The translations under genes were made by a program, and so were the position numbers. The notes beneath the pieces are model-generated. The model made no database searches and had not been told where the DNA came from. It worked only from the letters and a program-made list of their open reading frames with translations. Positions 1-37,729 of a stretch of 37,729 nt of DNA are shown in pieces; the first letter of the stretch is position 1, and every line of letters begins with the position of its first letter. Origin of the DNA: a virus; IMG/VR virus record IMGVR_UViG_3300017741_000018, positions 1-37,729 of that record. The stretch is one strand, 5' to 3'.

Positions 1-2
1 GC

Positions 3-3000
3 ATACTTAGAAATTCAGGTGGTGCTTTACAACTTCAGTCTGATGCATCTCAGGTTATATTAAGGTCTAATAATACTACTGCTTTAACACTAGATACTTC
101 TCAAAATGCTATATTTGCAGGAACTATATCTAGTGATGCTATTACAAGTACAGGACTAACAGTATCTACTGCTTCATCAGTTCCAACATTCAACATAATT
201 ACAACACATCCAAGCGGTATACCTATTTTAAATTTAAAAGGAGCAGCTTCGGCTCAAATAAGATATCAAGATGAAAATGGTAATAATCAATCAAGAATAG
301 ATTTTGATGATGCAGGTGCTTTTAATTTTATTGATGCTACAGATGGTTCATCTCATTTACTAATAAACAGTTCAGGTAACGCCACTTTTGCAGGAACTAT
401 CTCAAGTAGTTCCATCACAGCAACAGTTAATAACTATCAATTAAGACTGAGAAGAGCAGATAGTGCAGATGATGATTGGAAATTTTATTCATGGGAAAGT
501 GGATTAAATATATTTCCTGCTTCAGCATCCTCTGTATTTTTTGGTAGAGATGGAGCAAGTACAGATGTAAGTGTTTATAATGGCAATCTTAAAATTGGTA
601 CGACTACTGTAATAGACTCCTCTCGTAATTTAACCAACATAGGAACTATCTCTAGTGGAAAAATAACAACCAGTGGAACAGGTACAGCAGGTTTACCAAC
701 TTTAGATATTATAAATTCTAGTTCAAGTACATATAATCATTCAATAGAAGCTATGACTCCTAACCTGACCACAGGTGAGTCAAATATATTAGTATTTGGT
801 AGAGAAGGTTCAACAAAAAATTCAGGGTATATTGGCTATAAATACAGTTCAGCAGGTTCAAATGATAATGTTATAACTCTAGGTCATTGGTCTTCAAACC
901 ATCTAGTCACGATAAATGGTGTTGGCAATACCACCTTTGCAGGAACTATAGATAGTGGTGCTATTACAAGTACAGGAATTATTACATCAGCCGACTTCTT
1001 TAAAGCTACAGGGCAAAACATAAAGTTTTCGGCAGGGGGAACTCATGTTTTAAACATGGACGTAAACCGAAAGATATACCCTGCTACTAACAATTCAACT
1101 GATTTAGGGCATTCGGGTACTCTTGCTTTCCGTACTCTGTATTTGACTAACAGCATTTATCATAACACGAGCCAAATCCTAGACTCCTCTCGCAACCTAT
1201 CCAATATAGGAACTATCAGTAGTGGTGATATTAGAGTAACAGGCAGTACAAATAATAATACCGCAGATGCCTTAAGAGTAGATGATAGTGGTAATGCAGC
1301 ATTATTTAGAGTTAGGAATGATGGTGTTGTTTTAGTAAGTGATAATTACTTTTATGTTAATTCTAGTCAAGGTGCATATTTTGATGGACAAGTAAGATTT
1401 AGAAATGGCATAACAGATGATACAGGCCAGTTAAGTATAAATTCATCTACTGGAGACATTTACTTCAATAGTGCCGATTTGGAAGCTGTTGGAACTATCT
1501 CTAGTGCTAGACTTATTGTAAATTCAGGAGCAAATGTAAGTCAATTTCATTCGCACCATACTACTGGCCATGATGATTGGCAGGTGTCACCTATCTCTAT
1601 AAGAGAAAGAGGATTAAATACCAATAACTCAACCAATAATCAGTATTCTCCAAACTTAAACTTCCATTGGGCAAGTGTAGTATCAAGAAGTTTAACGATG
1701 ACTAGCGATGGTAATTTTACGTTAGGTGAATGGACTTCTTCAGGTTCACCTGAAATGTCAGGCAATTTATCTTTCTTAAATACTGCAGGTTATAGAGTTA
1801 ATAATACCAATGTAATAGACTCGTCTCGTAATCTAACCAACATAGGAAGTATTACAGCTACAGATAATATCGTTACTAGTGGTGCATATACAACATTAGG
1901 TTCAGGTGCTAGTAATTATGGAGTTATAAGAGTAACAAACCCAAAAGGTGCTGATAGATTTTCAAGATCAGGTAATGAAACTGGTGCTATAAAGATTACT
2001 TTACCTGTTTCATGGACTAGTACCATGCTTCGTTTTACTGTAAAAGTTTATGACTATACACAAGGTGAAAGTTTTGAAGTTGTTTGTGCAGGTTATAACT
2101 ATGCGTCTGGTGCTCAATGGATAAATACAAGTGCTTATATTATTAATCAACCTAATTTTGATAGAGACTTCGTAGTTAAATTTGGACATGATGGTACTAA
2201 ATGTGCAGTTTATATCGGTACAACCTCAAGCACTTGGACTCATTCCCAAATTGCAGTGACAGATTTTCAAGCAGGATTTAATCAAGCTAGTGCATCTAGT
2301 TGGGCTGATGGTTGGGATATAGATATTGTCACAACTTTAGGAACAATATCGCAAACAATTAATAATACTTCAGTTACAGATAATGCTAGAAGATTAAAAG
2401 TTGGTGGCACAGAGGTAATTACAAACTCTCGTAACCTTACCAACATAGGAACTATCTCTGCTGGTGTTTTTACAACTAATGCTAATACTGGCACATTCTC
2501 AAATTCTATTGGTACTTTTCCTTTAGTCACTTCTACACCATACGATTATGTCGCTAAGTTTGAATCAACAGATTCAGGTGCGGCTATAATTATTGAAGAT
2601 AATAATTCAACAAGTAATGGAAATAGAGTAAGTGTTAGTGGAGATACAATGAGTTTCTTCACTTCTGCAACTTCTGCTCTTACATTAGACGCATCACAAA
2701 ACGCTACCTTTGCAGGAACTATCTCTAGTGGTGCTATTACAAGCAGTGGAAATATTGCTATTAGTGCAGGTAATAAAATACTTCTATCAGGTGCAGGGGA
2801 TAATACACACTACATATATCACGACAGCTCAACTGATTATGATGTTGTGAACTACAGCACAGGTTTTCAACTTGAGCATTATTCAAGTGGTACACAATTT
2901 ACTTTAGTTGGCTCAACAGGAAACGCTACTTTTACTGGAGGTATCAATAGTGGTGCTTTGAGTGTTAATAGTGGCACAGCTAATATTGCCGCTACATTTC

Positions 3001-5849
3001 AATCAACAGATGGTATAGCAGGAATTAAACTACAAGACTCAAGTGGTAATGTAGAACTTTCAGCATCAGGTTCAACATTTAGAGTACAACCCAGTGGTGG
3101 TACGCCAGTTCTTGAAATTAATTCTTCAGGAACAAATACAGTAACTATAGATGGTACTGGTACAAAAACACTAAGAAGCTACCATGATAGTGGCGGTGTT
3201 GGATGGGCAACAGGCTCAGGTACAAGCTACACTAATTTGCTTTACTTAGATGATAATAATGATCGTGTAAGAATTTATACAGAACAAGTAGAAAGGCTTA
3301 GAATTAATGCAACTGGTGTAGATGCAACAACTGGTGGATTTAGAATAAATGCAACTACTGTAATAGACTCCGCAAGAAACCTAACTAATATAGGAACTAT
3401 CTCTAGTGGTGATATAACAACATCAGGTGATCTTTATCTTAGTGAATATGTTTATCACACAGGTGATACTGATACATACATCAGAATACAAGATAATTCT
3501 TGGACATTTAGAACAGGTGGTGGCGATAGGGTAGTTATTGATAACAGTGAAATGACCACAAAAGACATTAATGTCGGTGGTACTGGAAATGCAACAGTTA
3601 AAGTAAGACATATAGAAGGCAAAGCACCAAATAGTGCTAGTTATGAAGCTTTATATTTAAACTACAATTCAACATATCCTGTTTTTATTGGACAAAGTGC
3701 GAGTAACTCAGATTTATATTTATATGGTGCTTTAAGAATAGGAAGTACAGCAGTTATAGATGCTTCTCGTAATATGAGCAACATAGGAACTATCTCTAGT
3801 GGTGCTATTACAACAAGTGGTTATTTCCACCTAAATGCTTCACATACAGTTTATGCAGGTGCGATAGATACTACATCTACAGCTACAACTTCTTATAATG
3901 TAATAAGATTTAGACAAGGTACAGGTTCAGGAGCGCCCACAGGACTAATTGGAACAGCAGGAAGTGCTGTTAATAATACTGCTTTTAGAAGTGGTATGAA
4001 TATTGGAACTCAAAACAGTGGTAGTCTTAATTTTATTATTAATGATGGTTATGCAGGTAAATTTGATACTTCGGGCAATCTACTTGTGGGAACTACTGAT
4101 ACCTCTGTTTGGAATAATGGTGCAGGTGGCAATACAGGAACTGTAATTGAATCAGATGGAACTATACAGTTAGCTAAATCTAACAATGCTACTGCATATT
4201 TTAACAGGCTTGATAGCGATGGAGACATTGTTTCATTCCGCAAAAATGGCTCATCAGTTGGAAGTATTAGTAGTTATTCAAGTGGGCTAGATATAGCAGG
4301 AAGTAGCTATGGGGTACGTTTTGCTGGTAGTACTATTTTCCCAGTAACAAGTGCTGGTAGTGTTTCAAATGGTGCTGTTGATTTAGGGTACTCAGGTGGA
4401 AGATTCAAAAACCTTCACCTTTCAGGAACAGGTTACTTTGGAACAAGTGTTGGAATTGGAATCACTCCTTCATCTCCACTTCATGTAAAAGTCGGAACTA
4501 ATCAAAATTTAGAAGTTGACTCAGAAGGTAGTGAATTAAGATTAAGTGCTGTTAATGACGCAAGAAGTGCAAATCCAGCTATGCGTTTCCAAGCAGAAAG
4601 TTATAAATTCTATGGTGCTAGTGGCGTAGGTCCAAGAGCAACCATTGATGCTTCAGGCAATCTGTTGGTGGCAACTACTGACACAACTTTGCTTAACAAT
4701 ACATCAGGTGGTGGCTTTTCTGTTAGCTCAAACGGGTTTACACAAATAGCTAAACAAGGTGTTGATAATGCTGACCCAGTTTTAATTCTTAACCAAACTG
4801 GTGTAGAGGGAGAAATACTTAGGTTCTATAAAGATGGTGGAATAGTTGGAAGCATTGGTTCTAATAGTGATGCATTATATATAAGTTCTCCTTATGGGAA
4901 TGATTCAGGTTTAAGATTTGTAAGTGGCATTATCGCACCTGCAACAACTACTGGAGCAAATAGAGATGCTGCAATAGATTTAGGTTATTCAAGCGGCAGA
5001 TTCAAAGACCTTTACCTTTCAGGAAGTGTAACAGCTAGCTCAGTAAAACTTTCAGGATTACAAACAGAAGTATTAGGAGTTTCAAGTGGTAAATTATTAG
5101 TAGGTGCTGTAAATGATGACGATTTTATAACTAAAATAGTTGGTCATGGTGATAGCTCATCAATGGAATTTAATGATGGAACTATTAATGCAGTAGGCTC
5201 AACTACAATAAATCACGCTAAATCCAGTGCCACTAATCCTGTTTTATCTGTAAAAAATACAAGCACTACTAACGAAGGGCGTTATTTACAATTTTTAGGT
5301 AGTACAGGAACTAATATAGGGCAAATTGGTCATGTAGATCAAACAGAGTCTAATATATTTATAGCAACTTTTAGCACTGGTCTAAAATTTGAATCTTACA
5401 TTACTTATAAAGCTATCTTACCTTGTAATGAAAATGGTGCAGATAGTGACAATGCTATTGATCTTGGAAGTTCATCAGTAAGGTTTGATGATATCTATGC
5501 AACCAATGGCACTATACAAACTTCAGATAGAAATTTAAAACAAGACATACAAGCCTTAACAGATGCAGAGCAAAGGGTTGCTACAGCATGTAAAGGTTTG
5601 ATAAGAAGATTTAGATGGCAAGATTCAGTAGCAGAAAAAGATGATAATTCTGATTCTGATGAAACAGCTAGATATCATTTTGGAGTCATAGCACAAGACT
5701 TACAAGATGCATTTACAGCAGAAGGATTAAACGCAAGTGATTATGGGATGTTTATCTCTAGCACTTGGGAAGATGATGATGGTGTAGAACAAACAAGACT
5801 TGGTGTAAGATATAACGAATTGCTAAGTTTTATAATAACAACAATATAG
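3..5849 (+). CDS. Giant tail fibre with C-terminal peptidase S74 chaperone domain (5' end outside window)
   Basis: The frame is open from the first complete codon (base 3) to a stop at 5847-5849, so at least 1,948 residues are visible and the start lies outside the window; the ATG at 753 is internal. The body is low in charge and rich in Ser, Thr, Gly and Asn, with many repeats of the NLTNIGTISSG and ATFAGTISSG type, as expected for a trimeric beta-structured fibre. The last 108 residues begin with SDRNLKQDI (Ser codon at 5523) and contain FGVIAQDLQDAF and GVRYNELLSF. These are hallmarks of the intramolecular chaperone (peptidase S74) domain, which trimerises the fibre and cuts itself off just before that serine. 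The role is host-receptor binding at the tail tip. The fold and function are well supported; the receptor is unknown. Confidence 0.9.
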   Translation: MLRNSGGALQLQSDASQVILRSNNTTALTLDTSQNAIFAGTISSDAITSTGLTVSTASSVPTFNIITTHPSGIPILNLKGAASAQIRYQDENGNNQSRIDFDDAGAFNFIDATDGSSHLLINSSGNATFAGTISSSSITATVNNYQLRLRRADSADDDWKFYSWESGLNIFPASASSVFFGRDGASTDVSVYNGNLKIGTTTVIDSSRNLTNIGTISSGKITTSGTGTAGLPTLDIINSSSSTYNHSIEAMTPNLTTGESNILVFGREGSTKNSGYIGYKYSSAGSNDNVITLGHWSSNHLVTINGVGNTTFAGTIDSGAITSTGIITSADFFKATGQNIKFSAGGTHVLNMDVNRKIYPATNNSTDLGHSGTLAFRTLYLTNSIYHNTSQILDSSRNLSNIGTISSGDIRVTGSTNNNTADALRVDDSGNAALFRVRNDGVVLVSDNYFYVNSSQGAYFDGQVRFRNGITDDTGQLSINSSTGDIYFNSADLEAVGTISSARLIVNSGANVSQFHSHHTTGHDDWQVSPISIRERGLNTNNSTNNQYSPNLNFHWASVVSRSLTMTSDGNFTLGEWTSSGSPEMSGNLSFLNTAGYRVNNTNVIDSSRNLTNIGSITATDNIVTSGAYTTLGSGASNYGVIRVTNPKGADRFSRSGNETGAIKITLPVSWTSTMLRFTVKVYDYTQGESFEVVCAGYNYASGAQWINTSAYIINQPNFDRDFVVKFGHDGTKCAVYIGTTSSTWTHSQIAVTDFQAGFNQASASSWADGWDIDIVTTLGTISQTINNTSVTDNARRLKVGGTEVITNSRNLTNIGTISAGVFTTNANTGTFSNSIGTFPLVTSTPYDYVAKFESTDSGAAIIIEDNNSTSNGNRVSVSGDTMSFFTSATSALTLDASQNATFAGTISSGAITSSGNIAISAGNKILLSGAGDNTHYIYHDSSTDYDVVNYSTGFQLEHYSSGTQFTLVGSTGNATFTGGINSGALSVNSGTANIAATFQSTDGIAGIKLQDSSGNVELSASGSTFRVQPSGGTPVLEINSSGTNTVTIDGTGTKTLRSYHDSGGVGWATGSGTSYTNLLYLDDNNDRVRIYTEQVERLRINATGVDATTGGFRINATTVIDSARNLTNIGTISSGDITTSGDLYLSEYVYHTGDTDTYIRIQDNSWTFRTGGGDRVVIDNSEMTTKDINVGGTGNATVKVRHIEGKAPNSASYEALYLNYNSTYPVFIGQSASNSDLYLYGALRIGSTAVIDASRNMSNIGTISSGAITTSGYFHLNASHTVYAGAIDTTSTATTSYNVIRFRQGTGSGAPTGLIGTAGSAVNNTAFRSGMNIGTQNSGSLNFIINDGYAGKFDTSGNLLVGTTDTSVWNNGAGGNTGTVIESDGTIQLAKSNNATAYFNRLDSDGDIVSFRKNGSSVGSISSYSSGLDIAGSSYGVRFAGSTIFPVTSAGSVSNGAVDLGYSGGRFKNLHLSGTGYFGTSVGIGITPSSPLHVKVGTNQNLEVDSEGSELRLSAVNDARSANPAMRFQAESYKFYGASGVGPRATIDASGNLLVATTDTTLLNNTSGGGFSVSSNGFTQIAKQGVDNADPVLILNQTGVEGEILRFYKDGGIVGSIGSNSDALYISSPYGNDSGLRFVSGIIAPATTTGANRDAAIDLGYSSGRFKDLYLSGSVTASSVKLSGLQTEVLGVSSGKLLVGAVNDDDFITKIVGHGDSSSMEFNDGTINAVGSTTINHAKSSATNPVLSVKNTSTTNEGRYLQFLGSTGTNIGQIGHVDQTESNIFIATFSTGLKFESYITYKAILPCNENGADSDNAIDLGSSSVRFDDIYATNGTIQTSDRNLKQDIQALTDAEQRVATACKGLIRRFRWQDSVAEKDDNSDSDETARYHFGVIAQDLQDAFTAEGLNASDYGMFISSTWEDDDGVEQTRLGVRYNELLSFIITTI
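102..3808 (+). repeat. Coding repeats in tail fibre (two short module types)
   Basis: Two related coding repeats recur at irregular spacing. One type (roughly ACTGTAATAGACTCCTCTCG followed by a TISSG-coding stretch) is seen near 609, 1180, 1816, 2412, 3357 and 3751. The other (TTTGCAGGAACTATCTCTAG-like, coding FAGTISSGAITS) is seen near 113, 389, 938 and 2709. They are in frame with the fibre, so they are protein modules rather than a CRISPR array. They could allow recombination that changes fibre length. Confidence 0.75.
4071..5022 (+). repeat. Duplicated ~120-residue module in tail fibre
   Basis: Residues coded at about 4071-4425 and 4653-5022 align along their length. Both start with SGNLLV(G/A)TTDT, pass through a (V/L)RF(Y)K(N/D)G..VGSI segment and end with DLGYS(G/S)GRFK(N/D)L(H/Y)LSG. 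The DNA has diverged, so the duplication is old. A third partial copy of the end motif (DLGSSSVRFDDIYA) leads into the S74 domain. Confidence 0.7.
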
Positions 5850-5858
5850 GAGAAAAAA

Positions 5859-6101
5859 ATGGCGATAACATTAACAAGAACAGTGCAGAGAGTGGAGACA
5901 TATCCTCTAGTAGACGCTACATCAGAAACTGTATCTGATACTAAGCCTACTGTTATGGTAGTTTATAACGAGAAGTTTGATGACCCTGATGACGCACAGC
6001 TTCCAGTTACAGCTACTAAAGTTAGTCACTTTAACTGTACTGATGATGTGACAGGTGAAGATGCTTTAGTACAAACTATCTGTACAGCAATTTGGGCTTA
6101 A
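5859..6101 (+). CDS. Small hypothetical phage protein, 80 aa
   Basis: An AGGAG-type ribosome site (5850-5854) precedes the ATG at 5859, nine bases after the fibre stop. The protein is acidic, soluble-looking and has no signal peptide or membrane segment. I do not recognise a family. Its position directly after the fibre suggests a fibre-associated or assembly role, but this is only inferred from order. The next gene starts two bases after its stop. Confidence 0.7.
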   Translation: MAITLTRTVQRVETYPLVDATSETVSDTKPTVMVVYNEKFDDPDDAQLPVTATKVSHFNCTDDVTGEDALVQTICTAIWA

Positions 6102-6102
6102 T

Positions 6103-6306
6103 ATGTGGAACAAAGCAACCGTAAAGGTAGATAAAGATAAATTCTTGGCTTGGGTTAAAGATAACGAAATACAGATGAAGAATGTCATAGAGGTTGGTGA
6201 AAAGATCAACCTTAATGGCAAACTTAGATCAGTAGAATCACACACTAATAAGAATGGACTTTTATCAATACAACTAAAAGAAGTAAAGCAGAAGAAATCT
6301 AAGTAA
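6103..6306 (+). CDS. Small basic protein, paralogue of the gene at 33772
   Basis: This 67-residue protein with a Lys-rich C-terminus has no family I recognise. It shares a pattern with the product of 33772-34020: an N-terminal WNK, a K(D/N)(N/D)E(I/S)Q segment, (V/L)IEVGEK(I/V) in the middle, LLxIxLxK, and a Lys-rich tail. The two are therefore likely paralogues, one after the tail fibre and one after the major tail protein. It is followed without a gap by the next gene. Function unknown; the position hints at a small structural or tail-associated protein. Confidence 0.7.
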   Translation: MWNKATVKVDKDKFLAWVKDNEIQMKNVIEVGEKINLNGKLRSVESHTNKNGLLSIQLKEVKQKKSK

Positions 6307-6654
6307 ATGGATGCTGTAACTGTTATCCAAGAGGTAGGGTTTCCCATTGCCGCTTCACTTGGTCTTGGTTGGTTTATATATAAACTTATCATGCGAATTG
6401 TAGATGGCATGGAGACTAAACTAGATGTGGTAGATCAAAAAGTAGCAGAGCAAATATCAGCTATAGAAGATAGGCTAGGCACAAAACTTGATTCCCAACA
6501 TGGTATTTTGGTAGCATTAATTGATAGGGTGCGAAGTTTAGACAATGAGATCATAAGGCAAGATACTCTTATTAAAACTATTCTTGGCGTACCACAACTA
6601 ATAGATAGCAGTAAAATTGCTAAGGCAGATAGAGATGACCAAAGAAAAGATTAA
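6307..6654 (+). CDS. Membrane protein with one TM segment and coiled coil (holin-like candidate)
   Basis: The 115-residue protein has one hydrophobic segment at about residues 8-30 (GFPIAASLGLGWFIYKLI), then a charged region (about 35-95) with coiled-coil character. This layout occurs in small phage membrane proteins often annotated as holin-like, but one membrane span and no homologue search make the call tentative. The start abuts the stop of the previous gene, and the 3' end overlaps the CsgF-like gene by 20 bases, so it is translated with the cassette that follows. It could also be an accessory factor of the curli-like export system. Confidence 0.55.
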   Translation: MDAVTVIQEVGFPIAASLGLGWFIYKLIMRIVDGMETKLDVVDQKVAEQISAIEDRLGTKLDSQHGILVALIDRVRSLDNEIIRQDTLIKTILGVPQLIDSSKIAKADRDDQRKD

Positions 6655-7177
6655 AAGAAAAAGAGGTAGACCTAGTAATGCAGAACTTGCTAGGAGAAAA
6701 GAAGAAGCTGAAAAGGATAAAATAATAAAATTAGTATCTATCGTAGGTATTCTTTTAATTTTAGGTATCTTTATTCAAAATGTTACTGCTGATCAAATAG
6801 TACATAAGTTTAAATCACCATCTTTTAGTGGAATAAATACATCTAGCCATTATCTAACTATAGAAAATCAAGAATTTAATCGTAAGCTTACAATCAAAGA
6901 AGAAATAAAAGCCTTACAAGATGAAATAGAAAGAGAAAAAGAAAACTCTACACTTGCTAGGTTCATGCGAAACTTAGAAAGCAGAGTCTATGCTGAACTT
7001 TCAAGACAACTAGTTAGTAACTTATTTGGCGAAACGCCTTCTGATTCAGGAATTATTGAACTAGAAGGAAATATAATTGAATATACGAGTGATGGCGTAA
7101 CATTAACCCTAAAAATAACAGAAGCAGATGGCACAGTCACAGAAATTACAATTCCTATCGGTACTTTTACTTTCTAG
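6635..7177 (+). CDS. csgF-like: CsgF-like curli assembly factor with unusual N-terminal extension
   Basis: The 180-residue protein is read from the ATG at 6635; a TTG six codons upstream is less likely. Residues about 56-80 (HKFKSPSFSGINTSSHYL) match the mature N-terminus of CsgF (FRNPNFGG followed by an Asn-rich stretch). A helix at about 110-132 matches the CsgF NFTQAIQSQILGGLLSNI helix, and the end (GVTLTLKITEADGTVTEITI) matches its C-terminal strands. In E. coli, CsgF caps and narrows the CsgG outer-membrane pore and helps curlin nucleation. Unlike CsgF, this protein starts with about 30 charged residues (KRKRGRPSNAELARRK) before the hydrophobic segment at 30-50. The gene lies directly before the csgG-like gene, which it overlaps by 50 bases. 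Family call is by eye but supported by the neighbour. Confidence 0.75.
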   Translation: MTKEKIKRKRGRPSNAELARRKEEAEKDKIIKLVSIVGILLILGIFIQNVTADQIVHKFKSPSFSGINTSSHYLTIENQEFNRKLTIKEEIKALQDEIEREKENSTLARFMRNLESRVYAELSRQLVSNLFGETPSDSGIIELEGNIIEYTSDGVTLTLKITEADGTVTEITIPIGTFTF

Positions 7178-7994
7178 TTGTTCAATTTTTGACCAGTATG
7201 AAGATACATACGATCAAAGAGCAAATAACGACATAGTAAGGATAGATCAACTTCATTCTAAAGAATTAGCTAATGTACAAAAACCTCTAGTACAACCTAT
7301 AGTAGCTGTATATCCAACAGCATTTACAGATCAAACAGGACAAAGAAAAAGTAACAGTGAATTTGCTTTATTTTCTACTGCTGTAACACAAGCACCCTAC
7401 ACATTATTAATTAGAGCATTAAAACATTCTAGTAATGGTGAATTTTTTAGAGTAGTAGAAAGGGTTGGTTTAGATAACTTAACAAAAGAAAGACAGCTAA
7501 TTAGATCAGCAAGAGAACAATTTGCAAAAGATGGTGAAGAAAAGAACGTACCGCCACTGCTCTTTGCAGGTGTATTGCTAGAAGGTGCTGTAATAAGCTA
7601 TGATAGTAACTTGTCAACTGGTGGTGTTGGTGCTAGGTATCTAGGAATAGGTAAAAGCATTCAATATAGAGAAGACAATATTACAGTTAGTCTTCGTATG
7701 GTATCAGTTGCAACAGGTGAGATACTTATAGAAGTATTAAGCCAAAAAACCATATTTAGTTATGGCAAATCAGAAGATGTTTTTAGATTCATAGAGATGG
7801 GTACTGAACTTGTAGAAATTGAATTAGGTAATTCAAGAAACGAGTCAACAACGATTGCACTGATGAAAGCTATAGAAGGTGCAGTCTTAGAGCTAATAAA
7901 TATCGGATACGATAGGAGTTTTTGGAAACATGAAGAAACTGAAATTACTAAGCCTGATTGCGATGATGATTGCATCACCAACATACGCGGCTGA
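7128..7994 (+). CDS. csgG-like: CsgG-family outer-membrane secretion pore lipoprotein
   Basis: The 288-residue protein aligns with E. coli CsgG (277 residues) over nearly its whole length. Clear matches are FSTAVTQAP, RxGLxNLxxER, GGVGARYLGIG, NITVSLRMVSVATGEIL and the C-terminal IGYDRSFW. The signal peptide ends in the lipobox LSSC with Cys18, so it should be an outer-membrane-anchored lipoprotein. CsgG forms a nonameric beta-barrel that exports unfolded curlin subunits. In the constriction loop only the Phe of FSTAV is kept; the E. coli Tyr51 and Asn55 positions read Ser and Leu. Its signal peptide is encoded out of frame inside the end of the csgF-like gene, and its last 65 bases overlap the curlin-repeat gene. 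Very confident in the family. Confidence 0.93.
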   Translation: MAQSQKLQFLSVLLLSSCSIFDQYEDTYDQRANNDIVRIDQLHSKELANVQKPLVQPIVAVYPTAFTDQTGQRKSNSEFALFSTAVTQAPYTLLIRALKHSSNGEFFRVVERVGLDNLTKERQLIRSAREQFAKDGEEKNVPPLLFAGVLLEGAVISYDSNLSTGGVGARYLGIGKSIQYREDNITVSLRMVSVATGEILIEVLSQKTIFSYGKSEDVFRFIEMGTELVEIELGNSRNESTTIALMKAIEGAVLELINIGYDRSFWKHEETEITKPDCDDDCITNIRG

Positions 7995-8661
7995 TAACGA
8001 AATATTTGTAGATCAATCAGGAACAGGTGCAAATATAGATTTAGAACAACTAGGTATATCTAATATTATAGGTGGTCTTAACACAGAAGCAGGAAGTCTC
8101 ACAGCTTTTGATTTAGATGGAAATTCTATGACTTTAGATATCAATATGATTGGTGCAACAAATAAATTTTTAGGTGATATATACGCTGATAACTTTACAG
8201 GTTTGTATAATTTCACTGGTTCAACTAATTCTTTTACTATCCAAGTAGACCCAACTAATAGTTTTGGTGCAGATGGTTCTGATCATAATATTGCAGTAAC
8301 TGGTGCTTCTAATACATTTACATTGAATCAAGGAACTACTGCACTATCCGCAAGTCTTAATTTAGATTGGATTATTCAAGGTTCTAACAATACCATTACA
8401 TCAAATATAAATATTGACGGTGCTACTAATTATATGGATATAGATGGTTCTGATAATACAGTTACATATACAGGTACTGGTGTTAATGCTTCAGCAGGTG
8501 GATATTTCTATCTAGACCATACAGGTGGTCAAAGAACATTTAATATTCAACAATTAAGTACACAGGACAATGACTGGCTCAAAATCATATCAGTGGGTGG
8601 CAATTCTTCTTCTACTGTTTGTGTTATCCAAAACGATCAAGGCACAAGCACAGGCTGTTGA
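7930..8661 (+). CDS. Secreted curlin-repeat-like protein (putative amyloid subunit)
   Basis: The 243-residue protein has a clear signal peptide (MKKLKLLSLIAMMIASPTYA, likely cut before ADNE). The mature part begins with NEIFVDQSG.GANIDLEQLGISNIIGG, which fits the curlin QxGxxN spacing. It continues with loose repeats of the form (I/L)xG(A/S)xNxxxxx(I/V), for example GATNKF, GSTNSF, GASNTF, GSNNTI, GATNYM and GSDNTV. Two Cys lie in the last 14 residues. This is the pattern of CsgA/CsgB-type amyloid subunits, although the repeats are more degenerate than in E. coli. Position directly after csgG makes it the likely exported substrate. The stretch rich in Asn, Gly and Thr could also simply be a secreted beta-solenoid. 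Confidence 0.7.
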   Translation: MKKLKLLSLIAMMIASPTYAADNEIFVDQSGTGANIDLEQLGISNIIGGLNTEAGSLTAFDLDGNSMTLDINMIGATNKFLGDIYADNFTGLYNFTGSTNSFTIQVDPTNSFGADGSDHNIAVTGASNTFTLNQGTTALSASLNLDWIIQGSNNTITSNINIDGATNYMDIDGSDNTVTYTGTGVNASAGGYFYLDHTGGQRTFNIQQLSTQDNDWLKIISVGGNSSSTVCVIQNDQGTSTGC

Positions 8662-9688
8662 TATTGGAGATATATCTGAGCTAAACGGCTCAGCACAAAT
8701 AGTTAGAGATAAGCCCTATAATGCAAACCTAAAATTTGCTATACAAAGCAATGATGAAGCTATTACTTCTAATGGAAGAATGGCAATTAAATTTCTTGAT
8801 GAATCTACAGTGAAACTTACTGAACACTCACAGCTATTAATAGATGAATATATCTATGACCCCGACCCATCTAAATCTAAAATGGCTCTTACCTTTGGAT
8901 TAGGTACAGCAAGATTTATCACAGGCAATCTTAATAGAATAGATAAACAGAATATAAAACTTAAAACTCCTACTGCAAATATAGCAATCAGAGGTACAGA
9001 TTTTACAGCTACTGTAGATGAACTAGGCAGGTCATTAATAATACTGCTACCTGATGCTCTGGGCTTGTCTAGTGGTGAGATAGAAGTAGTTACTGCTATG
9101 GGTACAGTTTTACTAAATAAACCATTTCAAGCCACTACAGTTAATGTCTTTGAATCTAAACCTAGTAAACCAGTTATCTTAGATTTAACTCTAGATATTA
9201 TTGATAATATGTTAATAGTCACACCACCAAAAAAAGAAATAAGTCTTACAGAAGAAATTGCACAAAATTCACAACAAAATATATTAGATTTTAACGATTT
9301 GGATATTGACTATCTTGATGAAGATTTTTTTGGTAAAGATGAATTAGAGTTTACAGAACTAGATATTAACTATCTTGATACTAACTATCTTGAAGATTTA
9401 TTAAATGTCTTAGATGCACTTGCAGTAAATAAACAAGAAGATGTTTTAGCTGTAGTTGGTGGTATTGACGTTCAAGGCACAAAAATTGGTCAAGATACAG
9501 AAACACAGATGACCACTCTAATAGCAGGTAATGTTATAAGTCTTAGAAGGAATGTTAATAATTCTGCAAGATTAGATCTAAATGGAGATGATACTTATAC
9601 TCTTATCATAATTCAAGATGGCGTTTCTAATGTTATTAAGATAAATGGTGGTGGTGACTCTGTAATTAGTATTACTCAAAGCGACTAA
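8570..9688 (+). CDS. Secreted FecR-domain protein with curlin-like C-terminal tail
   Basis: The 372-residue protein has a signal peptide (hydrophobic 9-20, likely cut after AQAQA near residue 29). Residues about 35-185 match the FecR domain: an early G(S/T)A segment, L.EHSQLLIDEY, LGTARFITG, KLKTPTANIAIRGTDF and a GEIEVV strand. FecR domains are periplasmic sensor or ligand modules. Residues 240-285 are acidic with a repeated LD(I/L).YLD motif. The last 70 residues read like curlin repeats (IIIQDGVSNVIKINGGGDSVISITQ). The first 92 bases overlap the previous gene in another frame, and the stop overlaps the cyclase start (TAATG). FecR plus CHASE2-cyclase pairs occur in bacteria, so this is likely the periplasmic partner of the next gene. 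Confidence 0.75.
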   Translation: MTGSKSYQWVAILLLLFVLSKTIKAQAQAVDIGDISELNGSAQIVRDKPYNANLKFAIQSNDEAITSNGRMAIKFLDESTVKLTEHSQLLIDEYIYDPDPSKSKMALTFGLGTARFITGNLNRIDKQNIKLKTPTANIAIRGTDFTATVDELGRSLIILLPDALGLSSGEIEVVTAMGTVLLNKPFQATTVNVFESKPSKPVILDLTLDIIDNMLIVTPPKKEISLTEEIAQNSQQNILDFNDLDIDYLDEDFFGKDELEFTELDINYLDTNYLEDLLNVLDALAVNKQEDVLAVVGGIDVQGTKIGQDTETQMTTLIAGNVISLRRNVNNSARLDLNGDDTYTLIIIQDGVSNVIKINGGGDSVISITQSD

Positions 9689-11466
9689 TGAAAAAACTTA
9701 TAATACTTATACTTGTACTACTATCACTCCCACTTATATTTCAAAGTACGCCTACAGATATAATAAAACTTAGAACCTTTGATACTCTTGTTAAACAATA
9801 CAACCCATCAGGTAATTTTGTAATTCTCAATATTACAGAAGAAGATGTAGAAAATGAGGGTGGTTATCCTTTACCTAGACAAAGATTAGCTGAGATACAA
9901 GTTGATCTTATTAATAAAGGTGCTATTGGTGTTGGTTGGGTTATATCTTTTCCACAGGCAGACAGACTAGGTGGTGATAAAGCCTTTGCAGAAGCATTAA
10001 GTTATGCACCATCTGTTATTGCTATGTTTGAAGATAATAAAAATAATTATCCTAAATCTACTGGAACGGTTGTCAAAGGCAATGATGTTAGTGGTATAGT
10101 AAGTATGGGAGTCAAGGAAAACCTGAACACTCTAAAAGAAAATACACTGCAGGGTCTAGCCATTGCTCCCACTGAAGTTGATCAACTCGTTCGCAGAATA
10201 CCCCTTTTAGTAAGCACTCCTAAAAACGAATGGATTCCTGCATTTGGTACACAAATATATAAAGCTTTATTTGGTGTAAAGACTTACATTATAAAAACTA
10301 ATGATAATGGTATAGAGGAAATATCAATTAGAGGAATACCACCAATAAAAACAGACAGTTTAGGGCGTAAATGGATAAGTTGGGTAGATACAGAACAAAC
10401 AGACCTTAAAGAAATGAACGTAGAAGGTAAGTTTGTATTTGTAGGTGTTACAGCTAATGGTGTTATGCCACAGATAGCCACTCCTGTGGGTTTGCTAGAA
10501 CCACATAAGATACAAACAGCTTTAGCAGAATCAATACTTATAGAAGATAGCCCATATATACCTGATTGGGCTTTAGCTTTAGAAATACTTATATTTTTCG
10601 TTTCTGTAAGCCTTATATGGCTTGTATTAAACGCTTTTGGTGTTACTTGGGGGATTATATTAGCTATATTAATAATGTTGTCCACAGCTTATACAGGATA
10701 TGGACTTATCCACAGGGGAATATTGATTGATGTCACTTGGTCTTTGATATCACAGTTTATAACAGGCTCTATAGCTTTATATTTAAGATTTAGAGAACAA
10801 TGGAAGCTTAGAGAACAGATAAAAGGTCAATTTGAACATTATCTTGACCCAAGACAGGTCAAAAAATTACAAGATAATCCTACATTGTTAAAACTTGGAG
10901 GTGAAAGGCGTTATGCAACTTTTTTATTTACAGATGTTCGTGGTTTTACAGCTTTATCAGAATCATTAGAACCTGAACAAGTAACGTACATTATGAATAG
11001 AGCATTAACTGCACAACAGGAAGCAGTGCAAAAACATGGTGGTATGGTTGATAAATATATAGGTGATGCAATGATGGCTATCTTTAATGCACCTATTGAT
11101 CTAGAAGAACATGAAACAAAGGCATTAGAATGTGCTATAGATATACAAAAAAATATGCATGAACTTAATTATGTATTGGTAGATGAAGGCATAACACCAG
11201 TTACTATAGGTATAGGAATAAATACAGGATATGCAGTTATAGGCAATATGGGTTCTAAAAATAGATTTGATTATACTGCTATAGGTGATGCTGTTAATGT
11301 TGCGGCAAGACTTGAATCAGGAACAAAACAAGCAGGTGTAGATTTGCTAATTGGTCAAACTACAAAAAATGCTATAAAATTAGAATTAACATCTTTAGAA
11401 CCAATTCAGGCTAAAGGTAAAAGCGAAAAATTACAGGTGTATACATGGGGTTCAAATTATCGTTAG
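9688..11466 (+). CDS. CHASE2-domain class III adenylate cyclase
   Basis: The 592-residue protein has an N-terminal membrane segment (about 1-20), a periplasmic CHASE2 sensor domain (about 25-285, including DxxPYPLPR-like and F.GVTANG segments), three membrane segments (about 294-316, 320-342, 348-366) and a cytoplasmic cyclase domain (about 405-590). Catalytic residues are present: metal ligands D416 (FTDVRGF) and D460 (KYIGDAMMAIF), base-reading K456 with T530 in the partner position, and transition-state N537 and R541 (VNVAARLE). It should make cAMP from ATP. The Lys/Thr pair fits class IIIb adenylate rather than guanylate cyclases. A full-length, apparently active receptor cyclase is very unusual in a phage. 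Translation is coupled to the FecR gene and the end overlaps the next gene by 22 bases. Confidence 0.93.
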   Translation: MKKLIILILVLLSLPLIFQSTPTDIIKLRTFDTLVKQYNPSGNFVILNITEEDVENEGGYPLPRQRLAEIQVDLINKGAIGVGWVISFPQADRLGGDKAFAEALSYAPSVIAMFEDNKNNYPKSTGTVVKGNDVSGIVSMGVKENLNTLKENTLQGLAIAPTEVDQLVRRIPLLVSTPKNEWIPAFGTQIYKALFGVKTYIIKTNDNGIEEISIRGIPPIKTDSLGRKWISWVDTEQTDLKEMNVEGKFVFVGVTANGVMPQIATPVGLLEPHKIQTALAESILIEDSPYIPDWALALEILIFFVSVSLIWLVLNAFGVTWGIILAILIMLSTAYTGYGLIHRGILIDVTWSLISQFITGSIALYLRFREQWKLREQIKGQFEHYLDPRQVKKLQDNPTLLKLGGERRYATFLFTDVRGFTALSESLEPEQVTYIMNRALTAQQEAVQKHGGMVDKYIGDAMMAIFNAPIDLEEHETKALECAIDIQKNMHELNYVLVDEGITPVTIGIGINTGYAVIGNMGSKNRFDYTAIGDAVNVAARLESGTKQAGVDLLIGQTTKNAIKLELTSLEPIQAKGKSEKLQVYTWGSNYR

Positions 11467-11849
11467 CATTAGGTGGCTTACTGCTAATATCCCTTACAAG
11501 TAGCACTTGGTATATAAACAAGTTACAAGATCAAATAGCAGTTTTAAAAGGCAATCAAATAGCTTTAGAAAATTCTATAGAACAACAAAACGAATCTATT
11601 AAAAAAAATCTAGCAAAACAAAAACAAACACAAGAGCAAGTTAATGTTCTAACTGCAAAAAACCAAGAAGCACAAAGAGAAGTTAATAAACTTAAAAACA
11701 CTTTTGCAAAACATGATCTTGATAATCTTGCTTTAGCTAAACCAAAGCTAATAGAAAATATAGTTAATAAGGGAACAAAGAAAGTCAAAGAAGACCTTAT
11801 AGCTTTAACCAACCCTAATCAGTTTGATGAAAAATCTAATAATAGTTAG
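11445..11849 (+). CDS. Inner-membrane spanin-like protein (Rz-like)
   Basis: The 134-residue protein has an N-terminal membrane anchor (about 5-22) followed by a long, charged, Gln- and Lys-rich coiled coil (about 25-95). It sits directly before a small lipoprotein gene and close to the lysozyme. This is the layout of an inner-membrane spanin, which with an outer-membrane lipoprotein fuses the two membranes in the last step of lysis of Gram-negative hosts. The assignment rests on architecture and position because spanins are poorly conserved. The start overlaps the cyclase end by 22 bases and the stop lies inside the next gene. Confidence 0.65.
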   Translation: MGFKLSLALGGLLLISLTSSTWYINKLQDQIAVLKGNQIALENSIEQQNESIKKNLAKQKQTQEQVNVLTAKNQEAQREVNKLKNTFAKHDLDNLALAKPKLIENIVNKGTKKVKEDLIALTNPNQFDEKSNNS

Positions 11850-12213
11850 TTTTACCTTATTCTACTTCACAGCGTGTTCTATGTTGCCAACGCAACCTAA
11901 GCCTGTAGAAGTTATAACAGTTGCAGAGCCTATGCCAATGTACCATCCACCACTCCCCATAGAACTTAATATAGTGGATATTGACTGGGAAATTTTAACC
12001 CCTCGTATAATGAAAGAGTACCTTTCAGACTTGGAACAAGGTTCTGCACCCCCTACAGCATATTATGCTTTGACCTCTAAAGATTACGAAAATCTATCCA
12101 TGAATATGGCAGAGATAAAACGCTATATCAAAGATACTTTACATATTCTTGAATTCTATAGAGATTATGATAAGCAAGATCAACCTGAAGAAAAGGTGTC
12201 AGACACAAAATAA
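11827..12213 (+). CDS. Lipoprotein, outer-membrane spanin-like
   Basis: Read from the ATG at 11827 (a TTG one codon upstream is less likely), this 128-residue protein has a lipoprotein signal with Cys17 in FTAC, then a Pro-rich stretch (TQPKPVEVI, PMPMYHPPLP). The C-terminal part (ALTSKDYENLSMNMAEIKRY followed by ILEFYRDY) is predicted helical. It overlaps the coiled-coil gene by 23 bases, as spanin pairs often do. A proline-rich lipoprotein next to an Rz-like gene fits an o-spanin, though it is longer than lambda Rz1. It could instead be a lipoprotein of the envelope cassette. Confidence 0.6.
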   Translation: MKNLIIVSFTLFYFTACSMLPTQPKPVEVITVAEPMPMYHPPLPIELNIVDIDWEILTPRIMKEYLSDLEQGSAPPTAYYALTSKDYENLSMNMAEIKRYIKDTLHILEFYRDYDKQDQPEEKVSDTK

Positions 12214-12254
12214 TCTGATACCATTTAGATTCATTCATTATAGGAGAGATTAAT

Positions 12255-12419
12255 ATGTTAGGAATGATAGGAGAGTGGTTGGGTATTGTCACTGGTGTGG
12301 TTTGTGGTGCAAGTATAATTTGCTCACTTACTGCAACACCAAAAGATGATAAATTGATTGCCAAGTTATATAAGATACTTGAAATCGCGGCACTTAATAT
12401 AGGTAAGGCTAAAAAGTAA
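12255..12419 (+). CDS. Small membrane protein, 54 aa, holin-like candidate
   Basis: The ATG at 12255 follows an AGGAG ribosome site (12242-12246), and the frame runs to TAA at 12417. The product starts MLGMIGEWLGIVTGVVCGAS, a hydrophobic segment of about 20 residues, followed by TATPKDDKLIAKLYKILE and a Lys-rich end. One membrane span, small size and a place between the spanin-like pair and the lysozyme suggest a holin or pinholin, but this is contextual. The 40 bases before it hold no other gene. Confidence 0.6.
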   Translation: MLGMIGEWLGIVTGVVCGASIICSLTATPKDDKLIAKLYKILEIAALNIGKAKK

Positions 12420-12425
12420 TTAGCT

Positions 12426-12821
12426 ATGTCTAAATCAGTCACACCATTTGTATACAACGCTATACTTGAAAGGGTAATAGATGGAGACACCATAGATGTG
12501 ACTTTAGATTTAGGCTTTGACGTAAAGCTTCACAAACAAAGATGTAGACTTAATGGAATAGATACCCCTGAGTCACGAACTAGAAATTTAGAAGAAAAAG
12601 CACTTGGTCTTAAAGCAAAAGAAAGGTTAAAAGAATTATGTGCTGAAAAATTAGTAATACAATCACATGGAAAGGGAAAATATGGACGGATTCTTGCAAC
12701 ACCTTTTACAAAAGATGGGAAAGATATTTGCCAAGCCCTCGTTAAAGAAGGACACGCAGTTGAATACTGGGGTGGAACAAAAAAAGCAAAAGTTAAAAAA
12801 GACGGAACTTGGGGAGAATAA
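12426..12821 (+). CDS. Staphylococcal-nuclease-like (SNc) nuclease
   Basis: The 131-residue protein is a compact SNase domain. Visible active-site positions are D19 and D21 (VIDGDT), R41, D46 and E49 (RLNGIDTPE) and R88 (YGRIL), matching D19, D21, R35, D40, E43 and R87 of the S. aureus enzyme. ALVKEGHAVEYW is the usual end of the domain. No signal peptide is seen, so it should act in the cytoplasm, possibly in host DNA breakdown for nucleotide supply. It lies between the small membrane protein and the lysozyme, whose ATG starts one base after its stop. Confidence 0.88.
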   Translation: MSKSVTPFVYNAILERVIDGDTIDVTLDLGFDVKLHKQRCRLNGIDTPESRTRNLEEKALGLKAKERLKELCAEKLVIQSHGKGKYGRILATPFTKDGKDICQALVKEGHAVEYWGGTKKAKVKKDGTWGE

Positions 12822-12822
12822 T

Positions 12823-13266
12823 ATGAAAATATCACAAGAAGGAATAGCACTTATCAAAGTATTTGAAGGGTGCAAATTAGAATCTTATAAATGTGCCGCA
12901 AATGTTTGGACAATAGGCTACGGTCATACTAAGTCTGTAGAAGAAGGGCAAGAGATAACACAGGAAGAAGCAGATAGTATATTAATAGCTGATCTAGAGA
13001 TATATGAAGAAGCTGTTCTCAAAGCTGTAGAAGTACCACTACATCAACATCAATTTGATGCTTTAGTTTCATGGACTTTTAATCTTGGTGGTGCAAACCT
13101 AAACGCTTCAACGATGCTTAAAGTAATTAACAAAGGCGAATATGAAGATGTTCCTGCACAGATAAAGAGATGGAATAAAGCAGGTGGTAAGGTATTACAA
13201 GGTCTTATAAGACGTAGAGAAGCAGAAGCACTATTATTTGAAGGTAAAGACTGGGAAAATGTCTGA
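12823..13266 (+). CDS. GH24 lysozyme (endolysin)
   Basis: The start is ATG 12823, with GGGGAG (12811-12816) upstream; a longer frame reaching back to 12667 would cover the nuclease gene and is rejected. The 147-residue protein is a T4/P21-type muramidase: E15 in FEG is the catalytic acid and T30 lies in WTIGYGHT. At the T4 Asp20 position there is Cys24, so this is an E-C-T rather than E-D-T triad, with spacing conserved (9 and 15 residues after E15). SWTFNLGG and the C-terminal GLIRRREAEALLF are typical. No signal peptide is seen, so it needs a holin to reach the cell wall. Confidence 0.93.
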   Translation: MKISQEGIALIKVFEGCKLESYKCAANVWTIGYGHTKSVEEGQEITQEEADSILIADLEIYEEAVLKAVEVPLHQHQFDALVSWTFNLGGANLNASTMLKVINKGEYEDVPAQIKRWNKAGGKVLQGLIRRREAEALLFEGKDWENV

Positions 13267-13426
13267 TCAATGGCATGGTGGCAAAGGCTCTCGTAGAAAA
13301 AAAGGCGATGACAAAGCTTATTTAGATAACTGGGAAAGGTTGTTTGGAAAAAAGAAAATAGATATTAATGATTTAAAAAATATAGTAAAAACTAAAAAAA
13401 AGGTAGATAAAAGTGGCACTAAGTAA
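13259..13426 (+). CDS. Small basic protein, 55 aa
   Basis: The ATG at 13259 overlaps the lysozyme end by 8 bases, so the two are translationally coupled. The product begins MSDQWHGGKGSRRKKGDD, then YLDNWERLFGKKK, and ends Lys-rich. I recall similar HGGKGS small proteins from other marine phages but know no function. A frame opening at 13238 is possible but less likely. Confidence 0.65.
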   Translation: MSDQWHGGKGSRRKKGDDKAYLDNWERLFGKKKIDINDLKNIVKTKKKVDKSGTK

Positions 13427-13637
13427 AACACAGACTAAAAGACTCGGTGGAATATTAGCAATAATGTTTGGTGATGATATACCTAGTGAAAACCTAACTG
13501 CTTTGATTGGAGATGGTTTTATAAAAGTAGAGGGTCAAAAATATACTCTAACTGATAAAGGATTAGATGAAAAAAACCGTCTTTGTACCTTATGTGGTTT
13601 AAATATTAAATATAGTTCAGAAAATAAATCTAATTAA
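13413..13637 (+). CDS. Small protein with CxxC motif, GTG start
   Basis: This 74-residue product starts at GTG 13413, preceded by AGGTAG (13400-13405), and overlaps the previous gene by 14 bases. The N-terminal part (KTQTKRLGGILAIMFGDDIP and ALIGDGFIKVEGQKYTLTDKG) looks like a small winged-helix fold. The end carries LCTLCGL, a single CxxC pair. It is the last gene of the rightward operon; its stop overlaps the stop of the converging minus-strand gene by 4 bases. Function unknown. Confidence 0.6.
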   Translation: MALSKTQTKRLGGILAIMFGDDIPSENLTALIGDGFIKVEGQKYTLTDKGLDEKNRLCTLCGLNIKYSSENKSN

Positions 13638-13849
13638 TGCAAATCATCATCCTTTAAAGAATTTCTTTGTTTTTCATAATTCATAACGATATCAGTAAAT
13701 ATTTCTAGACTTTTATCTTCAGTTAAATCTCCTAACAAAAAATTAACCCTATTTTTATCACGATGACTCAATTCTTTATTCTTATCAAAAAACCTTATAG
13801 TTCTTTTTAAAAATTCTATATCTGCTCCACTTAAAAATTTCAGCATCAT
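13634..13849 (-). CDS. Hypothetical protein, 71 aa
   Basis: Last gene of the leftward early operon. The product is helical and charged with no recognisable domain (FLKRTIRFFDKNKELSHRDK). The start follows AGGAGAAAATG at 13849, a good ribosome site. It converges on the + strand operon with a 4-base overlap of the stops; I see no strong hairpin terminator there. Confidence 0.6.
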   Translation of the reverse strand: MMLKFLSGADIEFLKRTIRFFDKNKELSHRDKNRVNFLLGDLTEDKSLEIFTDIVMNYEKQRNSLKDDDLH

Positions 13850-13855
13850 TTTCTC

Positions 13856-14038
13856 CTAATTAATAAAGACTTTAGACTCTAATTGTTTATATCCCCACAT
13901 CTTTTTAAATGTAAGTTGTGCATCATCAAAATCCATTTTTTCTTCTTTAAACATTTCTCTTTCAACACCTACAGCATGATACCATCTATTAAAATTAACA
14001 CTGTAAGGTGCTTGATCATCATATAAAAATTCATTCAT
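13856..14038 (-). CDS. Hypothetical protein, 60 aa
   Basis: The start is placed at ATG 14038 because GGGAGAGA lies just upstream; a frame extending to 14062 would run through that site. The product MNEFLYDDQAPYSVNFNRWYHAVG is acidic and aromatic-rich. No family recognised. Its first bases overlap the upstream gene by 8 bases. Confidence 0.6.
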   Translation of the reverse strand: MNEFLYDDQAPYSVNFNRWYHAVGVEREMFKEEKMDFDDAQLTFKKMWGYKQLESKVFIN

Positions 14039-14234
14039 CTTTCTCTCCCTTGTTATTAACAACTTGATTCAATTTATTTAAAAGCTTTTTATACTCTTCA
14101 TAATTTATCACTGATTTTTCATGCAAATCAAGAATTTTCTTATGTATGTCAAATAACTTTAATTTGTTATTTTCTTCAATTGTTTTAGGTTTCTTATTTT
14201 TATAGTCTTCTAGACTTACTACTTTGCTCATCAT
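14031..14234 (-). CDS. Hypothetical helical protein, 67 aa
   Basis: The product is Lys- and Asn-rich, with a predicted coiled helix (IHKKILDLHEKSVINYEEYKK) and no recognised family. Two adjacent ATGs (14234 and 14231) could serve. It overlaps the next upstream gene by 35 bases in another frame and the downstream gene by 8 bases. Confidence 0.55.
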   Translation of the reverse strand: MMSKVVSLEDYKNKKPKTIEENNKLKLFDIHKKILDLHEKSVINYEEYKKLLNKLNQVVNNKGEKDE

Positions 14235-14373
14235 CCACCATATTGTTATGCATGTTTAACCAGTCAACATCGTCTTCAACCTTTATACCTGCTAAGTAAA
14301 AAAGCACAGAGCATGTTTCTTTCCACTTTCTATCTAGAAAGCGATCTAAATTTATAAAAAATCTCTTCAACAT
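14200..14373 (-). CDS. Hypothetical protein, 57 aa
   Basis: The ATG at 14373 is preceded by AAGGAGC, and the frame runs to TAA at 14200. The product starts MLKRFFINLDRFLDRKWKET and contains DWLNMHNNMVDDE. It lies immediately next to the stop of the upstream gene at 14374, which supports it as a real gene in the operon. Function unknown. Confidence 0.55.
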   Translation of the reverse strand: MLKRFFINLDRFLDRKWKETCSVLFYLAGIKVEDDVDWLNMHNNMVDDEQSSKSRRL

Positions 14374-14592
14374 TCAAATTGCTCCTTGCCTATAATTATT
14401 GGCTTCTTCTTCTTGTAAATAGTTAATATATGCGTCTAGAACGCCTTCAGGGGTTTGTCCTTGCATTATATTATATAATCTATGCTTTATGATTAGATCA
14501 ATTAACTTGCTTTTAGATGTCTTATATTCCCATAAATCTAATTCACCTAGTGTTTCGTTTAATTCTTGAATTTGCTCTTTTGTGCTAAACAT
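14374..14592 (-). CDS. Hypothetical protein, 72 aa
   Basis: The product is helical (STKEQIQELNETLGELDLWE) with an acidic LQEEEANNY end. Its last codons contain the ribosome site of the next gene. No recognised domain. Confidence 0.6.
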   Translation of the reverse strand: MFSTKEQIQELNETLGELDLWEYKTSKSKLIDLIIKHRLYNIMQGQTPEGVLDAYINYLQEEEANNYRQGAI

Positions 14593-14595
14593 TAA

Positions 14596-14802
14596 TTACT
14601 CCTGTATTTGTTTTTGTGCAACCCTGTATGAGTCACTAGATATTATTTTAGTTTGAAAGCCCTGTTGCTTGAACTTCATACTCTGATCATCAATCATTCC
14701 ATATTCATTAGAACGCATCCTTTGAAACCAATCCTTATCAGTTGGTTTTTTGATATATAGATGAAATGTTTTAGCGTTTTGATTGCCTACTATCTTAGTC
14801 AT
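14596..14802 (-). CDS. Hypothetical protein, 68 aa
   Basis: The product (MTKIVGNQNAKTFHLYIKK) shows alternating strands and one helix, and contains DKDWFQRMRSNEYGM. No recognised family. The start overlaps the stop of the upstream gene by 1 base (TAATG). Confidence 0.6.
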   Translation of the reverse strand: MTKIVGNQNAKTFHLYIKKPTDKDWFQRMRSNEYGMIDDQSMKFKQQGFQTKIISSDSYRVAQKQIQE

Positions 14803-15161
14803 TATTTTTCTCCTTCTTGATTTTCAACTTCAATGAATGCTTCTAACAAACATATTAGATTTTCAGCTTCTTCAGTGTTTAAATACCATGCTAATGGTTC
14901 GTGATTAGTTCTAGTTCTATTATTAGATGTTTTTTTAGTTTCTTCTTGACCTGCAAGTATTCTAAATTCTTTTTTTCCTTTGTAGTTATCATCTAAATAT
15001 GAAACTATTGCATAGTCATGATATTGTGTATTAGAAGGTGCTTCATTCAAGTCACCTTGTGTATTATCTTTAAAAAAGTGTTGATAACCTTTTCCATTAT
15101 TGTTTTCAATAAAGGCTTTTTTTATATTAGATATTTTTTGTTTTCTAGTTAATTTCTTCAT
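14802..15161 (-). CDS. Hypothetical protein, 119 aa, first gene behind its own promoter
   Basis: The ATG at 15161 follows an AAGGA site. The product is Lys- and Asn-rich at the start (KKLTRKQKISNIKKAF) and ends with an acidic helix (NTEEAENLICLLEAFIEVEN). I do not recognise it. It is the first gene of the sub-operon 13634-15161, which has its own promoter and operator-like site at 15205-15234. Confidence 0.65.
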   Translation of the reverse strand: MKKLTRKQKISNIKKAFIENNNGKGYQHFFKDNTQGDLNEAPSNTQYHDYAIVSYLDDNYKGKKEFRILAGQEETKKTSNNRTRTNHEPLAWYLNTEEAENLICLLEAFIEVENQEGEK

Positions 15162-15204
15162 TTTATTTTTCCTTACTCTGTGAGTATCAATTTATTATGT
15201 AATA

Positions 15205-15234
15205 AGTATAACTCCAAAACGGAATACATAGCAA
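15205..15234 (-). promoter_or_regulatory. Sigma70-like promoter for the leftward small-gene sub-operon
   Basis: On the minus strand: -35 TTGCTA (15229-15234), 18-base spacer, -10 TATACT (15205-15210). It lies in a 92-base gap between genes and reads toward 15161. The spacer holds the inverted repeat described next. Confidence 0.55.
15214..15222. promoter_or_regulatory. Operator-like inverted repeat, site 1 (CCAAAACGG)
   Basis: CCAAAACGG lies between the -35 and -10 boxes, and the flank GGAATACAT is shared exactly with site 5 at 27886. A repressor bound here would block RNA polymerase. It belongs to a set with 19785, 20813, 22423 and 27886. Confidence 0.5.
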
Positions 15235-15253
15235 GTATTTTATTTATATATTT

Positions 15254-15598
15254 TCAAAAAGGCAGATCGTCTTCCTGTTCTTCGTCTATCCAGTTCTGAT
15301 TTCCTTCATATAATTGCTTTGCATATTCCTGACCTGCTGTTTTCCTAAATCCATATTTTTCAAAAAATTTAAATTCATTTCCGTACTTAGTATGTAGCTG
15401 TGCATGATGAAAAACACACAAAGGTATTACTTGATCATCACCTGCTTTTAAAGACCAACCACGCTTTCCATCACTAGGCTTTAATAAATGATGGGCTTGT
15501 ATAGAACCATTGCAGGACAAGAAGCCTGACCTACTTATAAAGCAAGGCAGGGTTCTTACCCACATAAGATGTTTCTGATTTACAAGTCTTTTAGACAT
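15254..15598 (-). CDS. HNH/YbcO-like nuclease candidate with SSB-like C-terminal tip
   Basis: The 114-residue protein has CNGSIQAHHLL, GWSLKAGDDQVIPLCVFHHAQLH and GNEFKFFEKYG. This is the pattern of small phage HNH-type nucleases of the YbcO/Ref/DUF968 kind, with His pairs and a Cys suggesting metal binding. It ends in EEQEDDLPF, very like the SSB C-terminal tip DDDIPF that recruits repair proteins. Its ATG overlaps the stop of the CmoA-like gene (TAATG), so it belongs to the same translation unit. A recombination or DNA-processing role is likely; a restriction role is possible but unsupported. Confidence 0.6.
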   Translation of the reverse strand: MSKRLVNQKHLMWVRTLPCFISRSGFLSCNGSIQAHHLLKPSDGKRGWSLKAGDDQVIPLCVFHHAQLHTKYGNEFKFFEKYGFRKTAGQEYAKQLYEGNQNWIDEEQEDDLPF

Positions 15599-16263
15599 TA
15601 ATCTTTATATAACCAATGATTCTTAATAAAATAACCCATAAAATTATATGATTGCCAAATTTTTGTGGTATCACCAATGCTATTTAGTTCTTTATCTAAT
15701 TCTTTTTGTGTCCTGCAAAACATTGATACTGATAATTGATTGTCTTTATCTAAAATTTCTTTATCACTAAAGTTTTTTCTTTTTTCTTGAATATGTAATC
15801 TATGTATTAGTGTTTGCAGTCTTGTATCTTCTAAATATACTTTTTCAGATAATAATATGATTGTACCTTTATCAATATATTTTTTTAAAAGACTTATAAC
15901 CCTGTTTCGTTTTGCTTGACCTAAGAATTGCAACATAAACATACATACAATAGTAGAAACATTTTTATCAAGGTATTCTATAAGAGCATCTTCTATATCT
16001 AAGTTTTCATATACAAATCCATCTCTTCTGTCTTTAAAATTTACAATATCAAAACCAACATAATTTGTGTTTTCAATTTTATCCAAATTATGCAGGTATC
16101 TTCCTGTTGAACAGCCCAAATCTAGAACATAACTTTCAGGTTGTGCAAATTCTTTTGTGATACAACTGAAAATTGTATCTAATGTTTCAAAGTTAGGTAT
16201 AGACAATTTAATATGATTGTCAAAATCTTCTACATTACTAAAATCAAATTTATTATATTTCAT
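15598..16263 (-). CDS. cmoA-like: CmoA-like SAM-dependent enzyme (carboxy-SAM synthase family)
   Basis: The 221-residue protein is a class I SAM-binding fold with motif I VLDLGCSTG (about 46-54). It matches E. coli CmoA in several places: FAQPESYVLDLGCS against FVQPGTQVYDLGCS; a F.LQFL segment; LLSEKVYLED against VLSEKFSFED; the following helix; and IWQSYNFMGYFI against LWFQCFNFGSLVA. CmoA converts SAM and prephenate to carboxy-SAM, used in tRNA wobble-uridine modification. In my alignment the CmoA Arg199 that holds the added carboxylate is Asp (in LDKDNQL), so the product may differ from carboxy-SAM. The start overlaps the methyltransferase beta gene by 11 bases, which ties it to DNA modification rather than tRNA. 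Confidence 0.75.
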   Translation of the reverse strand: MKYNKFDFSNVEDFDNHIKLSIPNFETLDTIFSCITKEFAQPESYVLDLGCSTGRYLHNLDKIENTNYVGFDIVNFKDRRDGFVYENLDIEDALIEYLDKNVSTIVCMFMLQFLGQAKRNRVISLLKKYIDKGTIILLSEKVYLEDTRLQTLIHRLHIQEKRKNFSDKEILDKDNQLSVSMFCRTQKELDKELNSIGDTTKIWQSYNFMGYFIKNHWLYKD

Positions 16264-16513
16264 ATTTATTATGCACCTCTTCTATTCTTGTTCCCAACCA
16301 TTCCATAACATTTATTGACATTGACCTTCCAACAGCTTCATATCTTTTAGATGTTGGACAATCTTCTTTTTCTTTTCCCTTATATGGTATTTGTGTATAG
16401 TTATCAGGAAATCCTTGAAGTCTTTCTGCTTCAATAGGAGTTACTTGTCTTAACTCTGTTTTTACATCTTTTAATTCTACATATACACATGGTTGTCTAT
16501 TGCCACCAGTCAT
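16253..16513 (-). CDS. Cytosine-5 DNA methyltransferase, C-terminal subunit (motifs IX-X), GRS variant
   Basis: The 86-residue protein carries motif IX (RQVTPIEAERLQGFPDNY, about 22-39) and motif X (RYEAVGRSMSINVMEWLG, about 57-74) of C5 cytosine methyltransferases. Motif X normally reads GNS; here it is GRS (R63, AGG codon at 16325-16327). The Asn lines the cofactor methyl-group pocket (N304 in M.HhaI). The ATG overlaps the stop of the catalytic subunit as ATGA, so both parts are made together, like the two-subunit M.AquI. The 3' end overlaps the CmoA-like gene by 11 bases. The protein cannot act alone because it lacks the catalytic domain. Confidence 0.85.
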   Translation of the reverse strand: MTGGNRQPCVYVELKDVKTELRQVTPIEAERLQGFPDNYTQIPYKGKEKEDCPTSKRYEAVGRSMSINVMEWLGTRIEEVHNKYEI

Positions 16514-17328
16514 TGCTGTAAGCGTTGGCTAATTTCTTCTTTTTGTATTCTTGCTGTTTTATCAGGACTACTAGTCTCAAAAACAGTAACAGAATATCTA
16601 TCTGAAGCTGTTAAAGTAAAACTAGAACCATCATTTTTATATGGTTTACCATTACTTTTAGTATGACTATCTCTAATTATGTATGGTTCTTCGTATTCTC
16701 TATAAGTGCTTTCTTTAGATTCTTTGGCAATGGTTTTTTTCTTTCTTCTGATCGGTCTAGCATCTTTTGACACCTCTTCTTTGTCAAATAATACTTCTGC
16801 AGGATATCGCCAGTCTCTAATATGTCCGACAACGAAGACACGCCTTCTTCTTTGAGGAATTGCTCTTGGATAGCGTTGTGTTCTGACATACTGAGTGTCC
16901 AAAACCCTGTAGGCGAACCCATACCCGAGTTGAGCCAATGCTCCGAGGAAGGTAGCAAAGTCTTCTCCTTTGTTAGATGACAAGACTCCAAAGACATTTT
17001 CCCAAATAACCCATGTGGGACGGACTCTTTCAATGAGTTTAATAAATTCAAGTGCGAGGTTTCCTCTGTCTTCATCAAGACCTTTCCTAAGTCCTGCAAT
17101 GCTGAATGTTGCACAGGGAGTTCCTCCCACAAGGACATCTGCGTGACATCCGATTTGTTCTTTTGTAATTTTTGTGAAATCCCCATAATTTTTTACCTCA
17201 GGATAATGATATTTTAACACCTCTGACCTAAATTCTTCTATTTCAGCAAATCCTATAGCTTCCCATCCTAATGGATGCCAAGCTACAGAACAGGCTTCAA
17301 TTCCACTACATATAGAGAGATATTTCAT
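16510..17328 (-). CDS. Cytosine-5 DNA methyltransferase, catalytic subunit (motifs I-VIII), PCA variant
   Basis: The 272-residue protein has motif I (LSICSGIEACS, 4-14), motif IV with catalytic Cys72 (GGTPCATFS), motif VI (ENV, E110), and motif VIII (IPQRRRRVFVVG, 157-168). The remaining 100 residues form a basic, variable region that could hold target recognition. In nearly all C5 enzymes the catalytic Cys is followed by Gln (PCQ); here it is Ala73 (codon 17110-17112). This is the same position (Gln82 of M.HhaI) that is changed to Ala in engineered enzymes that accept enlarged SAM analogues. The gene starts directly after the SSB-tip gene stop (TAAATG) and ends by ATGA overlap with the C-terminal subunit. 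Confidence 0.9.
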   Translation of the reverse strand: MKYLSICSGIEACSVAWHPLGWEAIGFAEIEEFRSEVLKYHYPEVKNYGDFTKITKEQIGCHADVLVGGTPCATFSIAGLRKGLDEDRGNLALEFIKLIERVRPTWVIWENVFGVLSSNKGEDFATFLGALAQLGYGFAYRVLDTQYVRTQRYPRAIPQRRRRVFVVGHIRDWRYPAEVLFDKEEVSKDARPIRRKKKTIAKESKESTYREYEEPYIIRDSHTKSNGKPYKNDGSSFTLTASDRYSVTVFETSSPDKTARIQKEEISQRLQQ

Positions 17329-17793
17329 TTAGAAAGGAACTTGATCATCATCAAAGTCTTGGCTTGGTGGAAATATTTCTTCATCAGATGTTTGCTCTTT
17401 ACTTCTAGTAGAATCTACAAGTCCAACGCTAAGATACTTAGTGCCTTTTTCCTCATTTGTCTGCAACCATCCACCAAATTTTTGACTTGATGTCTGACCA
17501 CTTCCAAGATCAACTGTAACAGGACCACCAATATCAGGTGGATTACCATTAGTATTAAAGTTTTCATCTTTCAAATATAACAACCCAACAGATTGAACAA
17601 GCTCATATTTAGATTTCTCATTTCCATACTTGTCCTTCATTACAGTTTTTAAAATACTGTAGTATTTGTCTTGACCTCTATCATTAGGGTCTTCAGGGTT
17701 TTCTTTGTGGTGCATAGACCCTTTCCAAACTACCTTACAGTTATTTTCTTTCCACATAGTGCCTTTACGGTCTTTTTTTACATATTCACCCAT
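17329..17793 (-). CDS. Putative ssDNA-binding-like protein with SSB-type acidic tip
   Basis: The 154-residue protein has a strand-rich middle (WKENNCKVVWKG, YELVQSVGLLYLKDEN, FGGWLQTNE, KYLSVGLVD), an acidic linker, and a C-terminal tip DFDDDQVPF that closely resembles the SSB tip DDDIPF. I cannot show an OB fold by eye. The place between recombination genes (exonuclease, ERF) and DNA modification genes fits a phage SSB or an SSB mimic. AAAGGAG at the end of the preceding gene serves as its ribosome site. Confidence 0.55.
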   Translation of the reverse strand: MGEYVKKDRKGTMWKENNCKVVWKGSMHHKENPEDPNDRGQDKYYSILKTVMKDKYGNEKSKYELVQSVGLLYLKDENFNTNGNPPDIGGPVTVDLGSGQTSSQKFGGWLQTNEEKGTKYLSVGLVDSTRSKEQTSDEEIFPPSQDFDDDQVPF

Positions 17794-17794
17794 T

Positions 17795-18091
17795 CTATTC
17801 TCCTTTAGTAATTAATTTATATTCGTAACCTTTGCTATTCCAAATCTTTCTTTTTTCTATGACTTCTCCATACATGGGAAGCCCGTAAGCTTCCCTGCAG
17901 TAGTCTTTTCTCATATTTCTTATAGAAGCTGAGATTGTAGGTTCGCCATAAAACTTACCAACATTCTGTTTAATCATTCCTTGTATATGCCAAAAGCTCA
18001 TATACTTTCCCTTTCTAAGACATAGGAATACGCAATCATCTATAGTAAGTTTGCTTTTAGGCTTATCTTTAATACTTTGTGGTACTTCCAT
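17795..18091 (-). CDS. Winged-helix-like DNA-binding protein candidate, 98 aa
   Basis: The residues FWHIQGMIKQNVGKFYGEPTI and SASIRNMRKDY, followed by a hairpin-like YEYKLI, look like a winged helix with a recognition helix around 53-65. I recall similar short proteins beside ERF genes in other phages. Translation is coupled to the ERF gene (TAATG). Role not known; a replication or recombination accessory is plausible. Confidence 0.5.
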   Translation of the reverse strand: MEVPQSIKDKPKSKLTIDDCVFLCLRKGKYMSFWHIQGMIKQNVGKFYGEPTISASIRNMRKDYCREAYGLPMYGEVIEKRKIWNSKGYEYKLITKGE

Positions 18092-18744
18092 TATGCGACC
18101 TCGTAAAGACTAATAAGTTTCTTTAATCTAGTGTTGTTAGTATCATCATCGCTAGTAGATGCTAACGCTACCTGTATGTTTGCTTTATTAGTTGCAAACG
18201 ATTTCTTGTGTAGAACATTATCAGGGTCTTTCAAATTAGAAGCTAAGATCAAAAGATAATCTTCTATATCGTTAGTTGATAAAGTTTTTCCACCTGTTTT
18301 CTCAAAATTAAACTTAGCCTTGTTTTTTGGTGAAAGCGATTTAGATTTTTGGTTATTTCTTTGCATGGCCATTTCTGCATCATCGTCATCTTTCTTTGTT
18401 GCCACACCACAAGCCATAAGAAGCGAATATCTTTTTGCATAGCTTAATGCACTTCCATATGCCTGTGGGTCATGTTTAGAAGCAGGTATTGTTACTCTAC
18501 CTGAAGATAATTTTCCACCATGACCATAAAATATAGTTTCTACACAAGCACCATTATCACAATCATGTGATTCTTGTTGCAAAAGTATTCCATTGTCATT
18601 AAGTGGCTTTTTCACAGAATCTATAACCTCTTTTAAAGTAGCATAATCGCTTTTAAAAAATGGGTTGTTTCCATCCTGTACAACATGGTCAATTTCTTGT
18701 TGTGCTTTGACCAAAGCATTTACTAATGTATCAGTAGTTGTCAT
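18091..18744 (-). CDS. erf: ERF-family single-strand annealing protein
   Basis: The start is set at ATG 18744, which gives GGAG six bases upstream and an ATGA overlap with the exonuclease stop; an in-frame ATG at 18756 is less likely. The 217-residue product has the ERF signature in its N-terminal half: ALVKAQQEIDHV, NPFFKSDYATLKEVID, then ETIFYGHGGKLSSG and DPQAYGSALSYAKRYSLLMA (about 88-120). ERF proteins anneal complementary single strands in phage recombination. The C-terminal half is a variable, charged region. It works with the exonuclease upstream. Confidence 0.92.
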   Translation of the reverse strand: MTTTDTLVNALVKAQQEIDHVVQDGNNPFFKSDYATLKEVIDSVKKPLNDNGILLQQESHDCDNGACVETIFYGHGGKLSSGRVTIPASKHDPQAYGSALSYAKRYSLLMACGVATKKDDDDAEMAMQRNNQKSKSLSPKNKAKFNFEKTGGKTLSTNDIEDYLLILASNLKDPDNVLHKKSFATNKANIQVALASTSDDDTNNTRLKKLISLYEVA

Positions 18745-19493
18745 TTTATTCTCCATAAGTCTTTAGCAAATTCAATATCTGATAAACTCCACATCCAGTC
18801 AGGATTAGGATAGAACTGATCTACTAAAGAATAAATATCATTATTTTGTAAAAGGTTCATCATTGCTGATGCGACCCTGTACACCTCGTTTAATCTCATG
18901 TCTATATCGTCTACCTCTAGGGTTATAACCTCTGCTTTCGTTTTGGTTACATAAAGATAATCGGCATAGGCACGATCTTTTTCCAACGCAGTAGCATAAA
19001 TTGCTATCTGCCTTTGAACTTGTGGTAGTAATTCAGAAGGTTTTCTTGCAGTGGTCTTTATATCCCTAATGCAATTCTCATACTCTAAATCAACATACCC
19101 TATAACTGGTATTGGTAGATCATCAAACTCTAGTTCTACCTTTTTTTGATAACTTACAGGCTCACCTAACTCTTCATAAAAGGGTAAGCCAACTTCTAAA
19201 TACTTTTCTATGTTTTTATATTCTGTTTCTGCTTTCACCTCGTCAAACGTAACGCCTTCTTTTTTATGGTAGTTCATAAGACTCATAAACTCTTTCTGTG
19301 CTTCCTTGACGCTGTGCTTCTCTCCTATAGCATGATCTATAACAGTTCCTCTAAGCATTGCAGAGTTGGTGGGTGATTTGTGCTTGGCAAGATACCTAAC
19401 TATAAAAAGTGGTATGTCTTGCATATAAAGATTAATAGAACTTGCTGAAAGATGCTCTATATCAAATTGGTCAAATGGATTGTTGCTACTCAT
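18741..19493 (-). CDS. PD-(D/E)XK exonuclease (RecB/lambda Exo-like)
   Basis: Read from ATG 19493 this is 250 residues; a TTG at 19505 is possible. Catalytic features: H54 in RGTVIDHAIG, D135 in VIGYVDL, D144-x-K146 in IRDIKTT, and the helix QRQIAIYATAL (160-170) typical of RecB-like nucleases. It should resect double-stranded ends to give single strands for ERF. The early location, directly upstream of erf with an ATGA overlap, is the usual two-gene recombination module. Confidence 0.88.
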   Translation of the reverse strand: MSSNNPFDQFDIEHLSASSINLYMQDIPLFIVRYLAKHKSPTNSAMLRGTVIDHAIGEKHSVKEAQKEFMSLMNYHKKEGVTFDEVKAETEYKNIEKYLEVGLPFYEELGEPVSYQKKVELEFDDLPIPVIGYVDLEYENCIRDIKTTARKPSELLPQVQRQIAIYATALEKDRAYADYLYVTKTKAEVITLEVDDIDMRLNEVYRVASAMMNLLQNNDIYSLVDQFYPNPDWMWSLSDIEFAKDLWRIK

Positions 19494-19734
19494 TGTCAAA
19501 TCCAAAATACTTGTTTATTTTTGTAATAAGATTTTTATTTACTTTTCTTTTTTCTTTTATATTAGTGATATGACCTTTCCATGAAATAACTTCTCTTTCA
19601 GAAGCATTTTCTTCTTTGGCTCTAATAAGTCCAATTTCTGCTGACATAAGTTCCTGCTCTAAATAACATTCAGATAGTTTTTGTCTAATTATGGAAAGTT
19701 CTTCTCTGTTGAATTGAAGTTTAGGTTCTTTCAT
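19486..19734 (-). CDS. Hypothetical early protein, 82 aa, first gene of the leftward operon
   Basis: The product is a charged, helical protein (FNREELSIIRQKLSECYLEQ, KGHITNIKEKRKVNKN), likely coiled coil. No family recognised. The start at 19734 follows GAGGAC, and a strong divergent promoter with an operator-like site lies 40-70 bases upstream. It overlaps the exonuclease start by 8 bases. Confidence 0.65.
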   Translation of the reverse strand: MKEPKLQFNREELSIIRQKLSECYLEQELMSAEIGLIRAKEENASEREVISWKGHITNIKEKRKVNKNLITKINKYFGFDNE

Positions 19735-19776
19735 TTTATGTCCTCATTTTATAGTTTGTTAAAAGTTATAAGGCAG

Positions 19777-19805
19777 AGTATAATCCAAATTGGTTTTCAA
19801 TACAA
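19777..19805 (-). promoter_or_regulatory. Main leftward early promoter
   Basis: On the minus strand: -35 TTGTAT (19800-19805), 17-base spacer, -10 TATACT (19777-19782). It reads into 19734 and so into the recombination and modification genes. The inverted repeat CCAAATTGG sits inside the spacer. Confidence 0.6.
19785..19793. promoter_or_regulatory. Operator-like inverted repeat, site 2 (CCAAATTGG)
   Basis: A nearly perfect inverted repeat between the divergent genes at 19734 and 19831. It lies in the spacer of the leftward promoter and touches the possible rightward -35 box, as expected for a small lambda-type switch controlled by the adjacent Cro-like protein. Confidence 0.55.
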
Positions 19806-19818
19806 TATAAAATATATA
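19790..19818 (+). promoter_or_regulatory. Possible rightward promoter for the Cro-like gene
   Basis: -35 TTGGTT (19790-19795), 17-base spacer, -10 TATATA (19813-19818). The -35 box overlaps the operator-like repeat, so one bound protein could control both directions. The leader to the ATG at 19831 would be very short, so the exact -10 is uncertain. Confidence 0.35.
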
Positions 19819-19830
19819 AAAGGTAAACGT

Positions 19831-20034
19831 ATGAAATTAAAAAAATATTTAGAAACAAAAGAACTAACACAAGAAAAGTTTATTCAAGAAATGGAAGATC
19901 AAACTGGTCATAAATTATCACAAGGTGGTTTATCAAAATATGTTCTTGAATATAGAATTCCTAGAAAGGCAGAAATGGTTGCTATACACGAATATACAAA
20001 GGGTGAAGTAGAGCCAAATGATTTCTATCTTTAA
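19831..20034 (+). CDS. Cro/CI-like helix-turn-helix regulator, 67 aa
   Basis: The start is ATG 19831, after AAAAGG. The 67-residue product has an XRE-type helix-turn-helix: LKKYLETKELTQEKFIQEM (helices 1-2), LSQGGLSKYVLEYRIPRKAEM (recognition helix and the next helix), ending VEPNDFYL. Short size and no C-terminal domain fit Cro rather than a full CI repressor. It is the only rightward gene between the leftward early operons and probably binds the operator-like repeats at this and other promoters. Its stop faces that of the replication gene with one base between. Confidence 0.75.
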   Translation: MKLKKYLETKELTQEKFIQEMEDQTGHKLSQGGLSKYVLEYRIPRKAEMVAIHEYTKGEVEPNDFYL

Positions 20035-20035
20035 T

Positions 20036-20746
20036 CTAACCTACTTCTAAATCGTCAAACCAATTTCCACTAACTGTTTTTTCACTTTCAGTGGTTATCT
20101 CTTGCATCTTATAATCTTCGTAATCTAAAAAGCGTTTCTGATTTAACCAAGTAGTGCAGAAGGGAATGAACTTCTTATCTTTCTTTTGAAACTCTATATC
20201 ATTATTATAACTTTCTAGATAAGTAATCATCTGCTCATGACTAAACTTCTTCAATATAGCTTTATAAGATTCTTCTGCTTTAGCCTTATTGTCCTTTCTT
20301 GGATATAGAGACCAAAAGCTTTTAAAATCAGAATCATAGGCTTTAGTATTATCTTTAGTATTATCTTTTGTGTCTTCTTTAGTATTGGGGGGTGTGGAGA
20401 CCAGTAGGCTAGGGGTTTGTGGACTAGGGGGGGTAGGGGTCTCTAGACCCATAGGGGGGGTGTCTGTAGACCTAAGGGTCAGGAAGTACCTATTAGATGT
20501 ATTACCTCCATCATCTTTAAACCTTCTTTGTATTTTTAGAAGACCTAGACTCTCAAACTCTTTTACAATCTTAGCAATATGCTTTGGGTCTTTTAGACCT
20601 GCTAACTTTGCAATATGAGTATAACTAGGATAGCAACTATTCTGATCATCACAGTAGTTAGCTAGTAAGATTAAGATTAATCTCTTGGTTGGTGTTTGAC
20701 CTTCAAATTGAATCTTCAGTGCTTTGTTCAGACATTCTATAGACAT
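20036..20746 (-). CDS. O-like replication initiator with internal origin candidate
   Basis: The 236-residue protein has an N-terminal winged helix (LILILLANYCDDQNSCYPSY, HIAKLAGLKDPKHIAKIVKEF, GLLKIQRRF; about 21-90), a Pro/Thr-rich linker (about 95-120), repeated KDNT units, and a C-terminal part with FKSFWSLYPRKDNKAKAEESY and FIPFCTTWLNQKRF. This is the build of phage replication initiators such as lambda O or helix-turn-helix 36 proteins. They bind iterons in their own gene and load the host helicase. The linker DNA is G/C-rich and repetitive, see 20342-20475. It has its own promoter at 20783-20811. No helicase gene is seen in the window. Confidence 0.8.
   Translation of the reverse strand: MSIECLNKALKIQFEGQTPTKRLILILLANYCDDQNSCYPSYTHIAKLAGLKDPKHIAKIVKEFESLGLLKIQRRFKDDGGNTSNRYFLTLRSTDTPPMGLETPTPPSPQTPSLLVSTPPNTKEDTKDNTKDNTKAYDSDFKSFWSLYPRKDNKAKAEESYKAILKKFSHEQMITYLESYNNDIEFQKKDKKFIPFCTTWLNQKRFLDYEDYKMQEITTESEKTVSGNWFDDLEVG
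20342..20475. repeat. Iteron-like G-rich cluster beside AT-rich 12-mers, origin candidate
   Basis: Within the initiator gene, + strand 20387-20475 has five G-runs (6, 4, 7, 4 and 7 Gs) in an otherwise AT-rich genome. Read on the minus strand it contains about four imperfect units of the form GGTCT(A/C)nAGACCCC followed by CCCCCC. Beside it, 20342-20386 is three or four copies of an AT-rich 12-mer (TTTAGTATTATC). Four iterons beside an AT-rich unwinding region inside the O gene is the lambda origin plan. The G-runs could also form quadruplexes. Confidence 0.5.
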
Positions 20747-20782
20747 AGTTCTTTCCCTCGTTGTTTTTTATTTTGGTTTAAC

Positions 20783-20811
20783 AAGATAATCCTAATTAAT
20801 ATTTAAGTCAA
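20783..20811 (-). promoter_or_regulatory. Promoter of the replication initiator gene
   Basis: On the minus strand: -35 TTGACT (20806-20811), 17-base spacer, -10 TATCTT (20783-20788), reading toward 20746. It lies in the 79-base gap between the initiator and the gene at 20826. Confidence 0.55.
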
Positions 20812-20822
20812 TACAAATTGTA
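20812..20822. promoter_or_regulatory. Operator-like inverted repeat, site 3 (variant TACAAATTGTA)
   Basis: It shares the CAAATTG core with sites 2 and 4 but has A and T in place of the outer C and G. It abuts the -35 box of the initiator promoter. The weaker match makes it the least certain of the five sites. Confidence 0.4.
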
Positions 20823-20825
20823 CTA

Positions 20826-21362
20826 TCAAAACTTTCTTTGATATGGACTTTCGTGTTCTGATACATCTCTCATCATCCAACCAATAGGTATATCTTGTTT
20901 ATCAGGAAAAACCCAAAGATGATAAACATTATCAGTATCATGAACTCTACTTTCAGGTGGATATATTTCTACAGCACATCTGTTCCTACCAACAAGATCA
21001 TTTTTAATTTCTTGGAAATCACGCCAATCGCATAAATGTTCTTTGCCTAAACTAATTCTAATGCTTAACCAAACTGAGCCATCAAATGAAGAATTGTGTA
21101 TAAGGTTATTAGGGTCTCCTTCTTTGTAATACAAAGTCTTTTTAACAACTTTATATTTATCATCTTCTGAATACCAACATTCACTAGCTCTTAAATCATT
21201 AGCTACTTCTAGTGCTTGTTTTCTAGTAACCCCTTTAGCTTTACCTTCATCCATAATGAACTCTACAAGTTCTTTAAATTTCATATTATGTTGCTCAATT
21301 CCATTTCTTCTCATTTCCCAAGAACCAAACCTTTCTGATTTTATTAATTTGCACTTGCTCAT
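20826..21362 (-). CDS. Conserved phage protein, DUF7694-like, 178 aa
   Basis: The start is ATG 21362, which has GGAGGT nine bases upstream at the end of the previous gene; the frame continues to 21452 but that part is coding for the neighbour. Conserved-looking segments are VWLSIRISLGKEHLCDWRDF, EIKNDLVG and AVEIYPPESRVHDTDNVYHL with a W(M/V)FPD end. I recall such proteins as a widespread phage family of unknown function (DUF7694). Together with the two upstream genes it forms a coupled trio. Confidence 0.6.
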   Translation of the reverse strand: MSKCKLIKSERFGSWEMRRNGIEQHNMKFKELVEFIMDEGKAKGVTRKQALEVANDLRASECWYSEDDKYKVVKKTLYYKEGDPNNLIHNSSFDGSVWLSIRISLGKEHLCDWRDFQEIKNDLVGRNRCAVEIYPPESRVHDTDNVYHLWVFPDKQDIPIGWMMRDVSEHESPYQRKF

Positions 21363-21363
21363 G

Positions 21364-22095
21364 CTACCTCCAATGCTTCCGAATTCGTAATGGTTGTATT
21401 TCCACATATTGATAATCTTCGTGTTCATGTAGCTTTTGCTCAATCGCTTCAAGCAGACATTCTTCTATTTCTTTCCAAGATTCAAGTTCAACACCATATT
21501 CATGATCATTAATGTTGATCATCTTAAATCCGTAATACTCGTATTCAGCAATATCATAATAATCACCCCATTGCTCTAAAAGTTTTTGTACCCTTTGTTT
21601 GGGTGAAGTTCTTTTCTTTATGTATCTTTTAGGTTCAGGTATAGGAGTAGTGCATATAGACTGAAATGGTTTTAGTCTTCTACTTAATCTTTTATTACAA
21701 GTGGTTCTTTCAAAATCATAAAATTCAACATTAGCTTTATTCATACTTGCAACCAAATCTTTTATAGATGGTTGATCAGGATGCAGGTAATGTAAAAGCA
21801 TACAGAACTCTGCAACAAATTTACGACCATGTAAATCGGCACTAAGATGATGAGCATATTCGTGTAGCAAGACTCCATAAGACCTACCCCATTCATTCCT
21901 AATAACAATCTCATAGCTATTAGCAAAACATTTGCCATGACCATTTTTAAATCTAAGGGTTATTTTACGTTTAAAGATTTTGTTTAATCTTTTGATTACT
22001 GCATGACATTGATCTTGTGAAAGATAACTTTGTTTAACCATCCATGACTGAGAATCTTCCCAGTCATAGACTTTTTGTTTTTGTTTATCCCTCAT
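21364..22095 (-). CDS. Putative zinc metallopeptidase (HExxH-x6-H)
   Basis: The start is ATG 22095, overlapping the upstream stop as ATGA. The 243-residue product has LLHEYAHHLSADLHGRKFVAEF, giving zinc ligands H78, H82 and H89 and catalytic E79, in a setting like SprT-type or other gluzincin-like peptidases. Four Cys occur elsewhere, but no clear zinc ribbon. The C-terminal half is basic and then acidic. The gene lies among replication genes, so a DNA-linked role (for example cutting DNA-protein crosslinks, as SprT/SPRTN do) is possible but not shown. Confidence 0.6.
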   Translation of the reverse strand: MRDKQKQKVYDWEDSQSWMVKQSYLSQDQCHAVIKRLNKIFKRKITLRFKNGHGKCFANSYEIVIRNEWGRSYGVLLHEYAHHLSADLHGRKFVAEFCMLLHYLHPDQPSIKDLVASMNKANVEFYDFERTTCNKRLSRRLKPFQSICTTPIPEPKRYIKKRTSPKQRVQKLLEQWGDYYDIAEYEYYGFKMININDHEYGVELESWKEIEECLLEAIEQKLHEHEDYQYVEIQPLRIRKHWR

Positions 22096-22358
22096 GCTAC
22101 CTCCAATACTGTAAAGGTTTTGCATGTTTGAATTCTATCCCAAGTAGACCTTTTGATTTTCGTCCAATGGTTTTCTCTGTAAGTGCTAAGAACAGCAGGT
22201 CTAATCTTTACCCACTTCCAACCTATTTGACCAACTTGGAAATGATGATAGCCATGAGATAATCTATTAGCCCTTTGAGGGTCATTATAAAATCTTACAA
22301 TGTCTCTCTTCTTTTTTGCTTCCTTATGTAATGGAAGCTCTTTGTATCTTTTTTTCAT
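22092..22358 (-). CDS. Basic hypothetical protein, 88 aa
   Basis: The start is ATG 22358, preceded by AAAAAGGAG. The product is very basic (MKKRYKELPLHKEAKKKRD), with aromatic-rich YHHFQVGQIGWKWVKIRP. Nucleic-acid binding is a reasonable guess, but no family is recognised. It is first of a coupled trio and lies behind the promoter at 22405-22433. Confidence 0.6.
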   Translation of the reverse strand: MKKRYKELPLHKEAKKKRDIVRFYNDPQRANRLSHGYHHFQVGQIGWKWVKIRPAVLSTYRENHWTKIKRSTWDRIQTCKTFTVLEVA

Positions 22359-22404
22359 TTGATTCTCCTTTTTCAATTTATTAAAAATACTTCGCCTTAA
22401 AACT

Positions 22405-22433
22405 ATTATAACACATCTTAAACCAAATTGGAA
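22405..22433 (-). promoter_or_regulatory. Leftward promoter with embedded operator-like site
   Basis: On the minus strand: -10 TATAAT (22405-22410), 17-base spacer, and TTCCAA (22428-22433) in the -35 position. The -35 match is weak but overlaps the inverted repeat. It reads toward 22358. The rightward terminase genes start at 22494, so this is a divergent region. Confidence 0.5.
22423..22431. promoter_or_regulatory. Operator-like inverted repeat, site 4 (CCAAATTGG)
   Basis: Identical to site 2 at 19785, and followed by AATA as in sites 1 and 5. It lies over the -35 region of the leftward promoter, between the early trio and the late packaging genes. Confidence 0.5.
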
Positions 22434-22493
22434 TAGTTAATTTATATGATCATTTTACGTTTTGGATTAATTTGTGATAATATCCGATATGCA

Positions 22494-23063
22494 ATGACTA
22501 AAAAAACGACTAGAACCAAATTAACAGAAGAACTGAAAACACAGTTAAGAACTGAATTTGTTCAGGGAATAGAGTTAAAATCAGGTGAGAGAAAACATTT
22601 TAGCATTGAAGATTTGATCAAAAAGTATAATGTAGCACCTGCTACCCTTTACAGAGCATCACAATCTGAAGGTTGGAAAGCACTCAGAGAACAATACAAC
22701 ATAGAACTTCAAGAAGAATTAAATAAACAAAGAGCAAAAAAACAAGCCAAAGAATCTATAAAGTTTGATGATAGGCTTTTGATCAAGGCTAATGATTTGA
22801 TTGATCAGGTTACTTTTTATTTAAACATTAATGAAGATGCTATGAACATGGGTGGCAAACCACTTCAACCAACACAGTTTCTATCTTTGTGTAATGCACT
22901 ATTGACTGCACAAAAACTAGGTAAGATTTCAATGGGAGAAATAACAGAGAATATCAATGTCAACTCAACCGTCAAAGAAGCAGAAGCCTTCAACTCAATT
23001 ATGGAACTACTGGACACAGTTAAATCAGAACGCCTTAACAGCGACAGCGACCCATTACACTAA
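22494..23063 (+). CDS. terS: Terminase small subunit
   Basis: The 189-residue protein contains a helix-turn-helix (FSIEDLIKKYNVAPATLYRA and SEGWKALREQY, about 37-75), then a charged helical region and a C-terminal helical part. The gene is directly before the large terminase, which it overlaps by 107 bases, and that fixes the role: recognition of phage DNA for packaging. ATG 22494 keeps the start in front of the basic TKKTTRTK stretch; an upstream ATG at 22446 would add 16 hydrophobic residues that do not fit. Confidence 0.8.
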   Translation: MTKKTTRTKLTEELKTQLRTEFVQGIELKSGERKHFSIEDLIKKYNVAPATLYRASQSEGWKALREQYNIELQEELNKQRAKKQAKESIKFDDRLLIKANDLIDQVTFYLNINEDAMNMGGKPLQPTQFLSLCNALLTAQKLGKISMGEITENINVNSTVKEAEAFNSIMELLDTVKSERLNSDSDPLH

Positions 23064-24264
23064 TTGGCTTAAAACTGCTCGTACAAAACAATTAGCACCT
23101 GAGGGTGAATATCTAATATGGCTTGTGATGGCAGGAAGGGGTTTTGGTAAGACAAGATGTGGTGCAGAAGACATAGCTTTATATGCAATGAGAAATCCAA
23201 ATGTTAATTGTGCTGTAGTTGCTCCTACTCATGGTGATCTTAGGCGTGTGTGTTTTGGGGGTGAAAGTGGTCTACTAAGTGTTATACCTAAAGAATGTCT
23301 TTTAAAGTCTAATGATCAAAAAGGGTATTCTTCCAGTGTGTCTGAAATTAGATTATGGAATGGGTCTAAGATTACAGGATATGCGGCTCAAGAACCTGAG
23401 AGACTTCGCGGACCGCAATATCATAGAGCATGGTGTGATGAAATAGCGTCTTGGAGATATCCTGAAGCTTTTGATCAGCTTATGTTTGGTCTAAGGTTAG
23501 GTGACAATCCACAGTGCGTGATAACAACAACACCAAAACCAAGCACACTTATTAAAGACTTAGTATCAAGAAATGATTGCTATGTAACAAGTGGCTCTAC
23601 ATTTGAAAACGAAGCAAACTTAGCAGAGTCTGCTTTAAAAATGCTTAGAGAAAGATATGAAGGCACAAATTTAGGTAGACAGGAGCTGTATGCAGAGATC
23701 ATTGAAGACTTTGAAGGTGCTTTGTGGAGTTCTAATCTAATAGAAAAGGCAAGAGTACACGAGAAAAATGATCTTTCACAGATTATAGTTGCAATTGACC
23801 CTGCTGTTACAGCTAATGCAAATAGCGATGAAACAGGTATAGTAGTAGTAGGTAAGGACTATAATAATCATTATTATGTCTTAGAGGACTTATCAGGAAG
23901 ACATCCACCTGAAAAATGGGGTAGAATAGCTATAAATGCTTTCTACGAATGGGAAGCAGATAGGATAGTAGCTGAAGTTAATAACGGTGGAGACTTGGTA
24001 GAAAGGCTTATAAGAAACATAGATAGTCAAATATCTTATAGAAGTGTAAGGGCAACTAGGGGTAAAATACTTAGAGCAGAACCAATCTCAGCTTTATATG
24101 AACAAGAGAGAGTTCACCATGTAGGTGCATTCTCAGAGTTAGAATCGCAAATGTGCAGTTATACAGGAGATACAAATAGTTCGCCTGATAGATTAGATGC
24201 TTTAGTATGGGGATTAACCGAACTTAGCAAGTCTAAAGGACAAGTAAACTGGAGAATAAGCTAA
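22957..24264 (+). CDS. terL: Terminase large subunit (packaging ATPase/nuclease)
   Basis: The 435-residue protein has Walker A GRGFGKT (60-66), Walker B with catalytic acid WCDEIA (161-162), motif III-like VITTTPKP, and a C-terminal RNase H-like nuclease with D281 (VAIDPAVT) and the late acidic SPDRLDALVWGL. The overall form resembles gene transfer agent and Terminase_6 proteins. ATG 22957 lies out of frame inside terS and is the only suitable start that leaves the usual 40-50 residues before Walker A. The stop overlaps the portal start (TAATG). Confidence 0.95.
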   Translation: MSTQPSKKQKPSTQLWNYWTQLNQNALTATATHYTNWLKTARTKQLAPEGEYLIWLVMAGRGFGKTRCGAEDIALYAMRNPNVNCAVVAPTHGDLRRVCFGGESGLLSVIPKECLLKSNDQKGYSSSVSEIRLWNGSKITGYAAQEPERLRGPQYHRAWCDEIASWRYPEAFDQLMFGLRLGDNPQCVITTTPKPSTLIKDLVSRNDCYVTSGSTFENEANLAESALKMLRERYEGTNLGRQELYAEIIEDFEGALWSSNLIEKARVHEKNDLSQIIVAIDPAVTANANSDETGIVVVGKDYNNHYYVLEDLSGRHPPEKWGRIAINAFYEWEADRIVAEVNNGGDLVERLIRNIDSQISYRSVRATRGKILRAEPISALYEQERVHHVGAFSELESQMCSYTGDTNSSPDRLDALVWGLTELSKSKGQVNWRIS

Positions 24265-26288
24265 TGGCACAACAAACATTTTTACAACGACTTTTTAATA
24301 TTCAACAACAAGAAGTCAAACAATCAAACATGATGGGTTATTTTGGGGTTGGTACTGATCAACCTAAGAATTACAAATATGCAGATTTAGCCAAAGAGGG
24401 ATATCTAAAAAACGCAATCGTTTATCGTTGTGTTAACGAAATATCCAAAGGTGCAAGTGCAGTACCCTTTGTAGTTAAAGCAGGAGATCAGATAATTGAA
24501 CAACATCCACTCATTGACCTTCTTAATAGACCCAATCCTTTACAATCCTATTCAGAGTTCTTTAATAGCCTGTTTGGTTATGTGTTGCTTAGTGGCAATG
24601 CATATATACTTAAAGTAGGTGGAGAGACAGGTACGCCTAAAGAGCTACATCAATTAAGACCTGATCGTATTAATATTAAAGGTAGTGGTAACGCTATACC
24701 TGATAAATACGAATATTTAATAAATGGTAGGGTTCAAAATACCTATGATGTAGATCAAGACAATGGCTTTAGCGAAATTAAGCATGTAAAGCTATGGAAT
24801 CCATTAGATGATTATTACGGATTATCTCCTATGAGTGCCGCGGCTATAGAGATAGATCAATTCAATATGTCTAGTAAACATAATGTAAATCTTCTAAATA
24901 ATGGTGCAAGACCAAGTGGAGCTGTTATCTTTAAACCTAAAGATGATGCAGGTTTTGCTGTAAACCTTACAGAATCACAAAGACAACAATTACTTACAGA
25001 CCTTAACAATAGATTTAGTGGTACTGCTAATGCAGGTAGACCTATGCTTTTAGAAGGAGACTTTGACTGGAAAGAGATGGGTTTAAGCCCTAAAGACATG
25101 GACTTCCATGCATTAAAGAATATGGCAACCACAGACATAGCCCTTTGCTTTGGAGTGCCTAGTCAGTTAGTAGGTGTTCCTGATGCTCAGACTTACTCAA
25201 ATGTAGCAGAAGCAAGACTTGCTCTATATGAAGAAACTATAATTCCACATCTAAGAAAGATAGCTTCTGATCTTAATGAGTGGTTAGTGCCTTTATTTGA
25301 CGATAGGCTTACCCTTGAATTTGATATAGATTCTATACCTGCACTTGCAGAAAGAAAAAAGAAGACTTACGAGAATGTTACTAGTGCTGTTCGTGAAGGT
25401 ATTATGACCCGTAATGAAGCTAGGAAGATAATAGGTCTTGACCCTATAGATGGTGCAGATGATCTTTATATATCAGCTAATCTATTCCCACTTTCAGATA
25501 GTGATGTTCCTAAACCTGAGAATCCTATTAACGAAGAAGACTTAGAAGACTACGATGATGATGATGAGGTTGATAAAGAGATAGACTTCCTTTTACAAGA
25601 AGAGAAAGCTTTAGCAGATATAAATACAGTTCCTACCAGTGAAATGGCAGAAGAAGCTAAGAGAGGGCTTGAACTTAGAAAAAAGTTTAAAAGGGGTGGC
25701 ACTTTAGTAGGTGTTGCTCGTGCAAATCAGCTAGTAGCAAGAGAAAGACTATCTATATCTACAGTCAAAAGAATGTATAGCTTTTTTAAAAGGCATGAAG
25801 TGGATAAACAAGCAGAGGGTTTTAGACAAGGTGAAGAAGGATATCCAAGTGCAGGAAAGGTTGCATGGTTGCTTTGGGGTGGAGATTCAGGCTTTGCTTG
25901 GGCTAAAAGAAAGCGTCAACAAATAATTACAGAAGAAGATAAAGAGTATGCACTACAGGAGCATGTAGAATCTAAAGAAGATGAAAAAGCTTTATCAGGT
26001 AAGGTAAAAGAAGCCTTAGAAGGTAAAGTAGAAGATCATAATGAGAAACATGGTAACACTAAGACTAAAAGGGCTACTTTAAGAATGCTAGAAGCTGTAT
26101 TTAGACGTGGTGTAGGTGCTTATAGAACAAACCCTAGTTCTGTAAGACCAAGTGTTAGTTCACCTGATCAATGGGCTTACGCAAGGGTAAATAGCTTTCT
26201 AAGAGCATTATCTACAGGCAAGTTTAGAGGTGGAAGGCACGATACAGACTTATTTCCTAAAGGACATCCACTATCTAGCAAAACATGA
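24264..26288 (+). CDS. Portal protein fused to two C-terminal accessory domains
   Basis: At 674 residues this is far longer than HK97-type portals (about 420). Residues 1-410 are the portal (AIVYRCVNEIS, NRPNPLQSYSEFF, LLSGNAYILK, VKLWNPLDDYYGLSPM, GVPSQLVGVPD). An acidic linker follows (423-450). Residues 455-550 form a domain with KRGLELRKKFKRGGT, GVARA, RHEVDKQ and GYPSAGKVAWLLWGGDSG. Residues 600-674 form a second with VFRRGVGAYRTNPSSVRPSV, DQWAYARVNSFLRAL and TDLFPKGHPLS. Both are familiar from separate phage proteins linked to head genes. The portal is the dodecameric DNA channel of the capsid. Confidence 0.92.
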   Translation: MAQQTFLQRLFNIQQQEVKQSNMMGYFGVGTDQPKNYKYADLAKEGYLKNAIVYRCVNEISKGASAVPFVVKAGDQIIEQHPLIDLLNRPNPLQSYSEFFNSLFGYVLLSGNAYILKVGGETGTPKELHQLRPDRINIKGSGNAIPDKYEYLINGRVQNTYDVDQDNGFSEIKHVKLWNPLDDYYGLSPMSAAAIEIDQFNMSSKHNVNLLNNGARPSGAVIFKPKDDAGFAVNLTESQRQQLLTDLNNRFSGTANAGRPMLLEGDFDWKEMGLSPKDMDFHALKNMATTDIALCFGVPSQLVGVPDAQTYSNVAEARLALYEETIIPHLRKIASDLNEWLVPLFDDRLTLEFDIDSIPALAERKKKTYENVTSAVREGIMTRNEARKIIGLDPIDGADDLYISANLFPLSDSDVPKPENPINEEDLEDYDDDDEVDKEIDFLLQEEKALADINTVPTSEMAEEAKRGLELRKKFKRGGTLVGVARANQLVARERLSISTVKRMYSFFKRHEVDKQAEGFRQGEEGYPSAGKVAWLLWGGDSGFAWAKRKRQQIITEEDKEYALQEHVESKEDEKALSGKVKEALEGKVEDHNEKHGNTKTKRATLRMLEAVFRRGVGAYRTNPSSVRPSVSSPDQWAYARVNSFLRALSTGKFRGGRHDTDLFPKGHPLSSKT

Positions 26289-27103
26289 AGGTAGAACGTA
26301 AAAAGTTCAATACCTTTAGACAAGGTAGGATAAACGTAAGGGCTGAAGCTAGAAAACAGCTAGTTTTAAGGAATAATTTAGAAAAAAGGTTTTATAGACA
26401 ACTTTCTAGCCTATTTAAGAAGTTTCTAAATGTACAGATGTACTTATACAAGCAATATGGGTTATATGAGCCACAAATAGCAGAACAAACCCTTAACGAA
26501 GACTTATTTCCTATTATTCACGCACATTACAAGCGTGTTTTTAAAGTTATCTTTAGATATAACGAATCTAAATATAATATTGACAAAAAACAAGATGAAG
26601 CTTTTGTTTTTGGTAGATCAATAGACTTTGAAAGCTTAGTAGAACAGTATTTTAATACTAGACAGCTAGTTTTAGCAGGTATAAGTATGCGATTAGCTAC
26701 TCGTATTAGTAGTGTTATAGAGCAAGGTAGAGCCGATGATCTTACATTAGCACAGATTACCAAATTAGTTTCTGATAAGTTTTTACCTATTAGTAGAAGT
26801 AGATCAGCCCTAATAGCCCGTACAGAAACACATAATGCCGCAAGTTTTGCTAATAATGCTTACTTTAAAAAAGTAGAAGAAGACTTAGGCACTAAGATGC
26901 TAAAGAAGTGGGTGGCTACTAACGATAAAAGAACTAGATCAGCACATGCATTAGCTAACGGTCAGATCGTAGATATGAATGAAGACTTTATAGTAGGTGG
27001 TGTTCCTATGGAATATGCAGGAGACCCTAAGGGTGGTGCATCAAACGTCATCAACTGTAGATGTGTGATTATCTACGCTGATGAAAGAGATATGGAATCT
27101 TAA
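26285..27103 (+). CDS. MuF-like head morphogenesis protein
   Basis: The 272-residue protein overlaps the portal stop by 4 bases (ATGA). The C-terminal half shows the MuF pattern: LIARTETHNAASFANNAYF, then KKWVATNDKRTRSAHALANG, GGVPMEYAGDPKGGASNVINCRCVI. It has the usual RTE and NCRC motifs. MuF proteins are minor head proteins that sit near the portal and aid assembly or are ejected with DNA. The N-terminal half is basic and helical. It is the last rightward gene before the minus-strand island. Confidence 0.9.
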   Translation: MKVERKKFNTFRQGRINVRAEARKQLVLRNNLEKRFYRQLSSLFKKFLNVQMYLYKQYGLYEPQIAEQTLNEDLFPIIHAHYKRVFKVIFRYNESKYNIDKKQDEAFVFGRSIDFESLVEQYFNTRQLVLAGISMRLATRISSVIEQGRADDLTLAQITKLVSDKFLPISRSRSALIARTETHNAASFANNAYFKKVEEDLGTKMLKKWVATNDKRTRSAHALANGQIVDMNEDFIVGGVPMEYAGDPKGGASNVINCRCVIIYADERDMES

Positions 27104-27104
27104 T

Positions 27105-27254
27105 CTATCTATTAACCATTTGAGAAACAAACTTAATATTAACAAATTCACTTTGTGAAATATTATTATCATCAAGCCATTTACCTAGTTCTTTATTGAC
27201 ATTGAATCTATCAACATCAATATAAGTACCTTTATATTCATATCTAAAAAACAT
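27105..27254 (-). CDS. Small hypothetical protein, 49 aa
   Basis: The ATG at 27254 is preceded by AAGGAGG, a perfect ribosome site embedded in the end of the upstream gene, and the frame ends at TAG 27105. The product is MFFRYEYKGTYIDVDRFNVN followed by a helix (NISQSEFVNIKFVSQ). It overlaps the upstream stop by one base (TAATG). Function unknown. Its 3' end converges on the MuF gene with one base between. Confidence 0.6.
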   Translation of the reverse strand: MFFRYEYKGTYIDVDRFNVNKELGKWLDDNNISQSEFVNIKFVSQMVNR

Positions 27255-27622
27255 TATGCTACCTCCTTTGTGTAGTCTCTTTTTTGTATCTTAAATGGTG
27301 CATGTTCTTCGTTAAGATCATCCTTGTTGTTAAATGTTACCTTCCATGATGTTCTGCTTTGCCACTTGTGTTCAAATATTCCTAAATTTTTTAATTCTGC
27401 AAATGCATCATAGAATTTATTGGTAGCTTTTCTACTTGAAGCTGTACCATATTCACAAAACATAAAAGCTAACTCTAAATCGTTTTGTGCTTTTATAAAC
27501 TTTTTAACAAGATTAATATGTTGATTTTGAAAAGGTATTGCTTCGTTATAAGAACCCATTCCTTCTTTAGAGCAGTCACCTGATATTGCTACTAAGCAAA
27601 ATTCTTGATCTAATTTTTTCAT
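27254..27622 (-). CDS. Hypothetical protein, 122 aa, in minus-strand island
   Basis: The product starts MKKLDQEFCLVAISGDCSKE and contains HINLVKKFIKAQNDLELAFM and KFYDAFAELKNLGIFEHKW, suggesting a helical or winged-helix fold. No family recognised. The start overlaps the previous stop by one base (TAATG). As one of three genes inverted within the head operon it may be a phage-encoded accessory (moron-like) gene. Confidence 0.6.
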   Translation of the reverse strand: MKKLDQEFCLVAISGDCSKEGMGSYNEAIPFQNQHINLVKKFIKAQNDLELAFMFCEYGTASSRKATNKFYDAFAELKNLGIFEHKWQSRTSWKVTFNNKDDLNEEHAPFKIQKRDYTKEVA

Positions 27623-27849
27623 TATGCCATTACCTCTACATCAACAGCATTACCAAATAACGCAGGTTGATAAGTTGAATCAAAAAGATACTGTATTTCA
27701 TATACTCTTTTCATACCATAAGGTGCATAATTAGAACTAGCAACAACACCTATTCTATTTTGATATGAATATTTTGCATTTCTATTCATATTAATAACTG
27801 TGCCTTGTTCTAGGTTTTCAATTTTTGTTTTGTTTTTTGAGTTTGTCAT
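27622..27849 (-). CDS. Hypothetical protein, 75 aa, first gene of minus-strand island
   Basis: The product is basic at the start, then strand-rich (GTVINMNRN, YSYQNRIGVVASSNY, KRVYEIQYLFD). It has no recognised domain, though a small beta-barrel is plausible. AAGGAG lies upstream of the ATG, and a strong promoter with an operator-like repeat (27877-27906) precedes it. Confidence 0.6.
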   Translation of the reverse strand: MTNSKNKTKIENLEQGTVINMNRNAKYSYQNRIGVVASSNYAPYGMKRVYEIQYLFDSTYQPALFGNAVDVEVMA

Positions 27850-27876
27850 TTTATCTCCTTTTCAATTTATACAACT

Positions 27877-27906
27877 ATTATAACCCCATATTGGAATACA
27901 TTGCAA
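27877..27906 (-). promoter_or_regulatory. Promoter of the minus-strand island
   Basis: On the minus strand: -35 TTGCAA (27901-27906), 18-base spacer, -10 TATAAT (27877-27882). It is the best consensus match in the window and closely parallels the promoter at 15205-15234 in boxes, spacing and operator. Confidence 0.65.
27886..27894. promoter_or_regulatory. Operator-like inverted repeat, site 5 (CCATATTGG)
   Basis: It is in the promoter spacer and shares GGAATACAT and GCAA flanks with site 1 at 15214. The island is thus probably under the same control as the early operons even though it lies among late genes. Confidence 0.5.
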
Positions 27907-27940
27907 CACTTATTTAGATTATTTTAAATATACCTATATA

Positions 27941-27969
27941 TTGTGCTTATTTAAGCAATAAGATACTAT
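27941..27969 (+). promoter_or_regulatory. Possible rightward promoter for protease and capsid genes
   Basis: -35 TTGTGC (27941-27946), 17-base spacer, -10 TACTAT (27964-27969), followed by a leader with a small open frame. The spacer contains GCTTATTTAAGC, an inverted repeat. It would restart late transcription after the inverted island. Boxes match the consensus only moderately. Confidence 0.4.
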
Positions 27970-27979
27970 ATAAAGTAAT

Positions 27980-28054
27980 ATGCCTATACTAAAATCAACT
28001 AAGGTTGTGTTAAGGCAAGATTTTAAACTAGATGTATGGGAGATGACACTATGA
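27980..28054 (+). CDS. Possible leader peptide, 24 aa
   Basis: An open frame from ATG 27980 (MPILKSTKVVLRQDFKLDVW) ends in TGA that overlaps the protease ATG as ATGA. That junction suggests translational coupling. No clear ribosome site precedes it, so it may be chance. Confidence 0.3.
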   Translation: MPILKSTKVVLRQDFKLDVWEMTL

Positions 28055-28914
28055 CGAGTGAATATACCAATTCAAACCAAAGATTAGATGTCTGTACTAG
28101 TGAGTACGATTCAAACAAAGAAGATTCTATTCAGAATGATGAGAAGCATGTAAGAGCAGTAGAAGAAACAGAGGACTCTTATATTATTGAGTTTGGTAAA
28201 AGTAAACCTGATGTAGAAGAAACTGTTGATGAGATGGAAGACTCTAAAGAAGTAGAAAAAGAGTCTATAGAAATTAAATCTAGCATTAAAGCCTACAACG
28301 ATGATGAAGAAGACAAGAACTATGGAACATTTGAAGGATATGGTTCTGTTTTTGGAAATAAAGACTTAGGTAATGATGTTATAGAATCAGGTGCATTTAC
28401 AAAATCCCTAAAAAGAAGAAAACCACAAAACGTAAAGCTTTTATATCAACACAAGTCTGATATGCCTATAGGCGTATTTGATGAGATAAGAGAAGACGAT
28501 CATGGCTTAGTTGTTAAAGGCAGACTTGCTCTTAAAACACAGGCAGGTGCAGAAGCCTACGAATTATTAAAAATGGGTGCTTTAGATGGTCTATCAATAG
28601 GCTTTAGAGTGAACCCTAAAGAAGTTTCATATGATAAGCGTGGTAACAAACGTATTATCAAAGAAGTAGATTTGATGGAAGTATCGTTAGTAACCTTTCC
28701 TATGAACCCTCAGGCAACTGTTCGTTCAGTAAAAGGTGAAGATATCTCCATTAGAGAATGGGAGAAAGGACTGCGTGACGCTTTTCAGCTTTCTCGTTCA
28801 GAAGCAAAAATGTGTGCAAAAGCACTTGATGATTGTTTTGATCAGCGTGATGCTGATACAAATTCAGACTTGGTAGATGCCATAAAGAACTTAACTTTAA
28901 CCTTAAAATCTTAA
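28051..28914 (+). CDS. HK97-family prohead protease
   Basis: The start is placed at ATG 28051, which has GGGAG about nine bases upstream; ATG 28036 is in frame and possible. The 287-residue product has a 75-residue acidic N-terminal extension, then the S78/U35 protease domain: GYGSVFGNKDLGNDVIESGAF, LLYQHKSDMPIG (H134), GALDGLSIGFRV (S182) and MEVSLVTFPMNPQA. It processes the capsid scaffold domain during head maturation. The capsid gene follows after 12 bases. Confidence 0.92.
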   Translation: MTSEYTNSNQRLDVCTSEYDSNKEDSIQNDEKHVRAVEETEDSYIIEFGKSKPDVEETVDEMEDSKEVEKESIEIKSSIKAYNDDEEDKNYGTFEGYGSVFGNKDLGNDVIESGAFTKSLKRRKPQNVKLLYQHKSDMPIGVFDEIREDDHGLVVKGRLALKTQAGAEAYELLKMGALDGLSIGFRVNPKEVSYDKRGNKRIIKEVDLMEVSLVTFPMNPQATVRSVKGEDISIREWEKGLRDAFQLSRSEAKMCAKALDDCFDQRDADTNSDLVDAIKNLTLTLKS

Positions 28915-28926
28915 TAGGAGATTATT

Positions 28927-30144
28927 ATGTCGGAAGATATAAAAAATGCTATTTCTGATCTAGGTCAAACTTTTAATGAATTTAAAAAAGTAAACGACCA
29001 AAGACTAGAAAGCATAGAGAAAGGCGAAGGTACAGCATATGTAGACGAGAAATTATCTAAATTAGAAGCCAAACTGGATTCTTTTGAAGATGTAAATCAA
29101 AAACTTACAACTGCTGAAGCTAACGCTGAAAATATCAAAAGCCAAATAGAAAAACTAGAAACGGTTGTAAGAAGACCAAACTCAGGTTTTACTACTAAGC
29201 AAGTAGATGAATACATGGGTGCGTTTGATTCATATTGCAGAAAAGGTCTTGAAGGTCTTGATGTAATGGAAAAGAAAGCATTAACAGTCAGCAATGACTC
29301 AACTGGTGGATATTTAGCACCACCTGAATATGTGAGAGAATTAATCAAAACGATTACTGAAATGTCACCTATCAGAAGTCTTTCTAGAGTTAGAAGCACT
29401 AGTGCTAGAAGTATACAAGTGCCTAAAAGAGAAGCTACTTTTGCCGCTCAATGGGTTGCAGAAAGTGGTACTAGAAGCGAAAGCACACCTAGCTACAGAG
29501 TTGGTTTAGAAGAGCTACCTGCACACGAAATGTATGCATTAGTAGATATTTCTGAGCAAGACTTAGAAGACTCAGTATTTGATCTAGAAGCTGAAATGCA
29601 ATCTGAATTTGCTACGCAATTTGCAGTAGCTGAAGGAAGTGCATTTGTTAATGGTGATTCAGTAGGTAAGCCTGAAGGCTTTTTGCAGAATGCATCTGTT
29701 GGCGAAGTAACTTCAGGTTCAAACACTGCTTATACTGCTGATGATTTAATTGGATTAGTACATAGTATTAAATCTGATTATTCTAAAAATGGTACATGGG
29801 TATTTAACAGAAATACACTAAGTAACATTAGAAAACTTAAAGATGGTGCAGGACAATATGTGTTTCAAGCAGGTATGTCATTACAAGGTGGTGTAACAAA
29901 TACTATTCTTGGTCATCCTTATGTTGAAGCAACAGATATGCCTAATGCGGCACAAGATGCTTCTATGATCGCTTTTGGTGATTTTAGAAGAGGATATATG
30001 ATTGTAGATAGAGTAGCTTTATCAGTATTAAGAGACCCATTCACACAAGCGACTACTGGAAATGTAAGATACATTGCTAGAAGAAGAGTTGGTGGACAGG
30101 TAATCTTACCTGAAGCTATTGTTAAACTAACCCAAAAAGCGTAA
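28927..30144 (+). CDS. Major capsid protein (HK97 gp5-like)
   Basis: The 405-residue protein follows AGGAG. Residues 1-105 are charged coiled coil, the delta (scaffold) domain that the protease removes. The fold proper starts near residue 120: DSTGGYLAPPEYVRELIKT, MSPIRSLSRV, QVPKREATFAAQWVAES, ELPAHEMYALVDISEQDLED, FVNGDSVGKPEGFLQ, GHPYVEATDMP and RRRVGGQVILPEAIVKL. These are standard HK97-fold landmarks. Protease and coat next to each other confirm the call. Confidence 0.95.
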   Translation: MSEDIKNAISDLGQTFNEFKKVNDQRLESIEKGEGTAYVDEKLSKLEAKLDSFEDVNQKLTTAEANAENIKSQIEKLETVVRRPNSGFTTKQVDEYMGAFDSYCRKGLEGLDVMEKKALTVSNDSTGGYLAPPEYVRELIKTITEMSPIRSLSRVRSTSARSIQVPKREATFAAQWVAESGTRSESTPSYRVGLEELPAHEMYALVDISEQDLEDSVFDLEAEMQSEFATQFAVAEGSAFVNGDSVGKPEGFLQNASVGEVTSGSNTAYTADDLIGLVHSIKSDYSKNGTWVFNRNTLSNIRKLKDGAGQYVFQAGMSLQGGVTNTILGHPYVEATDMPNAAQDASMIAFGDFRRGYMIVDRVALSVLRDPFTQATTGNVRYIARRRVGGQVILPEAIVKLTQKA

Positions 30145-30156
30145 GCGAGGTATATT

Positions 30157-30609
30157 ATGAGAGATTTAGGAAATAATCTTGTATCAGTACAAAGTCTTGC
30201 TTCTGCTGTGACAGCAGGAAATAATGCTACAGTGAATGGAACTGCAGTTGATTTAAAAGGCTTTGAAGGTGCATATGTAAACGTAAACACTGGTGTTGAA
30301 GGTGTAACTCTATCTAATAGCTTAAAAATTGAATTTAAGTTAATGCATGGAGATGCTACTAACGCATTAGTTGCTGTTGAACAGAAAGATGTAACGGATA
30401 GCTCAGTTACTTCAGGTGTTTTCTTAACACTTGATGACAATGCTGAAACACCACAAACATCAAGCATCGGTTATATTGGTGGAAAAAGGTATGTAAGCGT
30501 TGATGTTGTCTTCACAGGCAATCATTCAACAGGCACACCTATGTCTATTGATGTTATCAAAGGCTATGCACGTCATAGTGAAGGAGCAAGTACAGTAACA
30601 GTAGCTTAA
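30157..30609 (+). CDS. Putative head decoration protein, 150 aa
   Basis: The gene lies 12 bases after the capsid gene with GAGGT as ribosome site. The product is strand-rich, Gly/Val/Thr-rich and has no signal peptide (LKGFEGAYVNVNTGVEGVT, SSIGYIGGKRYVSVDVVFTG, TPMSIDVIKGYARHSE). Its size and place fit a capsid decoration or stabilising protein, but I do not recognise the family from sequence. A hairpin follows it. Confidence 0.55.
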   Translation: MRDLGNNLVSVQSLASAVTAGNNATVNGTAVDLKGFEGAYVNVNTGVEGVTLSNSLKIEFKLMHGDATNALVAVEQKDVTDSSVTSGVFLTLDDNAETPQTSSIGYIGGKRYVSVDVVFTGNHSTGTPMSIDVIKGYARHSEGASTVTVA

Positions 30610-30626
30610 TTGCTATTTTGTACACT

Positions 30627-30647
30627 GGTGGGGTGAAATACCCCACC
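30627..30647 (+). terminator. Hairpin between head genes, terminator or attenuator
   Basis: GGTGGGG (30627-30633) pairs with CCCCACC (30641-30647) across a 7-base loop, a 7-bp stem of G and C with one T-A pair, followed by TCTATTT. The T-tract is weak, so it may only lower read-through and set capsid levels above downstream genes. Confidence 0.6.
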
Positions 30648-30666
30648 TCTATTTAAGGAATAAATT

Positions 30667-31041
30667 ATGTCAAAAAAATATAAAATTCTAAGACCAAAAC
30701 CATGTATTGTAGATGAAGATACTAGGAAACTAGAACTACAACCTGTTGATAAAATAATTGATGCAGATACTGATTTAATGAAAGCCAATATGGAAAGATT
30801 TGAAAGCATGGGTTGGGCTATGGAAATAAAAATGGACTCTGTAGAAGAAACTGTAGAAATTGAAGCAGAAGTAAAACCAAAAAGGGCAAGAAATAAAAAA
30901 GGTCAATTAAAAGCTGATGACCCATCTACTCCTGATGTTAATGAAGCATGGGAAGGTGGAGAAGCACCAAAGAAAACAGCTAAAAAAACCACAGCTAAGA
31001 AAACAACAAAAAAGAAAACTACTACTAAGAAAAAGTCTTAA
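30667..31041 (+). CDS. Head-associated protein with Lys/Thr-rich histone H1-like tail
   Basis: The 124-residue protein has a folded N-terminal part (KYKILRPKPCIVDEDTRKLE, MKANMERFESMGWAMEIKM), a middle KPKRARNKKGQLKADDPSTP and VNEAWEGG motif I have seen in other marine phages, and a tail of about 25 residues that is almost only K and T. Such tails bind nucleic acid non-specifically. The place between capsid and connectors suggests a head protein, possibly DNA-contacting. Confidence 0.6.
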   Translation: MSKKYKILRPKPCIVDEDTRKLELQPVDKIIDADTDLMKANMERFESMGWAMEIKMDSVEETVEIEAEVKPKRARNKKGQLKADDPSTPDVNEAWEGGEAPKKTAKKTTAKKTTKKKTTTKKKS

Positions 31042-31053
31042 TATTTCTTTTTA

Positions 31054-31082
31054 TTGTATGTAAAGAATTAATGGCTTAGAAT
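31054..31082 (+). promoter_or_regulatory. Possible internal promoter before the connector genes
   Basis: TTGTAT (31054-31059), 17-base spacer, TAGAAT (31077-31082) lie in the 47-base gap after the Lys-rich gene. The next ATG is only 7 bases further, so transcripts would be almost leaderless; this may be chance in AT-rich DNA. Confidence 0.3.
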
Positions 31083-31088
31083 AGATGA

Positions 31089-31289
31089 ATGGCAGTCAAG
31101 ATACCAAGCGATACTATAAGTAAGCTAGAAGCACATGAACGTGAATGTGCTATTAGATACGAGAATATAGATAGAAGGTTAGAAAGTGGTTCAAAGAGAT
31201 TTGATAGACTTGAAAATCTTATTTATGGACTTTATGGCTTAATTATCGCTTCAATGTTTGGGCTAATAATAGAAAGGATATTTTTTTAG
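31089..31289 (+). CDS. Small tail-anchored membrane protein, 66 aa
   Basis: A charged coiled-coil N-terminal part (SKLEAHERECAIRYENIDRR) is followed by a C-terminal membrane segment (about 45-64, YGLYGLIIASMFGLIIERI). The layout is the mirror of the gene at 6307 (membrane segment first). Such small proteins are often annotated as hypothetical or holin-like in marine phages; a membrane protein inside the head-connector operon is odd. Function unknown. Confidence 0.6.
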   Translation: MAVKIPSDTISKLEAHERECAIRYENIDRRLESGSKRFDRLENLIYGLYGLIIASMFGLIIERIFF

Positions 31290-31298
31290 GAGAATAAT

Positions 31299-31478
31299 AT
31301 GTCAGAAGACTTAAACTACGAATCACTATATAACACAGCACAGCAAGAACTAGCTAATGCACAACATACTATTAGGGTATTAGTACAAAAGCTACAAGAA
31401 GCACAAGGTGATGATACTGTAGTAGGCGAACAACCAATAGTAGAAGAAGCAAAGGCTGATAAGAAAAAAGCTAATTAG
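31299..31478 (+). CDS. Small acidic helical protein, 59 aa
   Basis: AGGAG (31289-31293) precedes the ATG at 31299; the frame ends at TAG 31476. The product (MSEDLNYESLYNTAQQELAN, then a helix and an acidic/Lys-rich end) is predicted to be a single long helix. No known family. It sits directly before the connector gene, with a good ribosome site, so it is probably expressed. Confidence 0.55.
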   Translation: MSEDLNYESLYNTAQQELANAQHTIRVLVQKLQEAQGDDTVVGEQPIVEEAKADKKKAN

Positions 31479-31487
31479 GAGTGGTAA

Positions 31488-32144
31488 ATGGCAGGTCTAG
31501 TTTTACATACAGCACCTGCATCAGAACCTATAACCCTTGCAGAAGCAAAGTCATATTTAAGAGTAGATAGTTCAGGTGATGATGCTTTAATAACATCATT
31601 GATCTCAACAGCAAGAAAGCTATGTGAAGAACACACGCAACGTGCTTTCATGATTCAAACATATGAACTGTTTCTAGATGCATTGGAAGATGTAGAAGAT
31701 AGTCTATGGGAAGGTATGCGTACTGCACCATATATTAACTATTACAAAAACTATATAGAGTTACCTATGCCACCTGTTGTATCTATTAGTCATATAAAGA
31801 CTTATGACGATAGTGACAATGCAACAACCTTTGCTAGTGCTAATTACTATGTAGACAATGCAAGACAACCTGCAAGGGTAGTTTTACGAACAGGGGAAAC
31901 CTTTCCAACAGCATTACGAGTAGCAAACGCCATAGAAGTTAAATATGTTACAGGTTATTCATCAGCTAGTGCTGTACCTGAACCAATCAAATTCGCGATT
32001 TATCAAGTTCTTACATATTTGTACGAACACAGAGGTGATATGTATGAAGGTAAAACTTCACTACCTGCTACTGCAACTAAGCTTCTTGCTCCGTATGTAG
32101 TTTACAGTGGAATGGGTAGTTCAAAACTCATGTCATTAGGATAA
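31488..32144 (+). CDS. Head-tail connector (HK97 gp6-like adaptor)
   Basis: The 218-residue protein has the adaptor pattern: EPITLAEAKSYLRVD, DDALITSLISTARKLCEEHT, PPVVSISHIKTYD and PEPIKFAIYQVLTYLYEHRGD. Adaptors of this family form a ring below the portal. The end overlaps the next start by one base (TAATG). Order (adaptor, closure, tail completion, terminator, tube) is as in HK97-like phages. Confidence 0.88.
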   Translation: MAGLVLHTAPASEPITLAEAKSYLRVDSSGDDALITSLISTARKLCEEHTQRAFMIQTYELFLDALEDVEDSLWEGMRTAPYINYYKNYIELPMPPVVSISHIKTYDDSDNATTFASANYYVDNARQPARVVLRTGETFPTALRVANAIEVKYVTGYSSASAVPEPIKFAIYQVLTYLYEHRGDMYEGKTSLPATATKLLAPYVVYSGMGSSKLMSLG

Positions 32145-32470
32145 TGAGCCAAGTAGGTCAACTCCGACACCAAATTACCCTTCAAGGACAAGGCACTACT
32201 AGAGATAGTGGTGGGGGAATTAGTTCGGGGTGGTCTAGTATTGCTTCTGTGTATGCTGATATAAAGCCTAAAAGTGGGAAAGAGGTGTATGCACAAGGTA
32301 AACTGGTTGGAAGCGTGTCACACGAGATTACAGTGCGTTATAGGACTGATATTTCTAACGCTTCTAGGATTAGTTTTGATAATAAGTTATTTAATATTAG
32401 GGCTATTATCAATGTTGATGAAAGGGATAGATTCCTTAAACTTCTTTGTGAACAAGGAATAGCAACGTGA
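32144..32470 (+). CDS. Head-tail joining / head closure protein (gp16-like)
   Basis: The 108-residue protein starts QLRHQITLQGQGTTRDSGGG and contains SVYADIKPKSGKEVYAQGKLV, ITVRYRTDIS and RISFDNKLFNIRAIINVDER, the standard Phage_H_T_join pattern. It seals the capsid exit below the adaptor. The next gene starts at GTG with a 4-base overlap. Confidence 0.88.
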   Translation: MSQVGQLRHQITLQGQGTTRDSGGGISSGWSSIASVYADIKPKSGKEVYAQGKLVGSVSHEITVRYRTDISNASRISFDNKLFNIRAIINVDERDRFLKLLCEQGIAT

Positions 32471-32898
32471 GTATTGATTTAAAGATAACTGATCTAAAAG
32501 CTTTTAATAAAAAACTAAATAAAAGACTTTCAGATAATAAAGTTAAAGAATATGTAACTCGTGGAACATTGATGGTTCATAATGATGCTAAAAAAAGTAT
32601 TTTATCAGGTGGAACAGGTAGGACTTACGAAAAATACGAGCCTAGAAGAACACATACAGCATCTGCACCTAATCAACCACCTGCAAGTGATACAGGATTT
32701 TTAGCTAGTAATATAACTATGGAAGTAGATGTCAAGGCTAATGGAAGCGTAGTTGGTCAAATAATATCATCTGCACCATATTCAAAGCATTTAGAGTTTG
32801 GTACAACCAATATGACTGAAAGACCTTTTATGCAACCTGCATTAGAAAAAAATAAACGAAAGATAGAAGCATTATTTAAAAAAGGCATATTGAAATGA
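32467..32898 (+). CDS. Tail completion protein (HK97 gp10-like)
   Basis: The 143-residue protein, GTG start at 32467 overlapping the previous stop (GTGA), contains VTRGTLMVHNDAKKSIL, PNQPPASDTGFLASNI and APYSKHLEFGTTNMTERPFM, all typical of the gp10 family that joins tail and head. The C-terminal helix is basic. Confidence 0.88.
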   Translation: MSIDLKITDLKAFNKKLNKRLSDNKVKEYVTRGTLMVHNDAKKSILSGGTGRTYEKYEPRRTHTASAPNQPPASDTGFLASNITMEVDVKANGSVVGQIISSAPYSKHLEFGTTNMTERPFMQPALEKNKRKIEALFKKGILK

Positions 32899-33302
32899 GT
32901 ATTGGTCAATTTGCACTACAGACAACTATCTACAGCACTTTATCTAGTGATAATACATTGACATCAACTTTAAGTGCAGGTGTCTATGACGAGGTTACAG
33001 AGGGTGCTACATACCCTTTTGTGTCATTAGGTGAAGAAACAGCTATTGACTATGGTACAAAAGATACAAATGGTGGTGAAACTACTATCAATATACATAT
33101 ATGGTCACAATACAAAGGTGCTAAAGAAACAAAACAAATAATGGACAGAATTCACGATTTATTGCATGATAGTAACTTAACAGTCACTGGATTTAATCTA
33201 ATAAACTTAAGATTTGAATTTAGTGATATACTAAGAGACCCAGACGGTGTTACTAGACATGGAGTCATGCGATTCCGAGCAATAATATTAGGAACAAACT
33301 AA
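32895..33302 (+). CDS. Tail terminator-like protein (DUF3168)
   Basis: The 135-residue protein matches DUF3168: LQTTIYSTLSSDNTLTSTL, GVYDEVTEGATYPFVSLGEE, INIHIWSQYKGAKETKQIMD and DPDGVTRHGVMRFRAII. These proteins cap the tail tube and join it to the head. ATGA overlap with the upstream gene. Confidence 0.87.
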   Translation: MSIGQFALQTTIYSTLSSDNTLTSTLSAGVYDEVTEGATYPFVSLGEETAIDYGTKDTNGGETTINIHIWSQYKGAKETKQIMDRIHDLLHDSNLTVTGFNLINLRFEFSDILRDPDGVTRHGVMRFRAIILGTN

Positions 33303-33323
33303 TTTTATAAATAGGAGATAAAA

Positions 33324-33770
33324 ATGGCGGCACAAAAAGGTAAAGAGGTCTTAATAAAAATAGACAATGGTAGTGGTACACAAACTACTATTGGTGGCTT
33401 GAGATCATCTTCAATAACATTAAATGATGAATCAGTAGATATTACAAATAAAGACTCTTCAGGATATAGAACACTTTTAGCAGGTGGTGGTGTTAATAGC
33501 ATCAGCATCAGTGGCTCAGGAGTTTTTACTGATAGCACTACTGAAGGTCTTTTAAAAGATGCATATATAAATCAATTACATTTTGCTGATAATGGTACAA
33601 CAGCTAACGTACCTGAATTTGAAGATTTTGAATTTTTTATACCAAATTTCTTTAAATTTACAGGTAAGTTTCAAGTTACATCTTTAGAATATGCAGGTGA
33701 ATATAATGGAGAAGCCACTTATTCTGTTAGCTTTGAATCAGCAGGAATTATAGTAGTAGCGACTTCATAA
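33324..33770 (+). CDS. Major tail tube protein (TP901-1/GTA-like)
   Basis: The 148-residue protein follows AGGAG. The pattern (MAAQKGKEVLIKIDNG, GLRSSSITLNDESVDITNKD, SGYRTLLAGGGVNSISISG, FEFFIPNFFKFTGKFQVTS, YNGEATYSVSFESAG) matches the Phage_tail_2 family. It polymerises into the tail tube over the tape measure. Confidence 0.92.
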   Translation: MAAQKGKEVLIKIDNGSGTQTTIGGLRSSSITLNDESVDITNKDSSGYRTLLAGGGVNSISISGSGVFTDSTTEGLLKDAYINQLHFADNGTTANVPEFEDFEFFIPNFFKFTGKFQVTSLEYAGEYNGEATYSVSFESAGIIVVATS

Positions 33771-33771
33771 G

Positions 33772-34020
33772 ATGTCTTGGAATAAAGTACAACTTGATCT
33801 AGGTAACGAAAAGATTAATGCTTTTTTAAAAAATGATGAATCCCAACTATGTTTAGAAAACCTAATAGAAGTTGGTGAAAAAGTAAAAGTTGATAAAAAG
33901 GAATTTTTAGTTTTATCATCATTTGTTGAAGAGAGAGATAATTTATTAACCATAAATCTTGCAAAGGCAAGTAAACCTAAAAAGGAGAAGAAGTCAGATG
34001 ACAAACAAACTAAAGGGTGA
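33772..34020 (+). CDS. Small basic protein, paralogue of the gene at 6103
   Basis: The 82-residue product begins [20 protein letters not shown], with [12 protein letters not shown] in the middle and a Lys-rich end. It shares this order with the gene after the tail fibre (6103-6306). The gene starts one base after the tail tube stop and overlaps the chaperone gene by 23 bases. A minor tail or assembly role is inferred from position only. Confidence 0.65.
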
Positions 34021-34348
34021 AACCACACTTAACTTAGCTAATAAAGAATATAAAGCTAGATTAACAATTGATGCAATTATTCAAATTGAAGATGCATGTG
34101 ATTGTGGAATTATAAAACTTGCTACAAAAATGGGTGAAGCTGATATAAGAATGTCAGAGGTAATCCATGTATTATTACCTGCCCTAAGAGGTGGTGGTAA
34201 TGATTTTCAACGAAAAGATGTAGTAAAAATAGTACAAGATGCAGGAATAGTTAAAGCAACAGCCGCAGTTGCTAACTTGATTGCAACATCTCTAACTGAT
34301 GATTCAGAGGAAGAAGCAGACGAGGGAAAGCAAGAACAGGGGGATTAA
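33998..34348 (+). CDS. Tail assembly chaperone, short (G-like) form, GTA gp10 family
   Basis: The start is ATG 33998, preceded by AAAGGAG; a longer frame to 33959 would pass through that site. The 116-residue product has the gp10-like pattern [51 protein letters not shown] and an acidic end. Chaperones of this kind coat the tape measure during tail assembly. The last codons contain GGGAAAG, at which a share of ribosomes should move to the -1 frame (see the 33998-34557 form). Confidence 0.85.
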
Positions 34349-34557
34349 CTAGTGATTCCCTACCCATCAAACGATACTTTTCTATTTGTGTTGGCATGAT
34401 GGGTATGTCTTCTAAAGATTTTTGGGAATCTAGCCCTAAAGAAATCTATATGGCTATAGATGGATTTACCGAATTTAATGGTGGTTCAGAAGATAAAGAT
34501 AAGCCTATGACCAGTGATCGTCTTAGCGAACTAATGGAGTTATATCCTGATGAGTAA
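33998..34557 (+). CDS. Tail assembly chaperone, long (G-T-like) form by programmed -1 frameshift
   Basis: Reading shifts back one base at 34330, joining 33998-34330 to 34330-34557 (186 residues in total). The added 75 residues ([18 protein letters not shown], then [20 protein letters not shown]) have no own start signal suited to a separate gene, but contain the FW...SPKEI motif typical of the second tail-chaperone domain. The frame is open from 34303, just upstream of the slip, to 34557, and overlaps the tape measure start by 8 bases. The arrangement is that of lambda gpG/gpGT. Confidence 0.85.
34324..34330 (+). other. Slippery heptamer GGGAAAG
   Basis: In the zero frame the codons are GAG GGA AAG, so the heptamer is in the required X XXY YYZ phase. 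It is the same heptamer that directs the lambda G-T frameshift. Confidence 0.85.
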
Positions 34558-36895
34558 ACCTATAGATGAATTAGTAGTTCAAATTAAAGCTGATACTAAG
34601 CAATTACAAAAAGATTTAAAACAAGTACAAGGTAAATTAAAAACTACTGGAGTTGCAGGTGGTGCGGCTTTTGGTGGAATGGCAGGTGCTATGTCAAAAG
34701 CTAAGGTTGGTGCTATAGGAGTTACTGCCGCTCTAGTTGGTGTTGGTGTTGCTGTAACTAAAGTAGCACAAGTAGGTATGGGTTTTGAAGACTTAAAAGA
34801 TTCACTTAATCAAGTTTTTGGCAGTATGGAAGCAGGTGATCAGGCTATGAAAAAGGTCTTTAAATTTGCTCAAACAACACCTTTTCAAATTGAAGATGCT
34901 ACAAAAGCATTTATACAATTAAAATCAGCAGGTATTGAACCAAGTATGGATATGTTGCAAACTTTTGCAGATACAGCTTCAACATCAATAGACCAATTAG
35001 GAGCTTTTGAGTCATTAATAAGAATAGTGCAAAGATCAGCCGCAGGTGGTATGGGTCTTGAAGAAATTAATCAGCTTGATGATAGAGGAATACCTGCAAC
35101 TAAAATTTTAACAGAAGCCTTAGGTAAAAGTAGAGATGAATTATCAGAATTTGGTAAAACTGCTGAAGGTGCGGCAGAAATGGTCAGATTGTTAATAGCA
35201 GGTTTAGAAACAAGATTTGGTGGAGCAATGGCAGACAAAATGGATAATTTGTCTACAAAAAGTTCTAATATGAGTATTGCTTTTAAACAATTAGCAGATG
35301 CTGTATTTACAGGTGGATTAGGTGAAAGACTTAAAAAACTTACAGACAGACTTACTGGATTTGCAGATGAAGCCGCTAGAGCAGTGCGTGTAAGTAGTGG
35401 TAAAGCATCATTAGGGGATTTACTTGGTGATACAACAGGTAAAGTTGATCAACTACCAATAGAATTAAGATTTGATGTGGCAAATATTGCTAAAAATGAA
35501 GCATTTGATAAATTAAATAAAGCAAAAAAACAATTCCAAGATGCAGAAGATGCAGGATTCACTGGATTGGATATTATTCAATTTCAAGCTAATTTACAAT
35601 TTGCACAAAAAGAATTTGATGATTTTAAAAAAATAGTTGATGGCATTATTGCTGAAAAAGTTAGATTAGCTGAATCTAATAAAAAAGAAATTAAGGTAGA
35701 AACTTTTTCCGTTGGCGATATAGATGGCTTAGTTGATTTTCAATCACGATTTGCAAAAATAGCAGATGATATGATTCCTGAAACTCAAAAAATACAAGAT
35801 GAAATAGATTATTTGAAAGATTTAATGACATTTGAAGGTGCTGATTTAGAAGGAATATTAAAATTCTTAAAAATTGACAATATTAATGATATACAAGAAG
35901 TTATAACCCATTTAGAAAATCTTAAAACAGAAATTAATGATTTGCCTGAAGCAAAACCATTTGAAAATCTTAAAGATTTAACTGGAATAAATAGTTTATT
36001 ACATGACACTTTATCAGATGCTACTGAAGGTGCTGATTTGTTTGTTGATGAATTAAAAAATATGACTGATGAAGAAATTCTTGCAAAACTTGAAGAAATA
36101 CCTAATTTATTAGAAAGATTTGGACTAACATCAGGTGAAGCATTAAGCCATGTCAAAGCTTTTAAAAATGAACTAAAAGATTTAGACACTGAAGTAAATT
36201 CTTTATTTGGAGATTTAGAAAATCTAGAAAATGTTAATGGTTTATTAAATGAACAATTAGCAAATGGTAATATTTCTTTAGAACAAGCAAACGCTTTATT
36301 TAGAGAATATCTTACTAGTTTAGGTCCGGTAGGAACAGCATTAGCTAATTTAGGTACAGAAATTGAAGGTTTAGCAGATAGTTTTGCTGATGACTTAACC
36401 ACAGCATTACTTGAAGGAGAAGATGCATTAGATTCATTTAAAAACTTTGCTGAGCAAATAGTAAGTGCAATTATTTCAGAATTTATGAGATTGCTAGTAA
36501 TTAGACCAATTGTTGACGGTGTTTTAGGTTATTTTAATATGTCAACAGGTACAGGCACAGGTACAGGTTCAAGTAGAGGTGGTGGGGGTCAGAACCTTGC
36601 AGGTGGTGGAACTATACAAGGTGGTACGCCTACTTTAGTTGGTGAAAGAGGTGCTGAAATATTTGTACCTAATACTGGTGGTACTATTATGAATAATATG
36701 AATACCAAAAATGCTATGGGTGGAGGTACACCAGTAAACATATATCAAACAGTTAATTTTGCTACAGGCATAGTACCTACTGTAAGGGCAGAGGTTACAA
36801 AGATGATGCCACAGATAGCAGATGTAACAAAAGCGGCAGTACAAGAATCAGCAATGCGTGGTGGTAACTTTAGAAGGAGTCTAGTCGGTGGGTAA
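34550..36895 (+). CDS. Tape measure protein
   Basis: The 781-residue protein starts with a helical part (IDELVVQIKADTKQLQKDLK), a Gly/Ala-rich hydrophobic segment (about 34-75), then the conserved N-terminal domain TTPFQIEDATKAFIQLKSAG through LGAFESLIRIVQRSAAGGMG. A long coiled-coil middle and a C-terminus with TPTLVGERGAEIFVPNTGG complete the typical layout. It sets tail length (about 117 nm at 0.15 nm per residue, by the usual rule) and is ejected first. TGTGTG-type repeats near residue 664 are low complexity. Confidence 0.94.
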   Translation: MSKPIDELVVQIKADTKQLQKDLKQVQGKLKTTGVAGGAAFGGMAGAMSKAKVGAIGVTAALVGVGVAVTKVAQVGMGFEDLKDSLNQVFGSMEAGDQAMKKVFKFAQTTPFQIEDATKAFIQLKSAGIEPSMDMLQTFADTASTSIDQLGAFESLIRIVQRSAAGGMGLEEINQLDDRGIPATKILTEALGKSRDELSEFGKTAEGAAEMVRLLIAGLETRFGGAMADKMDNLSTKSSNMSIAFKQLADAVFTGGLGERLKKLTDRLTGFADEAARAVRVSSGKASLGDLLGDTTGKVDQLPIELRFDVANIAKNEAFDKLNKAKKQFQDAEDAGFTGLDIIQFQANLQFAQKEFDDFKKIVDGIIAEKVRLAESNKKEIKVETFSVGDIDGLVDFQSRFAKIADDMIPETQKIQDEIDYLKDLMTFEGADLEGILKFLKIDNINDIQEVITHLENLKTEINDLPEAKPFENLKDLTGINSLLHDTLSDATEGADLFVDELKNMTDEEILAKLEEIPNLLERFGLTSGEALSHVKAFKNELKDLDTEVNSLFGDLENLENVNGLLNEQLANGNISLEQANALFREYLTSLGPVGTALANLGTEIEGLADSFADDLTTALLEGEDALDSFKNFAEQIVSAIISEFMRLLVIRPIVDGVLGYFNMSTGTGTGTGSSRGGGGQNLAGGGTIQGGTPTLVGERGAEIFVPNTGGTIMNNMNTKNAMGGGTPVNIYQTVNFATGIVPTVRAEVTKMMPQIADVTKAAVQESAMRGGNFRRSLVGG

Positions 36896-37729
36896 ATTAG
36901 TAACAATGCCAAACACTCCTAACTTTGTTAGAAGTAACTTTAAATTAGTAAGAACTATAGGAACTGTAGCTTCTCCATATACAGGTAAGATAAGAACACA
37001 AGAATATGACGGTGTATTTTGGGAAGCAGTCGTAAGCCTTCCACCTATGCGAAGAGATGTAGCTAAAAATTGGCAATCTTTTCTTCTAGAGTGTAATGGG
37101 ATGGTAAATCAGTTCAAATTTGCAGACCCTGATGCCTTGCTTAATCAAGGCACATACAATGCAGATGATTTAAAAGCAAAAAACAGAATCAATCAAACAG
37201 CAAATATAGAATTAGATTTTTCATCAGCAAATACTATAACAGCACCTAGCAACACAACGCCTTTTGCAAATGCTTTAGTTGGTGATTTTATTTCTGTAAC
37301 AGGTTCACAATATCCTGAAAATAATGGAACACATAAGATAATTGCTAAAGCAAATTCATATACCATTACAGTTCAACCTGAAAATACAATAAACCTTACT
37401 ACTGATGCAGATAGACCTGCATGTACAATCAAATCTAATCAAAAGGGTTCTACAGGTTTAAATTTAGCGTCAAGTAGTAATAGTGCTACAGGTACTATTA
37501 AAAAGGGTGATTACTTACAAATTACAGCTAGTTCTACAACAGGTGCTAATCCTGTGCAGTATGTAATGGTTACAGAAGATGCGACACTTAATGTAATAAG
37601 TGGTGCAGACACTTATGGAGTTAAAATACAACCTAAATTAAGAACTGCTTTAACCCAAGATCATCTAGTAAGATTTGCTTCACCAAAAGGCATGTTTAGA
37701 TTAACAACTAAAAATGTAGACTGGGACGC
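36888..37729 (+). CDS. Tail protein after the tape measure, distal-tail-like (3' end outside window)
   Basis: The start is GTG 36888 with AAGGAG eight bases upstream and an 8-base overlap with the tape measure gene; an in-frame ATG at 36906 is an alternative. The frame stays open to the window end (280 codons). NTPNFVRSNFKLVRTIGTVA, then TQEYDGVFWEAVVSLPPMRR and QSFLLECNGMVNQFKFADP resemble proteins found at the tail tip, in which a short strand region is followed by a W.(F/A).V..PPM motif. The middle part is Thr/Asn-rich. Distal tail is my best guess, not a firm call. Confidence 0.5.
   Translation, partial: MGKLVTMPNTPNFVRSNFKLVRTIGTVASPYTGKIRTQEYDGVFWEAVVSLPPMRRDVAKNWQSFLLECNGMVNQFKFADPDALLNQGTYNADDLKAKNRINQTANIELDFSSANTITAPSNTTPFANALVGDFISVTGSQYPENNGTHKIIAKANSYTITVQPENTINLTTDADRPACTIKSNQKGSTGLNLASSSNSATGTIKKGDYLQITASSTTGANPVQYVMVTEDATLNVISGADTYGVKIQPKLRTALTQDHLVRFASPKGMFRLTTKNVDWD

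Follow-up and report, generated by a model that had tools for sequence, protein, structure and literature searches.

The locus described here raises the question of whether a marine phage carries its replication origin inside the gene for its own replication initiator and, if so, whether that origin is of the lambda type or operates in a mode unlike it. The window, i.e. the whole stretch of DNA analyzed, is a virus record of 37,729 bases, with genes for tail, portal, terminase, and head on its plus strand and a minus-strand early block that encodes an Erf-like annealing protein, an exonuclease-like protein, and methyltransferases in addition to the O-like gene. No DNA-level relatives were found in the phage collection. 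A C5 cytosine methylase is apparently split over two frames at 16253-17328 on the minus strand (16510-17328 and 16253-16513), and both parts match phrog_116, in successive portions. A small plus-strand ORF (19831-20034) adjoins the initiator gene in a block that is otherwise on the minus strand; it gave no more than a sub-threshold match to HTH_3 (E = 0.019) and is perhaps a Cro-like regulator.

The product of the O-like gene matched HTH_36 in Pfam (E = 4.1e-9) and, among the PHROGs, phrog_270 (E = 1.9e-42) and phrog_391, annotated as "replication initiation O-like" (E = 1.4e-13), with weak PHROG matches of its C-terminal domain to primosomal and DnaD-like loader families. The AlphaFold2 model (mean pLDDT of 74.6, pTM of 0.39) comprises a winged helix at approximately residues 1-90, a low-confidence linker at residues 93-133, and a helical C-terminal domain at approximately residues 134-209. 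Foldseek searches returned nothing at E ≤ 0.001, and the weak matches were to winged helices only (e.g. the DnaD N-domain 2v79 and Rep 5kbj, E of about 0.02); a PDB sequence search gave no match up to E = 1. Thus, Pfam, PHROGs, and AlphaFold2 all point to an O-like initiator with a winged-helix DNA-binding domain, and the candidate origin coincides with the DNA encoding its low-confidence linker, where the initial annotation had placed it. The window protein terminates in DDLEVG, unlike the tail N-x-(L/I)-A-G that is common to many of the related initiators (L023, L038, L043, L246, L253, and others), short ones included.

Table 1. Positions of the O-like gene and of the sequence elements in its linker DNA
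Feature	Position	Strand	Remarks
O-like replication initiator gene, 236 aa	20036-20746	-	Pfam HTH_36, PHROG, AlphaFold2
Iteron 1, GGTCTACAGACA	20461-20472	-	Codon phase 1; dyad centre at -81 from ATACTAAAG
Iteron 2, GGTCTAGAGACC	20438-20449	-	Codon phase 0; dyad centre at -58 from ATACTAAAG
Iteron 3, AGTCCACAAACC	20414-20425	-	Degenerate; codon phase 0; dyad centre at -34 from ATACTAAAG
Iteron 4, GGTCTCCACACC	20391-20402	-	Adjoins AT-rich side; codon phase 2; dyad centre at -11 from ATACTAAAG
Five G-runs (6, 4, 7, 4, and 7 G)	20387-20460	+	Four flank one iteron each
Invariant word, ATACTAAAG	20377-20385	-	Start of presumed unwinding region; conservation and one codon set
Four AT-rich 12-mers, AATACTAAAGAA, GACACAAAAGAT, AATACTAAAGAT, AATACTAAAGCC	20339-20386	-	Presumed DNA unwinding element; 75% AT

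The linker DNA contains four 12-bp dyad iterons of the GGTN6ACC type followed by four AT-rich 12-mers, bearing out the approximately four imperfect iteron-like units and the three or four AT-rich 12-mers originally described. The iterons are spaced by 23, 24, and 23 bp, and all three codon phases are represented among them. Their pairwise similarity was 52/72, compared with a mean of 29.4 after shuffling, and none of 1000 protein-preserving synonymous shuffles reached 52; in a free scan for iteron similarity, a value of 55 was obtained against a shuffled maximum of 46 (2 x 150 shuffles). Given that the same DNA word read in three frames yields different peptides, a repeat in the protein cannot account for the iterons. 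The dyad sum of the window alone (10/12) was a weaker signal, matched by 7 and 6 of 1000 shuffles, and the weight of the dyad symmetry therefore comes from the relatives considered below.

Five conspicuous G-runs in this region had led to the suggestion that quadruplexes might form and make the site unlike the lambda origin. Runs of at least four G are present at 20387-20392, 20412-20415, 20427-20433, 20436-20439, and 20454-20460, spanning 74 bases, and no other 80-nt segment of the window is as rich in G4/C4 runs (5 of a total of 42). When linker codons were drawn at window usage, a mean of 0.73 such runs was obtained, and none of 2000 draws reached five. Codon shuffling within the gene gave a mean of 2.76 runs, with 102 of 2000 shuffles reaching five, so that the excess is marginal by this comparison; this higher yield reflects the unusually frequent CCC of the O-like gene (in 17 other window genes, CCC accounts for 14 of 206 proline codons). 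The abundance of G-runs and the high G4Hunter score of the region (2.08) speak for an origin defined by quadruplexes of the G-rich strand, and this strand may fold in vitro. Against such a mode stands the lack of any canonical G4 motif (loops of ≤7) in the window, where only a loose one was found at 20412-20439. Nor is a canonical motif kept across relatives: it was present in 7 of 56 distinct linkers of the nearer branch (A, defined below) and in none of the 44 branch B linkers, 35 of which have no C-run of four or more. Furthermore, all runs but 20427-20433, which is extra, adjoin or overlap an iteron of their own, always at the same flank, so that the G-runs belong to the repeat unit and can best be regarded as a lineage-specific portion of an extended iteron. 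Runs of a comparable kind (GGG, GGG, GGGGG, and GGGGG) also occur in the iteron region of lambda, and the G-runs do not, then, set the site apart from it. A quadruplex-defined origin is accordingly very unlikely, and the G-quadruplex was rejected as a general defining feature.

The AT-rich block that adjoins the last iteron is a candidate unwinding region, and only 4.9% of the 48-mers in the window are less stable. The least stable 48-mer of the gene starts elsewhere, at 20175. GC skew, proposed at the outset as a check, turns at 13-14 and 22 kb and has no turning point at 20.4 kb; it tracks gene orientation and was rejected as an origin locator. An element acting at the RNA level was likewise rejected: an Rfam scan of 19700-21000 gave no match up to E = 1, and no terminator-like site was found in 19700-20900. 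The repeats might instead serve as operators for regulation of the initiator gene by its own product or by another protein, with the origin located elsewhere. Dyad sites for a winged-helix protein would suit an operator equally well, and the minus strand has a weak promoter-like match at 20376-20348. However, promoter-like matches occur at chance level (6 found versus 4.5 expected), the sites are situated mid-gene rather than at the gene start, and their regular 23/24-bp phasing beside a block of low stability copies the arrangement of the lambda origin. We consider an operator improbable on these grounds.

The first search for relatives used linker peptides as patterns. Since this yields a set biased toward the word ATACTAAAG, relatives were recollected with the N-terminal domain only. 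Branch A (the best 80 of 223 relatives) mostly carries the helix KDxKHI or KDxKGV, and branch B (the best 80 of 93) carries the helix SDRxxRR. A dyad test anchored on ATACTAAAG, which took in word-carrying sequences only, revealed peaks at -11, -34, and -58 for branches A and B alike, with z-scores of 9.1, 7.0, and 5.0 for the 56 distinct linkers of branch A and 18.5, 15.3, and 4.7 for the 44 distinct linkers of branch B. These peaks were not reached in 200 protein-preserving synonymous shuffles, although the z-scores ignore kinship and, the sequences being related, overstate independence. Branch A showed a secondary peak at -43 as well (z = 5.1), consistent with the 18-bp spacing seen in some KGV genes (e.g. 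L038 and L136). With ties counted as -11, the best dyad was located at this position in 47 of 52 branch A and 41 of 49 branch B sequences. The iterons themselves differ, being GGTN6ACC-like in branch A and GGACN6GTCC in branch B, and it follows that the recognized sequence changes while the geometry stays. Dyad iterons are repeated within the initiator gene at a spacing of about two helical turns in the window and in its relatives; a conserved protein without DNA repeats, the case raised in the initial annotation as evidence against an origin, was not what was encountered.

What is new here is an invariant word that is phase-locked to the iterons. Of the 70 distinct branch A genes, 5 end before the end of the linker; the 65 that extend beyond it all carry AATACTAAAG in frame (65 of 65). 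In these genes, 45 columns are occupied by one amino acid in 95% or more of the rows, and a single codon was used only at Phe-64, Asn-121, Thr-122, Lys-123, and Lys-127. The last four of these positions are encoded by the word and its repeat, and the other invariant residues mostly vary their codons. Elsewhere in the same genes, ACT accounts for 25% of threonine codons and AAA for 66% of lysine codons. This comparison of codon columns is a better control than the shuffle z-scores, the columns sharing one tree.

In branch B, AATACTAAAG was found in frame in 30 of 56 complete genes (56 of 73 distinct; 17 of under 130 codons were set aside and examined separately). With one mismatch at most allowed, and with genes of <110 codons and, for branch B, the 14 loci L309-L322 left out, the word was present in 52 of 54 branch A linkers, the remaining two genes being cut off, and in all 49 distinct branch B linkers (42 exact, 7 with one mismatch). 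The 14 loci form a distant clade (30-36% N-domain identity) without the word, which is also missing from two relatives in bacterial genomes (Kaistia and Bradyrhizobium) and from the annotated phages nearest by protein. A DNA search with a relaxed pattern placed 84 of 92 sites (91 loci), among the matches listed, in O-like genes, with 4 more in O-like genes cut by a contig end and 4 elsewhere; this set, selected by pattern, shows specificity, not conservation.

The frame of the word bears on whether the linker is selected as protein only, as a Pro/Thr-rich spacer with a conserved NTKEDTKD peptide of which the DNA repeats would be by-products. The NTK..TK peptide is indeed conserved, and the word occupies the same frame in 52 of 52 branch A linkers reaching it and in 47 of 49 branch B linkers. 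By contrast, protein selection would not explain the one codon set at Asn-121, Thr-122, Lys-123, and Lys-127 where other invariant residues vary theirs, or the occurrence of iterons in three frames at a similarity far above that of synonymous shuffles. In two relatives, L245 and L246, the first copy of the word lies in another reading frame, yet its distance of 11 bp from the dyad centre is unchanged; its position follows the iteron rather than the protein frame. Codon use, frames, and shuffles led us to reject selection on the protein alone, the least probable of the alternatives considered, and the sequence comparisons show that ATACTAAAG is conserved at the DNA level and phase-locked to the last iteron.

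Short initiators of 113-132 aa that lack the C-terminal domain also keep the iterons and either the word or a one-base variant of it. Such genes occur in L253-L303 (e.g. L253:1501-1857), where the winged helix is kept and the C-terminal domain is lost; the gene next to the short initiator in L253 is primase-helicase-like, with CPQCQPPH and a Walker A motif. The word occurs in the window, among whose 30 scanned proteins no primase-helicase was recognized, and also beside primase-helicase-like next genes (L246 and L253). Given its presence with and without such a neighbor, the helicase is probably not its reader, which would be the initiator or a host factor. A second recognition site may therefore exist in the lambda-type origins of this large phage family, namely the nine-base ATACTAAAG, fixed in sequence and in its 11-bp distance from the centre of the last iteron, the single-stranded form of which would be recognized by the initiator or by a conserved host factor, a proposal that we regard as evenly balanced between right and wrong. 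No paper naming this word was found in the literature on phage origins, which is no proof of absence. In another O-like family (L327-L406, L157, L159, and L160; Vibrio and E. coli phages, many of them isolate prophages), the word AGAACCAGTCACTCTTT(T/A)GAACCAGTCA follows the repeats and is possibly an equivalent element; in this set, which was selected by pattern, the codon phase is the same at 60 of 61 distinct sites and differs in L380.

The iterons with their spacing and frames, the dyads across relatives, the DNA-level conservation and phase-locking of the word, and the low duplex stability are all evident from sequence, whereas the steps of binding, melting, single-strand reading, and helicase loading in the following scheme are inferred. 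Winged-helix dimers would bind the four dyad iterons, which lie ∼23 bp (slightly more than two helical turns) apart, and build an O-some-like complex. By analogy with lambda, this complex would strain the adjoining AT-rich 12-mers and cause them to open. ATACTAAAG, which is the first word of the opened region and whose distance to the last iteron's centre is exactly 11 bp, would then probably be read specifically, most likely as a single strand by the initiator, after which the replicative helicase, presumably that of the host in this phage, would be loaded. We judge it highly likely that the region is such a lambda-type origin within the linker of its own initiator gene. Thus, the initial annotation was very probably correct in proposing an origin, and one of an established type, as indicated by the three-frame iterons, lambda-like spacing, AT-rich flank, and conserved architecture; its quadruplex component is not supported.

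The way in which initiators lacking an ATPase domain open DNA is a matter of continuing debate. Here, the iterons differ between two branches that share both the geometry and the word, which separates a variable recognition of the duplex from a fixed step on the opened strand, and the latter becomes testable with short oligonucleotides. If the proposal is correct, the word would amount to a DnaA-trio-like element serving phage initiators, given that it is conserved while iterons, the C-terminal domain, and neighboring helicase genes change. In addition, evolution has provided many paired data, each gene combining a DNA-binding domain with the sites to be bound, and such iteron sets could help in learning the rules of winged-helix recognition.

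Comparison with known systems places the locus closest to lambda. The annotated lambda iterons (39034, 39054, 39078, and 39101) lie inside O and are followed by AT-rich DNA, with spacings of 23, 24, and 20 bp counted from the AT-rich side. Both loci have dyad iterons mid-gene in different frames, spacings of 23 and 24 bp nearest the AT-rich side, and an AT-rich block downstream of the iterons in the coding direction. They differ in iteron sequence and length (12-bp units here versus about 18 bp in lambda) and in the word, since lambda lacks ATACTAAAG at -11 and has ACACAAAAG at about -9. Among the 30 window proteins scanned with PHROGs, no P-like helicase loader was recognized; a P gene next to O is a trait of the lambda operon rather than of the origin. 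The O genes of the P22 and HK446 types also contain an AT-rich stretch, and theirs holds ATACAAAAG. Neither resemblance in the word was significant: 148 of 200 synonymously shuffled genes matched as well as lambda did with ACACAAAAG, and 57 and 31 of 200 matched as well as P22 and HK446, respectively, did with ATACAAAAG. A word shared with these phages, although appealing on inspection, is therefore a lead only.

In the RK2, F, and DnaA-trio systems, the origin lies outside the initiator gene. Plasmid Rep proteins (RK2 and F) and DnaA have sequence-specific single-strand sites in the unwinding region (PMC4081077, PMC10797057), and these systems share with the present one an iteron-binding initiator and repeated words in that region, with different proteins and with single-strand binding here being a prediction. 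For lambda-type O proteins, PMC7466680 describes dimers that bind iterons next to an AT-rich tract within gene O, a minimal unwinding unit of two iterons plus the AT-rich tract, and binding of O to the AT-rich single strand. The fixed word at a fixed distance from the last iteron resembles, in its logic, the single-strand sites of Rep and DnaA.
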